Source of the DNA: Bacteroidetes bacterium OLB10
GTDB lineage: Bacteria > Bacteroidota > Bacteroidia > AKYH767-A > OLB10
DNA: 64,000 nucleotides
Assembly: GCA_001567275.1 (NCBI GenBank)
Contig: LNBX01000048.1
Location: 1 to 64,000, forward strand
Reading direction: 5' to 3'
Below the pieces are notes generated by a model, which searched no databases, was not told the origin of the DNA, and saw nothing but the letters and a program-made list of their open reading frames with translations. The stretch's first letter is position 1, and each line of letters starts with the position of its first letter. Of this stretch, positions 1-64,000 are shown in pieces. The position numbers and the translations under genes were made by a program.

Positions 1-131
1 CGATATCATTTACATAGAAAACATGTCACTCGCTCTTGATTTTAAAATTATGTTTTACACACTGAAAATAATTATTCAGGGACGAGGTAAATAATTCAGA
101 ATAAAAAATTAATAACGATAAATAATAAAGT

Positions 132-1025
132 ATGAAAAACATTGCAGTTATAGGTTCGGGTACCATGGGCAACGGTATTGCCCACGTATGTGCACAGTCA
201 GGATATTCTGTTTCATTAGTTGATATTTCAGATAAAGCTTTGGAAAAAGCATTAGCTACTATTACAGCAAATCTGGACAGAATGATAACCAAAGGCACCA
301 TCACTACTGAAGTTAAAACTTCTACTCTCGCAAACATCAAAACCTATACTCAGTTGAAAGAAGGTGTAAAAAATGCAGACCTTGCCATTGAAGCTGCGTC
401 TGAAAATGAACAGATAAAAACTTCCATCTTCAAAGAACTGGATGCTGCATGTAAACCTGAATGTATTCTTGCAACCAACACGTCCTCTATTTCTATCACC
501 AAAATTGCTGCTGCTACTCAACGTCCCGATAAGGTAATCGGCATGCACTTCATGAATCCCGTCCCCGTTATGAAACTTATAGAAGTAATTCGAGGCTATA
601 AAACAAGTGATGAAGTGAACAACACGATTTTTGAAATCTCAAAAAAACTCAATAAAATACCTGTAGAAGTAAACGACTATCCCGGCTTTATTGCCAACCG
701 CATATTGATGCCGATGATTAACGAAGCGATTTACTCATTGTATGAAGGTGTTGCAGGTGTTGCTGAAATAGATACCGTGATGAAACTGGGTATGGCACAT
801 CCGATGGGGCCATTGCAGTTAGCAGATTTTATAGGCCTGGATGTTTGTCTGGCTATATTACATGTGATGCACGATGGCTTCGGCAATCCGAAATATGCAC
901 CTTGCCCTTTGCTGGTGAATATGGTAACCGCAGGTAATCTTGGAAAAAAATCAGGAATTGGTTTTTACGATTATTCAAATGCCGGCAGCAAAGAACTTAT
1001 TGTTGCATCATCCTTTAAAAAATGA
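132..1025 (+). CDS. hbd: 3-hydroxybutyryl-CoA (3-hydroxyacyl-CoA) dehydrogenase
   Basis: NAD(P)-dependent oxidation or reduction between 3-hydroxyacyl-CoA and acetoacyl-CoA, acting in the cytosol in fatty-acid, butyrate or polyhydroxybutyrate-type metabolism. The 297-residue protein has the family's usual length. An N-terminal Rossmann fold opens with the dinucleotide motif GSGTMG at residues 8-13. The catalytic region contains NTSS and GMHFMNP, and the helical C-terminal domain starts near PGFIANR, as in the family. The ATG at 132 places the Rossmann strand right at the N-terminus, so no longer start is needed. The stop overlaps the next gene by 4 bases, suggesting translational coupling. 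The direction of the reaction and the chain length cannot be read from the sequence. Confidence 0.93.
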   Translation: MKNIAVIGSGTMGNGIAHVCAQSGYSVSLVDISDKALEKALATITANLDRMITKGTITTEVKTSTLANIKTYTQLKEGVKNADLAIEAASENEQIKTSIFKELDAACKPECILATNTSSISITKIAAATQRPDKVIGMHFMNPVPVMKLIEVIRGYKTSDEVNNTIFEISKKLNKIPVEVNDYPGFIANRILMPMINEAIYSLYEGVAGVAEIDTVMKLGMAHPMGPLQLADFIGLDVCLAILHVMHDGFGNPKYAPCPLLVNMVTAGNLGKKSGIGFYDYSNAGSKELIVASSFKK

Positions 1026-2188
1026 CTCTACCCTATGCTGAGATAATTCTCAAAAAAGGGAAAGAAAAAAGTATTGAAAATTTTCATCCCTGGATTTTTT
1101 CAGGTGCTGTTGCACAGAAACCTGAGACATTAAAAGATGGTGACCCTGTGCATGTGTTTTCGGCCGGAAAAGAATTTTTGGCTACCGGTATTTTTCATTA
1201 CTCCAGTATTGCAGTTCGCATTCTTTCCTTCAGGAAGGAATTATTGGATGAGAATTTCTGGATTGAAAAAATAAAAAATGCCCTGGCATTAAGGCAGGCA
1301 TTGCAATTACATAACAACAATGCTACAAATGCCTATCGGCTAATCCATGGCGAAGGTGACGGAATTTCAGGACTGATTATTGATGTTTATGGCAAACATG
1401 TGGTGATGCAGGCGCATGTGCAGGGAATTTTTAATTTCAGAAAAGAAATTGCACATGCATTGCAAACAACTTTAAATCCTGAAACCATTTATGATAAGAG
1501 CGAAGACACTTTTTTTACTGCTGATGAAAACAGGTTTTTATCAGGTACCTATTCTGACTGTGAAATAAAAGAAAACAATCTGGTGTTTTATGTAAACTGG
1601 GAAGAAGGACAGAAGACAGGATTCTTCAACGATCAGCGTGACAACAGAAAACTGCTTCAAAACTTTTGTAAGGATAAATCCGTGGTCAATCTGTTTGCCT
1701 ATTCAGGAGGATTTTCAGTTTATGCACTTGCTGCGGGAGCTAAAAAGGTTGACTCTGTTGACAGTTCAGCAAAAGCAAAACAATGGGCAGAAAATAATGT
1801 TGCATTGAATAAACTTAATCATCATCAGTTTTACTGCGAAGATGTTTTTCAGTTTATAAAAAACTGTGATGAGCAATACGATGTTTGGATAGTAGATCCT
1901 CCTGCTTTCGCAAAACGGATAGACACTGTAAAAAACGCAATGATAGGTTATCGAAACCTGAATACAGCTGTGCTGAGAAAAGCTAAAAGTCAAAGCATTG
2001 TTTTCACATTTTCGTGCTCACAGGCTATTGACAAAGAACTCTTCCGCAAACTCATTTTCCAGAGTGCAAAACAAGCTTCAAGGCAGGTAAAAATATTACA
2101 TCAGCTGTCGCAACCTGCTGATCATCCCGTTTCAATATATCATCCTGAAGGCGAATATTTAAAAGGATTAATTTTGTATGTTTCCTGA
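1022..2188 (+). CDS. rlmI: RlmI-like class I rRNA (cytosine-C5) methyltransferase
   Basis: SAM-dependent methyltransferase of the RlmI/RlmK family; the E. coli member methylates a cytosine of 23S rRNA. An N-terminal PUA-like domain (about residues 5-80) precedes the Rossmann methyltransferase domain. The SAM-binding motif NLFAYSGGFS lies at residues 223-232, motif IV DPPAFAK at 292-298, and a candidate catalytic cysteine in FSCS at 330-333. The 388-residue length is normal. The gene starts inside the end of the upstream dehydrogenase gene (ATGA overlap), so the two are probably cotranscribed. The exact target base is inferred from the family only. Confidence 0.88.
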   Translation: MTLPYAEIILKKGKEKSIENFHPWIFSGAVAQKPETLKDGDPVHVFSAGKEFLATGIFHYSSIAVRILSFRKELLDENFWIEKIKNALALRQALQLHNNNATNAYRLIHGEGDGISGLIIDVYGKHVVMQAHVQGIFNFRKEIAHALQTTLNPETIYDKSEDTFFTADENRFLSGTYSDCEIKENNLVFYVNWEEGQKTGFFNDQRDNRKLLQNFCKDKSVVNLFAYSGGFSVYALAAGAKKVDSVDSSAKAKQWAENNVALNKLNHHQFYCEDVFQFIKNCDEQYDVWIVDPPAFAKRIDTVKNAMIGYRNLNTAVLRKAKSQSIVFTFSCSQAIDKELFRKLIFQSAKQASRQVKILHQLSQPADHPVSIYHPEGEYLKGLILYVS

Positions 2189-2265
2189 AAGGATAAATTA
2201 AATTAGATTAGCGAAATGAATATACTGCATCAAATACCCAACATTAAACATCTGTCATCCGGAAA

Positions 2266-2273
2266 TTTTTTTT
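2266..2273 (+). other. Apparent +1 frameshift in T8 run, kdsA
   Basis: Eight consecutive T follow GGAAA. Reading from the ATG at 2216 gives a good KdsA N-terminus up to NFF, then leaves frame. Removing one T restores NFFLMAGPC, which is the family pattern. A sequencing or assembly error is most likely; a real mutation or slippage is possible. Confidence 0.8.
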
Positions 2274-2276
2274 CTG

Positions 2277-3035
2277 ATGGCAGGACCCTGCGTTGTTGAA
2301 TCAGAAGAACTCTGCATGTCGGTTGCCGAAAGAGTAATATCTATCACCGATAATCTGCAGATACCCTACATCTTCAAGGCAAGTTTCAAAAAAGCAAACC
2401 GCTCACGTCTCGACTCATTTACAGGTATTGGTGATGAAGCTTCTTTGCAGATTCTGAAAAATGTTCGCGAAAAATTTAAAGTACCTGTGGTAACCGACAT
2501 TCATGAAAGTCATGATGCAGCTATGGCAGCACCCTATGTTGATGTGTTGCAAATTCCGGCATTTCTCTGCCGTCAGACAGATCTATTGGTGGCAGCAGCT
2601 AAAACAGGGAAAGTTGTGAACGTAAAAAAAGGGCAATTTTTATCTCCTGAATCCATGAAATTTGCTGTAGATAAAATCAGACAAAGTGGGAATGATAAAG
2701 TAATACTTACCGAACGCGGAACCATGTTAGGTTACACCGATTTGGTAGTGGATATGCGAGGTATTCCGGAGATGAAAAAGAATAATGTTCCTGTAGTGAT
2801 GGACGTGACTCACTCTCTTCAGCAGCCCAATCAGTCATCAGGAGTTACCGGTGGAAAGCCTGAATTAATCACGACTATTGCCCGTGCGGCTATAGCATCA
2901 GGTGCTGATGGTATTTTTATAGAAACCCATCCTGAACCTTCAAAAGCATTAAGTGATGGTGCCAATATGTTAAGGTTAGATTTGCTGGAAGAATTGCTCA
3001 GCTCTTTAATTAAAGTGCATCAGGCTGTCCGTTAG
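2277..3035 (+). CDS. kdsA: 3-deoxy-8-phosphooctulonate (KDO-8-P) synthase, 5' end frameshifted
   Basis: Condenses arabinose 5-phosphate and phosphoenolpyruvate to KDO-8-phosphate, the first committed step of KDO synthesis for LPS. The reading frame runs from MAGPCVVESEE through the family motifs ANRSRLDSF, QIPAFLCRQTDLL, KKGQF and ETHPEPSKA. The first about 20 residues of the family (an N-terminal segment ending in NFF before the conserved AGPC) are encoded in another frame starting at the ATG at 2216 (MNILHQIPNIKHLSSGNFF). The two frames join at a run of eight T at 2266-2273. Seven T would give a continuous protein of 273 residues spanning 2216-3035. As it stands, only an N-terminally shortened protein could be made from the ATG at 2277. 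Confidence 0.9.
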   Translation: MAGPCVVESEELCMSVAERVISITDNLQIPYIFKASFKKANRSRLDSFTGIGDEASLQILKNVREKFKVPVVTDIHESHDAAMAAPYVDVLQIPAFLCRQTDLLVAAAKTGKVVNVKKGQFLSPESMKFAVDKIRQSGNDKVILTERGTMLGYTDLVVDMRGIPEMKKNNVPVVMDVTHSLQQPNQSSGVTGGKPELITTIARAAIASGADGIFIETHPEPSKALSDGANMLRLDLLEELLSSLIKVHQAVR

Positions 3036-3082
3036 TAAAAAAGTTCTACTTTTGATTTCACCTTTCAAAACCGCAACCTGAA

Positions 3083-3778
3083 GTGTTATCAGTTAAAAAC
3101 AGATTTATTGCTTTTGTCATCATTGCAGTTGTTCATCTGACAGGACAATTAGTTTCTAATGAATGGATAATTTGGATGACAAGACCATTGCTGATGCCTT
3201 CGCTATTATGGTGGTTTCTTTCGCAAATATCAAAACCTTTTTCTTTCGCTCACAAACGAATGATAGCTGCTTTGTTGCTGGCATCTGCAGGAGACATCTT
3301 TGCCCTACTGGCAAAATTTAACGACTGGTTTTTCTTTGCTGATATATTGTGCTACTTATTTATGCAACTGATGTATGTACTCATCTTTTTATCTATTGTC
3401 CGATTTCAGGATGTTTCTAAAGTTTATATATCAATTGCCATTTTAATATTTATCGTTTATGGAATTATTTTTCTGAATTATCTGCTTCCTCATTCAGGAT
3501 GGCTGACTTTGCCAATTCTTATTTATGCTTCTGCTGTAACTTTAACAATCATTTCATCGGCCATAACAATTACTTATTTCCCCCGTCCATTATTCATTAT
3601 GCTGATGGCAGGCACAATTATTTATTTAATTTCTGATACTATTATTGCCACTAACAAATTTATAACGCCTGTTCACCTTTCAGGATTTTGGGGATTGCTG
3701 GCATATATCGTTGCACAGGCACTCATCACAAAGGTGATTAGTAAATACAAGAATGAAACTGATAATCGTGAAAATTAA
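3083..3778 (+). CDS. YhhN family membrane protein (putative lysoplasmalogenase)
   Basis: A 231-residue integral membrane protein with about eight hydrophobic segments, matching the YhhN/TMEM86 family. Characterised members hydrolyse the vinyl-ether bond of lysoplasmalogens. The N-terminal region reads MTRPLLMPSLLWWF, and the third helix holds ASAGDIFALLA with an intramembrane aspartate typical of the family. The start is a GTG at 3083; no in-frame ATG lies before the first helix. A TACTTTTG element at 3047-3054 resembles the Bacteroidota -7 box, but I see no matching -33 element. Bacterial substrate and role are not established by the sequence. It is convergent with the PagL-like gene and the ends overlap by 4 bases. 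Confidence 0.8.
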   Translation: MLSVKNRFIAFVIIAVVHLTGQLVSNEWIIWMTRPLLMPSLLWWFLSQISKPFSFAHKRMIAALLLASAGDIFALLAKFNDWFFFADILCYLFMQLMYVLIFLSIVRFQDVSKVYISIAILIFIVYGIIFLNYLLPHSGWLTLPILIYASAVTLTIISSAITITYFPRPLFIMLMAGTIIYLISDTIIATNKFITPVHLSGFWGLLAYIVAQALITKVISKYKNETDNREN

Positions 3779-4929
3779 AAACAATACCCTATTCCTGTTT
3801 CAAGGAAATCAGCCTGTCCAAAATTAGTCTTAATGTAAACACCAGCGTAAAAATTGGAACCGGTATGTACAACAGCATCTCTGATGTAATATTGAAATCC
3901 AAGCCTTGCAGTAATCCAGCCTTTAATTTCTTTTTTTAAGTTTGAATTATCCTCCGTCTTCAGTCTTTTATGGTAAGCAGGATTATATACATAAACTCCA
4001 CCATTTACCAACATACTGAAATGTCCAAATAAAAACTCATTACCAATTACAGTTTGAATAGCAACAGAACGCCAGTGTTCTTTATCGTCATACAATCTCT
4101 GACTGGTGATGTAGTCATACATACCTGCATTGTACCATCCTTCAACTCCTGCATGAAACTTATTGACAGGCGACAGATATTTTGTTGCATACATAGCAAC
4201 CAGATACACAGGATAACGCGGACCATTGACAGGGAATGTACTTGCGCCTTGCTCATTTTGCCCCAAAGCCAACCGTATCTGTCCATGTATTTTTTTGTCA
4301 CGTTCAAGATTTCTTGACCCCATCAATATACTTGCAGGTTGAATATGATACCGCACTCCTGCTGAAATTACCGGAAGATTGATGCCAAGATTTGGCAATT
4401 TATAATGTGAGTTTGAGCAATGATAAACTCCTGCATTCAGGTTCACAGACCAAAACGGAGACAGATAATACCTTAACAAAAGTCGTGCAGAAGCATTAAA
4501 AGTAAAAGTTGAACCTACGACAGTATTTTCCGGATTGTTTTCTATGTCATAATGCCTTGTGAATCCTGCAACACCAAATCCTGCCACTGCTTCTGCATAC
4601 AACTTATCACTGAGCCTGAAAGGAAACTCAAGTCTGTAAAGTCCGCTTATCATACTTCCCAAAACCTTTGAGTTTCCAAGTGTTCCATAATTTATCTCGA
4701 AAGAAGCAACCGGATAGCGATAGTAAGGATGCCATGCTTTGGTACCATTCAGCCTGCTGCCCATAACAAAACTGTTCACCCAGGCAGCATTACGCTGCGG
4801 AAAAACAGGGTAATTTTTTACAATTCTTCCGGTGCTAACATTATATTCCACAAATGCAGGATGCAACAACGACTGCGAAAATGCCGTATCCGTTAAAAAA
4901 ATTAAGATAAAAACAGCTAAGTACCTCAC
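3775..4929 (-). CDS. PagL-like acyloxyacyl hydrolase, outer-membrane beta-barrel protein
   Basis: A 384-residue exported protein with a signal peptide (cleavage near FSQS, residue 20) followed by alternating aromatic/polar beta-strand sequence. The segment YHCSNSHYKLPNLGIN at about residues 169-184 carries the His-x-Ser-Asn signature of the lipid A 3-O-deacylase (PagL) family (His170, Ser172). This points to removal of an acyl chain from lipid A in the outer membrane. PagL itself is under 200 residues; here about 185 more residues follow and look like further strands, so the protein may be a larger or double barrel. Only 8 bases separate it from tpiA upstream, so it is probably cotranscribed with that gene. 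Activity is inferred from the motif. Confidence 0.72.
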   Translation of the reverse strand: MRYLAVFILIFLTDTAFSQSLLHPAFVEYNVSTGRIVKNYPVFPQRNAAWVNSFVMGSRLNGTKAWHPYYRYPVASFEINYGTLGNSKVLGSMISGLYRLEFPFRLSDKLYAEAVAGFGVAGFTRHYDIENNPENTVVGSTFTFNASARLLLRYYLSPFWSVNLNAGVYHCSNSHYKLPNLGINLPVISAGVRYHIQPASILMGSRNLERDKKIHGQIRLALGQNEQGASTFPVNGPRYPVYLVAMYATKYLSPVNKFHAGVEGWYNAGMYDYITSQRLYDDKEHWRSVAIQTVIGNEFLFGHFSMLVNGGVYVYNPAYHKRLKTEDNSNLKKEIKGWITARLGFQYYIRDAVVHTGSNFYAGVYIKTNFGQADFLETGIGYCF

Positions 4930-4937
4930 CTGCCGAA

Positions 4938-5705
4938 TCAGTCTTTCATTGCTTTAATAATCGTAACAAAACTTCTGGATTTTAAAGATGCTCCTCCGAT
5001 GAGTCCCCCATCCACATCTTGCAGTGCAAAAAGTTCAGCAGCGTTATTCTCATTACAACTGCCTCCGTATAAAATGCTGCATTGCTGTGCTATGGTATCA
5101 GAAAAAACAGAAGCAATTAATCCGCGAATATGATGATGTATTTCCTGCGCCTGAGCAGGTGAAGCAGTTAACCCTGTACCAATAGCCCACACAGGCTCAT
5201 AGGCAATAACACATTTTCTAAAATCATCTGCTGAAAGCCTGAGTATTGTATTCTTCAACTGTTCTTCCACAACACTGAAGTGTATCCCTTTTTCACGCTG
5301 TTCCTTTGTTTCACCTATACAAAATATCACTTTCAGATTATTCGCCAAAGCAGCCTTTACCTTTTTTAAAAGCACATCATCTTCCTCTTTAAATAATGTT
5401 CTTCGTTCACTGTGTCCAATAATCACATGTGTTGCTCCACATGAAGCAATCATTGCGCAGGAAACCTCTCCCGTAAATGCTCCGCTATTTTCAGACGCAC
5501 AGTTTTGGGCTGAAACCTGAATAACTGAATTCTCTGTGAGTTTGTTCACACTGGTCAGAAATGGAAATGGCGGAGCAAGAATAATTTCTGCATATCCCTT
5601 CACCTCATCTTTTACCATTGAAACAATTTCGGATGTAAGTTTAAAGGCCTCTTCGTAAGTGCCATTCATTTTCCAGTTGCCTGCAATTATTTTTTTTCTG
5701 CTCAT
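4938..5705 (-). CDS. tpiA: Triosephosphate isomerase
   Basis: Interconverts dihydroxyacetone phosphate and glyceraldehyde 3-phosphate in glycolysis and gluconeogenesis. The 255-residue TIM barrel has every key residue: Lys12 in GNWKMNG, the catalytic His98 in IIGHSERR, Glu170 in AYEPVWAIGTG, and the phosphate-binding C-terminal GGASL. Length and start are typical. It follows the PBP1A gene on the same strand with a 35-base gap. Confidence 0.97.
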   Translation of the reverse strand: MSRKKIIAGNWKMNGTYEEAFKLTSEIVSMVKDEVKGYAEIILAPPFPFLTSVNKLTENSVIQVSAQNCASENSGAFTGEVSCAMIASCGATHVIIGHSERRTLFKEEDDVLLKKVKAALANNLKVIFCIGETKEQREKGIHFSVVEEQLKNTILRLSADDFRKCVIAYEPVWAIGTGLTASPAQAQEIHHHIRGLIASVFSDTIAQQCSILYGGSCNENNAAELFALQDVDGGLIGGASLKSRSFVTIIKAMKD

Positions 5706-5740
5706 AATTTATTGTTTGATGACTAAAGTAGTTAATAGTT

Positions 5741-7990
5741 TTAATCTCCGGGATATTGGATTGAATCATTCAATGAGTCAGTATGAAACTCATGATGCTG
5801 ATTTAGGTTCAATGAGTCTGTCAGCAGCGAATCAATTGCGAGTGAGTCTAACCCTGCAATATCATAATCTTCCATATCGCAGTAGTATTCTTTTTTTATT
5901 CTTGTTTTAGGTTTGACAAACTTACCTGTGGTAACACCACTTTTCTTATCCTTATATGCTTTTTCCATCATTTTGGCAAAGATGGGTAATGCCAATCGCG
6001 AACCCTGTCCTGCAGAACCTCTGAAATGAACACTCCTGAATGGTGCACCTACCCAAACTCCCGTCACAAGGTCATGTGTGATGCCCATATACCATGCATC
6101 AGAATAATTGGAAGTAGTGCCTGTTTTCCCTGCAATCTCATTACCATTACCAAAAACATTGTATCCCCATAATGCCTGTGATGTGCCACCGGGTTCCTGA
6201 ATAGTTCCCTGCAACATGTAAAGCATCAGCCATGCATTTTCTTCAGTAATTACCTGAGTAAAAACAGGGCTATATTCTTCTACTAAACTTCCATCATGGT
6301 TATAAATTGATTTTACAAGAATCGGTTCTGTCTTCTTTCCACCATTGGCAAAAGCAGCATAAGCACATACCATTTCATACACGTTCACATCACTTGAGCC
6401 AAGACAAATGGAAGGTACTGTATCTAACGGACTTTTAATACCCAACCTGTGCGCACATTCCACAACTGTTTCCCAACCTACATCCTCAGTAAGTTGTGCT
6501 GTTATGGAATTTACAGATTGTGCAAGTGCCCGCCTCAAGGTCTTGCTTGTATAGGTGTAAGTTCCGGTGCTGTTTCTTGGTTCCCACACCTGGTCGCCAT
6601 CATATACTATTCTAACAGGAACATCATTCATTCTGCTGCAAGGGGAAAAAGTATCTTCCAAAGCTGCCAAATATGCAAATGGCTTAAAGGTTGAACCTGC
6701 TTGTCTTTTGGATTGCCATACATGATCATACTTAAAATAATCATGACTTATTCCTCCAACATAAGCTTTAATTTCTCCTGTAAGCGGATTGACAGACATC
6801 ATCCCTGTATTCAGAATTCTTGCATAATATTTCAGTGAATCCATGTATGAAAACATGGTGTCCTTGCCTCCCGTATAAGTAAACACCTTCATTGGTCTCT
6901 TTCTATTCAATGCAGCAGTTACGGAGTCTTTATTACCATCATACAATCGCATCAGACGGTCGTACACAGGTGTATAAACAATTGCAGCTTCAGCAAAATT
7001 TTTCAACTCATTACCACGATCATCACGCCAGGGCACTGATGATCCCCACTGCTCATCAAACTGTTTTTGTATTTTTTTCATGTGATCAAAAACAGCTTCT
7101 TCTGCATACTTCTGAAGATGAGAATTGATGGTTGTATAAATTTTCAAACCGTCTTCAAATAAATTTAATCCCTTTGCATCACAATTCTGCGACACAATAC
7201 GATATACCATTTGTTTAAGATAAGAATCCTTGGTGCCCGGATTATTTTTTGCTCTGTTCAGTGTGAGAGGCAACGAACTTACAGAATCTGCCACCTGCTC
7301 TGATATGTATCCATATTTCTCCATCTGTGAGAGCACTACATTTCTGCGTTTCAGTGAGCGTTTTTTATTCGTCAGCGGATTATAAGAACTGGTAGCTTTA
7401 AGCAAACCTATCAGTGTTGCGCTTTCCTGCAGATTAAGTTCAGCAGGTTGTTTACTGAAATAATTCTGCGATGCTACTTTAATACCGAACCAATTATTGC
7501 CAAAGTCAACAGTGTTGAAATACATCTCAAGAATTTCTTCCTTTGAATAAAATAATTCAAGTTTTATGGATGTAATCCATTCCTTGGTTTTGCTGATCAA
7601 AGTCCCCACAAAGCGTACACGTTGCAATAACCCCTGATTATTCCGTTTGCGAATATTGTACATGTTTTTCGCCAACTGTTGTGTTATGGTGCTGGCTCCT
7701 CTTTCATCACCTTTTGTAGTTGAATAAACACCACCCGCAAGAGCAAACAAATCCAATCCATGATGTTTATAAAACCTTACATCTTCAGTGGCAATTAACG
7801 CGTCAACTGCATTTTTAGAAATCTCAGAAAATTTTACAGGAGTACGGTTTTCATTATAAAATTTACCAATGAGTACGCTGTCTTCTGTATAAATTTCTGT
7901 TGCAATGGCCACCTGCGGATTTCGCACATCACTGAGTTTGGGCATATAGCCAAACAACCATAAAAAAGTTGATGTGTAATGCCACAACAT
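5741..7990 (-). CDS. Penicillin-binding protein 1A, bifunctional transglycosylase/transpeptidase (N-terminus frameshifted)
   Basis: Class A PBP that polymerises and crosslinks peptidoglycan on the outer face of the inner membrane. The GT51 domain (about residues 25-230) has the catalytic Glu69 in EDVRFYKHHG and the motif GASTITQQLAKN. The transpeptidase domain (about 400-690) has SxxK as STFK, SxN as SVN, and KTGTT. The frame starts at MLWHYTST and contains only part of a membrane anchor. The missing anchor (FMLIIYYVVALHINF and residues back to a Met at 8123) is encoded in another frame. The frames would join if the six-T run (coding strand) at 7962-7967 had five T, giving ...HINFLWLFGYMP. 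The intact gene would then span 5741-8123. tpiA follows closely. Confidence 0.92.
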   Translation of the reverse strand: MLWHYTSTFLWLFGYMPKLSDVRNPQVAIATEIYTEDSVLIGKFYNENRTPVKFSEISKNAVDALIATEDVRFYKHHGLDLFALAGGVYSTTKGDERGASTITQQLAKNMYNIRKRNNQGLLQRVRFVGTLISKTKEWITSIKLELFYSKEEILEMYFNTVDFGNNWFGIKVASQNYFSKQPAELNLQESATLIGLLKATSSYNPLTNKKRSLKRRNVVLSQMEKYGYISEQVADSVSSLPLTLNRAKNNPGTKDSYLKQMVYRIVSQNCDAKGLNLFEDGLKIYTTINSHLQKYAEEAVFDHMKKIQKQFDEQWGSSVPWRDDRGNELKNFAEAAIVYTPVYDRLMRLYDGNKDSVTAALNRKRPMKVFTYTGGKDTMFSYMDSLKYYARILNTGMMSVNPLTGEIKAYVGGISHDYFKYDHVWQSKRQAGSTFKPFAYLAALEDTFSPCSRMNDVPVRIVYDGDQVWEPRNSTGTYTYTSKTLRRALAQSVNSITAQLTEDVGWETVVECAHRLGIKSPLDTVPSICLGSSDVNVYEMVCAYAAFANGGKKTEPILVKSIYNHDGSLVEEYSPVFTQVITEENAWLMLYMLQGTIQEPGGTSQALWGYNVFGNGNEIAGKTGTTSNYSDAWYMGITHDLVTGVWVGAPFRSVHFRGSAGQGSRLALPIFAKMMEKAYKDKKSGVTTGKFVKPKTRIKKEYYCDMEDYDIAGLDSLAIDSLLTDSLNLNQHHEFHTDSLNDSIQYPGD
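7962..7967 (-). other. Apparent +1 frameshift in T6 run, PBP1A gene
   Basis: On the coding strand AAC-TTTTTT-ATGG separates the hydrophobic anchor frame (open back to 8123) from the catalytic frame. Deleting one T fuses LHINF to LWLFGYMPKL, matching the family's pattern of a transmembrane helix directly followed by LFGYMP. Confidence 0.7.
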
Positions 7991-8231
7991 AATATATGAT
8001 TAGCATAAAAAACTTTGCAGTCCACCTTAAAACCCTGTTACTGATAGCATCCAGATAAGAAAGTGTGAAAAGTGCTTTGAGAAAAGAAAAAATCCTTTGT
8101 AATATTTTCAGCAATAAGCTCATTCAGCAATTTTAAGATGTCAAAAATAACAGTTCATTTATTATTTAACCTCTAAATGACAAATCCATTCCAATTCACT
8201 TATTTTTGCCCTACCAAAACTTAAAAAAATT

Positions 8232-9785
8232 ATGGCTGATCGTAATGCATTTATCGAACAAATAAAAGCCGGTTATACGTTTAAAGGAGATAGTATCATA
8301 CTGGGTGCTCCCGTTCTTGAAAATGAAACTCTGACCGGAAATTATATAAAAGCTCCTCTCAAAACTTTTAATCGCCACGGCCTTATTGCAGGTGCTACCG
8401 GAACTGGAAAAACAAAAACCATGCAGGGTATTGCTGAATCATTATCTCAAAAAGGTGTTTCGTGTTTGCTGATGGATATTAAAGGTGATTTGAGCGGACT
8501 TGCAGCACCTGCTGCACCTAACCCTAAAATTGATGAACGTTATCAAAAGTTAGGACTTACATGGAAATCGCTACAGTTCCCTGTGGAGTTTTTAACTTTA
8601 TCAGATGAAAAAGGAGTGCGCCTCAGAGCTACTGTGTCTGAATTCGGCCCTGTTTTGTTTTCTAAAATTCTCGAGCTGAACGATACACAGCAAGGCGTTG
8701 TATCACTTGTGTTTAAATATTGTGACGACAATAAACTTCCGCTACTCGATTTAAAAGATTTTAAGAAAACTCTTCAGTACCTGACCAATGAAGGTAAAGA
8801 CGAAATAAAAAATGAATATGGAGCTATCAGCACAGCATCAGTTTCTACAATCATTCGCAAGGTTATTGAAATTGAACAGCAGGGAGCTGAAAAATTTTTT
8901 GGTGAAAAATCATTCGAGGTAGAAGACCTTATGGGTGTTGACGAAAACGGATTCGGAAAATTGAATGTCATCAGGCTGGTTGACATTCAGGATAAACCGA
9001 AATTATTTTCTACATTCATGCTGAGTCTTCTGGCAGAAGTTTACAGTACTTTCCCTGAAGTGGGTGATCCGGATGCACCACATCTTGTAATTTTTATTGA
9101 CGAAGCACACTTAGTATTTAATAATGCCAGTAAAGTTTTACTCAATCAGATTGAAACCATTATTAAACTTATCAGGTCAAAAGGTGTGGGAGTGTTTTTT
9201 GTAACGCAATCACCGGAAGATGTGCCATCTTCTGTTCTTGCTCAATTAGGAATGAAAGTACAACATGCTTTCAGGGTGTTTACTGCAAATGACCGCAAAG
9301 CATTAAAACTTATTGCAGAAAACTATCCGCTTTCTGAATTTTATAAAACAGATGAGTTGCTCACACAACTTGGCATTGGCGAAGCTGCCATTACTGTTCT
9401 TAATGAAAAAGGAGTGCCTACTCCACTTGCGCATACTTTACTTATATCGCCCGCATCACGTATGGATATTCTCACTCCCTCTGAAATTGATGGTGTTGTC
9501 TCCGGATCGAAGTTGACGAATAAATACAATGAAGAAATTGACCGTGAAAGCGCTTCAGAAATGTTGTCGAAGAAAATAGAAGAACATACAACTGCAGCAA
9601 GTGATGATAAAGATTCCGGTAAATCAGATAAGAAAGAAAAAGAAGAACCCGGCATGCTGGAACAGGCAGTCAACAGTACAACAGGAAGACAGATTATGAG
9701 AACTGTAACTCGTGAACTTACAAGAGGATTACTGGGAGTTTTAGGCGTTGGGTTAACACGAAGAAAAAAATCCGGTTGGTTTTAA
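8232..9785 (+). CDS. HerA-like helicase/ATPase, DUF853 family
   Basis: A 517-residue P-loop ATPase of the DUF853 (E. coli YjgR-like) group related to HerA/FtsK translocases. Walker A is GATGTGKT at residues 54-61 and Walker B is LVIFIDEAH near residue 295. A further conserved stretch is FFVTQSPEDVPSSVLAQLG, a sensor-like region. The C-terminal 60 residues are a charged linker (KDSGKSDKKEKEE) followed by a short hydrophobic tail. No NurA nuclease lies nearby, so the classic HerA-NurA pair is not present here. Substrate and process are unknown. A TATTTTTG at 8201-8208 may be its -7 promoter element, but the -33 element is not clear. Confidence 0.85.
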   Translation: MADRNAFIEQIKAGYTFKGDSIILGAPVLENETLTGNYIKAPLKTFNRHGLIAGATGTGKTKTMQGIAESLSQKGVSCLLMDIKGDLSGLAAPAAPNPKIDERYQKLGLTWKSLQFPVEFLTLSDEKGVRLRATVSEFGPVLFSKILELNDTQQGVVSLVFKYCDDNKLPLLDLKDFKKTLQYLTNEGKDEIKNEYGAISTASVSTIIRKVIEIEQQGAEKFFGEKSFEVEDLMGVDENGFGKLNVIRLVDIQDKPKLFSTFMLSLLAEVYSTFPEVGDPDAPHLVIFIDEAHLVFNNASKVLLNQIETIIKLIRSKGVGVFFVTQSPEDVPSSVLAQLGMKVQHAFRVFTANDRKALKLIAENYPLSEFYKTDELLTQLGIGEAAITVLNEKGVPTPLAHTLLISPASRMDILTPSEIDGVVSGSKLTNKYNEEIDRESASEMLSKKIEEHTTAASDDKDSGKSDKKEKEEPGMLEQAVNSTTGRQIMRTVTRELTRGLLGVLGVGLTRRKKSGWF

Positions 9786-9800
9786 CCTGAAATTCTATTT

Positions 9801-10619
9801 ATGGTTGAAACTTCTACAGCTTATAATTCTATCTCCACCATTCATTATTCGAAATATTTAAAACGCGAAGTAAGAGTTGACTTTTACTTTCCGGCTAAAT
9901 ATCCAAGAAATTGTCGTTTGCTTATTTTAAACGATGGGCAGGATGCAGGCCAGCTAATGCTGAAACCAACATTGAACAATTTATATGCTGCAAAAAAAAT
10001 TCAGCCGTTGATAGTGGCTGCTATCTATGCCGGAGAAAAAAGAATGCTTGAATATGGAATTGCTTCCAAAGCTGATTACTTAAAACGTGGTCGTCTGGCA
10101 AAATACTATACGCAATTTGTTATAAAAGAATTGTTACCTCTTACATCGCAGTTGATGCAACTAAAAACAACTCCTGATAAAACAGCTGTTGCAGGATTTT
10201 CGTTAGGAGGATTAACTGCCTTTGATCTGGCCTGGAATCATCCAGAAATATTTGGAATAACAGGAGTATTCAGCGGATCTTTTTGGTGGCGTAAAAAAGA
10301 TTACACTGCCGGATATACCGATAATGACAGAATCATGCACGAAATTGTTCGTAAAACCAAAACTAAACCTGAATTGAAATGCTGGATTCAGACAGGTACT
10401 GACGATGAAAAAGCAGACCGTAACAAGAATGGAATAATAGATTCAATTGATGATTCTCTTGACCTTATCAAAGAAATGAAGGCTAAAGGTTTTTCTGATA
10501 AAGACATTCAATATGTAGAAATTAAAGGAGGACAACACAACCAGCAAACATGGGCATCGGCATTACCAATGTTTCTGCAATGGGCCTTTGGCAATAAAAA
10601 GAAAGTGGATATTTATTAA
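9801..10619 (+). CDS. Alpha/beta-hydrolase esterase, enterochelin-esterase-like
   Basis: A 272-residue hydrolase of the esterase D/Fes-like group. The nucleophile elbow is GFSLGG, so the serine is present; TGTDDEKADRN probably supplies the acid residue and GGQHNQQTW the histidine. No signal peptide is visible, so it should act in the cytosol. It starts 15 bases after the HerA-like gene and may share its transcript. It ends head-on against the mpl remnants. The natural ester substrate cannot be told from the sequence. Confidence 0.8.
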   Translation: MVETSTAYNSISTIHYSKYLKREVRVDFYFPAKYPRNCRLLILNDGQDAGQLMLKPTLNNLYAAKKIQPLIVAAIYAGEKRMLEYGIASKADYLKRGRLAKYYTQFVIKELLPLTSQLMQLKTTPDKTAVAGFSLGGLTAFDLAWNHPEIFGITGVFSGSFWWRKKDYTAGYTDNDRIMHEIVRKTKTKPELKCWIQTGTDDEKADRNKNGIIDSIDDSLDLIKEMKAKGFSDKDIQYVEIKGGQHNQQTWASALPMFLQWAFGNKKKVDIY

Positions 10620-10631
10620 ACGATGGAATTG

Positions 10632-11291
10632 TTATGCACAAACTTCCTGTGCAAGCTTCTTCAAATCAATACCATCAAAAGTACCTGAACTCATCATCAG
10701 CAGTACAGACTTCGTAAATCCCCTACCCGTCAGATATTTTTTTAGCTCTTCTGAATTAGTAAATATTTTTAAATCGTTCCGCAAGAATGCTGCTCTTACC
10801 TTATCCGTAGTTATCGGTTTCAGCTTTTTGTGTTCAATGGTTTTTGGATTGAAGTAAACAATAGCTTCATCGGCTTCATCCATAGAATGAGCATATTCAT
10901 TCAGAAAAGTCTCATTAAGGCTGCTGAAGGTATGCAATTCCATACAGGCAACAAGTTCATGCTTCGGGTATTGATTTCTTACTGCATCCACAGTTGCTTT
11001 CAATTTTGAAGGTGAATGTGCAAAATCCTTATACACTACCAGTTCGTCTGTACGCAATAACAGTTCAAGTCTGAGTGCAGCTCCTTTAAAAGATGCAATG
11101 GCTTTATAAAACTCAGCAGCTGTCACACCTATAGCTTCGCACACAAGCCTTGCCCCTTCCAGATTCATGAGATTATGCGCTCCGAAAATCTGTAATTCAA
11201 TTTCTTTTAATTCTCCTCCAACAGTTAAATAAGTTTTGCCATCTCTGATTTCATGTGGTGGAATGGTGTATGCATGCCTCTTTGCTTTCAC
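10632..11291 (-). CDS. mpl: Mpl murein peptide ligase, C-terminal part (frameshifted)
   Basis: C-terminal part of UDP-N-acetylmuramate:L-alanyl-gamma-D-glutamyl-meso-diaminopimelate ligase, which recycles murein tripeptide. It contains the Mur ligase C-terminal signature VYKDFAHSPSKLKATVDAVR and AHNLMNLEGARLV. The frame is open upstream of its first GTG (11291) back to the junction near 11350 (encoding QLIYCEND and onward), so the cut is not a real protein start. The N-terminal part follows as the next entry upstream. With one extra base at the junction the whole gene would be 10632-11995, about 454 residues. Confidence 0.87.
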   Translation of the reverse strand: MKAKRHAYTIPPHEIRDGKTYLTVGGELKEIELQIFGAHNLMNLEGARLVCEAIGVTAAEFYKAIASFKGAALRLELLLRTDELVVYKDFAHSPSKLKATVDAVRNQYPKHELVACMELHTFSSLNETFLNEYAHSMDEADEAIVYFNPKTIEHKKLKPITTDKVRAAFLRNDLKIFTNSEELKKYLTGRGFTKSVLLMMSSGTFDGIDLKKLAQEVCA

Positions 11292-11341
11292 CTGACTTTC
11301 TTCGCATAAATCTTTTAAAACTTTGTCGTTTTCACAATAAA

Positions 11342-11995
11342 TCAGTTGCCTCCCGGCTCAATTTTATCAATAAAAATCCTGAACTGATCTACATAATTCC
11401 CGAATGTAGGAAACACGTTGATGTGATCCCAGGCAATTCCACTCAATAATGCCACGTGTGGTTTGTACCAGTGAAATTTAGGTCTGCGGTCTATTGGCGA
11501 AGTGAGGTATTCATCCCCCTCTAAAATAATTACAGGAGCATCAGCAGTAAGTTTTACCATTGTATCAAAACCTTCAAGCTGCGCACCAACCATATAATCG
11601 AAAGCCCGCCCTGTTGATTTAAGTACGTGCAAAATCATGGATGTGATGGTTGTTTTGCCATGACTGCCGCCTATAACTACACGTGTTTTGGTTTTTGATT
11701 GTTCATACAAATACTCCGGATACGAATAAACTTTTACTCCTTTTTCTAATGCAGCCATCAATTCAGGATTATCAGGTCGGGCATGCATTCCAAGAATTAC
11801 TGCATCTAGGTCCTGAGTAATTTTTTCAGGAAACCATCCCGTTTTTGCAGGCAAAATACCGGCCTTTTCCAATCTCGATTTAGCAGGCTCTGTAATCTCA
11901 TCATCACTGCCTGTAATGTTATATCCTTTATGATGCAATGCCAAGGCCAGATTGTGCATAGCACTACCCGCAATAGCTATAAAATGAACCTTCAT
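11342..11995 (-). CDS. mpl: Mpl murein peptide ligase, N-terminal part (frameshifted)
   Basis: N-terminal and central ATP-binding part of Mpl: the UDP-binding start MKVHFIAIAGSAMHNLALAL and the P-loop GGSHGKTTITSMI, with the central-domain motif GDEYLTSPIDRRPKF. It stops early with TGA at 11342-11344, right after IEPGGN. The next frame continues with QLIYCE, which completes the family sequence. The break lies at GGAGGC on the coding strand (about 11347-11352); one more G restores the frame. Confidence 0.88.
   Translation of the reverse strand: MKVHFIAIAGSAMHNLALALHHKGYNITGSDDEITEPAKSRLEKAGILPAKTGWFPEKITQDLDAVILGMHARPDNPELMAALEKGVKVYSYPEYLYEQSKTKTRVVIGGSHGKTTITSMILHVLKSTGRAFDYMVGAQLEGFDTMVKLTADAPVIILEGDEYLTSPIDRRPKFHWYKPHVALLSGIAWDHINVFPTFGNYVDQFRIFIDKIEPGGN
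11345..11352 (-). other. Apparent one-base deletion frameshift, mpl
   Basis: Coding strand CCG-GGA-GGC-AAC-TGA terminates the N-terminal frame. Inserting one G (CCG-GGA-GGG-CAA-CTG) gives PGGQLIYCE and continues into the C-terminal half without a stop. Unlike the other three breaks, this one lacks a base and is not in a T run. Confidence 0.72.
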
Positions 11996-12138
11996 ATCAA
12001 TACGATTTAAAGGCTAAATTAGCTGCACATTCATTTTATGTGATGATTTACTGAAAGACTTATCAACGAAATAGCTAACCTTGCACAAAAGTTAAAAAAT
12101 ACGCGGATTAATTTAGTTTTGCACTAAAATTTTTCAGT

Positions 12139-13221
12139 TTGAAGATTAAGATTTTAGACTTATACATCATCCGGAAATTTCTCGGCACATTTCTATTCTC
12201 CATAGCACTGATAGTGGCTATAGCAGTGGTGTTTGACATTTCAGAAAAAGTAGATGATTTTATTGAACGGCATGCCCCTCTGAAAACGATTATTTTTGAT
12301 TACTACCTTAACTTCATTCCCTATTTTGCCAATTTATTCAGCCCATTATTTGTTTTTATTTCCGTAATTTTTTTCACTTCCAAAATGGCAGGTCAAACGG
12401 AGATTATTGCTATACTCAACAGCGGAATAAGTTTCAACCGATTCCTGCGACCGTATATTATTGCAGCTACTGTTATTGCCATTGCATCGTTTTATCTCAA
12501 TAACTGGGTAATACCTCATGCTAATAAGGGAAGGCTTGCTTTTGAAAATATTTATATCAAGAATCCTTATGTTTACAGCAACAGGAATATACACCGCCAG
12601 CTGAAACCCGGCCAGTACTTATATTTTGAGAGTTACGACAACAAAGCTAATACAGGATTTTTGTTCAGCATTGAAAATTTTGAAAACGGACAGATGAAGT
12701 CAAAACTGATGGCCGACAGAATTACATGGAATCCCGGTTCCAAAACATGGACGTTAGAAAATTACACCATTCGATATATTGATGGAATGCATGAACAACT
12801 GATAAGAGGAATCAGAAAAGACACAACACTTGCAATAAACCCTGATGAGTTCAACCGAAGATTAAACTTTATTGAAACAATGGATTTTGGAGAATTGAAC
12901 AGCTATATTAAAGAAGAAAAATTGCGAGGGTCAGAAACAATTCCATTTTATGAAGTTGAAAAATACAGGCGCACTTCTTATCCGTTTGCAACTTTTATCC
13001 TCACTATTATTGGTGTCTCCATATCAAGTAAAAAGGTAAGAGGAGGAATTGGTTTGCAGTTAGGAGCCGGAATATTGTTGAGTTTTACGTATATCATGTT
13101 TATGCAGGTGAGCACTACATTTGCAACAAACGGTAATCTTCCTGCACTGATAGCGGTATGGATTCCCAATATTTTTTATGCTTTTATTGCTATTTACATG
13201 CTTAGAAAAGCTCCAAAATAA
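12139..13221 (+). CDS. LptF/LptG family permease, LPS export
   Basis: Inner-membrane subunit of the LPS transport ABC complex (LptB2FG), which lifts LPS out of the inner membrane. The 360-residue protein has three N-terminal hydrophobic segments (about 10-35, 55-80, 100-120), a periplasmic beta-jellyroll-like region (about 125-270) and three C-terminal membrane segments, as expected. MKIKILDLYIIRKFLGTF is the typical N-terminus. The start is TTG at 12139; no ATG fits. A TAGTTTTG at 12114-12121 may be the -7 promoter box. Whether it is LptF or LptG cannot be decided. A strong hairpin terminator follows directly. Confidence 0.87.
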   Translation: MKIKILDLYIIRKFLGTFLFSIALIVAIAVVFDISEKVDDFIERHAPLKTIIFDYYLNFIPYFANLFSPLFVFISVIFFTSKMAGQTEIIAILNSGISFNRFLRPYIIAATVIAIASFYLNNWVIPHANKGRLAFENIYIKNPYVYSNRNIHRQLKPGQYLYFESYDNKANTGFLFSIENFENGQMKSKLMADRITWNPGSKTWTLENYTIRYIDGMHEQLIRGIRKDTTLAINPDEFNRRLNFIETMDFGELNSYIKEEKLRGSETIPFYEVEKYRRTSYPFATFILTIIGVSISSKKVRGGIGLQLGAGILLSFTYIMFMQVSTTFATNGNLPALIAVWIPNIFYAFIAIYMLRKAPK

Positions 13222-13251
13222 AAACAATCCGGAAAAAGTCCGGATTGTTTT
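13221..13251. terminator. Bidirectional intrinsic terminator
   Basis: A perfect 13-base stem AAAACAATCCGGA / TCCGGATTGTTTT with a five-base loop lies between two convergent genes. The A and T flanks make it usable from both strands. Confidence 0.88.
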
Positions 13252-13271
13252 CAAATCATATCAATTAACAA

Positions 13272-14411
13272 CTATTTTACAGTATCAGCAGGATAATCCT
13301 TTGGATTAAATGCCGTCTCCGGATGATTAACACGATAACGATAACCAATTATTGGAACAGCAATAGATTTTAATGGTTTGTTTGAAGGCATCAGTCTGTA
13401 ATAAGCAATGCGGTTTTCCATAGGTGTTTTGTCAACAAAAGCATATGCACGCAGTACATCTGAATTGCCGTTAGCTTTTACAGCACCAATGCGATAATAT
13501 TCAATTGCATCAACTGAACGCTCTACAATGAATGAATCAATATCTGTTTCTCTTGAAGTGTACCAACTTACCATCACATGTTGCTCTCTGGCTTCAGCCT
13601 GAAATGCAAGTAATGTGATTGGCAACTGTTGCACATGAGTAGTGCTGCGGATAATAAAATTATCCAGTATGGTTTTTTCTGTTCCTCCACCATTCATGTT
13701 TCTTCCAATTATGATATTGTCTGACGACTTCCAGAACATGGCACGTTCTTTTGGACCCTGATAATTCCACACAACTACGCCATCAACCATAATCTCTCCT
13801 TTTCCTGAATTTGGGTCGTATGCAAAACGATAAGTTCTGAACTCATCATCTTTGATCAACTCATAATTTACCGTTTCATTTACAGAATAGCTTCTGCCTT
13901 TTTCAAGATTAACCTTATAAGATATAATGAGTTTTCCATTTTTCATTCCAAAATTGAAATACCTTCCGCGGCTGATAAAATCGCAGTTATCATCCAATCT
14001 TTTATAGTCAAAACTTACATCAATACCATCTGCATTAAAATAATTATCTGTAGGAATAACCATATCAATACCATCCTTTGATTTTCCACCGCTTAAACCG
14101 TTGGTACCATCCACACCTTCAGACATTACAGCAGCAAACGAACTAATTTTAATGGCATCAGGGCCTTTACTCGCCTTGGTAGGGTCATCACCATTCCAGT
14201 CAAATGCGAGGATGACTTCACCGTTATTTACATCATACCCCAGCATCATATTCGACATTGCACTTGCTCTTGAATCAGTGACATTGGATGTATTCATCAC
14301 TACCGTAAGATACACAGCAAGACCTAATACTGATGATCCCGCAGTAACCAAAATGGCTTTGTGCATGAGCGACATCTTCTGACGCTGACGTAATCTGATT
14401 CTCTTTGCCAT
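13272..14411 (-). CDS. Membrane-anchored protein with LamG-like domain, unknown function
   Basis: Not recognised as a named family. It is 379 residues long with a short basic cytosolic N-terminus (MAKRIRLRQRQKMS), one membrane helix (about 18-38) and a large extracytoplasmic part. Residues about 50-270 look like a concanavalin/LamG-type sandwich, with phrases such as FDWNGDDPTKASKGPDA and DNFIIRST. Residues about 280-350 (ITLLAFQAEAREQHVMVSWYTSRE) resemble a fibronectin-type segment common in Bacteroidota surface proteins. The N-terminal RQRQKM motif is shared with the small membrane protein at 17588-17887, which suggests a common localisation or partner. It lies downstream of a large T9SS surface protein and is probably part of the same module. 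Confidence 0.6.
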   Translation of the reverse strand: MAKRIRLRQRQKMSLMHKAILVTAGSSVLGLAVYLTVVMNTSNVTDSRASAMSNMMLGYDVNNGEVILAFDWNGDDPTKASKGPDAIKISSFAAVMSEGVDGTNGLSGGKSKDGIDMVIPTDNYFNADGIDVSFDYKRLDDNCDFISRGRYFNFGMKNGKLIISYKVNLEKGRSYSVNETVNYELIKDDEFRTYRFAYDPNSGKGEIMVDGVVVWNYQGPKERAMFWKSSDNIIIGRNMNGGGTEKTILDNFIIRSTTHVQQLPITLLAFQAEAREQHVMVSWYTSRETDIDSFIVERSVDAIEYYRIGAVKANGNSDVLRAYAFVDKTPMENRIAYYRLMPSNKPLKSIAVPIIGYRYRVNHPETAFNPKDYPADTVK

Positions 14412-14507
14412 AATTAAATTTTGTTAATGAACCTTCGGTTTATACTTTTCAAAGGCTCTAAAAGTTTTAGAAAAACCTAACTACTTTTGAGGTTTTCTTA
14501 CAAAACA

Positions 14508-15890
14508 TTATCGGTGAATGAGCTTTTTGACAATGGATTTCTTAAAGCCTTTCAGCTCAAAAAAATATACACCCGGAGGTAATTGCAGCGATTCGGGAAG
14601 AATAAACTCATTGGCTCCGTTTGTTACCTGCTGCTGAGTTTTATAACACAACTTTCCTTCGGCATTAACTAGTGATATTTCGGCTATTCCATTGTTCGGA
14701 GTGTTGAAATTTACTTTCAGATATTGATCAAATGGATTTGGAAAAGCTGAAATGAAATTCAAATCACCTGAAGCTGTCTCTGAAGGATTCTCTGATGGAG
14801 TTTCAACTTGAGGAATATTGATGTCGCCACTCTTTGCTAATACAAAAATTCCATTGGCAAAAACATTCTGTAAGGATACCTGTTGCATTTCATCTCCTGC
14901 AGGCATTGCAGTTTTACCTGTATTTTTCCAACCATTCTGAAATTGCATCAGCATCAAACCATCATCTTCAGTTAATCCCTGAGGCAATTCTGATTTTGAA
15001 TAGTTGAGAGTTATGTCTGTTTTAAAATTACCTTGAATTCCAAACCATCGCTTCACTAAAGAAATATCAGTTATGTCTTTTGAATCAGAAATAAGTGGCG
15101 TAACTCCTGCTGGCATCGCTGAAGACATTGTTGAAGATGGATAAGAATAAACAATTGCATTACCATTTTGCGAAGGTGTCAACTGCATTTTGCTAATAAT
15201 TTGCCCATTGGCAGAAAAAGGTATGGTATATGTTTTTCCGATTTGCAAATCCTGCCATTCCAGTTTATCTGATTCACTTCTGCATTTGAAATATCCATTG
15301 ATAATTTTCACAGCAACGGGATTTCCATTGTTAAGTACAAGTTTTTGATTGTTTAAATCAATAAATCCATTATTTATCTCAATACTGTTTCTTACAACCA
15401 CGTTTGCACCTGCAAAAGCACTTCCTGCAATTTTCAGACTACCATATTGCTTTGACGGAGATGAAAGTGGGTCAGTGCCTGTAATCAGTTGATTGGTTCC
15501 TGCATATTCTACAATACTTTGATTATCGAGTGAAAAATCCATATTGCCTTTAGAACATATAGCTGCCGATTCTGATTTATTATACAAACCCTCCGTTCTT
15601 GAAAACGTCAGCACGCCTTGCGACTGAATAGAAATTCCGGAGTTGGCATACCTGGCATTAGAAATAATTTGTGCATTGTTTAAGATAAGTTGTGCCGAAG
15701 GTGAAATGGTCAGATAATCCGTTGCGGCAACCTGATGACTGCTTACCATAAAATTACCTTCTGTCATTTGTACTGTGCACCCCTTTGCAATGGTTTGTTT
15801 TATCTGATCAATCACAGCAGCAACACTTCGTTTGTACAGTACTGTTCCTTGTCGCGCAAAGGTTAATCTGCCAAAAAAATGTTCCTGCAC
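14508..15890 (-). CDS. T9SS type A surface protein, C-terminal part (frameshifted)
   Basis: C-terminal half of a large secreted protein whose N-terminal half is encoded at 15808-17619 in another frame. It consists of repetitive beta-rich sequence and ends with a classic type A T9SS sorting domain (AFPNPFDQYLKVNFNTP ... GVYFFELKGFKKSIVKKLIHR), which directs outer-membrane export and surface attachment. The frame's first Met (15890) is an artefact: it continues the sequence GTFF-GRLTFARQGT from the other frame. Joined, the protein would be about 1,050 residues (14508-17619). Function is unknown; adhesin or surface-layer use is possible. Confidence 0.78.
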   Translation of the reverse strand: MQEHFFGRLTFARQGTVLYKRSVAAVIDQIKQTIAKGCTVQMTEGNFMVSSHQVAATDYLTISPSAQLILNNAQIISNARYANSGISIQSQGVLTFSRTEGLYNKSESAAICSKGNMDFSLDNQSIVEYAGTNQLITGTDPLSSPSKQYGSLKIAGSAFAGANVVVRNSIEINNGFIDLNNQKLVLNNGNPVAVKIINGYFKCRSESDKLEWQDLQIGKTYTIPFSANGQIISKMQLTPSQNGNAIVYSYPSSTMSSAMPAGVTPLISDSKDITDISLVKRWFGIQGNFKTDITLNYSKSELPQGLTEDDGLMLMQFQNGWKNTGKTAMPAGDEMQQVSLQNVFANGIFVLAKSGDINIPQVETPSENPSETASGDLNFISAFPNPFDQYLKVNFNTPNNGIAEISLVNAEGKLCYKTQQQVTNGANEFILPESLQLPPGVYFFELKGFKKSIVKKLIHR

Positions 15891-17619
15891 CTGCTCCTGC
15901 CCGCGTCATCAAAGCATTACCTGAAGCTTGAAATTCCTCTCCATAAATTTTTAAAGCTGTGTTATTGCTGCCCTGTAAATTATCATCAAAATTCAATACA
16001 CCATTCAGGTGATGAAACTTTCCGAAAACGGATAAATTAATCGAATCAGCAGAGCCAGTGAGATTATTAGAATGAAAAAGCAACAGTCCCCCACTCTGCA
16101 CATAATCTCCCTGCAAGTTGGCATTTACCGTTCCTACATTGTTTTTTAACATCAGTATGCCTGACGATATTTTAAGTTTTTTACTGAAGTTATAAATACC
16201 GATGCCGGGCATTTTAGACAAGCAGGTTGTTCCTCCATTTACATTAAAATCGCCTCCTACATTGAGTTTTATTGTATGGCTTCCATAATTAAAATTGTTA
16301 GTCAAACCACTTATGATGACATCACCCATAAAATTATTCTCCTCTGCTCCAACACTTCCGCTTGACGTAAACTCAGCAGCTGCATCGCCTGATAACTTTG
16401 TAATACCATTAACTGTGAGCAACGATTTTGCTTTGCTGTACTGCCCCATCAGTGTTGTCAAACCATTTATTCTGAACTTATCACTTGCATTAGCAAAATC
16501 AATAACAAGATTCTGCTGCACTGTAAGTGTATTTTGCACACCCGATTCATTGCAACCATAAAAACACATAAAGATTCCTCCATACAGTTCCAGGTCGCGA
16601 ATAGTCATGTCCACTTTCCCCGCCTTTACTGTTGACAGATTAAATATCCCTCTGAAATCGCCATGTGTCTGCTTCAGTTTGCCTCCAACTGTGAGCTGAG
16701 CATTTCCTTTACCAAGATTTGCAACACCGGCATTATAGATTAATTCCACATTCCCCATGTTCAGAAAACCTTTCAGAACATTCAGATGTATATTTCCATC
16801 TCCGTTAAAAATTCCATTCAGTTCTCCTCCAATGTTGGCTATACTGTCAACTGTAACTTGAAATGATGATGGATGTGTGCCGCTATGCAAGTCCAGTACA
16901 GAGTTCATAGAAGACAAAACAATGTTTCCGATTTTTGTATTCGATATTCTTCCTGACTTATCCAATACCACCCAACCATCATCAATGGTCAGAGTTCCTT
17001 TGATTTCATGGGTTTCAAACTGATTGTCCTGATTCCACTCGAACAATGTATTACCAATGCGTGTATTGATTTTTACATTTCCAAAATTGCCGGTGACTAC
17101 TGAGCCAAGAGGTACTGTGGTAAAGGAATACCATTTGTTTATGCTGAGGGTAGAACTTGCACTAAACGATTCAATTGAACGAGCAAATAAAGTTGCTCCA
17201 CCAACAGTATTATCACCGGGATTCCAGATAAATGTTCCTGTGTTACCTATTGAAAAAGTTGCATTCGTCAATGATTGAGTGATATCTCCTCCGTTCATAT
17301 CAAGCAATCCATCCACACTTAATGGACCATTTAACGTTAATTTTTTGCCTGATATCAGTTTACATTGTGCTGTTGCAATTACATGCAGTGACTTACTGCC
17401 AGCGTTGATATTAATCTGAACTACATTTCCTGCTGCAATGGTTACATCATCAGAAGATGTGGGAACACCTGCAGGATTCCATATTGACGGGTTCGACCAG
17501 TCACCGGATGCAATAGAAACTTTGTTGGCTGCATGAGCAAAAAAGTTTATAACAGAAATAAACAGTACTAAAACTAACTTCCTCATCCTACTGATTGTCC
17601 TTTCTGTTATCGGTTTCAA
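15808..17619 (-). CDS. T9SS surface protein, N-terminal part (frameshifted)
   Basis: N-terminal half of the large secreted protein. It begins with a signal peptide; the likely start is MRKLVLVLFISVINFFAHAA, twelve codons into the frame at about 17586. A G8-like beta-rich start follows (GDWSNPSIWNPAGVPTSSDDVTI). Long stretches of short beta-strand repeats rich in Asn, Gly, Ser and Leu suggest a beta-helix. The frame ends in a nonsense tail after GAGAGTFFWQINLC, where the true reading should switch. The upstream 99-residue membrane protein overlaps its longer start by 32 bases, favouring the internal start. Confidence 0.75.
   Translation of the reverse strand: MKPITERTISRMRKLVLVLFISVINFFAHAANKVSIASGDWSNPSIWNPAGVPTSSDDVTIAAGNVVQININAGSKSLHVIATAQCKLISGKKLTLNGPLSVDGLLDMNGGDITQSLTNATFSIGNTGTFIWNPGDNTVGGATLFARSIESFSASSTLSINKWYSFTTVPLGSVVTGNFGNVKINTRIGNTLFEWNQDNQFETHEIKGTLTIDDGWVVLDKSGRISNTKIGNIVLSSMNSVLDLHSGTHPSSFQVTVDSIANIGGELNGIFNGDGNIHLNVLKGFLNMGNVELIYNAGVANLGKGNAQLTVGGKLKQTHGDFRGIFNLSTVKAGKVDMTIRDLELYGGIFMCFYGCNESGVQNTLTVQQNLVIDFANASDKFRINGLTTLMGQYSKAKSLLTVNGITKLSGDAAAEFTSSGSVGAEENNFMGDVIISGLTNNFNYGSHTIKLNVGGDFNVNGGTTCLSKMPGIGIYNFSKKLKISSGILMLKNNVGTVNANLQGDYVQSGGLLLFHSNNLTGSADSINLSVFGKFHHLNGVLNFDDNLQGSNNTALKIYGEEFQASGNALMTRAGAGAGTFFWQINLCATRNSTVQTKCCCCD
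15873..15879 (-). other. Apparent +1 frameshift in T7 run, T9SS surface protein
   Basis: Coding strand GGAACA-TTTTTTT-GGCAG. With seven T the N-terminal frame reads GTFFWQINLC and soon stops. With six T it reads GTFFGRLTFARQ and continues to the sorting domain. The two frames overlap for 83 bases around this point. Confidence 0.8.
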
Positions 17620-17887
17620 CTACATTTCTTACTCTGGCTCCCATCATCGTTTCCGCCTTAAAATCTGTTTTCAACTCAGCTACATTAAAGTCAACAGGTT
17701 TTGCTGTAGCAGTTGAAGTAGTTGCCTGAGCTTTTGATTTTTTTGAACCGGACAACTGAAAAAATATCACAAGGCCGGCTGTCAATAAAGCAACAACGGA
17801 TGATACAACCAGTACCATCCTGAATGTTATTCTCATCTTCTGCCTTTGTCCGGATCTTAAATTTCTCCTGAATCTGCGTTTACTCAT
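17588..17887 (-). CDS. Small membrane protein with RQKM signature, unknown function
   Basis: A 99-residue protein with a strongly basic N-terminus (MSKRRFRRNLRSGQRQKM), one membrane helix (about 22-45) and a short polar tail outside (SGSKKSKAQATTSTATAKP ...). I do not recognise the family. The basic N-terminus followed by QRQKM matches the LamG-like membrane protein at 13272-14411, so the two are likely related by function. It is the first gene after the terminator at 17941-17968 and its end overlaps the start region of the large T9SS protein gene, so an operon is likely. Confidence 0.62.
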   Translation of the reverse strand: MSKRRFRRNLRSGQRQKMRITFRMVLVVSSVVALLTAGLVIFFQLSGSKKSKAQATTSTATAKPVDFNVAELKTDFKAETMMGARVRNVVETDNRKDNQ

Positions 17888-17940
17888 TCTACAGTTTCCC
17901 CTGAATCTTTATATGAAAAAAATGAAAAAAGGTTGCATAA

Positions 17941-17968
17941 AAAAAGCCGCATTACGGTGCGGCTTTTT
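17941..17968 (-). terminator. Intrinsic terminator of the phosphorelay genes
   Basis: An 11-base stem (AAAAAGCCGCA / TGCGGCTTTTT) with a six-base loop stands 17 bases past the stop of the NtrC-like gene. It ends in a T run on the coding strand and separates the signalling genes from the surface-protein genes. Confidence 0.85.
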
Positions 17969-17984
17969 TAAAATATTACAATTA

Positions 17985-19154
17985 TTACAAATTAACGAAC
18001 ATCAAATCATCTACTGTTATAGAGCCATTGTCTGCAAGAATAGCTGCACGCTCCATCACTGCTTTCAACTCACGTATGTTTCCTGGCCATTCATAGTCGA
18101 GCATAAACTTAGCTGCTTCTTTTGTAACTGTGGCAACAGGAGTTTTATTGGTTTGTGCATATTGTTCAAGAAAATGTTTGGCAAGTAAAATCACATCATC
18201 ACCTCTTTCCTTCAAAGGAGGCAGGTGAATCAGGAATCCCTGAATACGGTAGAATAAATCTTCTCTGAAACGACCTTCTTTAACTTCAAGTGCCAGATTG
18301 CGGTTGGTAGCAGCTACCATTCTGAAATCAAGTTTAATGGTTTTATTACTTCCTATACGCTGCACTTCTTTTTCTTGCAACACACGCAACAATTTTGCCT
18401 GAAGGTTCAATGGCATTTCACCAATTTCGTCCAGAAATATAGTGCCGTCATTGGCCTCTTCAAACTTTCCTATTCTGCGTTCACGGGCATCTGTAAATGC
18501 TCCCTTCTCATGACCGAAAAGTTCACTTTCAATCAATTCTTCGGGGATAGCACTCATGTTTACGGTAACAAAGTTTTTTCTTGCACGCGGTGAATTATAA
18601 TGCAATGCCTTGGCAACAAGTTCCTTTCCTGTTCCGCTTTGCCCTGTCACTAATACCATCATATTGCTTTTTTCTACCTTCTGAATCAGTCGCAACATCC
18701 TCAGCACAGCATTGCTGTTTCCAAGAATATTACTGTACTTATGGCGATCTATAATCTGATCTTTGAGCATTTCATTTTCTTTCTTCAATACCACATTGGC
18801 ACTGAGGTTGGCAATGGAGTTCTCCAGATTTACAAATAAATTGTCGTTCTTAATCAGATAGTCCTGTGCACCGCTTTTGTAAGCATCAACAACCACTTCA
18901 AGGCTTTCCTGACCTGAAACCAACACGCACATAATAGATGAATTGTAACTTTTAATTTTACGCATCAATCCCACTCCATTCATTCCGGGTAAGTGATAGT
19001 CAATAGTCACAATGTCTGGATTGAGATGAAGGTTGTTCAGACAATCCTCTGCTGACTCAAAATGTTGAATCTCGTAATTCGGATTCTTTGATAAAGTCTG
19101 ACGCATGAGGGTAACCATCATGGCATCATCTTCTACAATAAATATCTTCGCCAT
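17985..19154 (-). CDS. NtrC-type response regulator with sigma-54 AAA+ domain, no DNA-binding domain
   Basis: A receiver domain (1-120, phospho-acceptor Asp52 in TIDYHLPGMNG) is joined to a sigma-54 activator AAA+ domain (about 143-370): Walker A GQSGTGKE at 171-178, the sigma-54-contact loop GAFTDA at 218-223 (consensus GAFTGA), Walker B LDE near 242, and WPGNIREL at 356-363. The protein ends at residue 389, just after the AAA+ domain, so the C-terminal Fis-type helix-turn-helix is missing. Enhancer-binding proteins without DNA-binding domains exist and activate from solution. It follows a hybrid kinase by 13 bases and should belong to the same relay. Target promoters are unknown. Confidence 0.88.
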   Translation of the reverse strand: MAKIFIVEDDAMMVTLMRQTLSKNPNYEIQHFESAEDCLNNLHLNPDIVTIDYHLPGMNGVGLMRKIKSYNSSIMCVLVSGQESLEVVVDAYKSGAQDYLIKNDNLFVNLENSIANLSANVVLKKENEMLKDQIIDRHKYSNILGNSNAVLRMLRLIQKVEKSNMMVLVTGQSGTGKELVAKALHYNSPRARKNFVTVNMSAIPEELIESELFGHEKGAFTDARERRIGKFEEANDGTIFLDEIGEMPLNLQAKLLRVLQEKEVQRIGSNKTIKLDFRMVAATNRNLALEVKEGRFREDLFYRIQGFLIHLPPLKERGDDVILLAKHFLEQYAQTNKTPVATVTKEAAKFMLDYEWPGNIRELKAVMERAAILADNGSITVDDLMFVNL

Positions 19155-19167
19155 AGTTATTATTTGT

Positions 19168-21519
19168 TTATGCTTCTTCTTGTTTTAATTCATTTTCAAG
19201 TTCAATACATGCTACAGCGCACTGGTCAGAAACTTTCTTTATAAGAGCCGGCATATCATCCAGATTAATCAACTCTTTTGCATTCTTTTCAATTGCCATA
19301 ACATCCTCATATGTTTCCTTTAAACCTACATAGTTTAAAGAAGGTTTCATTTTGTGTGCTGCCTGTCGCACTTTTTCCCAATCCTTTTGTTGAAGCCCGT
19401 CTTCCAAATCGGTAACTGATGCAGGGATATTGGTGACAAATAAATTCAGAAACTCTCTGATAAAATCTGCATTACCACCTGACATTTCATTCAGGAAGGT
19501 AAGATTGGTGAGTTTTGCTGCATTTGAAACAGGTGCTTCTTCTGAAACCTCAGCAGCACCTGTGTTTTCAACTTCCACGCCCTTATCTTTTCCTGACAAT
19601 TCAATTATTTTATTTTTAACCTCAATTGGATCAAAAGGCTTCGACACATAGTCATTCATTCCATTGGCAAGACATTTTTCCTTCTCTGTTGATGTAGCAT
19701 GTGCCGTCATTGCCAGAATAGGAATATTTTGTTTTTTGCCTGTTAATGTTGTTCGTATTTTTTCAGTTGCAGCATATCCGTTCATCTCCGGCATTTCAAT
19801 ATCCATCAATACTACATCAAAATCTTCTGCAATAATTTTTTCAATTGCTTCTACTCCATTACATGCTTCGCCATGATCAAAACCCCAGTCTTTGATATGC
19901 TTATTAATGATCAATCGGTTAATCTCATTATCCTCTACCACAAGCAATTTTATCTTACCTGAAAAATTGACATGCTTCTCTGCAACTCCTTTGTTTTCTG
20001 TTTCAGCTTCTCCGGGTGCTGGTAATGCAAATGGCATCTCAAACGTAAAAGTTGTTCCTTTTTTCAGAACACTTTCCACTTGTATTTTTCCGTCCTGTAA
20101 TTCAACAATTCTTTTTGCAATACTTAAACCAAGACCGGTTCCGCCATATTTCCTTGTAATATCGTTTCCTGCCTGCGAGAATGATTCAAAGATGGTAGCA
20201 ATTTTATCTTCGGCAATGCCGATACCGGTGTCTGCTACCTTAAATTGAATGCTTGCTGTATTGTCTTTAAAAGTCATCAGATGCACATTCAAAGTAACTG
20301 AGCCCTGATGTGTAAACTTAACAGCGTTTCCCATCAGATTATTTATCACCTGGCTTAATCTTACAGGGTCACCTTTAATTAACTCAGGAAGTTTAGTATC
20401 GTATTCAACTTTTATTTTCACGTTCTTGTCGGTGACACGTGCTTTAAACAATTCGTTAATGGTGTTTACCAGCTCCTTTAAGTTGAAACATACATTTTCA
20501 AATGTCATCTTCTCCGCTTCAATCTTAGAGAAGTCGAGAATATCATTAATAATTACCAGCAGATTATCAGCTGATTTTTTTATTGCATTCAGATAGTGCG
20601 TTTGTTCTTTATCTAGTTTCGATTGCTGAAGAATATTTGTTATACCAATGATTCCATGAATTGGTGTGCGGATTTCATGACTCATGTTAGCAAGGAACTG
20701 CTCTTTCATTTTTTGAGTTTCACTGGATATAATTACTTGTTGCCGCAACTGGTCTTCCTGCTCTTTGTGTCCGGTAATATCTGTTGCAATACCCATCACA
20801 CCTGCAAGCTGGCCATCAGCACCAAAAGATGGAATGTAATGCACTTCAAAAAAGCACCCTTCATACTCCATGTTTTCCTTCACTTCTTTTCCTAACAGCG
20901 CATTTTTTACATCTTTAAGTTTGACAGGAAGTTTATTCCATATTTCAAAAACTGATTTGCCTAACACATCTTCCTCGCAGAGGTTCAGTGTATCCATAGC
21001 ACGGCCTTTGAAAAGTGTAAATATTCCTGATTGGTTTATGTTGAACAGAATTAATTGCGATTTTGAAATCACGGCATTCAGAGTTCGCTCAGTTTGCAAC
21101 AGCACACTCTCCATCGAACTTTGAGAAGTCTTAGACAGCTTATTCTTAAGAGCTGATTTTATGGCATTGGCTATTGTCTCAGGTGATAAGTTTGATTTGG
21201 ATAAATAGTCCACTGCACCTGCCTTCATTATTTCAACTACCACTTTTTCATCAGCCTGTGCTGAAATTACAATTACAGGAGCCTGACCTCCTTGCTGTGT
21301 ATATTCTAAAATAAAATCATAACCTGTAAGACCTGTAAGGTAATAGTCAATAATTAACGTATCATATTCTTTACTCAATGCAGCCTCCATCCCCTGCTCG
21401 TATGTTTCAGCAATGGTCAGGTCAGCATTAAATCCTGAAGATTTTATCGCACGCTTGATAGCTATTCTGTCAACAGCATCATCATCAATCACTAATATAT
21501 TTACTTTTTTCTCAGACAT
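19168..21519 (-). CDS. Cytosolic hybrid histidine kinase, REC-PAS-HisKA-HATPase-REC-HPt
   Basis: A 783-residue phosphorelay protein without membrane segments. Order: receiver (about 5-125, Asp58 in IIDYYLTG), PAS (about 150-255), HisKA with phospho-His281 in ANMSHEIRTP, HATPase with DTGIG and GGTGLGL (about 380-495), second receiver (about 523-640, Asp573 in LMDIEMPEMNG) and a C-terminal HPt domain with His722 in AAHKMKPSL. This allows a full His-Asp-His-Asp relay in one polypeptide. The N-terminal receiver means the kinase itself can be controlled by another phosphodonor. Flanking genes encode a single-domain receiver and an NtrC-type regulator, both likely partners. The sensed signal is unknown. 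Confidence 0.9.
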   Translation of the reverse strand: MSEKKVNILVIDDDAVDRIAIKRAIKSSGFNADLTIAETYEQGMEAALSKEYDTLIIDYYLTGLTGYDFILEYTQQGGQAPVIVISAQADEKVVVEIMKAGAVDYLSKSNLSPETIANAIKSALKNKLSKTSQSSMESVLLQTERTLNAVISKSQLILFNINQSGIFTLFKGRAMDTLNLCEEDVLGKSVFEIWNKLPVKLKDVKNALLGKEVKENMEYEGCFFEVHYIPSFGADGQLAGVMGIATDITGHKEQEDQLRQQVIISSETQKMKEQFLANMSHEIRTPIHGIIGITNILQQSKLDKEQTHYLNAIKKSADNLLVIINDILDFSKIEAEKMTFENVCFNLKELVNTINELFKARVTDKNVKIKVEYDTKLPELIKGDPVRLSQVINNLMGNAVKFTHQGSVTLNVHLMTFKDNTASIQFKVADTGIGIAEDKIATIFESFSQAGNDITRKYGGTGLGLSIAKRIVELQDGKIQVESVLKKGTTFTFEMPFALPAPGEAETENKGVAEKHVNFSGKIKLLVVEDNEINRLIINKHIKDWGFDHGEACNGVEAIEKIIAEDFDVVLMDIEMPEMNGYAATEKIRTTLTGKKQNIPILAMTAHATSTEKEKCLANGMNDYVSKPFDPIEVKNKIIELSGKDKGVEVENTGAAEVSEEAPVSNAAKLTNLTFLNEMSGGNADFIREFLNLFVTNIPASVTDLEDGLQQKDWEKVRQAAHKMKPSLNYVGLKETYEDVMAIEKNAKELINLDDMPALIKKVSDQCAVACIELENELKQEEA

Positions 21520-21530
21520 TCTCCTTAATT

Positions 21531-21971
21531 TTAATCGGGTAAAACAGAAAGATTCCAGTATGAGTTGAGCACACCTATTGCTTCAACTAATTTGTCGAAA
21601 GACACCGGTTTAATGATATAACCTGCTACATTTTTTTTGTATGCCGCCAGTCGGTCCTGATCATCTTTGGAAGTAGTCAGCATAAAAACGCTGATGGTTT
21701 TTAATTCCTCATCATCACGTATAGCACTCAGCAGCTCGAGCCCGTTCATGCGAGGCATATTGATGTCAAGCAACATGATTTTTGGCATGTTTTCATATTT
21801 GGCATTGCCATTTATGCCTTTCAGATGTTCATAAGCTTCTTCTCCATCACGTGCAATCAGCAATGGGTTGGTAATATTATTTTTTGCAAACGCACGCTTC
21901 ACAACCATTCGGTCTATCTCATCATCTTCAACAAGTAAAATGCTTGGTAATTCATCAGTCATCATACTCAT
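21531..21971 (-). CDS. Single-domain response regulator
   Basis: A stand-alone receiver of about 145 residues with VEDDEID acidic pocket residues, the phospho-Asp in MLLDINMPRMNG, the conserved Thr in MLTTSKDD and the Lys in IIKPVSF. It has no output domain, like Rcp1/CheY-type relay proteins. I place the start at the Met at 21971 (MSMMTDELPSILLVEDDE; another Met is at 21965); the frame is open to 22007, but the extra residues are unlike a receiver. It is the first gene of a three-gene relay; the kinase starts 11 bases later. Confidence 0.85.
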   Translation of the reverse strand: MSMMTDELPSILLVEDDEIDRMVVKRAFAKNNITNPLLIARDGEEAYEHLKGINGNAKYENMPKIMLLDINMPRMNGLELLSAIRDDEELKTISVFMLTTSKDDQDRLAAYKKNVAGYIIKPVSFDKLVEAIGVLNSYWNLSVLPD

Positions 21972-22007
21972 ACAATTTTTTTTAGTATGACTTATACTGA
22001 ATAACAC

Positions 22008-22303
22008 CTGTTAAGTTACCTGCATCTTCACTGACTCCGGGAAAGCTTTTGTAAGAAATTTGAATTTTCGTTCAAAATCAGACACTCCGGCTGCGGCATT
22101 TACTCACTTCATGAGTTCGCCTTTCGGATTGAAAAATATTTTAAAGTAAAAATCCTGCTCCGATATTTTCGAAGAGATTCCTTCACATTTTATTGTCTGC
22201 GTTTAAATGTAAAGAATCAATGACGAAACCAGTTCTTATCTATTCTTTTATAAAAATCCCACTTACATTATTGAGAGTTCTGCAACATGGCCTCAAAACA
22301 AAA
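22008..22303. other. Intergenic stretch before the phosphorelay operon
   Basis: About 300 bases without a gene, between the first phosphorelay gene and the efp terminator. I see no clear TTTG/TAnnTTTG promoter, no sigma-54 -24/-12 element I would defend and no RNA element. It presumably holds the relay operon's promoter and leader. Confidence 0.4.
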
Positions 22304-22327
22304 AAAGCGAACTGTTTAGTTCGCTTT
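22304..22327 (-). terminator. Intrinsic terminator of efp
   Basis: A ten-base stem AAAGCGAACT / AGTTCGCTTT with a GTTT loop lies 21 bases past the efp stop, with A/T runs on its flank. Confidence 0.82.
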
Positions 22328-22347
22328 CTCATATTCCCTTTAAAATC

Positions 22348-22908
22348 CTATTTCACTCTTTCCACATAGGTACCTGTGCGGGTATCTACTTTTATTTTTT
22401 CTCCTTCATTCACAAACAATGGAACCTGTACCACAGCACCTGTTTCAAGTGTTGCTGCCTTCAAAGTGTTGGTAGCTGTATCACCTTTTACTCCGGGTTC
22501 ACTGTAAGTAATCACCAGTTCTACAAAAGTAGGTGGTTCTGCAAGAATTGGATTATCTCCTTCGAATGCAATCTTCAGCATCATTTCCTCTTTCAGATAT
22601 TTGGCACCGTCACCAATCATCACTTCAGGAATGTAATGTTGTTCAAAAGTTTCGTTGTCCATCACTACCAGATTCTCTCCGTCTTTATAAAGGTATTGCA
22701 TCATTTTGTATTCAACACGTGCTACCTCTACCGACTCACCTGCTCTGAAACGGTTCTCGGCAAGTTTTCCGTTTTTCAGGTTGCGTAATTTAGCCTGATA
22801 AAATGCCCTGAGGTTACCGGGTGTGCGGTGTTGGTATTCCACTACCTGATAAAGTTCACCGTTGAAACGTATTACCGAACCTATACTAATATCTCCTGTA
22901 TCTGCCAT
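22348..22908 (-). CDS. efp: Translation elongation factor P
   Basis: EF-P enters the ribosomal E site and helps form peptide bonds at polyproline stretches. The 186-residue protein has the three beta domains of the family and ends in VDTRTGTYVERVK. The modified tip loop, PGKGQAF in E. coli with Lys34, reads PGNLRAF here, so Asn32 takes the lysine's place and an Arg sits two residues on. No EpmA, EpmB or EarP gene is in the window. The start ATG at 22908 has no Shine-Dalgarno sequence, usual for Bacteroidota. Confidence 0.96.
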   Translation of the reverse strand: MADTGDISIGSVIRFNGELYQVVEYQHRTPGNLRAFYQAKLRNLKNGKLAENRFRAGESVEVARVEYKMMQYLYKDGENLVVMDNETFEQHYIPEVMIGDGAKYLKEEMMLKIAFEGDNPILAEPPTFVELVITYSEPGVKGDTATNTLKAATLETGAVVQVPLFVNEGEKIKVDTRTGTYVERVK

Positions 22909-22995
22909 TTTCTTTTTTTATTATATGATTAAATTAAACAAAACAGGCAACGTAAATAAACCGCTGCCTGTATGAAGTATTCTCAACTGAGGTTG

Positions 22996-23445
22996 TTATG
23001 CATTGTCAACAACATCAAAGTTTACTTTAGCTTTAATGTCGCGGTGCAATGCAACTTCAGCAGTGTAAGTGCCGGTTTTACGAATGTGTTCTTCAGGCAT
23101 TGAGATTTGCTTCTTGTCAATGGAATATCCCATTTTTTTCAGTGTATCAGCAATGTTCTGTGAAGTAACTGATCCGTATAACTTGCCATTCTCTCCAACT
23201 TTGGCATTGATAGTAAGAGTAACACTTGAAATAGCATCTGCTAATTTTTCTGCATCACCTTTTATCTTAGCCATCTTATGAGCACGTTGCTTCATTGTTT
23301 CAGCATGCACTTTCATGTTGGCTTCGCTTGCAATAACTGCAAATCCGCGTGGTATCAGGTAATTTAGTCCGTAACCGTTTTTAACTTTTACGACTTCATC
23401 GGCATAACCGAGGTTCTTGATGTCTTGTTTTAAAATCACTTCCAT
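22996..23445 (-). CDS. rplI: 50S ribosomal protein bL9
   Basis: A 149-residue bL9: N-terminal rRNA-binding domain (MEVILKQDIKNLGYADEVVKVKNGYGLNYLIPRG), long connecting helix (about 45-75) and C-terminal domain. Third gene of rpsF-rpsR-rplI, starting 16 bases after rpsR. The start is preceded by a strong Shine-Dalgarno sequence AAGGAGGG (coding strand, 23453-23460) with a seven-base spacer, unusual in this phylum. Confidence 0.97.
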   Translation of the reverse strand: MEVILKQDIKNLGYADEVVKVKNGYGLNYLIPRGFAVIASEANMKVHAETMKQRAHKMAKIKGDAEKLADAISSVTLTINAKVGENGKLYGSVTSQNIADTLKKMGYSIDKKQISMPEEHIRKTGTYTAEVALHRDIKAKVNFDVVDNA

Positions 23446-23452
23446 GTTAATT

Positions 23453-23460
23453 CCCTCCTT
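23453..23460 (-). promoter_or_regulatory. Strong Shine-Dalgarno site of rplI
   Basis: AAGGAGGG stands seven bases before the ATG. It is complementary to the CCTCC of the 16S 3' end in this window. Most other genes here lack such a site. Confidence 0.8.
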
Positions 23461-23461
23461 G

Positions 23462-23731
23462 TTATTTTAACAAATCACCTACATAAGGCATTAAAGCAAG
23501 ATGTCTTGCACGTTTTACTGCCTGACCAACTTTGCGCTGATACTTTAAAGAAGTACCTGTGATTCTGCGTGGCAACAATTTGCCTTGCTCATTCACAAAC
23601 TTCAATAAGAAATTAGCGTCTTTATAATCAATATACTTGATACCAAGTTTCTTGAAACGGCAATATTTTTTCTTTGCTGTTTCTACTGCTACAGGATTTA
23701 AATACCTGATTTCTCCTTGTTTTGAACTCAT
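23462..23731 (-). CDS. rpsR: 30S ribosomal protein bS18
   Basis: An 89-residue bS18 with the family core [29 protein letters not shown]. It pairs with bS6 on the platform of the 30S subunit, next to the 16S 3' end. The start has a strong Shine-Dalgarno AAGGAGG at 23740-23746 with an eight-base spacer. It lies 15 bases after rpsF. Confidence 0.97.
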
Positions 23732-23739
23732 TTTATTTT

Positions 23740-23746
23740 CCTCCTT
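23740..23746 (-). promoter_or_regulatory. Strong Shine-Dalgarno site of rpsR
   Basis: AAGGAGG, eight bases before the rpsR ATG, a full match to the anti-Shine-Dalgarno core. Together with the rplI site it makes this operon stand out from a background with almost no such sites. Confidence 0.8.
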
Positions 23747-24115
23747 TTATTTAGCAGTTTCTACTTCGGTTTCTTTCTTCTTCAACTCCGCATTCTTTCT
23801 TTTCTTTTCGTTGTAAGCAATTGCATGCTTATCGAGTGCAACAGTTAAAAACCGCATTACACGCTCATCGCGTTTGTATTCGATTTCCAACTTATTGATG
23901 AGTTCTCCGCCTGACTGAAACTCGATCAGATAATAGAAGCCCGTGTTCTTCTTCTGTATCGGGTAGGCAAGCTTGCGTAATCCCCAATTGTTCTCGTGAA
24001 CAATCTTGGCACCATTGTCGGTGAGGATTTTCCTGAATTTGTCAACCGCTTCATTCATTTGCTCATTGCTGAGTACGGGTGTTAGAATGAACACGGTTTC
24101 GTACTGATTTGACAT
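23747..24115 (-). CDS. rpsF: 30S ribosomal protein bS6
   Basis: A 122-residue bS6 ([20 protein letters not shown] ... [25 protein letters not shown]) with a basic, Lys/Glu-rich C-terminal tail. First gene of the bS6-bS18-bL9 operon. In contrast to the next two genes it has no Shine-Dalgarno site; TATATATA-rich sequence precedes the start. Confidence 0.97.
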
Positions 24116-24506
24116 TTGTTTATATATATTTCAGTTTAATAGCCTATTTTTAAACGGACGGCAAAGATAGAAACTTATCCCTTTCATTAAAACATTTCTT
24201 CCATTTTTTATTCAGATGAATCCTTTGGGCATATTGTGAGGAAAATTCACAAGATTCTTTATTAAATATTTAATTGAATATGATTAATTTACTACATTTA
24301 TTATCAATTATTTACAATATAATAAAGTCAGAGCGTTTGGTTCGGCAGCATGTGTCAGCTATCACAACTTTTTCAATACTGAATCAAACCGGTTGTTCTC
24401 AAAAAATATAGCCTACATTGCCTTCATCAATAATTATAGTACACCTGGATCTTCAAATATTTGCCAAAGAAATGAGTGCTTAACTTTATTTTCGCGCCCT
24501 CAGATT
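24116..24506. promoter_or_regulatory. Divergent intergenic region, rpsF leader and trmB upstream region
   Basis: About 390 bases. On the minus strand TATCTTTG (24162-24169) fits the -7 box TAnnTTTG and would give rpsF a leader of roughly 40 bases. That leader contains a weak hairpin GTTTAA / TTAAAC. Toward trmB the sequence is very AT-rich and I see no convincing promoter. A reading frame in phase with trmB runs back to 24393, but that part does not look like TrmB. Confidence 0.5.
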
Positions 24507-25220
24507 ATGGGAAAAGACAAACTCAAGCGTTTTGCAGAAATGGAAACCTTTCAGAGGGTGTTTCAGCCTCAGGTGGATTATCATTCACCCGAACACGAGT
24601 TAAGAGGTTGCTGGAACGAAAAAGTGTTTTTCAATACACATCCTATTGTTCTGGAATTAGGATGCGGCAGAGGCGAATACACCGTTGAATTAGCCAAACG
24701 TTATCCCGACAAAAACTTTATCGGCATTGACATAAAAGGAGCACGAATCTGGCGTGGAGCCAAAACCATCAATGACGAACAAATCCTCAATGCAGCGTTC
24801 TTACGAATCAGGATGGAAACAATTGAGAAGTTCTTTAACAGAGCTGAAGTGAGTGATATTTGGATCACCTTTCCCGACCCTCAACCTCGCGAAGCAAAAG
24901 AAAATAAACGGCTCAGTTCATTGTTGTTTCTGAAACGTTATGCTTCTTTTCTTAAACCTGATGGAATTATACACCTGAAAACAGACAATTTTCCTTTGTA
25001 TGATTATACTTACAATCTTGTTGAATCTATAAATGCTTCAGTGATTGCTGCTACTGACAACCTCTACCACTCAACTGACATTCCTCTAAATCTCGACATC
25101 AAAACGGCTTACGAAAAAAAATACCTCGCTGAAGGCAAACCTATTTGCTATCTGGCCTTCCGACTGCCTTCTGATTTTATCAGTAAGATTTCTTTTGCAA
25201 AGTCTGATCAATTGCCGTAA
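24507..25220 (+). CDS. trmB: tRNA (guanine-N7-)-methyltransferase
   Basis: SAM-dependent enzyme that makes m7G46 in the tRNA variable loop. SAM motif LELGCGRGEYTVELAKRYP, then FIGIDIKGARIWRGAKT and the family hallmark ITFPDPQPREAKENKRL. I choose the ATG at 24507 (MGKDKLKRFAEMETF), giving 237 residues; the frame is open to 24393, but the extra 38 residues have no family resemblance. The 3' end overlaps the convergent NadR-like gene by 41 bases. Confidence 0.93.
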   Translation: MGKDKLKRFAEMETFQRVFQPQVDYHSPEHELRGCWNEKVFFNTHPIVLELGCGRGEYTVELAKRYPDKNFIGIDIKGARIWRGAKTINDEQILNAAFLRIRMETIEKFFNRAEVSDIWITFPDPQPREAKENKRLSSLLFLKRYASFLKPDGIIHLKTDNFPLYDYTYNLVESINASVIAATDNLYHSTDIPLNLDIKTAYEKKYLAEGKPICYLAFRLPSDFISKISFAKSDQLP

Positions 25221-25719
25221 CGGCATGTTCCATTCTTTTCATTCCAGTTCCGGAGATAATCTGAAAAGGAATATTGAAAAATTTTAATTCTCGTACATAA
25301 ATGTCAAACAATTCCTTCCGCTTATGCGGATGTTCTCTTAGAGGATCGTATTGCCAAGGCATATCAATATCCATCAACAGGTGAATTAGATAATCCTGCT
25401 CTTTGATTTTTTCAATTATCCAAGGCTCTGTTCTTCCGTATTTAAAATCACTCCACACCTTGATGACTATTAAATTGGTATCGCAAATAAGCAGTTGCTT
25501 GGCTTGCGTACTCAATTTCTCCTCCGCTTCCAGTTGTTGAAGTGCTATTTTTCCCAAATCATCATAGTCATACTGTCGGGATAAATTTTCAAGATAAGTT
25601 CTTGCCACCTCGGGCACCCATTCTGTTTGATAATGTTCAGCTAATTGTTTGCTTAACTCCGTCTTACCTGTTGATTCAGGCCCTACAACAGCAATTTTAA
25701 TTGCTTTCTTCATGAGCAA
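25180..25719 (-). CDS. NadR-like nicotinamide riboside kinase
   Basis: A 179-residue P-loop kinase resembling the C-terminal kinase domain of NadR: Walker A GPESTGKT near the N-terminus, VPEVARTYL, and DPLREHPHKRKELF. It probably phosphorylates nicotinamide riboside to NMN in the cytosol. It lacks the adenylyltransferase and DNA-binding domains of enteric NadR. Its start overlaps the pnuC end by 10 bases, which supports the salvage role. The AAA-family alternative name found in databases adds nothing. Confidence 0.83.
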   Translation of the reverse strand: MLMKKAIKIAVVGPESTGKTELSKQLAEHYQTEWVPEVARTYLENLSRQYDYDDLGKIALQQLEAEEKLSTQAKQLLICDTNLIVIKVWSDFKYGRTEPWIIEKIKEQDYLIHLLMDIDMPWQYDPLREHPHKRKELFDIYVRELKFFNIPFQIISGTGMKRMEHAVTAIDQTLQKKSY

Positions 25720-26300
25720 TCAAATGATTCTGCCATTTGAAATAGCCAACTATAGCCATCAGTAAGTAAATAAAAAAACAATATGGCATAAAGCGGTAAT
25801 CCTTTGTAAAGATATATTCCGATGTAAATAATATTGGCATCTATCCACACTAACCAGTTTTCAATTTTCTTTTCAGCCAACATATACTGAGCAGCAAAAC
25901 ACAAACTCGTGGCCAGTGCATCCCAGTAAGGCACTGATGCTCCGGTGTAGGTGTGAAAAAATGTTCCCATTAAAATCGTCAGCACCACTACTCCTCCCAG
26001 CAATGCAAAAATCATTTTCTTTCCTGCATTGGTTACCGGCATATCAGCATCAGGTTTTTTGCCTTTCAGCCATCGCATCCATCCGTAACTGAGCAATGAA
26101 ATATATACCAGCTGCTGTATGACATCAGAATACAGACTTTGGTGATAAAATATGTAGAGCGATACACAAACATTTACTAAACTGACTGGGAAGTAAATAA
26201 TCTTCTCCTTGATGCCGAAATAAATTCCTGCAATGCCGAATACAAAACCAATCCACTCTAAAAGCGGGATGCCAAGAATTAAAAGAGAATCAACATTCAC
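25710..26300 (-). CDS. pnuC: Nicotinamide riboside transporter PnuC
   Basis: A 196-residue inner-membrane protein with about seven hydrophobic segments. The family features are WIGFVFGIAGIYFGIKEKI at the N-terminus and WLVWIDANIIYIGIYLYKGL near the C-terminus. PnuC moves nicotinamide riboside by facilitated diffusion; the downstream kinase traps it. The stop overlaps the kinase start, and the gene start overlaps the end of the GGGP synthase gene by 4 bases. Confidence 0.88.
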   Translation of the reverse strand: MNVDSLLILGIPLLEWIGFVFGIAGIYFGIKEKIIYFPVSLVNVCVSLYIFYHQSLYSDVIQQLVYISLLSYGWMRWLKGKKPDADMPVTNAGKKMIFALLGGVVVLTILMGTFFHTYTGASVPYWDALATSLCFAAQYMLAEKKIENWLVWIDANIIYIGIYLYKGLPLYAILFFYLLTDGYSWLFQMAESFDCS

Positions 26301-27061
26301 TGTTTTTCCTTTTGTAAAGATTGATTTATCAGTTTTTTCATATCAGCAATTTCTGTCATCAACTCAGCATTTGTTTCAATGGCATTGCCGATGACTACAA
26401 TATCTGCACCCGCCAAATATATTTCTTTTGCTTTTTCGGCAGTACGTATTCCGCCACCAACTATTAACGGAACTGTCAACTGCCTCTTCACCTCCTGAAT
26501 CATTTTTTCAGGAACCGTTCTTCTGGCACCACTCCCCGCTTCGAGATAAATAAGTTTCATACCTAAATACTCACCGGCTAATGCTGTGGATACTGCAATT
26601 TCAATCCCATCATGTGGTATGGGTTTGGTGTTGCTTACATATTGTACGGTGGTTACGTTTCCACTGTCTATCAAAATATATCCTGTAGAAATTACTTCCA
26701 AGCCAAACTCTTTAATTGCCGGAGCACTGATTACATGCTGACCAATCAATAAATCAGGATTTCGACCGGAAATAAGAGATAAATACAACAATGCATCTGC
26801 CTGTTTATCTACCTGTGATGCATTACCCGGAAAAATGATTACCGGAATGTCAGTCTGCTTTTTGAGTGCCTGTATGGTGTAATGAATATTGCCATGCGTA
26901 ATAACACTGCCACCTACAAAAAAATAATCCACCTCATTTTGCTCCGCGTATTTACAAATGTTGCTGAGCTGATCTGCTTCTGCTTTGTCAGGATCAATCA
27001 ACACAGCCAACTGCCTGATGCCCTTCTTAAACTTCTTCAGTATTTGATTATTATAAATCAT
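26297..27061 (-). CDS. Geranylgeranylglyceryl/heptaprenylglyceryl phosphate synthase family protein
   Basis: TIM-barrel prenyltransferase of the GGGPS/PcrB group, which joins a polyprenyl diphosphate to glycerol 1-phosphate. Motifs: AVLIDPDK at the first strand, FVGGSVITHG, VIIFPGNASQV, IYLEAGSGA and the phosphate-binding VGGGIRTAEKA. The 254-residue length fits group II enzymes, known from many Bacteroidota as well as archaea. The physiological lipid product in bacteria is not clear. It overlaps both neighbours by 4 bases, so the four genes from the phosphopantetheinyl transferase to the NadR-like kinase form one operon. Confidence 0.88.
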   Translation of the reverse strand: MIYNNQILKKFKKGIRQLAVLIDPDKAEADQLSNICKYAEQNEVDYFFVGGSVITHGNIHYTIQALKKQTDIPVIIFPGNASQVDKQADALLYLSLISGRNPDLLIGQHVISAPAIKEFGLEVISTGYILIDSGNVTTVQYVSNTKPIPHDGIEIAVSTALAGEYLGMKLIYLEAGSGARRTVPEKMIQEVKRQLTVPLIVGGGIRTAEKAKEIYLAGADIVVIGNAIETNAELMTEIADMKKLINQSLQKEKQ

Positions 27062-27690
27062 TTGTCAATCGCATTGGCTTTTAAAAGTCCGTTATCTATA
27101 GAATAATGAATATCAAAATCAGTGGTTTTATTATCCAGAATCAGTTGACCTTGTACGTTACCTTCCTGTTTAAGGTTAAAGGGTAAAATTCGAAGATTGG
27201 TCTTAAAGTCAAGTGATTTTTTACCATAAATCTTATACATCACTTCCTTGGCACTCCAAACCACAAATGTTTTGTGCAAACGCTCATCGTCTTTTCCCTC
27301 TATCATTTCATCATCTCTTAAAAACTTGGTGCTGATTTTTTCAATTCTTTCATTAATTATTTCCATATCAAAGCCGCAGTTTGAATGCTTATGATACATC
27401 ACCCCCACATAACCGTGTGAATGTGATATGGAAACAAAACCTTCGGGTTCGGTTAAAAAGGGTTTTCCATATTCATCATATCTGATTTCAAACCTCCTGT
27501 CAGGCAGCATTTCATGTAAAATCAACCGCACGGCATACCATTCGCATATTCTGCGCTGATGACTGTAATGAGGCGGAATCTGATAGGATCCGTAGTAATT
27601 CAACATCTGCTTCAACATGCCTGAATTTTCATCCAGGTGCCAAATACCTATGCTGCTCTTATCGTTTTTAATTATTTCTGTTAAAGGCAT
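27058..27690 (-). CDS. 4'-phosphopantetheinyl transferase superfamily protein
   Basis: Sfp-type transferase that attaches phosphopantetheine from CoA to carrier proteins. Family motifs are FVSISHSHGYVGVM, the Mg-binding GFDMEII, and FVVWSAKEVMYKIYG, with the WxxKE-type pattern as W-S-A-K-E. The length is 210 residues. It is first in the minus-strand operon with ggps, pnuC and the NadR-like kinase, and divergent from ahcY. The target carrier protein is not visible here. Confidence 0.88.
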   Translation of the reverse strand: MPLTEIIKNDKSSIGIWHLDENSGMLKQMLNYYGSYQIPPHYSHQRRICEWYAVRLILHEMLPDRRFEIRYDEYGKPFLTEPEGFVSISHSHGYVGVMYHKHSNCGFDMEIINERIEKISTKFLRDDEMIEGKDDERLHKTFVVWSAKEVMYKIYGKKSLDFKTNLRILPFNLKQEGNVQGQLILDNKTTDFDIHYSIDNGLLKANAIDK

Positions 27691-27699
27691 GTTAACTGC

Positions 27700-27730
27700 T
27701 TTGCCGTTAGCTCTTTATTTTGTAAATTTG
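27700..27730 (+). promoter_or_regulatory. Bacteroidota-type promoter of ahcY
   Basis: TTTG (27700-27703), 19-base spacer, TAAATTTG (27723-27730). This matches the major-sigma consensus TTTG-N19-TAnnTTTG. It stands 38 bases before the ahcY ATG. Confidence 0.78.
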
Positions 27731-27768
27731 CGCAAAATTTCAAATAATAAATTATATATCTTAAAAAA

Positions 27769-29085
27769 ATGTCAACAGCAACAGAAACAAAGTTGAAATA
27801 CAAAGTAAAAGATATTTCACTTGCAGAATGGGGACGCAAAGAAATTAAACTGGCTGAAGCAGAAATGCCGGGACTAATGTCGCTCCGTGAGGAATATGGA
27901 AAACAAAAACCATTGAAAGGCGCACGCATCGCAGGCTGCCTCCACATGACCATTCAAACCGCAGTATTAATTGAAACATTGAAGGAACTGGGTGCAGAAG
28001 TTACCTGGAGTTCATGTAACATTTTTTCCACTCAGGATCATGCTGCCGCTGCCATAGCTGCTGCAGGAATTCCTGTTTACGCCTGGAAAGGTATGAACAA
28101 CGAAGAGTTTGACTGGTGTATTGAGCAAACACTGTTTGCTTTTGAAGGTGGACAACCTTTGAATATGATACTTGATGATGGTGGTGACCTTACCAACATG
28201 GTGTTCGACAAATATCCTGAACTGATTAAGAACATAAAAGGACTGAGCGAAGAAACCACTACCGGTGTTCACCGTCTGTATGAGCGTATGAATAAAGGTA
28301 CACTTCCTATTCCTGCAATCAATGTGAACGATTCAGTAACAAAATCTAAATTCGACAACAAATATGGATGCCGCGAATCATTACAGGATGCTATTCGCAG
28401 AGCTACCGACCTGATGCTTGCAGGAAAAGTTGCTGTAGTTGCAGGTTATGGTGATGTTGGAAAAGGTTCTGCTGAATCGCTGAGCAGCGCAGGTGTTCGT
28501 GTAATTGTTACTGAAATTGATCCCATCTGCGCATTGCAGGCTGCTATGGAAGGTTATGAAGTAAAAACTATGGACAATGCTGTTAAAGAAGCTGACATTA
28601 TTGTTACAGCTACCGGAAATCACAACATCATTGTTGACCGTCATTTTAAAGCAATGAAACATAATGCTGTGCTTTGCAACATTGGTCACTTCGATAATGA
28701 GATTGACATGGCATGGCTGAATAAAAACTATGGCAAAACAAAAGATACCATCAAACCTCAGGTTGATAAATATACCATTGACGGAAAAGACATCATTGTA
28801 CTTGCCGAAGGCCGTTTGGTGAATCTGGGCTGTGCAACAGGACACCCATCTTTTGTGATGAGTAATTCTTTCACCAATCAGACTCTTGCTCAGTTAGAAC
28901 TTTGGAATCATTCAGATAAATATGAAAACAAAGTTTATACATTGCCTAAACATCTGGATGAGAAAGTTGCACGTTTGCACCTGAGTAAAATTGGTGTGGA
29001 ACTTGAAACACTTACTCCAAGTCAGGCTGAATACATTGGTGTTAAAGTTGAAGGTCCGTTTAAACCTGAATATTATCGCTATTAA
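27769..29085 (+). CDS. ahcY: Adenosylhomocysteinase
   Basis: Splits S-adenosylhomocysteine into adenosine and homocysteine and so keeps SAM-dependent methylation running. The 438-residue protein has the N-terminal [15 protein letters not shown], the NAD-binding [22 protein letters not shown], and the C-terminal [13 protein letters not shown]. It is preceded by a good promoter and followed by a strong terminator, so it is likely a single-gene unit. Confidence 0.98.
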
Positions 29086-29103
29086 TTTAATCAGGGCATA
29101 TAC

Positions 29104-29136
29104 AAAAGAGGCTGCTTTTTAAAGGCAGCCTCTTTT
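29104..29136 (+). terminator. Intrinsic terminator of ahcY
   Basis: Stem AAAAGAGGCTGC / GCAGCCTCTTTT (12 pairs) with a nine-base loop, 18 bases past the ahcY stop and followed by a T-rich stretch. It also faces the convergent SRAP gene. Confidence 0.88.
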
Positions 29137-29155
29137 ATTTAAAACAAAACGCTTG

Positions 29156-29866
29156 TCATCCAAAATCAAGGCTTCCCTGACCATTATTTTTCCGTACTGT
29201 TTTCTTTTTAACCGGTGCTGGCATTTCTCTTACCTCAAGCATATTATCTTCTAATGGAACCAACATGGCATCTGCTTCAACAGATGTTGTGTTTACATCA
29301 AGCCATCGCTTTAGTTTTTCTTCTGTTAACACCACCGGCATTCTGTCGTGAAAAGGTTTTACTTCCTTATTGGGTTCGGTAGTGATGATGGCAAAAGTTT
29401 TTATAATCTCTCCGGTTTCAGGATCGGCCCAGTGATTATAAATGCCGGCAATATTCATTGGTTTGTTTCCCTGATGTTTAAAAAAATAATTTTTACCTGT
29501 GGCTCTGTCTTTTTCATAAAATCCTGTTGCACACACCACACATCTTTGTTTTTTCAGCCATACTTTTTTCCACGTTGGCTTACCGTTCAGCGAATCAGCT
29601 CTGGCATTAAAATTCAGTGCTGACTGCCTGATTTCTTTTGCCCATGAAGGCAGAAAACCAAAAAAATAAAATTCCTGGGTTTGTGATTCAATCGGAATAA
29701 CCACTACCTCTGCTCCCGGAAATACACTCCATGGTTCAAGATCAACTTCAGAAGAAATAATTTTCTTTTCAAAAGGCGTAACAGAAGACATCGTTTCCTC
29801 TTTGCCAATATCTCGGATGCTCCTTTTTATTCCTGCTCGTGTCAGCGCTTCGTAATTATAACACAT
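29156..29866 (-). CDS. SRAP domain protein (YedK/HMCES family)
   Basis: SRAP proteins shield abasic sites in single-stranded DNA by forming a covalent link through Cys2. Here the sequence starts MCYNYEAL, so Cys2 is in place after Met removal. Other family marks are FNARADSL, CVVCATGFYE and PFHDRMPVVL, with the conserved His-Asp-Arg-Met-Pro. The 236-residue length is typical. No SOS box was identified. Confidence 0.92.
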   Translation of the reverse strand: MCYNYEALTRAGIKRSIRDIGKEETMSSVTPFEKKIISSEVDLEPWSVFPGAEVVVIPIESQTQEFYFFGFLPSWAKEIRQSALNFNARADSLNGKPTWKKVWLKKQRCVVCATGFYEKDRATGKNYFFKHQGNKPMNIAGIYNHWADPETGEIIKTFAIITTEPNKEVKPFHDRMPVVLTEEKLKRWLDVNTTSVEADAMLVPLEDNMLEVREMPAPVKKKTVRKNNGQGSLDFG

Positions 29867-29979
29867 GCTGTAAAATTAACATTTAAATTTTCTCCTTCAC
29901 TAACATCTTATCCAATATTTATTTGAAATTTAAACTTATTTTTACCTACTTAAAATCGAACTTTCTATTCCGCAATAAA

Positions 29980-32316
29980 ATGAAAGCAAAAAAATTTCTC
30001 ACGCTGTTATTCTCATTGGCCTTTCTGAACCTAAACATGCAGGCACAGTCTGTAACCGATAGCATACATGTGGCACACTATTCAATTTCTATTGACACCG
30101 TTGCATACAGTCAGCAAACCATCAGAGCCAACACCACACTTCAGATTGTTTCTAAAATGAACAATATTTCAACAGTATCACTGGATCTGCTGGTGATGAA
30201 TATTGACTCTGTATTTAATACTTCAGGTACGCTCAACTATTCTTACAACGATACCACACTTGTAGTGCAACTGAACAATCCTGTTAGCACTGGCGATACT
30301 TTAGAATTTAAGGTAGTTTATAACGGCCATCCGCAAAAAGATGCTTCTGGTTTCGGAGGATTTTATTTTTCTCCTACCATGGCTTTTAATATGGGAGTTG
30401 GTTTTGCTGCCATTCCACATAATCTGGGAAAAGTTTGGTTTCCCTGTGTGGATGTATTTGATGATAAAGGCGCTTACGATTTTCATATACGAACGCTTTC
30501 AAATCACAAAGCATATTGTAATGGTTTTTTGAATGATTCTATCATTCACAGCGATGGCACCACTACCTGGCACTGGATAATGAACGATCCTATACCCACC
30601 TACCTTGCCTGTTTGGTTACCGGTCCTTACATTTCATGGACACGCAATTATTCAGGTATTCCGATTGAAATTGCAGCACTGCCTGCCGACACTGCTAATG
30701 TATCGGCAACATTCACAAACCTTCCTGCTGCTATCAACACCTTTGTGGATTATTACGGACCATATCCGTTTAATAAAATTGGTTATTCACTGGTGAATTT
30801 CACTGCAGGCGCCATGGAACATGCTACCAATATTTCAATCGGACGTGCTTTCATCAATGGTACTTTGGGTTACGAAACATTGTGGGCTCATGAACTTTCG
30901 CACATGTGGTGGGGCGACAAGGTTACCTGCAAAACCGATGCTGATATGTGGCTCAACGAAGGTTGGGCATCTTTCAATGAAGCACTTTTTACTCAGGCTT
31001 TGTATGGAAACACTGCTTACAAAAACTGGATCAGAACCAATCACCGCAAGGTATTGCAGTTTGCTCATATCAGCGATGGCTCCTATCTGGCTCTTAATGC
31101 CATTCCATCAGATTATACCTATGGTGCTACCGCCTATCAGAAAGGTGCTGATATTGTTCATACCCTCAGAAACTATCTGGGCGACTCATTATTTAAAGTT
31201 GGAACGCAACATTACCTCGACTCATTTGCTTATGGAAATGCTTCGAGTGCCGACCTGCGCGATGCACTTACTTCTGCAACAGGAATAAACATGAGCAGGT
31301 TTTTTGATGATTGGATTTTTACGCCCGGATTTCCACATTTTTCAATTGATTCAGTAGTGTATTTTCCCGGAGGGCTTGATCACTATTTTGTTTATACCCG
31401 TCAACGCTCAAAAGGTAATCTGCATGTATATAAAATGCCTGTTGATATTACTTTCAGCAATGGAATAACCGACACAACAGTGACTGTTGTTATTGATTCT
31501 GCTACCAATATGTTTCACATACCTTTAATCATAGCAAATGCTACCTGGGTATCATTGGACAGAAATGAAAAAATAAGTGATGCAATAACTGATTTTGAAA
31601 TAACACCAACTTCTACAAGCAATCAGAATATGTCCGAAACAAACACTTCTCTGAATGTTCAGACTTTAAGTTCCACTCCTTCCACCATCAGAATAGAACA
31701 TAACTGGGTGGCTCCTGACGGCTTCAAACAAAGTAATCCCGGAATCAGACTGAGCGATTATCACTACTGGAAGGTGGACGGAATCATTAATCCGGGTTTC
31801 CTGAGTAAAATTACATTTCAATACAATGGCTCTTTAAGTACTTCATCAGGTTATCTTGATAATACACTTATTACAGGAACAGAGGATAGTTTAGTATTGC
31901 TCTATCGCCCTTCTGTTGCCAACGACTGGCAAATCATCAACGCTAATCACAATATAGGCTCCGCTTTTGACAAAATAGGAAGTTATACTGTTGACACTAT
32001 GCTGATAGGAGAATATGCTCTGGGTTACAGAGATTATACTGTAAGCATAAACAATGTTAGTCCTAAAAGAATTATACTTTCCGTACAGCCCAATCCGGCT
32101 TACGATACCTGTCGGATAAATGCACAATTGATGAAAAATGAAGTTGGTGTTTTAATTTTACTGGACGTAAGAGGACGAGAAATCAGGAAATGGAAAATTG
32201 ATGCAAAAAACAGCGTTGTAATTGATTGTACTTCACTTAAAAACGGAGAATATGTTGTGCAGTTGTTATCGCAAAATAAGCTATTAGATACAGCCAAAAT
32301 AATTATTCACAAATGA
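29980..32316 (+). CDS. Secreted M1 family aminopeptidase with T9SS sorting domain
   Basis: Zinc metallopeptidase of the M1 (gluzincin) family. The signal peptide is MKAKKFLTLLFSLAFLNLNMQAQS; I place the start at 29980 because upstream in-frame codons to 29923 do not add signal-peptide character. The N-terminal beta domain leads to TAGAMEHATNIS, the exopeptidase GAMEN-like motif, and AHELSHMWWGD with NEGWASF supplies the HExxH-x18-E zinc site. The C-terminal about 80 residues (VQPNPAYDTCRINAQL ... KIIIHK) are a type A T9SS sorting domain. The enzyme should therefore be exported and surface-bound or released. A proline-rich middle region is absent. Substrates unknown. Confidence 0.9.
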   Translation: MKAKKFLTLLFSLAFLNLNMQAQSVTDSIHVAHYSISIDTVAYSQQTIRANTTLQIVSKMNNISTVSLDLLVMNIDSVFNTSGTLNYSYNDTTLVVQLNNPVSTGDTLEFKVVYNGHPQKDASGFGGFYFSPTMAFNMGVGFAAIPHNLGKVWFPCVDVFDDKGAYDFHIRTLSNHKAYCNGFLNDSIIHSDGTTTWHWIMNDPIPTYLACLVTGPYISWTRNYSGIPIEIAALPADTANVSATFTNLPAAINTFVDYYGPYPFNKIGYSLVNFTAGAMEHATNISIGRAFINGTLGYETLWAHELSHMWWGDKVTCKTDADMWLNEGWASFNEALFTQALYGNTAYKNWIRTNHRKVLQFAHISDGSYLALNAIPSDYTYGATAYQKGADIVHTLRNYLGDSLFKVGTQHYLDSFAYGNASSADLRDALTSATGINMSRFFDDWIFTPGFPHFSIDSVVYFPGGLDHYFVYTRQRSKGNLHVYKMPVDITFSNGITDTTVTVVIDSATNMFHIPLIIANATWVSLDRNEKISDAITDFEITPTSTSNQNMSETNTSLNVQTLSSTPSTIRIEHNWVAPDGFKQSNPGIRLSDYHYWKVDGIINPGFLSKITFQYNGSLSTSSGYLDNTLITGTEDSLVLLYRPSVANDWQIINANHNIGSAFDKIGSYTVDTMLIGEYALGYRDYTVSINNVSPKRIILSVQPNPAYDTCRINAQLMKNEVGVLILLDVRGREIRKWKIDAKNSVVIDCTSLKNGEYVVQLLSQNKLLDTAKIIIHK

Positions 32317-32386
32317 AATAATTTAAATCATTAAATTAAAAAGCATTTTTTATATTTGCGTTTCGAAAATTAAAAATCAAATAAAC

Positions 32387-34198
32387 ATGAGGAAAATTTT
32401 ACTTACAATTGTTGCAGCTGTCTTCTCGCTGACAACTCAGGCGCAGACATGGGTTAATCAAAACCTGATGCTGACTGCCTATGACGGTTATATGTTCGAC
32501 ATAGAAACCGTAGATGCAAACGTTGCATGGGGTGCATTATGGAATGGCACTACAGGTGCAGCAACTCCCTACACTGCCGATTATGCCAGAACAATTGACG
32601 GTGGTACTACCTGGACAATAGGAACAGTTACCGCTACTGCAGGTTTGGTAATTTCTAACATCTGGCCAATTGATGCCAACACTTGTTATGTTGCAATGTG
32701 CGATGTAAATGCAGGCGGTGGAGCAATCTACAAAACTACCGATGGCGGTGCTACCTGGACACCAAGTTCTACAGCAGCTATGTATTCACAATCTACATCG
32801 TTTTGTAATGTAGTGTACTTTGCTGATGCTCAAAATGGTTTTGCACAAGGTGATCCTGTTGGAACCGGTGCAAACAAACGCTATGAACTTTGGACAACCG
32901 CAGATGGTGGTGCTAACTGGACACAAGTACCTGTTGCAAACATTCCTGCTCTCACCAATGCCGGTGAATATGGTATTACTAATTTGTTTTCTGCTATTGG
33001 AGACGACATTTGGTTTGCTACTACCTATGGTGATGTTTACCATTCTTCTGACAAAGGATTAAACTGGACAAAAAGTGCAACCGGTTTACCTTCAAATGTA
33101 AACTCAGGAAACCGTCAGGATATTTCAAATATTGCATTCAGTGATGCTATGCATGGAATGGTTGTACAGGTTAATTCAACAGGTTATTTAATCAAAGCCA
33201 CTTCTGACGGGGGTGCAACATGGACAAGTGTTACTCCTGTAGGTACTTTCTATCCGGGTGAAATTTCCGGTGTACCCGGTACATCTGTATTTGTTTGCGG
33301 TTCTTCTAATGCAACTTACGGATATGCTTCTGCCTTCAGTACAGATTATGGTGTAACATGGACTGATATTGATAACAGCGCATCTCACACTTCATTCTCT
33401 TTCGTTAATGATTCAACAGGTTTTGGTGGTGAATTTATTGCTGCAGGAAACGTAGGTGGTGCATGGAAATTTTCAGGACATCTTGCACCGGCTGCTACTG
33501 TATCTTGTGGTGATCCTACTATCAGCAGTGGAATAACAACCGTTAATAACGCAGTTATTTGTTTCGACAGTACTATGGTTGCTACTACCAATGGAATCCT
33601 TGCGCCAACAGTTGGTACTGTACATGGATTCAGCCTTATTGTTTCAAGTGGTGACATCAGTGGTAATACAGATCCTAACTCTACCGGATTGGTTTTAGGT
33701 GGAACAGGAACTATACCTGCCACTTCAGGAACAAGTTCCACTTCTTTGCCTAACGATGGTACAATTTTCCCTGCAGGAGTTTATTATCTTACTCCAATTG
33801 TATATGGTAATGCAACCGGCACAGGAAGTATCTTCAACTTAACTCTTGATCCTAACTGTACTTACACGGGCAACTCTGTAATGGTAACTTTATTGGCACA
33901 GGGTGTAGCTTGTCCTACTTCAGTTAAAAATCTTGATAATACCACTTTTGCTGTAACAGGAATTTATCCTGTTCCGGTTAAGAACACTCTTAACATGATG
34001 GTTGAATCTCAAAAATCATTAGTGGCAGAAGTTACTGTTAAAGATGTAACAGGTCGTGTAATAAGCAACCAGACATTTACAGTACAGAATGGTCAGAATA
34101 CTGTTTCTGTTGATGTTAACTCATTGTCTGCAGGCATCTACACTGTAACCGTAAACAACGGAAATGAACAAGTAACTAAGAAATTTGTGAAAGAATAA
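32387..34198 (+). CDS. T9SS type A protein with BNR/Asp-box beta-propeller
   Basis: A 603-residue secreted protein with signal peptide MRKILLTIVAAVFSLTTQAQ. Residues about 60-340 carry at least six Asp-box-like turns (DGGTTWT, DGGATWT, DGGANWT, DKGLNWT, DGGATWT, DYGVTWT), predicting a sialidase/YCF48-like propeller. No sialidase catalytic set is obvious, so a binding role is as likely as hydrolysis. A second beta-rich region precedes the type A sorting domain (YPVPVKNTLNMMVES ... VTKKFVKE). A TATATTTG at 32351-32358 may be the -7 box. A terminator follows. Confidence 0.85.
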   Translation: MRKILLTIVAAVFSLTTQAQTWVNQNLMLTAYDGYMFDIETVDANVAWGALWNGTTGAATPYTADYARTIDGGTTWTIGTVTATAGLVISNIWPIDANTCYVAMCDVNAGGGAIYKTTDGGATWTPSSTAAMYSQSTSFCNVVYFADAQNGFAQGDPVGTGANKRYELWTTADGGANWTQVPVANIPALTNAGEYGITNLFSAIGDDIWFATTYGDVYHSSDKGLNWTKSATGLPSNVNSGNRQDISNIAFSDAMHGMVVQVNSTGYLIKATSDGGATWTSVTPVGTFYPGEISGVPGTSVFVCGSSNATYGYASAFSTDYGVTWTDIDNSASHTSFSFVNDSTGFGGEFIAAGNVGGAWKFSGHLAPAATVSCGDPTISSGITTVNNAVICFDSTMVATTNGILAPTVGTVHGFSLIVSSGDISGNTDPNSTGLVLGGTGTIPATSGTSSTSLPNDGTIFPAGVYYLTPIVYGNATGTGSIFNLTLDPNCTYTGNSVMVTLLAQGVACPTSVKNLDNTTFAVTGIYPVPVKNTLNMMVESQKSLVAEVTVKDVTGRVISNQTFTVQNGQNTVSVDVNSLSAGIYTVTVNNGNEQVTKKFVKE

Positions 34199-34216
34199 TT
34201 CCGTTTCAAATTATTT

Positions 34217-34247
34217 AAAAAGGCTGTCTTTTCGAGGCAGCCTTTTT
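34217..34247. terminator. Bidirectional intrinsic terminator
   Basis: Stem AAAAAGGCTGTCT / GAGGCAGCCTTTTT-type (about 13 pairs including one G-T) between two convergent T9SS cargo genes, overlapping the last base of the minus-strand gene. Confidence 0.83.
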
Positions 34248-35914
34248 TATTTTATCCTTACAAGTTTTTTGTTTACCTCTGTAGAGTTTCCAATTTGAAT
34301 ATTCAAACCATAAATTCCATCAGTCAATTGAGAAGTATCTATTTTTAATCTATCACTATTACATTTTTTGCGAAATAAAACCTGTCCGGTAATATCAGTA
34401 AGCTTAACTTGACATGATACCTGTTTTGAAAAATGAACTGTAACATAATCAGCAAAAGGATTTGGATAAACCTGAATATTGTCTTCTGATAAAAATGGTA
34501 TTAAATAACCTGTTGGACTAAAACTATATTTAGCAAAATAACCATCACGCGAGCCTGCGCTGTTAAGAAAATTTATTCCGCTTGCAGGATTAAAATCAAC
34601 AGATTGCTCAAATCCGCCTGCTATGTAAATAGCATTTTCTCTATCAACAACAAAATTCCTGGTAAAATCAAATCCTGAACTCCCACACCTGAAAGCATTC
34701 ATATAATTACCGCTGCTATCATAATGGGCTACAAATAAATCTGCCAATCCACTCGAATTAAGTGATGCAATGGTGACGTCAGGGTCAAAGTCTGCTGTGT
34801 TGGAAAAATAACCTGTAAACAAAAGTGTGTTATCCTTCAGTTCACGAAATGCATATCCTACATCCATTCCACTTCCACCTACACGTTTAGCAAAAATAAA
34901 ATTACCTGAACTTGTATATTTTGCAAAATACGCATCATAAGTTCCTTGCGATAACAATGCCGATGTATCAATGCCCGGATCAAAATCTGTGTATCCGCTA
35001 AACATTCCACATGTGAGAATATTATTGTTGTAATCCATGCTGATTCCGAAAGGAATACACCCCTTAATAGCAAACGCCCATGAGTAACTTCCCATGCTGC
35101 TATAAGAAGCTACAAAAGCAGTCGTTCCAACTCCATAAAGTGTGTCCGAATTATTTATAACGAGTGTATCATTAAATGTACCCGTAACATAGGTAAAGCC
35201 ATTAACATCAGCAGTAATATTATATGCATATTCATTTCCATAGCCTCCGATTTGTGAAACCCAAAGCAAATTTCCTATTGGAGTAAATTTACCTAATGCC
35301 ACATCTGTATGCCCATTACCATAAAGCCCTGACTGAGTTAAGCCATTATCCAAATACGCACTGTCAGCAAAAGCACCTGTAAATAATATCAAATAGTTTT
35401 TATAATCTATCCTGTAAATAATATCATTACTGCTCCCACCCATTCCTCTTGCCCAAATGAGCGTGCCTGTAGAATCATACTTAGCAATAAATCCATCCTG
35501 GCTTCCACGGTTGCTCAATAAATAAGTTTGCCCATTCGGATTAAAATCAGCGCCTGTATCAAATACACCACAGACGTAAATGTTGCCATATTCATCAACT
35601 GCAGGGTCTGCGTAAGTTAGTTCCTCACCTGCACCTCCTATGGCGATTGCCCATAAATAATTACCTGCACTGTCATAACGTGCTATAAAAATATCATTCC
35701 CTCCGCTGCTCGTCAGGTTATGTGTTGCTGCCGAAGGATCAAAATCGGCAGTACCCGAAAAATACCCGCTGACAATAATATTACTACTGCTGTCAACGGC
35801 AATCCCCATAGCATTCTCAAACTGCGTTCCTCCCACCCTTTTCGCAAAGTTGAATGTCTGTCCGCAGGAAATAACCGGGACTAAGAATATTATACAGGCT
35901 ATCAGCTTATTCAT
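34247..35914 (-). CDS. T9SS type A protein with SBBP-type beta-propeller repeats
   Basis: A 555-residue secreted protein; the start at 35914 gives the signal peptide MNKLIACIIFLVPVISCGQT, while six further codons upstream (to 35932) look spurious. It contains about eight SBBP-like repeats of roughly 55 residues, each with phrases like FAKRVGG, SGYFSGTADFDP and FIARYDSAGNYLWA. These form a predicted beta-propeller. The C-terminus (VYPNPFADYVTVHFSK ... EVNKKLVRIK) is a type A sorting domain. No catalytic motif is seen; adhesion or binding is a guess. Confidence 0.83.
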   Translation of the reverse strand: MNKLIACIIFLVPVISCGQTFNFAKRVGGTQFENAMGIAVDSSSNIIVSGYFSGTADFDPSAATHNLTSSGGNDIFIARYDSAGNYLWAIAIGGAGEELTYADPAVDEYGNIYVCGVFDTGADFNPNGQTYLLSNRGSQDGFIAKYDSTGTLIWARGMGGSSNDIIYRIDYKNYLILFTGAFADSAYLDNGLTQSGLYGNGHTDVALGKFTPIGNLLWVSQIGGYGNEYAYNITADVNGFTYVTGTFNDTLVINNSDTLYGVGTTAFVASYSSMGSYSWAFAIKGCIPFGISMDYNNNILTCGMFSGYTDFDPGIDTSALLSQGTYDAYFAKYTSSGNFIFAKRVGGSGMDVGYAFRELKDNTLLFTGYFSNTADFDPDVTIASLNSSGLADLFVAHYDSSGNYMNAFRCGSSGFDFTRNFVVDRENAIYIAGGFEQSVDFNPASGINFLNSAGSRDGYFAKYSFSPTGYLIPFLSEDNIQVYPNPFADYVTVHFSKQVSCQVKLTDITGQVLFRKKCNSDRLKIDTSQLTDGIYGLNIQIGNSTEVNKKLVRIK

Positions 35915-35995
35915 AGTGATCTGTTGATACAAAGTAACACAATAATCTCAATTCTTTACTACTGCTTTAGAATCATTGGTTATATTCAATAAAAA

Positions 35996-36016
35996 AGCGC
36001 CTCTTAGTGAGGCGCT
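35996..36016 (-). terminator. Intrinsic terminator of the M16 peptidase pair
   Basis: Stem AGCGCCTC / GAGGCGCT with a five-base loop. On the minus strand it is followed by a run of T. It lies about 60 bases past the stop of the second M16 gene. Confidence 0.85.
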
Positions 36017-36077
36017 AATCATATCAATTAATAAACTTTATAATTGCTTTTCAACTATGACTGCAATATCACAATCA

Positions 36078-37403
36078 TTAATACGGACTTTCTAATCCCT
36101 TTTCGTGTTTTGTTTGCTTGAAATCATCTTTGGTTACTGCATCTTTCTTACCAAGGTAACTCCATTTAATAGCTGCAGTATATTTATTGAATGTATTATT
36201 GATGTCTTTAAGCTTTGCACTATTAATTTTTTCAGTGAATGCATCATCCATTTTCCATGAGCCTGCAGCTTCACTTTTTCCCAATGCACCTGACTGAGCT
36301 TCTGATGTTTCCAATTTCTGATAATAATTAGTAAGGAATTTCTGACGCATATCCTTCAATTCCTTCTCTGTAAATCCATTTTTCTTTACAGAATCAATTA
36401 TAGCAACCATCACATTCAGAGCCGCCTTTGGATCGGTAGTGGTGATATAAACGTATGAGTAAGGAGATGTTATAGCTCCGCTGTTATAACCTGCAGCAGG
36501 AGCATAAGACAAACTTCTTTTTGTTCTGAGCTCTACAAAAAAACGGTCATATAACATTCTCATGGCAAGACTGATTTGAACACCTTCATCAGAATTAAGG
36601 GATGGGGCACTCATAATTCCCATTAAATAATTTGTAGCTATATCACGATCTATAATTTCTACACTTCCTTTAGTAATCAATAATTTATTTTCCACTTTAG
36701 GCTGTGTGCCAATTGGCAGTTTTGACAATGACTCTCGAACACGAACTATAATATCATTCTCTGAAAGATCACCTACTACAACGAGATATGCACGTCCTTT
36801 AGTTACTATACTTTTGTAATACTTAGATACATCATCCAATGTAAGTTTTTCAATACTTGCAACGGAACCATCGGGCAGCTTGGCATAATTACGTCCCTGA
36901 AAAGTTGATTCCATTGCTATAATATTCAATGAACCATCTGCATCAGATTCTCTTTGTTTAGCACCTGAAAGTGCTTTCTCTTTTTCCAACTCAAATTCCT
37001 TAGCATCAAATGCAGGATTCATCACAGCATCTGCAAACAGATTCCATGATTCATTCCAGTATGGCTTCAGGCATGTCATGCTCAGATTTCCATAATCCAG
37101 AGAAGTCATTGATCCAAAACTTGTACCTATTTTTTCTGCAGCATCGTTAAAGGTGACTTTGTCCATTTTCTTAGTACCTCCGTTCATTGCAATAGCAAAA
37201 GCAAGTTCTTCAATACCTTCCTTATCTTTTGTATAATTAGCAGTTCCTCCTTTAATATACAGACGCACACTGATTACTTCTTTAGGTGTATGTCTGAATA
37301 TTACTTTCAAACCGTCAACATTAATTTCTTTTGTTGATTGTGACAAAGCTGCTGTACTTATAAGTGCAGCTATCATCAGGGTGGTGATATATTTCAATTT
37401 CAT
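36078..37403 (-). CDS. M16 peptidase-like subunit, zinc site absent
   Basis: A 441-residue exported protein of the M16 (insulinase/processing peptidase) fold with a signal peptide (cleavage near ALSQS). At the place of the HxxEH zinc motif it reads EGIEELAFAI, without the two histidines, so it should be the non-catalytic partner. The upstream gene, 19 bases away, encodes the catalytic subunit. Such active/inactive M16 pairs are known in bacteria and mitochondria. The arginine/tyrosine substrate-cage region in the C-terminal half (LRTKRSLSYAPAAGY) is kept. Confidence 0.86.
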   Translation of the reverse strand: MKLKYITTLMIAALISTAALSQSTKEINVDGLKVIFRHTPKEVISVRLYIKGGTANYTKDKEGIEELAFAIAMNGGTKKMDKVTFNDAAEKIGTSFGSMTSLDYGNLSMTCLKPYWNESWNLFADAVMNPAFDAKEFELEKEKALSGAKQRESDADGSLNIIAMESTFQGRNYAKLPDGSVASIEKLTLDDVSKYYKSIVTKGRAYLVVVGDLSENDIIVRVRESLSKLPIGTQPKVENKLLITKGSVEIIDRDIATNYLMGIMSAPSLNSDEGVQISLAMRMLYDRFFVELRTKRSLSYAPAAGYNSGAITSPYSYVYITTTDPKAALNVMVAIIDSVKKNGFTEKELKDMRQKFLTNYYQKLETSEAQSGALGKSEAAGSWKMDDAFTEKINSAKLKDINNTFNKYTAAIKWSYLGKKDAVTKDDFKQTKHEKGLESPY

Positions 37404-37421
37404 CTGATTTCTGTATTAAAG

Positions 37422-38792
37422 TTATTTTAAAATATCTTCTGCACTATTAACTCCTAACTTCTCTTTAATAGTAGGAGAAAGTAATAACCCTGTTACTGAA
37501 GGTTTGTCTTTGATGTACTTGTCCACATAATCTTTAATGTCTGCACGGGTTACTTTCTTAATCATATCATTATAAGTAGTATAATAATCTATACTTGCAG
37601 ATGCCCACCAAAAAGTAACCGTATGTACATAAGCCGAGGTTTTCTCTTTTGAATAAATATCGTCCATGATCAGCTTATTTTTAGCTGTTTCAAGTTGCTC
37701 GTCTGTAAAATAATCAGGAGCATCAAATCTCGAAATCTGTTGAAGCAGTTTACCATAGAAACTTTTTAGTTTCATTGGATTGGGCACTATAAACAATTGT
37801 ATTGGCCCGGTATATTTACAGGTTTGATATCCGATAATTGCCTGCAAAGCATATCCGCTGTCAACTAATGATTTTTGAAACTCAGATGATGTTAAGCCCA
37901 AAATGGTACTGAACACATCAGCTGCATAAGTTGCCTTAAGATCATTTCGTGTGTCAGGCCCGTGAAATCCCATTGTCAGCATGGGCATTTTTGCATTTTT
38001 ATCTACTGTTAAGAATTTAGTCTGCCCTACCAAAGGAGCAAATTCAGGAATAGGCCATTTCTGAAATGGGTCAAAATCGCATGGCTTCCAGTCTCCGAAA
38101 ACAGTATTCGTTTTATTAAACACTTCTTCATGATGCACATCACCTGCAATCACCAATATGGAGTTATTCGGATAGTAATACTTATCTTTAATTACATTCA
38201 TTTTTTCTGCTGTAGCAGTTAGTATCACATCATGCAATCCGATAGGATTTTTACGATAATAATTTTGCCCCCACATCTGACGGTCAAAATCCTGAATCAG
38301 GAAGAATGCAGGATTAGATTCTGCTCTTTGAAATTCTCCGTCTACCACAGGGTTCTCATTTTTCATTTCCTGCTTTAAAAACAAAGGATAACGAATTGCA
38401 TTATTCATAAATTCGAGCCCCTCATCTATCAACTTATTACTAAGTGTAAAGAAATAATTTACACGCTCGTTGGATGTGGTACCATTAAACGAAATACCTA
38501 ACTCGTTTACACGCTCAAGAAATTTTTCCTGAGAAGGAATGGCTTTATTGGCTTTAAAAAACATGTGCTCATATAAATGTGACAATCCATTATATGCCGA
38601 ATCTTCGGTGAATGAACCGTTTTTAACACATATTTCTATTGTTACCAATGGTACTGAATTGTCTTCAATAACCAACACCTCCAGGCCGTTAGGCAACTTT
38701 TTCATAAAGAAATTGGAAGGCAGATTTTTTTGTGCCATTGCTGATATCGAAAAACATATCAGGCAGACACCGGTGAGAATTTTCTTTAACAT
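37422..38792 (-). CDS. M16 family zinc peptidase, catalytic subunit
   Basis: A 456-residue exported M16 peptidase with a signal peptide (MLKKILTGVCLICFSISAMAQ). The inverted zinc motif HLYEH lies in NGLSHLYEHMFFKANK near residue 70, with a downstream Glu in the region NPVVDGEFQRAESN. It likely works with the inactive partner encoded just downstream to degrade small peptides in the periplasm. No T9SS domain is present, in contrast to nearby cargo proteins. Confidence 0.9.
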   Translation of the reverse strand: MLKKILTGVCLICFSISAMAQKNLPSNFFMKKLPNGLEVLVIEDNSVPLVTIEICVKNGSFTEDSAYNGLSHLYEHMFFKANKAIPSQEKFLERVNELGISFNGTTSNERVNYFFTLSNKLIDEGLEFMNNAIRYPLFLKQEMKNENPVVDGEFQRAESNPAFFLIQDFDRQMWGQNYYRKNPIGLHDVILTATAEKMNVIKDKYYYPNNSILVIAGDVHHEEVFNKTNTVFGDWKPCDFDPFQKWPIPEFAPLVGQTKFLTVDKNAKMPMLTMGFHGPDTRNDLKATYAADVFSTILGLTSSEFQKSLVDSGYALQAIIGYQTCKYTGPIQLFIVPNPMKLKSFYGKLLQQISRFDAPDYFTDEQLETAKNKLIMDDIYSKEKTSAYVHTVTFWWASASIDYYTTYNDMIKKVTRADIKDYVDKYIKDKPSVTGLLLSPTIKEKLGVNSAEDILK

Positions 38793-38878
38793 TTGTGATT
38801 TGATTTGAAGATTACAAATAAAGGAACTTAACGTTCGTTAAAAAGTTAAGATTAAGTTATGATTGTGAATAAAGTTTC

Positions 38879-40423
38879 TTATTCAGCCACTACAAATTTT
38901 TGGTTTGCAGTTATTACACCATCTCGGTGTGTCCTTACTAAATAAATCCCTTTGCTCAACTGACTGATTTCAATATTTACAGTACGGCTTCTCTCAGAAT
39001 ATGAGGTTTCATAAACCATTTTACCAGATAAATCGCAGATTGATATTTTATCAAATCCTCCTTCAGATTGTATTCTTAAAATAGATGTAGCAGGATTTGG
39101 ATAAATTTGAACATTGTCTGTTGATGTTAAATCATCAACTCCCGTGAAAGTTAATACACTCGTATAGCGGGCCACTGCAAAATTATTCACTGCCCCTGAA
39201 GCATAAAATCCTGCAGCTACCATATATTTATTGGATGGTTGTACTGCAATTGCTGACACCCCTGAATTACCCGGAAATGATGTGAAATTAAAACCACTTC
39301 CATTATATAGCCAGTCTAATGTGCCTAATGTGTCCATTCGTAAAGTTAAGAAATTACTTACCCCTCCAATTGTGAATGACCCGGCACCAACAATATATTC
39401 ATCTTGTGGTGCAATTGCACTTAAAATATCGATGCCCCCAAAATCGTTGAGTGAAACTCCATTGGCACCAAAACTATTATCAATGCTGCCATTACTTAAA
39501 AATCTCAAAACAACTGCATCAACATTGGTTGCTATCTGAGAGGTGCCACCCGCTACTACTCTGTTACTGCCATCAATGTAAATTGAATTTATTATTTCAG
39601 ACTGAGTGAACATAGTATAAGTTGAAATACCGTTTGACCCGAATGTATTATCAATAAATCCGGCTGAATCATATCTCGCTAATGCGTATGCATTAGATGT
39701 TCGTCCGGCAACTACAATCTTTCTCGTACCGGGCTCGAGAGCCATTGCATTTATCTGATCCCATGTAGTGCCTAATGATGTACGCACTTTTCCTCCATTG
39801 GCGAAATATGGATCTATAGTGCCATTAGGATTATATCTTACCAGTGCAAAATCTCCGTTGTTAAGTGTATCGAAAGAAACTCCTGCTAAAATTATTTTTC
39901 CATCATTGGGTTGTATGGCCATTGCGTATGCAGTATTGAAGCCCGGAACTATGGATGTTTGTGTCTTACCTCCGGAGCCAAAAGACGCATCAGGTTGCCC
40001 TGTATTGGTCAATCTTGCAACTGCAAAGTTAGTCTGCACCGGTGTCTGATAACTTCCTGCAACTACAATGTATCCATTGGACTGAATGCTTATAGCTCGT
40101 GCTACACTGTTGCCGGAACCAAATGAAATAGTAGTCTTTCCTCCAGTTCCGAATTGATTATCTAATGTGCCATTTGAATTATATCGTGCTATCGCAAACT
40201 GATTACTAGTTCCGTTACTGCTTTCCCCTGCAACTACAATTTTACCATCTGACTGTATAGCAACTGCTCTTGCAATACATGCATTACTGTTAAATGCTGT
40301 CATTACCTTGCCATTTACTCCAAATGTTGAGTCAAGTGTGCCGGGTAAATTAATTTGTGACCATGAAATTCTGGGCAAGGTCAACATTGCTGCTAAAGCA
40401 GATATTAGTATAACTCTGTTCAT
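38879..40423 (-). CDS. T9SS type A protein with delta-60 repeats
   Basis: A 514-residue secreted protein; the start at 40423 gives the signal peptide MNRVILISALAAMLTLPRISWSQ (seven earlier codons to 40444 seem spurious). Residues about 30-430 hold about eight delta-60 repeats of roughly 50 residues (for example QSDGKIVVAG, FAIARYNSNGTLDNQFG, GTGGKT), predicting a beta-propeller. The C-terminus (IYPNPATSILRIQSEG ... TANQKFVVAE) is a type A sorting domain. Role unknown. Confidence 0.85.
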   Translation of the reverse strand: MNRVILISALAAMLTLPRISWSQINLPGTLDSTFGVNGKVMTAFNSNACIARAVAIQSDGKIVVAGESSNGTSNQFAIARYNSNGTLDNQFGTGGKTTISFGSGNSVARAISIQSNGYIVVAGSYQTPVQTNFAVARLTNTGQPDASFGSGGKTQTSIVPGFNTAYAMAIQPNDGKIILAGVSFDTLNNGDFALVRYNPNGTIDPYFANGGKVRTSLGTTWDQINAMALEPGTRKIVVAGRTSNAYALARYDSAGFIDNTFGSNGISTYTMFTQSEIINSIYIDGSNRVVAGGTSQIATNVDAVVLRFLSNGSIDNSFGANGVSLNDFGGIDILSAIAPQDEYIVGAGSFTIGGVSNFLTLRMDTLGTLDWLYNGSGFNFTSFPGNSGVSAIAVQPSNKYMVAAGFYASGAVNNFAVARYTSVLTFTGVDDLTSTDNVQIYPNPATSILRIQSEGGFDKISICDLSGKMVYETSYSERSRTVNIEISQLSKGIYLVRTHRDGVITANQKFVVAE

Positions 40424-40620
40424 GAAAATAGATTTTATCCGCAAATATAGAATTTAAGTCAAAATATAATAATTTTTGAAAAGAGACTGGATATAAACTG
40501 ATTGATAAAACCAATTAAAAATAATCTCTTCTGAAATTGTCAATAAATTAAAGACAATTTATACGTTCCTTCATTCAATAAAATCTTACTTTTGAGCGAT
40601 AAAAAATATTCAGATTTATT

Positions 40621-41937
40621 ATGTCGCAAGTGGAATTAAAAATGCCCAAAATGGGCGAAAGTGTAGCAGAAGCCACCATTATTAAATGGTTAAAAAATGA
40701 AGGTGACCGCATTGAACAGGACGAACCAGTTTTAGAAATAGCAACCGACAAAGTAGATTCAGAAGTGCCGTCAACTGCTGCAGGAATACTCGTTAAACAT
40801 CTTTTCAAAGAAGGCGATGTTGTTGCTGTAGGCGCAGCCATTGCTATAATCGGTGAATCTGGGACCGATGCTCCTGCCAAAGTGGTAGCAGCACCATCAG
40901 CAAAAGCTGAACCTGTTGCAGCTCCTAAATCTGAACCTGCTATTTCAAAACCTATACAACAATCTACTACCTTAATTACTGCAGCAGGCGGAAATCGTTT
41001 TTATTCACCTTTGGTTAAAACCATTGCTCAACAGGAAAATATTTCTGCTGCAGAGTTAGACACAATTACAGGCACAGGTGCCGAAGGTCGTGTTACAAAA
41101 AAAGACATACTTCAGTATCTGCAAAACAGAAATGATTCAAATGGAAAAGTTGCTGCCTCGCCTGCCCCTTCTCCGGCACCTACTCCATCTCAGACTGCCG
41201 CAAAACCTGCTGCTTCAATTGATGGTGATATAGAAATCATTGAAATGGATCGTATGCGAAAACTCATTGCCGATCACATGGTAATGTCAAAGCATACATC
41301 ACCTCATGTGACTTCATTTGTTGAAGCTGATGTCACCAATATGGTAATGTGGAGAAATAAAATCAAGAATGATTTTGAGAAACGAGAGAAAGAAAAAATC
41401 ACCTTCACCCCTCTTTTTATCGAAGCTGTCGTCAGAGCTATTAAAGATTTCCCAATGATTAACTGCTCATTGGATGGTACGCGTATTTTAGTAAAGAAAA
41501 ATATAAATATCGGAATGGCTACTGCTCTGCCATCAGGAAATCTGATTGTGCCTGTGATTAAAAATGCCGACAGAATGAATCTGGTAGGATTAACAAAATC
41601 AGTAAATGATTTAAGCAATAGGGCACGGAAAAACAAACTGTCACCTGACGAAATCCAGGGAGGCACATTCACCTTAACCAATGTGGGTACTTTCGGCAAT
41701 GTCATGGGAACTCCTATCATCAATCAACCCCAGGTAGCTATTTTGGCAACAGGTGCCATCAGAAAAAAACCTGCGGTAATTGAAACCGAATTCGGAGACA
41801 CAATTGGCATAAGACACATGATGTTCCTCTCCTTATCTTATGATCACAGGATTGTGGATGGAAGCCTTGGCGGAAGCTTTGTTCGCAGAGTGGCTGACTA
41901 TCTTGAACAATTTGACATTAACAGGAATGCTTTTTAA
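40621..41937 (+). CDS. 2-oxoacid dehydrogenase E2 component (dihydrolipoyl acyltransferase)
   Basis: A 438-residue E2 core enzyme. N-terminal lipoyl domain (1-78) with the lipoylated Lys in ATDKVDSEVPS, an Ala/Pro linker, a peripheral subunit-binding domain (about 123-160, FYSPLVKTIAQQENIS ... GRVTKKDIL), a second Ala/Pro linker and a catalytic domain (about 200-438) with SYDHRIVDG near the C-terminus. Only one lipoyl domain is present. E1 and E3 genes are not adjacent, so pyruvate, 2-oxoglutarate or branched-chain specificity cannot be fixed; the architecture fits a branched-chain or oxoglutarate type. A TACTTTTG -7 box lies at 40587-40594. Confidence 0.9.
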   Translation: MSQVELKMPKMGESVAEATIIKWLKNEGDRIEQDEPVLEIATDKVDSEVPSTAAGILVKHLFKEGDVVAVGAAIAIIGESGTDAPAKVVAAPSAKAEPVAAPKSEPAISKPIQQSTTLITAAGGNRFYSPLVKTIAQQENISAAELDTITGTGAEGRVTKKDILQYLQNRNDSNGKVAASPAPSPAPTPSQTAAKPAASIDGDIEIIEMDRMRKLIADHMVMSKHTSPHVTSFVEADVTNMVMWRNKIKNDFEKREKEKITFTPLFIEAVVRAIKDFPMINCSLDGTRILVKKNINIGMATALPSGNLIVPVIKNADRMNLVGLTKSVNDLSNRARKNKLSPDEIQGGTFTLTNVGTFGNVMGTPIINQPQVAILATGAIRKKPAVIETEFGDTIGIRHMMFLSLSYDHRIVDGSLGGSFVRRVADYLEQFDINRNAF

Positions 41938-41938
41938 A

Positions 41939-43549
41939 ATGAATTACAAAAAAATTTATGCAGCTTTTATTGTTGTTTCGTTTTGCGTAACTTGCTCCTT
42001 TGCGCAACAAACCAAAAAACCGACAAAAAAAGTTCAGTTATCTAAAGAACAAATAAGTTCTATTAAGAAAGAAGCAGCAGAATATTATAAAAGCGAAAAT
42101 TATAAATCGGCACTTGAGCTTTATAAGCAATTGCAGGAAAGTGTTCCTGATGATGGTGAATTTAATTACCGGTTAGGTGTATGTTATCTCAATACAAATG
42201 TTAATAAAAAAGCGGCTGCAGAATATCTTGTAAAAGCTGCTGCTTCAAAAGATGCTCCTAAGGATGTGAACTTGCATCTTGGAAGAGCATTGCTGATACT
42301 TGAAGAACTGGATGATGCTGCCGATACTTATGAGAAATATAAAATTGATAATCATGGCAAGGTAAATCCAAAAGTTAATTTGGAAAATCAGGTTGAATGG
42401 TGCTATCATGCACGCGATTTGAAGAAAACTCCAATTGAAGTAACTTTTACCAATTTAGGGAAATTAGTAAATTCCATCAATAATGACTATCGCCCGGTTT
42501 GTAATCTCATTGGCGACAGAATTTATTTTTCATCCAACAGAAAAGGTAATACAGGTGCTATAGTAGATGGTTATGGTGAATTAATTTCTGACGGATATTT
42601 TACAAGCAAGGATACCGGCTTTGCAAAAGCAAAAAATCTTGGCCCAAGTATTAATGATATGTATTATGATGAACCTCTTCACTTAAACACCAATGGCGAC
42701 AGGCTTTTGCTTTACAAAGAAGGAGGCTCTGCTGCTTCACCTCTTTACACCGCTGAATTAAATGGGAAATCTTTTAATAAAGCCGTTCCTGTACTGAAAT
42801 TTCCTGCAGGTAAAATAGAAGGAGCATCCATGTCTTCCGATGGCAAGACAATTTATTTTTCTGCAGATTTAAAAGGTGGAAAAGGTGGAAAAGATATTTG
42901 GAAAACTACTTTAAATGATAAGGGTGTTTGGTCTGAACCGAAAAACCTTGGTGATGGTATCAACACAAAATATGATGAAATAAATCCCTGGTTGTATTTC
43001 GATGACCAAACATTGTTTTTTGCATCTGAAGGTCACAACAGCATGGGAGGCTTTGATATTTTTATGAGCACTCAACCTGATGCTGCTATGGAATGGAGCA
43101 AAGCTGCTAATCTTGGATATCCGCTCAATAATACAGACGATAATAAGTATTTCAGTCTGACTGCAGATGGAAAAACAGGTTTTATTGCAGCTTCCACCGA
43201 AAATGGTATTGGTGAATTGGACTTAATAAAATTTGTGACTGCCAAGCCGATTATACAACCTAACCGGGTGGTAACAAAAATTATTCTTCAAAAACCTGAT
43301 GGTACACCTGCTCGTGATGCATTATGCTTATTGATAAAAAACGATACCGGTGAAAATATCGGACTTTATAAAGCAAACAGCGCAACGGGAATTATGTTGG
43401 CATATCTTGCACCCGGAAATTATAAACTCAAAGTAAAAGGAGTAAAATCCGGAAGACTGGATGAGGATTTCACCATTACAGGAAATGAAAAGGATTTGCA
43501 ATATATCCGCACTATAAAACTTAACCCTCTTATCAAAGACAAGAAATAA
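41939..43549 (+). CDS. TPR and PD40 beta-propeller protein, exported
   Basis: A 536-residue exported protein starting MNYKKIYAAFIVVSFCVTCSFAQ; the ATG at 41939 follows the E2 stop by one base (an in-frame ATG at 41927 is an alternative). Residues about 35-160 are TPR-like helices (YYKSENYKSALELYKQL). Residues about 170-430 contain PD40/WD40-like strands (IYFSSNRKGNTG, IYFSADLKGGKGGKDIW, LFFASEGHNSMGGFDIF). The C-terminal about 90 residues look like a carboxypeptidase-regulatory or Ig-like domain (GTPARDALCLLI). The same architecture is seen in Bacteroidota OmpA-family and T9SS-associated proteins (PorE/PorW neighbourhood), but there is no OmpA domain here. Function uncertain. Confidence 0.75.
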   Translation: MNYKKIYAAFIVVSFCVTCSFAQQTKKPTKKVQLSKEQISSIKKEAAEYYKSENYKSALELYKQLQESVPDDGEFNYRLGVCYLNTNVNKKAAAEYLVKAAASKDAPKDVNLHLGRALLILEELDDAADTYEKYKIDNHGKVNPKVNLENQVEWCYHARDLKKTPIEVTFTNLGKLVNSINNDYRPVCNLIGDRIYFSSNRKGNTGAIVDGYGELISDGYFTSKDTGFAKAKNLGPSINDMYYDEPLHLNTNGDRLLLYKEGGSAASPLYTAELNGKSFNKAVPVLKFPAGKIEGASMSSDGKTIYFSADLKGGKGGKDIWKTTLNDKGVWSEPKNLGDGINTKYDEINPWLYFDDQTLFFASEGHNSMGGFDIFMSTQPDAAMEWSKAANLGYPLNNTDDNKYFSLTADGKTGFIAASTENGIGELDLIKFVTAKPIIQPNRVVTKIILQKPDGTPARDALCLLIKNDTGENIGLYKANSATGIMLAYLAPGNYKLKVKGVKSGRLDEDFTITGNEKDLQYIRTIKLNPLIKDKK

Positions 43550-43557
43550 TACGCGTA

Positions 43558-44328
43558 ATGAAATTAAATCTGCACAGACCTTTAGTTACTTTCGACCTTG
43601 AAACAACAGGTGTTGTGGTTGGACTCGACCGTATTGTTGAATTAGGTGTTCTTAAAGTATTACCTGATGGTACTCAGTCAGTGAAAGTGTGGCGAATAAA
43701 TCCTGAAATGCCTATACCTGCAGCTGCATCACGTGTTCATGGTATTTATGATGCTGACGTAGCCGATTGTCCTACCTTCAAAGATGTTGCTGCTGATATA
43801 AAGCAATATCTTACCAATGTTGACCTTGCAGGTTACAATTCCAATCGTTTTGATGTGCCCATGTTGGTGGATGAGTTTCTGCGTGCAGGAGTTGAGTTTG
43901 ATATCCGAAATCATAAGTTGATAGATGTACAGCACATCTATCACAAAATGGAACCTCGTACTCTTTCAGCAGCATATAAATTTTATTGCCAGAGCGAACT
44001 TACCAATGCTCATAGTGCCGAAGGGGATATAAGAGCTACCTATGCAGTTCTTGAAGCACAGCTCGAGAAATATGACCAGTTTCTAAAACCTGATGTAAAC
44101 GCTCTGCACGACTTTTGCAATAATTCTAATAATGTAGACCTTGCGGGGCGCATTGTGTATGATGACCAGAAAAGAGAAATTTTTAATTTCGGAAAATATA
44201 AAGGCAGACTTGTTACTGAAGTTTTTAAAGCAGATCCCAGTTATTATGACTGGATGCTAAAAGGTGATTTTTCGAGAGATACAAAACAGGTCATTACAAC
44301 TCTTCGGCTTCAAGAACGAAACCTTTAA
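43558..44328 (+). CDS. 3'-5' exonuclease, DnaQ/ExoX-like
   Basis: A 256-residue DEDDh exonuclease: ExoI motif TFDLETTG, ExoII around AGYNSNRFDVPML, ExoIII HSAEGDIRATY. The C-terminal part (FNFGKYKGRLVTEVFKADPSYYDWML) matches the small domain attached to exodeoxyribonuclease X-like proteins. Probably acts in DNA repair or proofreading; it is not shown to be the polymerase III epsilon subunit. It starts 8 bases after the TPR/PD40 gene. Confidence 0.88.
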   Translation: MKLNLHRPLVTFDLETTGVVVGLDRIVELGVLKVLPDGTQSVKVWRINPEMPIPAAASRVHGIYDADVADCPTFKDVAADIKQYLTNVDLAGYNSNRFDVPMLVDEFLRAGVEFDIRNHKLIDVQHIYHKMEPRTLSAAYKFYCQSELTNAHSAEGDIRATYAVLEAQLEKYDQFLKPDVNALHDFCNNSNNVDLAGRIVYDDQKREIFNFGKYKGRLVTEVFKADPSYYDWMLKGDFSRDTKQVITTLRLQERNL

Positions 44329-44393
44329 AACACTTAGCTGTTTATTTATACAGATTCATTAAATTTATTTCTTAAATTCATATCTTTAGCCTG

Positions 44394-46655
44394 ATGGAAT
44401 TAGGCAACGCAAACCAAAAAACGGGTAAGACCTCAGAAAATAATTCATCCAGACAAAAAACTAAAGATGGATTAATCATAGATCTTGAAGCTGAAAAAAA
44501 AGAAATCAGCAAACGTTACAGGCATTTGCTTAAAGCATGCAAAGCCGACCTCGATAAAAACGATAAAAAGTTAATTCGACTGGCATTTGACACTGCCCTC
44601 GAAGCACATAAAGACACACGCAGAAAATCAGGCGAACCTTATATTTATCACCCCATCGCTGTTGCACAGATTGTAGCTGATGAAATCGGCTTACGGTCTG
44701 CAATACCTGTAATTTGTGCATTGCTGCACGATACTGTAGAAGATACTTATATCACCCTCGAAGACATCAGATCTATGTTTGGCCCTGTTGCCGAAAAAAT
44801 TATTGACGGTCTCACTAAAATTTCAGGAGTATTTGATCAGACAAGTTCTCTGCAGGCAGAAAATTTTCGTAAAATGCTTCTTACATTGAGTGATGATGTA
44901 AGAGTGATTCTGATAAAACTTGCTGACCGTTTGCATAACATGCGCACTCTCGGCAGTATGTCACGCGACAAACAACTTAAAATTGCTTCTGAAACAGCTT
45001 ATCTATATGCTCCTTTAGCTCACCGCTTGGGTTTTTATAACATCAAAACTGAATTAGATGACCTTGCTCTGAAATATACAGAACCCGAAGTTTTTAACAG
45101 CATTGCTGATAAACTTCAGGAATCCAAAAAAGAACGTGATAAATTTATTTCTGAATTTATTCAGCCTATAAAAGCTGAATTACTCAAACAAGGTTTTAAG
45201 TTTGAAGTGAAAGGACGACCAAAATCTATTTTCTCCATCTGGAATAAAATGAAAAAACAAGGCGTAACATTTGACGAAATTTACGACCTGTTTGCCATCA
45301 GAATCATAATTGACACTCCCCCTGAACATGAAAAAGCTGATTGCTGGAAAGTATATTCTATAGTTACTGACTCTTATGTACCAAATCCTGACAGGCTCCG
45401 CGACTGGATTTCTACACCAAAATCCAACGGCTATGAATCACTCCATACTACTGTGATGAGCGATAAAGGTAAATGGGTCGAAGTTCAAATCCGTTCTCAA
45501 CGCATGAATGAAATAGCTGAAAAAGGGTTTGCTGCACACTGGAAATATAAAGAATCTGCTCAAGAAACTGCTTTGGACGAATGGCTCACCCGCATTCGTG
45601 AATTACTCGAAAATCCCGAAAACAATGCTCTTGATTTTGTGGATGATTTTAAGTTGAATTTATTTGCTGACGAAATTTTTGTTTTTACACCAAAAGGAGA
45701 ATTAAGAACTCTGCCTGTAAACAGCACTGCCCTCGACTTTGCTTATGAAATTCACTCCGACATTGGAAGCCATTGCATCGGTGCAAAAATCAATCACAAA
45801 CTAGTTCCTATTTCACATAAACTCAACAGTGGCGACCAAATTGAAATTCTTACTTCCGACAAACAATATCCTAAGGAGGACTGGTTAAGCTTTGTGGTAA
45901 CTGCCAAAGCAAAAGGAAGGATTAAAGCAACTCTCAAAGAGGAGAAGAAACATTTGGCTGATCAGGGCAAAGAAATTTTTCAGCGTAAACTGAAACACCT
46001 GAAAATTCCTGACTCCGAAGTAAACATGAACGACATTCTTCTCTACTATAAACTTCCAAGTGCACTGGAGTTTTTTTACAGAGTAGCAATGGATGCAATT
46101 GATTTGAAACAACTGCGCGAAGCTGTTAGTTATAAAGACCAACGCCTGCGCAGCGAACGAAGGGAACCTACTCTCGAGGAAATTGTCCACAATATCAGAG
46201 GCTCCTCTGATATGCTGGTTATTGGTGAAAATCTCAGTAAAATAGATTACAAATTATCACCTTGCTGCAACCCGATTCCCGGTGATGATGTATTTGGTTT
46301 TATTACTATCAATGATGGAATAAAAATTCACAGAATTAATTGTCCTAATGCCATGCAACTGATGAGTAATTATGCTTACAGGATTGTAAAAGCCAAATGG
46401 ACAGGCCAGGAACAATTATCTTTTCTTGTCGGTATCAGAATTACAGGAATGGATGATGTGGGTGTGGTGAACAACATTACTAAAATAATTTCAAGCGGAT
46501 TAAAAGTAAACATGCGTTCCATTTCCATTGACAGCAACGAAGGATTATTTGAAGGAACTATCATGCTATTTGTTCACGATACTGAACACCTCACAAAACT
46601 GATGAAAAAACTATCTAACCTTCCGGGAATTCTAAGTGTCACTCGAATAAATTAA
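44394..46655 (+). CDS. Bifunctional (p)ppGpp synthetase/hydrolase, RelA/SpoT family
   Basis: Stringent-response enzyme of 753 residues. HD hydrolase domain (about 70-200) with YHPIAVAQIVADE and the catalytic LLHDTVEDT; synthetase domain (about 260-380) with GRPKSIFSIWNKM and NGYESLHTTV; TGS domain (about 415-475, VFTPKGELRTLPVNSTALDFAYEIH); zinc-finger-like CC region (LSPCCNPIPGDD); C-terminal ACT domain. With both motifs intact it should make and break (p)ppGpp. No second Rel gene is in the window. Confidence 0.95.
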   Translation: MELGNANQKTGKTSENNSSRQKTKDGLIIDLEAEKKEISKRYRHLLKACKADLDKNDKKLIRLAFDTALEAHKDTRRKSGEPYIYHPIAVAQIVADEIGLRSAIPVICALLHDTVEDTYITLEDIRSMFGPVAEKIIDGLTKISGVFDQTSSLQAENFRKMLLTLSDDVRVILIKLADRLHNMRTLGSMSRDKQLKIASETAYLYAPLAHRLGFYNIKTELDDLALKYTEPEVFNSIADKLQESKKERDKFISEFIQPIKAELLKQGFKFEVKGRPKSIFSIWNKMKKQGVTFDEIYDLFAIRIIIDTPPEHEKADCWKVYSIVTDSYVPNPDRLRDWISTPKSNGYESLHTTVMSDKGKWVEVQIRSQRMNEIAEKGFAAHWKYKESAQETALDEWLTRIRELLENPENNALDFVDDFKLNLFADEIFVFTPKGELRTLPVNSTALDFAYEIHSDIGSHCIGAKINHKLVPISHKLNSGDQIEILTSDKQYPKEDWLSFVVTAKAKGRIKATLKEEKKHLADQGKEIFQRKLKHLKIPDSEVNMNDILLYYKLPSALEFFYRVAMDAIDLKQLREAVSYKDQRLRSERREPTLEEIVHNIRGSSDMLVIGENLSKIDYKLSPCCNPIPGDDVFGFITINDGIKIHRINCPNAMQLMSNYAYRIVKAKWTGQEQLSFLVGIRITGMDDVGVVNNITKIISSGLKVNMRSISIDSNEGLFEGTIMLFVHDTEHLTKLMKKLSNLPGILSVTRIN

Positions 46656-46662
46656 TTGCATT

Positions 46663-47139
46663 ATGTACATCCCTTTCGATCAACTCCATCCCAATGCCAA
46701 AATCTGGATTTATCAGTCCGACCGTAAACTCTCTGAAACAGAACAACGAGATTTAGCAAATCAGCTTACAGATTTTATTGACGAATGGACATCTCATAGC
46801 AATTTACTGAAAGCTTCATTCGCTATTAAACATGATTTTTTTATCATTCTTGCTGTTGACAATGATTACGCAATGGCAAGCGGATGTTCTATCGACAAAT
46901 CGGTTCAGTTTATAAAATCAATTGGCAATAAAATTAATGTAGATTTTTTAAACAGACTGAATATCCTGACATTTAATGAAGGAAACTATTTCATGTTTGA
47001 CTTCAATTCAATAAAAGAAAAGTATAAAAACAAAAGCTTTCTTCCTGACACTAAAATTTTTAATAATCTTGTAGAGTTAAAATCTGATCTTGACAACAAC
47101 TGGTTGATTGATTTAGAGTCTTCATGGTTAAAAGCATAA
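46663..47139 (+). CDS. Conserved Bacteroidota protein of unknown function
   Basis: A 158-residue soluble protein of a small family I know only from Bacteroidota, often mislabelled as an ABC transporter ATPase although it has no Walker motifs. Conserved-looking phrases: MYIPFDQLHPNAKIWIYQSDR, ASGCSIDKSVQFI. It starts 7 bases after the rel stop, so cotranscription with it is likely. Function unknown. Confidence 0.72.
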   Translation: MYIPFDQLHPNAKIWIYQSDRKLSETEQRDLANQLTDFIDEWTSHSNLLKASFAIKHDFFIILAVDNDYAMASGCSIDKSVQFIKSIGNKINVDFLNRLNILTFNEGNYFMFDFNSIKEKYKNKSFLPDTKIFNNLVELKSDLDNNWLIDLESSWLKA

Positions 47140-47164
47140 CAAGTAATTAAACAATTTTAAAACA

Positions 47165-47518
47165 ATGAATTTTATTCTCAAACTTATTATCACCACTTTG
47201 GCAGTTATATTGGTTTCATACATCCTGCCCGGTGTTCATGTTGACAGTATCATGACGGCTTTAATTGTAGCTTGTATTTTGGCTTTTCTCAACACCATCA
47301 TAAAGCCTTTATTAGTCCTTTTTACTTTACCACTTACCATAATTACCCTTGGATTGTTTCTACTGGTGATAAATGCTATCATTATCATTCTGACAGATAA
47401 ACTCGTAGATGGATTCGCTGTGAAAAACTTTGGTGTTGCTTTGCTTTTTTCTATCCTTCTTAGTATTACTACCTCTGTTTTGGAAATGCTATCAGGTAGC
47501 AATCGAAATAATCCATAA
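47165..47518 (+). CDS. Phage holin family IV-type membrane protein (PF04020-like)
   Basis: A 117-residue protein of four membrane segments with LILKLIITTLAVILVSYILPGVHVDSI and AFLNTIIKPLLVLFTLPLTIITLGLFLLVINAI, the pattern of the PF04020 group. These are chromosomal membrane proteins in many bacteria; the holin name is historic and nothing phage-like is near. Function unknown. Confidence 0.8.
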   Translation: MNFILKLIITTLAVILVSYILPGVHVDSIMTALIVACILAFLNTIIKPLLVLFTLPLTIITLGLFLLVINAIIIILTDKLVDGFAVKNFGVALLFSILLSITTSVLEMLSGSNRNNP

Positions 47519-47545
47519 AAAAAGGAGGCTTTTCACCTCCCTTTT
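47519..47545. terminator. Weak intrinsic terminator between convergent genes
   Basis: AAAAAGGAGG, seven-base loop, CCTCCCTTTT with one bulged C. It is shorter than the other terminators in the window. Confidence 0.55.
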
Positions 47546-47566
47546 ATATTTTTTAAAATTCCTAGC

Positions 47567-48382
47567 TTATTTACCTCCTAAGAACTTCGATATCTTCTCA
47601 AAATACAAATTCTTGTCGGTAATAAAATTATCGTCATTTTTTGCTGAGTTTTTCACTACGTATGTTTCACTGATTCCTTTTATCTGTTTTACATCAGTAG
47701 GATTTATCAATGCATCCTGTGGCGAAACAATTACCATCAGCCCTTTCATACCTTTTGGTTTTTCCATGGCATACATAGGCTCATAATTTTTGTCAAAACC
47801 AAATGGCATAACCACATCCTTACCCAGTTTATCCTTTATTTTCTTTTTCATCACCTCAAGCCCAATCCACGGTCCATCAGCAATTACTTTCAAAGTTTCT
47901 GAACGGTTGGCCCCTACTCCTATTGACAAGCCGGCACCAATACCTCTACCATACAAATTAAATTTAGTTATTGCTCTTGACTTGCGCATATAATCTAAAA
48001 CAGCATTCATATCTACAATAAATTGAGGATAAATAAACAAATCAGGATCTATCTTAAAATCACTGCTTGTTCCATAACCACGGTAATCATACATGGCCAC
48101 ATTATATCCTGCACTTAAAAATGAATTTGCTATCTCTATATTATCTGCCATATTGCCATCACCACTTCCACTCATCACAACCCAGTTAGTTGTTTTCTTC
48201 GGCAATTCAAACATCCATGCATTCAATATAGCACCGTCAGGAGTTTTTATCTTTTCTTCCTTATAAGTCATACCATATTTGTCAGGCAAAACCTTATACT
48301 CTCTTGAGGGATTTAAAGCCTTTGTCGGACCAGACAGTATAAAACTTAATACTGAGCAAACTATTAATGATTTTTTTAACAT
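47567..48382 (-). CDS. Alpha/beta-hydrolase fold protein lacking the nucleophile serine
   Basis: A 271-residue exported protein (signal peptide MLKKSLIVCSVLSFILSGPTKAL) with the alpha/beta-hydrolase core: the oxyanion-side strand WVVMSGSGDGNM, YDYRGYGTSS, and a nucleophile elbow at residues 145-149 that reads GRGIG instead of GxSxG, so Gly147 replaces the serine. SPQDALINP probably marks the acid residue. Resembles the YfhR/BEM46-like group (DUF-type hydrolases). Either a pseudo-enzyme or a different catalytic use is possible. It has its own transcript, divergent from the saccharopine dehydrogenase-like gene. Confidence 0.76.
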   Translation of the reverse strand: MLKKSLIVCSVLSFILSGPTKALNPSREYKVLPDKYGMTYKEEKIKTPDGAILNAWMFELPKKTTNWVVMSGSGDGNMADNIEIANSFLSAGYNVAMYDYRGYGTSSDFKIDPDLFIYPQFIVDMNAVLDYMRKSRAITKFNLYGRGIGAGLSIGVGANRSETLKVIADGPWIGLEVMKKKIKDKLGKDVVMPFGFDKNYEPMYAMEKPKGMKGLMVIVSPQDALINPTDVKQIKGISETYVVKNSAKNDDNFITDKNLYFEKISKFLGGK

Positions 48383-48564
48383 AGTAATAAAATAAATTAA
48401 AGTTAATAAACCTCAAAGTTATAGTGTAACTCTGTTCCATAAATTATATTTTATCAATATTTACTCACAATCATCAAAAATTTAAACTCTTTACTTCTTA
48501 CAGTCTTTCTCCTCAACTTTTAATAATTTCGGCCCGCTTTTCATTTAATTTCAACATTCCGTTC

Positions 48565-49884
48565 ATGCGAAAAATATTAGTCCTCGGTGCTGGCAAGTCT
48601 TCTTACCATTTAATAAGTTATTTACTTCAGAATGCATCATCTCAAAACTGGCAGATTACAGTTGCTGATGCTTCACTCGAATTAGCCACTTCTAAAACCA
48701 ATAATCACCCTTCTGCAAAAGCCGTTAGTTTAGATATCAGGAATGAAGATGAACGAAATTCATATATTTCCACTCATGACATTATTGTTTCGCTTTTGCC
48801 ACCTGCACTGCACTACCTTGCAGCACTTTCTTGTTTAAGTAATAATAAAAATCTGGTTACTGCTTCTTACGTATCACCTGAAATGCATACATTACATAAT
48901 GATGCACAGAATAAAGGTCTCATTTTTCTGAATGAATGTGGTCTCGACCCCGGAATTGATCACATGTCTGCAATGAAAATTATTCATGATTTACAATCAC
49001 AGGGCGCAGAAATCACTTCGTTTAAGTCCTATACCGGTGGTCTTATTTCTCCCGAATCTAATAATAACCCGTGGGGATATAAATTTACTTGGAATCCCAA
49101 AAATGTGATTCTTGCAGGTCAGGGAACAGCTACCTATACTCAAAATCACCAAACCAAATTCATTCCTTATCACCGTCTTTTTTCTCAAACAGAAAAAATA
49201 AATATTGAAGGTACAGGCGAATTTGAAGGTTATGCCAACAGAAATTCTAATACTTATTTAGAAACGTATAATTTACAAAAAACTGCAACTCTTCTTCGTG
49301 GCACACTCCGTTATCCCGGCTACTGCTCTGCATGGAATCTTTTTGTACATATAGGTATCACTGACGATAACTATCAGGTCAATAATCTCTCTTCTCTTAC
49401 CTATCACGACTGGATTACCTCCTATTTTCCCGATTCAGATAAACCACTGTTAGAAGTACTTCAGGAAAAATTTCAGCATCTCAATCTTTCAACTCAGGAT
49501 TGGAATCGAATTCAATGGACTGGTATTCTTGATAAAACACCTATACCTCTAAAAAATGGAACTCCTGCCGATATTCTCCTCAACCTGCTTCAGTCTAAAT
49601 GGAAAATGCAACCTGGTGATTTAGATTTGGTAGTTATGCAGCATTCTTTTGAATATACTCAAAACGGCAAAAAGCACTTTCACACATCATCACTAAGCGT
49701 GAAAGGTGAAAACGAAACTGCCACTGCAATGTCTAAAACAGTAGGCTTACCTTTGGCAATTGCCACAAAACTTATTCTTAATGAAAACATTAAATCAAAA
49801 GGTGTTGTCATCCCTGTTCTTCCCGAAATTTACAATCCTGTTCTTGACGAACTTTCACAACTGGGAATTACTTTCCACAGCTAA
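48565..49884 (+). CDS. Saccharopine dehydrogenase-like oxidoreductase
   Basis: A 439-residue protein of the saccharopine dehydrogenase/lysine 6-dehydrogenase-like family. N-terminal Rossmann domain VLGAGKSSYHLISYLL; catalytic/substrate domain with NECGLDPGIDHMSAMKIIHDL and FKSYTGGLISPESNNNPWGYKFTW, then the family C-terminus (ATAMSKTVGLPLAIATKLIL). Likely in lysine metabolism; with GGLISPE it resembles saccharopine reductases, but direction and substrate are inferred. Confidence 0.85.
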   Translation: MRKILVLGAGKSSYHLISYLLQNASSQNWQITVADASLELATSKTNNHPSAKAVSLDIRNEDERNSYISTHDIIVSLLPPALHYLAALSCLSNNKNLVTASYVSPEMHTLHNDAQNKGLIFLNECGLDPGIDHMSAMKIIHDLQSQGAEITSFKSYTGGLISPESNNNPWGYKFTWNPKNVILAGQGTATYTQNHQTKFIPYHRLFSQTEKINIEGTGEFEGYANRNSNTYLETYNLQKTATLLRGTLRYPGYCSAWNLFVHIGITDDNYQVNNLSSLTYHDWITSYFPDSDKPLLEVLQEKFQHLNLSTQDWNRIQWTGILDKTPIPLKNGTPADILLNLLQSKWKMQPGDLDLVVMQHSFEYTQNGKKHFHTSSLSVKGENETATAMSKTVGLPLAIATKLILNENIKSKGVVIPVLPEIYNPVLDELSQLGITFHS

Positions 49885-49958
49885 ATTCAAAATAGAAAAA
49901 AATGCAGCTGTAAAATGTACCAATAACTACATAATAAACTATACAATAAATAATACAC

Positions 49959-50693
49959 TTACAATCGCTCCGGCAAATGAGTATAAAACTCCCGCGTCAA
50001 TTGTATATACTCATCTGAATATTTCCCGTCCTGGCTCTGTATTGATAAGGTATCTGTCTTGATCTTTGATCGGACTTTACTAAATCGAAGCAACATTCGC
50101 TTTTCTGCTTTTCCAAACTTCGTTCTCACTCTGATTATTTCATTAACAAACAATCCTTGCCTTTCTCCTTCTTCTATTAATAAACCGCCTTCTTTTACCG
50201 GTAAAATCAACGAAAAACTACCATCAGCTGTAAGCAACTTTATAACTGCCTGTATCAACTCCACCATTGTTAATGTCTCATTAAAATGTCTTGCAACATT
50301 ACGCTCTACAAAGCTTGACTTATGTGCATTCATGAAAAAGGGTGGATTACTAATAATTAAGTCATACTTCCTATTCGCAATATCAGCAAAAGTCTGAACA
50401 GAACATTGCTTCACATGCAATCTTTCTCTCCATTGTGATGCCTCAAAATTTTCCTTTGCATGCATATAAGCCTGCATATCTATATCTATAGCATCTATAA
50501 CCGCCTGGCTTCTTTGTGCAACCATTAGCGCCAACAAGCCGGTGCCAGTTCCTATATCTAATATGTATTTAGCGCTGCTACATGCCACCCATGCCCCCAA
50601 TAACACAGCATCTGTACCAACTTTCATGGCACATTGCGTCTGCTTCACTTCAAACTTTTTAAAATAAAATACCGAATGTTCTTCTTCCGCCAT
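49959..50693 (-). CDS. tRNA1(Val) (adenine(37)-N6)-methyltransferase-like protein
   Basis: A class I methyltransferase of about 244 residues resembling TrmN6 (YfiC), which makes m6A37 in tRNA-Val1. SAM motif ILDIGTGTGLLALMVAQR, and the amino-methylase motif NPPF in DLIISNPPFFMNAHKS. I place the start at 50693 (MAEEEHSVFYFKKFEVKQTQ), because the 28 residues upstream lack family resemblance. It is divergent from the rRNA operon. Confidence 0.84.
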   Translation of the reverse strand: MAEEEHSVFYFKKFEVKQTQCAMKVGTDAVLLGAWVACSSAKYILDIGTGTGLLALMVAQRSQAVIDAIDIDMQAYMHAKENFEASQWRERLHVKQCSVQTFADIANRKYDLIISNPPFFMNAHKSSFVERNVARHFNETLTMVELIQAVIKLLTADGSFSLILPVKEGGLLIEEGERQGLFVNEIIRVRTKFGKAEKRMLLRFSKVRSKIKTDTLSIQSQDGKYSDEYIQLTREFYTHLPERL

Positions 50694-50783
50694 AAATTTA
50701 ACCTCATATTCACTATTTAATCTATTCATATTCAACAACCTCACGTAATATAAAGGATTGTGAATAAAAAAGATCAAATAATA

Positions 50784-50814
50784 TTTGGTGTATTACAAAA
50801 CTGATGTACCTTTG
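50784..50814 (+). promoter_or_regulatory. rRNA operon promoter, upstream copy
   Basis: TTTG (50784-50787), 19-base spacer, TACCTTTG (50807-50814). It fits the Bacteroidota consensus and is followed by a leader with an eight-base hairpin TTTAACTC / GAGTTAAA (50840-50859). Confidence 0.75.
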
Positions 50815-50886
50815 CAGCCCCAAAATAACCAAAAAAGGGTTTAACTCAACGGAGTTAAAAATAAAATAAAAAAAGTTTAAAAAATA

Positions 50887-50918
50887 TTTGCGTAATTGAA
50901 ATACAAGTTCTACTTTTG
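50887..50918 (+). promoter_or_regulatory. rRNA operon promoter, downstream copy
   Basis: TTTG (50887-50890), 20-base spacer, TACTTTTG (50911-50918). With the copy 104 bases upstream it forms a tandem promoter pair, as in many rRNA operons. Confidence 0.82.
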
Positions 50919-50965
50919 CGCTCCCATTTTGAAAAACAGAATTTAGTTTATCAAAATATATTTAA

Positions 50966-50976
50966 ACGTTCTTTGA
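50966..50976 (+). promoter_or_regulatory. boxA-like element before 16S
   Basis: ACGTTCTTTGA. The identical 11-mer recurs before 23S at 53042-53052. Position and core TTCTTTGA suggest a boxA-type antitermination signal. Confidence 0.6.
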
Positions 50977-50985
50977 AGATTTAAT

Positions 50986-50999
50986 AGGAAATAACAAGC
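50986..50999 (+). repeat. 16S processing stem, left arm
   Basis: AGGAAATAACAAGC is the exact complement of GCTTGTTATTTCCT at 52641-52654 after the 16S gene. It is the usual pre-16S stalk cut by an RNase III-type enzyme. Confidence 0.8.
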
Positions 51000-51099
51000 C
51001 TGACCTGATTTAAAAAGCACAAATCAGGATTTGAGTAAAATCCCAGAGCATTATATTCTTAATTATAGATTTATCTGTAAAAAGAATCAAAAGACAAAC

Positions 51100-52625
<1,526 letters not shown>

Positions 52626-52640
52626 GGAGTGATTTTACAT

Positions 52641-52654
52641 GCTTGTTATTTCCT
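52641..52654 (+). repeat. 16S processing stem, right arm
   Basis: GCTTGTTATTTCCT pairs perfectly with 50986-50999. Confidence 0.8.
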
Positions 52655-52721
52655 TTTTTTCTTCACTTTTAATCTCACTCGAGTTAACGTGGTGCTTACA
52701 CGAGGTACTATTCCTTCTAAT

Positions 52722-52796
52722 AGTCCCGTAGCTCAGCTTGGTTAGAGCACTACACTGATAATGTAGGGGTCAGCAGTTCAAATCTGCTCGGGACTA
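52722..52796 (+). tRNA. tRNA-Ile (GAT)
   Basis: Acceptor stem AGTCCCG / CGGGACT, D-arm GCTCAGCTTGGTTAGAGC, anticodon loop CTGATAA with anticodon GAT, T-arm with GTTCAAATC. The CCA end is not encoded (ACA follows), so it must be added after transcription. Confidence 0.95.
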
Positions 52797-52838
52797 CATA
52801 TTAATCAGGTTTAAAGTTTCACAACTTTATCTTGATTC

Positions 52839-52915
52839 GGGGGTGTAGCTCAGCTGGCTAGAGCACCTGCCTTGCACGCAGGGGGTCATCGGTTCGAATC
52901 CGTTCACCTCCACCA
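52839..52915 (+). tRNA. tRNA-Ala (TGC)
   Basis: Acceptor stem GGGGGTG / CACCTCC with one G-T pair, D-arm GCTCAGCTGGCTAGAGC, anticodon TGC in CTTGCACG, T-arm GGTTCGAATCC. CCA is encoded (52913-52915), unlike the neighbouring tRNA-Ile. Confidence 0.95.
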
Positions 52916-53041
52916 TCTTAACTCAAACTTATTACAACGGTAATAAGTATCATTGTTTAATTAGCTTAATGCAAAAGCATTCCCTCGGGAATCATAATGG
53001 TGCAAACCCATTATTAAACACAAATCCTTCTTCATAAGGAT

Positions 53042-53052
53042 ACGTTCTTTGA
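53042..53052 (+). promoter_or_regulatory. boxA-like element before 23S
   Basis: ACGTTCTTTGA, an exact repeat of the element before 16S. Confidence 0.6.
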
Positions 53053-53067
53053 CTTACTGGCAATAAA

Positions 53068-53084
53068 AATATTATAATAAATTG
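53068..53084 (+). repeat. 23S processing stem, left arm
   Basis: AATATTATAATAAATTG is perfectly complementary to 55978-55994; pairing extends outward with a GGCA / TGCC block. Pre-23S stalk. Confidence 0.82.
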
Positions 53085-53087
53085 AGA

Positions 53088-55975
<2,888 letters not shown>

Positions 55976-55977
55976 AA

Positions 55978-55994
55978 CAATTTATTATAATATT
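55978..55994 (+). repeat. 23S processing stem, right arm
   Basis: CAATTTATTATAATATT pairs with 53068-53084. Confidence 0.82.
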
Positions 55995-56025
55995 TTTTGC
56001 CAAGTAAAGTCATATTAAAAGAAAT

Positions 56026-56136
56026 TATGGTGACTATTGCAAGGGTGTCCACCTCTTCCCATACCGAACAGAGAAGTTAAGCCCCTTAGCGCAGATGGTA
56101 CTACAGTAACATGTGGGATAGTATGTCGTTGCCGTA
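56026..56136 (+). rRNA. rrf: 5S ribosomal RNA
   Basis: Closing stem TATGGTGAC / GTCGTTGCCGTA and internal CCATACCGAACAGAGAAGTT, standard for 5S. Located 50 bases after the 23S end; last RNA of the operon. Confidence 0.92.
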
Positions 56137-56142
56137 AATATT

Positions 56143-56169
56143 AAGCTCCGGAGTTTTACTTCGGAGCTT
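56143..56169 (+). terminator. Terminator of the rRNA operon
   Basis: AAGCTCCGGAG, five-base loop, TTCGGAGCTT-type arm (11 pairs with one G-T) followed by a T run. Confidence 0.9.
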
Positions 56170-56198
56170 TTTTATTTTTGTACAATTCTATTTAAAAT

Positions 56199-57980
56199 TT
56201 GATGATTTCCACAAAAGCAATTTATAAGATAATTCGAAAGATTCTTGTCTTTTTGTGGTTTATATTAGCTTCTACAAGTACGCAGAGCCAGAATATTGAT
56301 TCTATTGGTGTAAATGATTATGAATCAATAAGAGAATATTTAATGTTTTCCAGTGGTAAATTCAAGAATGCAGGGATTGAATCTCAGATATACCGTGAAC
56401 ATTTGGGCAATCAAATATTTTCGAATTTAAACAATAAGAACAATTTATGTTTAATTGATGATACCACAACATTTAGTTTATTAAGATATTCAACGCTAAC
56501 ACCCAAAACTGCTTACCTGGAGGTTAATCACCATCAGAGGTTATTAAAATCACTTTTAGCAACAATACATTTTGAAAGTAATAAGGGTGATGGTTATTAC
56601 CAGAATCAGGCTTTCAGATTTAATCATTTAGATGTTGCTCTATTTAGTACGCAATCTTCAAAATTGAGATATCTGATTAAAGGCCGTAGTTTAAAATATG
56701 TTCAAGAGGAAAGTGGCGGCATTAAAAATGATTCTGCCTTCATTCATGAAAAAAAGAATCCAAAGCTATATGAGTTTTCTCTTCTCAATTCAACATCAAC
56801 AACTAAAGAAAAGAGTGCAGAAGGATATGTTGATTACAATTTAATTAAACAATACAATGATTTCAATCTCTCCCCTACTCCATTTGAATTAAGACCTTTT
56901 GCTGATATCAATATCAAAAAATTAAGTTATCTATTTGAATCGGATTCTAAAGAAGAGTATTATTTAAATAATTTTCTTGATACTAATATTACAAGTGACT
57001 TAATGAGTGTGTTAACATCAACAGGAACTTTGGGGTTGAAAGTTATAAATTTTCCAATTTTTAGAGCAAAGTATATAATTCATTCACAACTGGATTATTC
57101 TCTTTCTAAAATCACACTTCAACAGCCAATTATTGACAGTAGTTTTTGGCTTCATCAAATTAAATACGATATCACTTTAAACGACTCGTCATTTACAAAG
57201 TCAATTCAACTAGTTATTGAGAATAACAGACTAGCTGAACTGCAGAAATTAAATCACACTAATGTTTATTTTACCGCAAACGGTACTTTTTTTAAGAAAT
57301 ATAAAATAGAGGCAGGTTTGATTTTTCAACAACAAGTACCATCTCTGTTGGATAATTATTGTTTAACGAATCATTTTGAATGGGCTAATGATTTTGGATT
57401 AACTAAAATTATTAAGCCATTTCTTAAAATAGGTCTTCTGAAACTTGGTTTAGATGTAGAGTATCAGCATTATTTTATTAATGATTTAATTTATTATAGT
57501 CCATTATTTCAACCAATACAAGCCTATAGTCAAACGCAATACGGTCAGGTTAATTTAGTATATAGTTTGAATCGGGAAAAAGTGCAAATGAAAAACCAAC
57601 TCTTATGGAATACTGCATCGAATAATGATATTTTAAGAGCGCCAACTTATGGATTGAAATCAAGTTTGACATATAACTTAAAAATAAAAGGAAATCGCTT
57701 AGTAATATCTCCAGGAATTAACTTGTTGTATTACACTCCATATAAAGGTTATTCATATGAGCCTTCATTAGGGCAATATTACTTAAGTGCAGAAAAGAAC
57801 TGCGGAGGTTATCCATTTGCAGATATTTTTGTTGCCATTAAAATAACCAAAGCAACTATCAAATTAGCCGTTGATCATGTTAATTCAAATTTGATGGAAC
57901 GCAACTATTTTCTAGTGACAAATTATCCAATGAGTGGACGACAGTTTAAATTCGAAATTAACTGGTTACTCCGGAATTAA
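56199..57980 (+). CDS. Putative porin (Porin_10-like outer-membrane protein)
   Basis: A 593-residue exported protein with signal peptide (cleavage near TSTQSQ) and strands of alternating polarity through most of its length. The C-terminus FLVTNYPMSGRQFKFEINWLL matches the end of the Bacteroidota putative-porin group (Porin_10), ending in an aromatic/hydrophobic strand. Likely a large outer-membrane beta-barrel channel; solute unknown. Its 3' end overlaps the convergent SCO gene by 23 bases. Its transcription may partly depend on readthrough from the rRNA operon, since the gap to the terminator is only about 30 bases. Confidence 0.78.
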   Translation: MMISTKAIYKIIRKILVFLWFILASTSTQSQNIDSIGVNDYESIREYLMFSSGKFKNAGIESQIYREHLGNQIFSNLNNKNNLCLIDDTTTFSLLRYSTLTPKTAYLEVNHHQRLLKSLLATIHFESNKGDGYYQNQAFRFNHLDVALFSTQSSKLRYLIKGRSLKYVQEESGGIKNDSAFIHEKKNPKLYEFSLLNSTSTTKEKSAEGYVDYNLIKQYNDFNLSPTPFELRPFADINIKKLSYLFESDSKEEYYLNNFLDTNITSDLMSVLTSTGTLGLKVINFPIFRAKYIIHSQLDYSLSKITLQQPIIDSSFWLHQIKYDITLNDSSFTKSIQLVIENNRLAELQKLNHTNVYFTANGTFFKKYKIEAGLIFQQQVPSLLDNYCLTNHFEWANDFGLTKIIKPFLKIGLLKLGLDVEYQHYFINDLIYYSPLFQPIQAYSQTQYGQVNLVYSLNREKVQMKNQLLWNTASNNDILRAPTYGLKSSLTYNLKIKGNRLVISPGINLLYYTPYKGYSYEPSLGQYYLSAEKNCGGYPFADIFVAIKITKATIKLAVDHVNSNLMERNYFLVTNYPMSGRQFKFEINWLLRN

Positions 57981-58737
57981 GTTTTTTATCAGGTCGTGCC
58001 CAAATACGAATTCCAATCAATATCACTATAGTAAGAATTGCAGGTAATGCAATAAATAAAAGACCGAAACCAGGTTTATTTTTCCCAGTCAAGGGGTCGT
58101 ATTTAAAACAAGAAAAAAGATTAGTATTAGAAGGTAATTGATAGGTAGGTGTATACTCATTATTAATACTTGAAATTAATAATGAAATATCCTTTTCACT
58201 TCTTATTCCAAATAACTTTTTACAAATGTATCCCTGACTATTTACACCAACAAGCAGAGCATCATGATCAAACTGCTTAATTGCAGGATTCCAGACAGGA
58301 TGAAATCCAACAGACTTATTTAGAGAAGTAATATTATTTGTTACTGCAAACAGCCATTTTTTATCATTGAGTAAATCGAATTGTCGGGCCATATAAGACA
58401 TATCAGATAGAGAATCTTCCGGATCGAAACTTAAAACCAAAACATTATAAGGCTTAGAATTATCTCGAGAAAGTGCACGGAGACTTTCTTTTAACTGTAA
58501 TAAGTAAGGAGAGCATAATCCGGAGCATCTTGTAAAGACAAATGCTATTATTAATGGTTCACGTTCAGCTAAGCCATGAATTGTAGTAGTTTTTCCGTCA
58601 GTTAATTTTAACTGCGCATTAAAAATCTGATTATAAATATTCTCTTCCTCACGTAAATCCTGTTGAGATTGACCCAACGTTAAATTCAGATTGCAGGAGA
58701 GAAATAATGTTAACGTGCAAAAAGCATACTTAAACAC
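57958..58737 (-). CDS. SCO1/SenC family copper chaperone
   Basis: A 259-residue SCO protein that delivers copper to the CuA site of heme-copper oxidases. N-terminal signal/anchor (1-22), thioredoxin-like domain with Cu ligands Cys71 and Cys75 in TRCSGLCSP and His158 in QFDHDALL. An extra C-terminal membrane helix (about 225-250, LLFIALPAILTIVILIGIRIW) anchors it, unlike most SCO proteins with an N-terminal anchor only. The start overlaps the end of oxidase subunit I by 28 bases. Position after subunits II and I fits CuA assembly. Confidence 0.9.
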   Translation of the reverse strand: MFKYAFCTLTLFLSCNLNLTLGQSQQDLREEENIYNQIFNAQLKLTDGKTTTIHGLAEREPLIIAFVFTRCSGLCSPYLLQLKESLRALSRDNSKPYNVLVLSFDPEDSLSDMSYMARQFDLLNDKKWLFAVTNNITSLNKSVGFHPVWNPAIKQFDHDALLVGVNSQGYICKKLFGIRSEKDISLLISSINNEYTPTYQLPSNTNLFSCFKYDPLTGKNKPGFGLLFIALPAILTIVILIGIRIWARPDKKLNSGVTS

Positions 58738-60149
58738 CTTCTTGAAATATTAACAAAAAACATCAGAATTGCTATCAAATAAATTATTGCAGATACTGCT
58801 CCTAACAAAGCATATGATTTACCAGCAGCCAGTTCGGCAGGATAATTACTATAACGTCTTGGTATAGAATCGGCACCCGCAATATAAAATGCTGCTAAGA
58901 AACCTATGCCACCTAATATCAAAAGTGCAATTTTAAGAGATTGCAATTTATTGGTGACTTCTGATTTTGAATACTGAACAGAAAACCAATAAAAGAAACC
59001 AAGACTGAATAATACGTTGCCCATTGCATTATAAGTATGAAAATGAGCAGGCACCCAAAGTGTGTTGTGCAATACGAAGTTATTAGAAATAGTTGCATCA
59101 ATGAGTGCTCCTACTCCACCTATAATCCAACCACAAGTTCCTATGATAAAAAGAAGATTTGCCATAGACCATTTTATTTTGGTTCGATATACTGCAACTA
59201 TGATACTGAATACTGTAACAGCAGCCGAAGGTAAACTTGCAAGATAAGAAGCAAACTGTCCTATTAACTGTAATGATTGAGGTTGCGCAAAATCCATGTA
59301 CATATGGTGTAAAAAAGCAGCTAATACGAAGAATAAGGTCAAGTTCCATGCTATGGCAACATACCAAGTAGTTTTCCATTTTGGACGGCCACTTATTTCA
59401 GCAAATAATTCATAGATGACAGCAAGTCCAAGGTATAACATTTCATTAGCGATGGTATGTCCGAAGTAATAAGTCAGATTTTTCATCAGCAACGGGTCGT
59501 TTGAAAAAGTACCATTTGAAAAGAACTCCCAAAACAATAAGACCAATACAACAACTGCTGCAATCAGGCTGGTTAAAACACCCAACAAACTAATCATTGA
59601 AATTAACACAAATGGCGGTGTCTCAATTTCAGGATTCTTATTACCAATATGCTGCCAAGCAAAGACCTGGGAAATGGAATACTTTCGGAGCAATGCTGCC
59701 ATTAAGCTAACTGTCCAAACCAGCCAACCAACTCCGAGAATGGATAATGAAACAAGAAATAATACAATTGACCAACTATCCCATAATGGTCTGAGAGGAA
59801 GCGGATAAAGGAATGTCCATCCGGCATGAAATTTTCCAACAAAAGCTGAGACCCATAACAATATTACACCAATAACCGTAAATATAAATGCAAAAAGGTT
59901 GGCTGAATAACTTGTTTTTACATAACGCTCCATTATAAAGTTTACTGCAGCCATACCAGCTACAAACCAAATACCAATCATTGTTAAGCCATGCACTGTC
60001 ATATTCTCATAAAAACCTGCAGGACTAAGTTTCATTATAGCAGCCTGATTAAGACGCATAATAATACCCAGAGTGATGGCAGCTACAAATAATACAAGCA
60101 CTGCAACAATCCAAATTGCTGTAATTTTTCTTAATCTTATATTTTCCAT
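58710..60149 (-). CDS. Heme-copper oxidoreductase subunit I, B-type-like, active-site Tyr replaced by Asn
   Basis: A 479-residue membrane protein of about 12-13 helices. Low-spin heme ligands His53 (TVHGLTM) and His371, high-spin heme ligand His369 (VPAHFHT), CuB ligands His231, His281 and His282 (LHHMY). Overall pattern (HNTLWVPAHFH, FLHHMY) is closest to B-family (ba3) oxidases. In these enzymes helix VI reads GHPxVY with a Tyr crosslinked to the CuB His; here it reads GHTIANE, so Asn235 sits at the Tyr position with Glu236 next to it. Loss of this Tyr is a mark of NO reductases derived from oxygen reductases. Encoded 8 bases after a CuA subunit II, before SCO. O2 or NO as the acceptor is not decided by sequence. 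Confidence 0.85.
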   Translation of the reverse strand: MENIRLRKITAIWIVAVLVLFVAAITLGIIMRLNQAAIMKLSPAGFYENMTVHGLTMIGIWFVAGMAAVNFIMERYVKTSYSANLFAFIFTVIGVILLWVSAFVGKFHAGWTFLYPLPLRPLWDSWSIVLFLVSLSILGVGWLVWTVSLMAALLRKYSISQVFAWQHIGNKNPEIETPPFVLISMISLLGVLTSLIAAVVVLVLLFWEFFSNGTFSNDPLLMKNLTYYFGHTIANEMLYLGLAVIYELFAEISGRPKWKTTWYVAIAWNLTLFFVLAAFLHHMYMDFAQPQSLQLIGQFASYLASLPSAAVTVFSIIVAVYRTKIKWSMANLLFIIGTCGWIIGGVGALIDATISNNFVLHNTLWVPAHFHTYNAMGNVLFSLGFFYWFSVQYSKSEVTNKLQSLKIALLILGGIGFLAAFYIAGADSIPRRYSNYPAELAAGKSYALLGAVSAIIYLIAILMFFVNISRRCLSMLFAR

Positions 60150-60157
60150 TTTATATC

Positions 60158-60709
60158 TTATTTAACAGTGAATGATGAACGCATAACCTGATGACCTGAG
60201 CCACAATACTCGAGGCAAAAAATATTATAATCACCCGGAGTAGTAAACTTATAACGCAATCTGTTTACATAGCCCGGCATTGCCTGGGTTTGTGCTATAA
60301 GTACGTTTTTGTCATTATAAATTCCAAAGTTGTGATTCACATCGAGACTTGTAACTCTAAATTCGACAACCTGATTTACGGGAACTTCGATTGACGGATC
60401 ACTACTTGGATTTTTTGGATCAATTGCATTATAGGACATCATAAAATAAAACTGCCCGGCAGCAACGTGTATTACTTTGGCAGGAGTATCATTCGCAAAA
60501 GCAAAATATGGGGATTTCGGAATAGTAATAGAAGCAAACATTGCTAATACTACCACCAATATCAGCAAAAACCACCCTCTTTTATGTAAAGCATTTTTCA
60601 TTCCTTTACTTTCCTCATTTGCATTTACAGATGACAAATAAACATAGACGAATACTCCAACAATAACTAATGTGAGTATTGCGAAAAATATTAAGATTGA
60701 ATGTTGCAT
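60158..60709 (-). CDS. Oxidase subunit II with CuA site
   Basis: A 183-residue protein with two hydrophobic segments (about 5-27 and 45-62) and a C-terminal cupredoxin domain. The CuA ligands are all present: His126 (DVNHNFG), Cys165, Glu167, Cys169, His173 and Met176 in CLEYCGSGHQVM. It accepts electrons from a soluble or membrane cytochrome c or other donor and passes them to subunit I. First gene of the subunit II-subunit I-SCO operon. Confidence 0.9.
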   Translation of the reverse strand: MQHSILIFFAILTLVIVGVFVYVYLSSVNANEESKGMKNALHKRGWFLLILVVVLAMFASITIPKSPYFAFANDTPAKVIHVAAGQFYFMMSYNAIDPKNPSSDPSIEVPVNQVVEFRVTSLDVNHNFGIYNDKNVLIAQTQAMPGYVNRLRYKFTTPGDYNIFCLEYCGSGHQVMRSSFTVK

Positions 60710-60794
60710 AAATAAATTTTTAATCGTTAATAATAAGATTGTTAACTGAATGCGCAGTTTCTATTATAACTTTCAATATTATAAAATTTTGCCG

Positions 60795-60827
60795 CAAAAG
60801 TATATCAAATTTTTTAATTTCGGACAA
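60795..60827 (-). promoter_or_regulatory. Candidate promoter of the CuA oxidase operon
   Basis: On the minus strand TTG (60825-60827), 22-base spacer, TACTTTTG (60795-60802). The -7 box is a perfect TAnnTTTG; the spacer is one to three bases longer than usual. Leader of about 80 bases to the subunit II ATG. Confidence 0.58.
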
Positions 60828-60835
60828 TTTTGTCC
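60822..60835. promoter_or_regulatory. Palindromic operator candidate GGACAA-TT-TTGTCC
   Basis: Six-base inverted repeats with a two-base centre, overlapping the -33 element of the promoter. The position suits a repressor. The regulator is not known; an Rrf2-type factor is a guess from the arm style. Confidence 0.55.
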
Positions 60836-60861
60836 TAATTTATTTGATTGCAGTACAAAAT

Positions 60862-60875
60862 ATGATATAAATCAT
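60862..60875. promoter_or_regulatory. FNR/CRP-family-like box
   Basis: ATGAT-ATAA-ATCAT, close to the FNR consensus TTGAT-N4-ATCAA and symmetrical, about 75 bases upstream of the predicted transcription start. In AT-rich DNA such a match can arise by chance. Confidence 0.45.
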
Positions 60876-61072
60876 TTTGAAAATCTTGTCATTTAACAGG
60901 CAACTTTCTAAATCAGAATTATTTACACAATTAACAATGACCATTTATTAAAATCTGCTTTATACAAATATTCACCATTATTAGAAAAACTGTGTTTTAA
61001 TTCATAAAATGCTAAAGATTAATATGAATTTTTAGTAAACAATTTTATATCAGTTCTCTGATAAACATCTAA

Positions 61073-62419
61073 TCAGAACATTGAATGAGCAAAATTTTGA
61101 ATAGTATTTGCTGCACCTTTCAATAACTTAATTACAAAAATTGAAATGGTTATAAGTAAACCAATTCCGGCAAAAAGAAAAGCAATGAAATAAGGTTTTA
61201 AAGATTGCATCATGACTGAATAGCTACTTTGATTTTCACTTAATTGCCATAATCCTTTTTTGAAACCGGCAATATTCAGTGATAGAAAAAGCACAATCAA
61301 GCAAATCTGCAGTGTCCAAAAATTAAGATTAATACTGAATGTTGGTTTCATATCGCGATACAATCCGGGTTTGAGAAACTCGAAGCATGCAGCAAGGAGA
61401 ATCATGCTATTAATTCCAATAGTTGTACCCATGGCATGAGCTACCGTAACATGTGTGCCATGCGTATAAATATTTATTGCAGGAATTGACAGCAGGGATG
61501 CAAGCCCAATGTTTATAAAAACCCAAAAATCAGATGCCATTATTAACCTGTAAGGGAAATAATGATAATGTTTTTGAATATCACTTACACTTTTCTTCCA
61601 GTTATAAATAATCCTGACGAAAAAAATCCACTCCGTCATGCTAACCGCATAACCAATGTATCGTATATACTTATCTGTAGGAAGAGTGTAAATATGATGT
61701 CCCCAATTGAACATGAGATTAAACAAACCCAGAAAATACATTGCAAAAGCAAGATTGTTTTTCCCGACAGTTTTAGTTCCGGAAATGCGATCCATCAGAA
61801 AGAATGCTGTTCCATACACTAATTGATTCCAGGCGCCAACGAGAGAGCCATTCACCTTCCACTGAATTGTCATATCAGTAACAAAGTGCTCTCTGAAAAC
61901 AGGAAATAACCAAAGATAATTTTCGGTAAAGGAGAAAAAGAAAAATATCAGACCTGTGAACCACATCCACATATATACAGGCCAGTTGCGTACTTTATAA
62001 ATGTGTTTGTAAAAATTGATAAAAAACAAAATCCAGGCAATAGCAATAGGAAGTGCCCAAACCGGATCGAACTCCCAATACTCTCTTCCACCGAAATGCT
62101 TTGTAAAATAAGAAATGAAAATTCCGCTTATGGCAATCATCCAAAGAATCCATTGCGTTAATGCTATTGCATTATTCACCTTTTGTCCTGTAACTATCAT
62201 TACACCGTTATACACACTTCCGGTTGCGCCAAGAAATATCCAGAACAATGCAGAGGATACATGCAATGGTCTCAATGAAATAAATCCTAAACTGTTTTTT
62301 AAAAATTCAGGAGAGATATACACTACTGCTGCAAGGACTCCAAAAAGTAATCCTGCCAGCAACATGATAAGTGCTGAAATCAAAAAGAGATTACCTATAT
62401 TCAGTTTATTTATACTCAT
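61073..62419 (-). CDS. NorB-like heme-copper subunit lacking key metal ligands
   Basis: A 448-residue, about 12-helix protein of NorB length. NorB-like features: RPLHVSSALFW (low-spin heme His53), GGREYWEFDP, NWGHHIYTLPT (His241, His242), YTHGTHVTVAH (His328). Missing compared with P. aeruginosa NorB: helix VI should bear the FeB ligands His and Glu (HLWVEGVWE), but reads NGSLVGAWN at 190-198; and the AHGH motif reads AHAM, so the low-spin heme His is Met330. Spacing between the helix VI GxW and the HH pair equals that in NorB, so the alignment is firm. It is encoded with a NorC-like cytochrome (14-base overlap). Function uncertain: divergent NO reductase, electron-transfer or sensory subunit. 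Confidence 0.8.
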   Translation of the reverse strand: MSINKLNIGNLFLISALIMLLAGLLFGVLAAVVYISPEFLKNSLGFISLRPLHVSSALFWIFLGATGSVYNGVMIVTGQKVNNAIALTQWILWMIAISGIFISYFTKHFGGREYWEFDPVWALPIAIAWILFFINFYKHIYKVRNWPVYMWMWFTGLIFFFFSFTENYLWLFPVFREHFVTDMTIQWKVNGSLVGAWNQLVYGTAFFLMDRISGTKTVGKNNLAFAMYFLGLFNLMFNWGHHIYTLPTDKYIRYIGYAVSMTEWIFFVRIIYNWKKSVSDIQKHYHYFPYRLIMASDFWVFINIGLASLLSIPAINIYTHGTHVTVAHAMGTTIGINSMILLAACFEFLKPGLYRDMKPTFSINLNFWTLQICLIVLFLSLNIAGFKKGLWQLSENQSSYSVMMQSLKPYFIAFLFAGIGLLITISIFVIKLLKGAANTIQNFAHSMF

Positions 62420-62828
62420 CCTGTTCTATCATGCCAATGTTATTTGTTTTAAAAGCTCTTGGATCTGCTCTTCCGCTCAAATCAGTTGCTCTTAGAAATT
62501 CTGCCAGCTTATGTATTTCATCATCCGTTAAATCAAATGCAGGCATTTGTTTAATTCCGGATTTGACCATTGCCTTAAGAAAGGGTTCTCCCCTTCCGGG
62601 AGCTGACATAAAATTTGTGAGATCAGGTCCGAGATATCCTCCCAAACCATAGAACTGATGACAACTCTGACAATTATATTTTTGCCATACTAATCTTCCT
62701 TCAGAAACAAGTTCTCTATTTAATCTTTTATCATACGCAGTGCTGAAAGGATGCAGATATATACTAAATGAATAAGCAAGAAACAGAGTGCTTAACATCA
62801 GAAATATATGCCTGGCTTTAAACCTCAT
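62406..62828 (-). CDS. NorC-like membrane-anchored cytochrome c
   Basis: A 140-residue protein with one N-terminal membrane helix (about 7-25) and a single c-type heme site C53-Q-S-C-H57; Met95 in KQMPAF is the likely axial ligand. VWQKYNCQSCHQFYGLGGYLGPDLTN is the typical NorC sequence. It should pass electrons to the NorB-like subunit whose gene overlaps it by 14 bases. It starts 16 bases after the stop of the upstream lyase gene. Confidence 0.9.
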   Translation of the reverse strand: MRFKARHIFLMLSTLFLAYSFSIYLHPFSTAYDKRLNRELVSEGRLVWQKYNCQSCHQFYGLGGYLGPDLTNFMSAPGRGEPFLKAMVKSGIKQMPAFDLTDDEIHKLAEFLRATDLSGRADPRAFKTNNIGMIEQDEYK

Positions 62829-62844
62829 ATTACCTTCGAGATAA

Positions 62845-64000
62845 TTATTTCAGTCTTTCAAACCTTGCCTGGAAGAAACGCAGATACTTTGGTTCATATA
62901 CCATTTTAAGTCCTTTGATATATTTTCTTCTGTCATATACAGCAGCTGCTGATTCAGCAATAACATCCATGTGTGCCTGAGTATAAACCCTTCTTGGTAA
63001 AGTGAATCTGACAAGTTCGAGTTTGGGATAATAATTCTCGCCATTAGGTTTGCGTCCTGCTGAAACTATACCGCGCTCCATTGTGCGCACTCCCGAATCA
63101 ATATAAATTTCGGCTGCGAGCGTTTGAGCAGGAAACTGGTCCTGTGATAGATGAGGCAGAAAAGATTTGGCATCAACAAATATTCCATGACCACCGATAG
63201 GCTTTACAATTGGTATATTATACTCCATCATCTTATGACCAAGATATTCAACCTGCCCTACCCTTGCCTGCTGATGATTATCATCAAGACTTTCTACAAT
63301 ACCAACTGCAATTGCTTCCATATCACGGCCGGCTAAACCTCCGTAGGTATGCAAGCCTTCGTATACAACCACCATATTTCTTGCTTCTTCAAACACATCC
63401 CAATCGTTGATGGCAAGAAAACCTCCGATGTTTACCAATGCATCTTTTTTTGCACTCATTGTAGCACCATCTGTATAAGAGCAAATCTCTTTTACAATTT
63501 CGCGAATACTTTTCTTATTGTAGCCCTTTTCACGCTGCTGTATGAAATATGCATTCTCGCCAACACGTGTCATGTCATGAATAATGCGGATACCATGTTT
63601 TTTAGTATAAGCCCTCAGTTCTTTAAGGTTTGCCATACTGATTGGCTGACCTCCTGCCATATTTACATTAGTAGCTATGCATACATATGGAATTTTTTTA
63701 GCTCCATGTTTCTTTACCAGTTTGTCGAGTTTACTGATATCAACGTTGCCTTTAAATTGATGTTCGTTGAAAGGGTCATGAGCTTCATCAATGATAATAT
63801 CTGCAAATGTTCCACCTGCCAATTCCTGATGCAAACGTGTTGTTGTAAAATACATGTTACCAGGAACGATATCACCTTTCTTTATCAGAATTTGTGAGAG
63901 AATATTTTCGGCAGCGCGACCCTGATGAGTGGGAACTACATATTTGTATCCATAATACTTTTGAATAGCTTCTTCGAGAAGATAATAGCTTTTGCTTCCA
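62845..64000 (-). CDS. PLP-dependent beta-eliminating lyase, tyrosine phenol-lyase/tryptophanase type (5' end beyond window)
   Basis: Tyrosine phenol-lyase splits tyrosine into phenol, pyruvate and ammonia; tryptophanase does the like with tryptophan. The frame is open to the window edge: codons above the Met at 63855 read GSKSYYLLEEAIQKYYGY ... PTHQGRAAEN, so the gene is cut at 64000 and about 75-80 N-terminal residues are missing. PLP-Lys lies in TMSAKKDALVNIGG. GGLAGRDMEA and GVRTMERGIVSAGR favour tyrosine phenol-lyase, as the Arg after ME is the residue that contacts the phenol ring in that enzyme, while tryptophanase has a hydrophobic residue. The norC-like gene follows 16 bases downstream. 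Confidence 0.88.
   Translation of the reverse strand, partial: GSKSYYLLEEAIQKYYGYKYVVPTHQGRAAENILSQILIKKGDIVPGNMYFTTTRLHQELAGGTFADIIIDEAHDPFNEHQFKGNVDISKLDKLVKKHGAKKIPYVCIATNVNMAGGQPISMANLKELRAYTKKHGIRIIHDMTRVGENAYFIQQREKGYNKKSIREIVKEICSYTDGATMSAKKDALVNIGGFLAINDWDVFEEARNMVVVYEGLHTYGGLAGRDMEAIAVGIVESLDDNHQQARVGQVEYLGHKMMEYNIPIVKPIGGHGIFVDAKSFLPHLSQDQFPAQTLAAEIYIDSGVRTMERGIVSAGRKPNGENYYPKLELVRFTLPRRVYTQAHMDVIAESAAAVYDRRKYIKGLKMVYEPKYLRFFQARFERLK

Follow-up and report, generated by a model that had tools for sequence, protein, structure and literature searches.

The gene cluster described here, from Bacteroidetes bacterium OLB10, likely encodes a putative CuA-type NO reductase, a member of the heme-copper superfamily with a conserved Asn at the place of the catalytic Tyr. 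Such an enzyme had been predicted in a sequence-only reading of the same DNA, and the prediction is well supported by the genomic context, by the fixed Asn, and by a tree in which the proteins separate from Tyr-bearing oxidases. The kind of enzyme, a CuA NO reductase, is probably not new, and the Asn family is, going by description, probably the proposed nNOR family. Three results are added to the earlier reading: the Asn is fixed across a wide family, the family is linked to NosZ, and it has an odd NorB partner.

Subunit I and its neighbours in the cluster

The window, i.e., the whole stretch of 64,000 nucleotides that was analysed, carries the features listed in Table 1. Read 5' to 3', the genes come in the order NorC-like, NorB-like, a gap of about 360 bases, subunit II, subunit I (SI), and SCO.

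Table 1. Features of the cluster, in positions of the window.
Feature	Positions	Strand	Remarks
SCO1/SenC-type copper chaperone	57958..58737	minus	CxxxC; overlaps the SI 3' end by 28 bases
Heme-copper subunit I (SI)	58710..60149	minus	479 aa, ATG start, six His kept, Asn235 for active-site Tyr
SI codons 230-236, GHTIANE	59442..59462	minus	computed from ORF start; Asn235 codon 59445-59447
CuA subunit II	60158..60709	minus	183 aa; Pfam COX2, CoxB; CuA ligands
Perfect palindrome GGACAAAATTGTCC	60822..60835	none	upstream region of subunit II (126 bases upstream); possible regulator site, weak
NorB-like protein	61073..62419	minus	448 aa; without helix VI FeB His and catalytic Glu; Met330 for low-spin heme His
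NorC-like membrane-anchored cytochrome c	62406..62828	minus	140 aa, CxxCH

SI matches Pfam COX1 with E = 2.8e-57, and a plus-strand reading of 58710-60149 is ruled out by stops throughout. The sequence-only reading had placed the metal-binding histidines at 53, 231, 281, 282, 369, and 371, and all six are found at these residues. It had also read GHTIANE in helix VI, with Asn for Tyr, and this was borne out on the minus strand. The helix reads F-G-H231-T-I-A-N235-E, and when the family profile is aligned with solved and mitochondrial COX1 the helix is ungapped (GHtlvN against GHpevY), which puts Asn235, at H+4, on the position of the cross-linked Tyr. SI thus lacks the cross-linked Tyr at helix VI H+4 that marks a classical A or B oxygen reductase.

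A Tyr elsewhere that reaches CuB had been named in advance as refuting the prediction. Judged from the sequences, the alignment appears to hold no such residue, and no invariant Tyr placed to stand in for the lost one was found in the family. Tyr239 is at H+8, two helical turns away, and Tyr246 is at H+15, a K-path position. In C-family oxidases the active Tyr sits in helix VII, just before the HH pair; no Tyr is found in SI among the ten residues preceding this pair. The K-path region looks B-like, with Thr for the A-type Lys, Tyr at H+15, and no Glu of the GHPEVY kind. The AlphaFold model of SI is a confident helical bundle (pLDDT 85, pTM 0.89); among solved structures it comes closest to mitochondrial COX1, bo3, and ba3 (TM about 0.71-0.80). 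Thermus thermophilus ba3 (1ehk) shares with SI the fold, the six His, a CuA subunit II, the Tyr at H+15, and the Thr for the A-type Lys, but it has the cross-linked Tyr where SI has Asn, and the two proteins belong to separate clades.

The full CuA subunit II and the SCO chaperone named in the sequence-only reading are both present, the former with a complete CuA set (H126, C165, E167, C169, H173, M176) and the latter with its CxxxC motif. Among the best 80 of 333 relatives, subunit II is found at 66 and SCO at 64 of the 73 loci with a family ORF, nearly always as the direct flanks of SI. The palindrome GGACAAAATTGTCC was matched with at most one mismatch in 6/66 upstream regions, compared with 0.4 expected from shuffles, and has few other sites in the genomes searched. 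It was rejected as a regulon marker, since the own genome holds only one other site, without a clear target.

Upstream of the NorC-like gene a tyrosine phenol-lyase/tryptophanase-like gene is found at 62845-63999, running past the end of the window, and a second paralogue adjoins it on the contig. Genes of this kind also lie near SI at four other loci (L053, L055, L062, and L070).

Distribution and ancestry of the Asn-type proteins

Named genomes were scanned for relatives of SI; 333 were obtained, and the best 80 of them were kept. Asn is found at H+4 in all 79 readable relatives among these 80, which show 43-92% identity and come from several phyla. The 79 consist of 73 family ORFs and six further loci read in six frames, and since each of them has the Asn, Asn235 is not a sequencing accident. 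The carriers among the best 80 of 333 are mostly Bacteroidota and Ignavibacteriota MAGs, together with Kapabacteria, Kryptonia, Acidobacteriota, a Methylomirabilis, and several proteobacterial MAGs; Gelidibacter japonicus is one cultured species among them. Across an alignment of 40 sequences there is no variation at the six His, at Asn235, or at Tyr239 and Tyr246. The SI gene is under purifying selection; compared with the nearest orthologue dN is 0.086 and dS, which is near saturation, is 1.8.

A tree was made from the Asn proteins, Tyr-bearing B oxidases of the same phylum, Thermus ba3, A-type and cbb3 oxidases, and NorB-like proteins. The Asn proteins group together in a single clade (100% support), apart from the Tyr-bearing A and B oxidases. 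SI also falls away from the NorB-like and cbb3 rows, and it is not the NorB-type subunit I without CuA that defines cNOR and qNOR. The label 'B-type' given in the sequence-only reading goes beyond what the tree shows: the K-path pattern does look B-like, but the best tree places the Asn clade outside A and B together, and the test rejects neither its grouping with B (p-AU 0.09) nor that with A (p-AU 0.14). The Gln-type B relatives, one of which is encoded in the own genome, form a clade separate from that of the Asn proteins. This gene (L003, G000:C34:9153-10817) lies outside the window and encodes a subunit I of the B type that carries Gln (GHSSQQ) where the Tyr would be. Its helix X has Lys for the second His (GHFKGT), a change seen otherwise only in L107 among those read; the other relatives have GHFH.

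SI is a Tyr-less subunit I with all six metal-binding His, as would be expected of nNOR, a name whose n we take to stand for Asn at the Tyr position. The nNOR family belongs to the NO reductases that Murali et al. 2024 (cited in PMC11388526) proposed as relatives of B-family oxidases. The literature using the name gives no residues for the family; likened by description, both are heme-copper subunits I proposed to reduce NO, with no known difference. The bNOR/CuANOR of Bacillus azotoformans, also compared by description, is CuA-bearing and oxidase-derived and has a K-path analogue, as proposed for SI (PMC5826923, PMC11388526).

Nitrogen oxide setting and proposed reaction

The own genome encodes five COX1-family proteins: an A-type, a fused cbb3, the Gln-type B relative, the Asn protein, and the NorB-like protein. 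None of the five is a canonical cNOR or qNOR. NosZ is present (930 bits, cut-off 625), while the genome gave no qNOR domain, no NirK match, and no match to cytochrome d1 (NirS). Among the Asn-type genomes, a set rich in reactor MAGs, which bears on the association, NosZ is above the cut-off in 37/42 and not above it in 5/42, compared with 122/389 (31%) of the other genomes of the phylum draw (Fisher p 7e-13, kinship ignored). Within that same draw five of the six Asn-type genomes have NosZ (p 0.014, kinship again ignored). A qNOR domain was above the cut-off in 10/42 of the Asn-type genomes, one of them marginal (nine clear); canonical cNOR was excluded by inspection in the own genome only. 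NirK is found in 11/42. Asn-type genomes are often without nir, a point against the NO reductase reading, and the NO must therefore have another origin.

Near SI in the relatives, Rrf2 regulators are found at 13 loci, and Ric/ScdA hemerythrin, DUF2249 proteins, and a formate/nitrite channel also recur, with NarG at one locus. The company of the SI gene is a nitrogen oxide setting and not an oxygen setting.

In the proposed reaction a cytochrome c, possibly the NorC-like protein, would reduce CuA of subunit II, and the electrons would pass through the low-spin heme (His53/His371) to the high-spin heme (His369), which would face CuB (His231, 281, and 282). Two NO would be coupled at this heme/CuB site (2 NO + 2 e- + 2 H+ -> N2O + H2O), and the N2O could then be removed by NosZ encoded elsewhere in the genome. 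Without the Tyr there would be no radical donor for O-O splitting, and NO reduction would need just two electrons; a Tyr radical would be dispensable because no O-O bond is split when NO is reduced. Protons would probably be taken up through a K-path analogue, as has been suggested for CuANOR (PMC5826923).

The same neighbours could be read differently, in that the Ric/ScdA, hemerythrin, and Rrf2 genes close to SI, as well as the lack of NirK and NirS in the own genome, would suit an NO reductase serving detoxification only, without respiration or energy conservation. We consider this unlikely; a CuA membrane complex and NosZ in most of the genomes fit respiration, and a pure detoxifier needs neither. 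Somewhat less probable still is that SI reduces O2 by a Tyr-less route, for instance scavenging oxygen slowly and with high affinity. This would agree with the retention of CuA and of all six His, and with oxidases being the closest solved structures, but every family member has lost the Tyr, a residue present throughout the classical O2-reducing families (PMC8780969). The neighbouring genes are related to nitrogen oxides, and for O2 the own genome already has A-type and cbb3 oxidases available, both Tyr-bearing.

The NorC/NorB-like pair and implications

The NorC/NorB-like pair (61073-62828) lies directly upstream of the subunit II-SI-SCO genes. The pair is homologous to cNOR (NorBC), while SI itself is not NorB-like; a 19-member profile of the NorB-like protein matches the cNOR NorB of 4xyd with E 6e-27. 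The NorB-like protein differs from cNOR NorB in that neither the FeB His of helix VI nor the catalytic Glu is present and one heme His is replaced by Met. At the place of the helix VI His, members of the family carry Asn, Tyr, Ala, or Ser; with the gap of the profile accepted, this place falls on an invariant Gly. Glu211 has gone, and Glu215 has given way to an invariant Asn. The HH pair is retained, as is the heme b3 His, and Met invariably stands as the second ligand of the low-spin heme. These altered ligands are shared by 23 distinct full-length relatives, nearly all of which were found to have a NorC-like gene next to them. A predicted structure of the NorB-like protein, based on three sequences only (pLDDT 55), was left out of the analysis. 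No description of this family was found in the literature.

The NorB-like family is enriched in Asn-type genomes, being found in 22/51 (one genome counted twice, as G019 and G470) compared with 7/389 of the others, and NosZ is present in each of the eight carriers of the phylum draw. In two Cyclobacteriaceae-type records the NorB-like gene is found 5-6 kb from SI. In the sister MAG WAS_Bin_1 (G041, L016:6500-7700) a deletion has taken subunit II together with roughly half of SI; what is left of SI is decayed, with two stops. NorC, NorB, and SCO remain, the first two intact. The SI and NorC/NorB parts can thus be uncoupled.

Other nitrogen oxide chemistry, such as NO dismutation together with the NorB-like protein, is the least probable alternative: the changed ligands loosely recall Nod, but 29/51 of the Asn-type genomes have no NorB-like match, and the Nod signature, in which the second His of the helix VII HH (qNOR His560) is replaced by Asn (PMC10286720, PMC3413370), is missing. 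The NorB-like protein as a Nod is ruled out on its residues, as the helix VII HH is kept in all members read.

As an extension of the CuA-type NO reductase, we tentatively suggest that the Asn-type enzyme and the NorC/NorB-like pair might form one NO-to-N2O module feeding NosZ. The NorB family, which lacks the third FeB His and would have a low-spin heme with His/Met ligands, could then be a partner, an electron conduit, or a second NO-handling site.

The Asn family offers a natural test of the role of the active-site Tyr, being a large family with oxidase ligands, CuA, and a fixed Asn. In a survey that counted only cnorB and qnorB, a nor gene was found in just 17% of the nosZ-only Bacteroidetes (PMC4250227). 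Since most of the 42 Asn-type genomes have NosZ and lack a qNOR domain, some of the organisms counted as reducing N2O but not NO may carry out the two steps. If this is true, some N2O-consuming bacteria gain an NO-removing step that they were believed to miss, and with both steps in one organism the counting of N2O sources and sinks would change.
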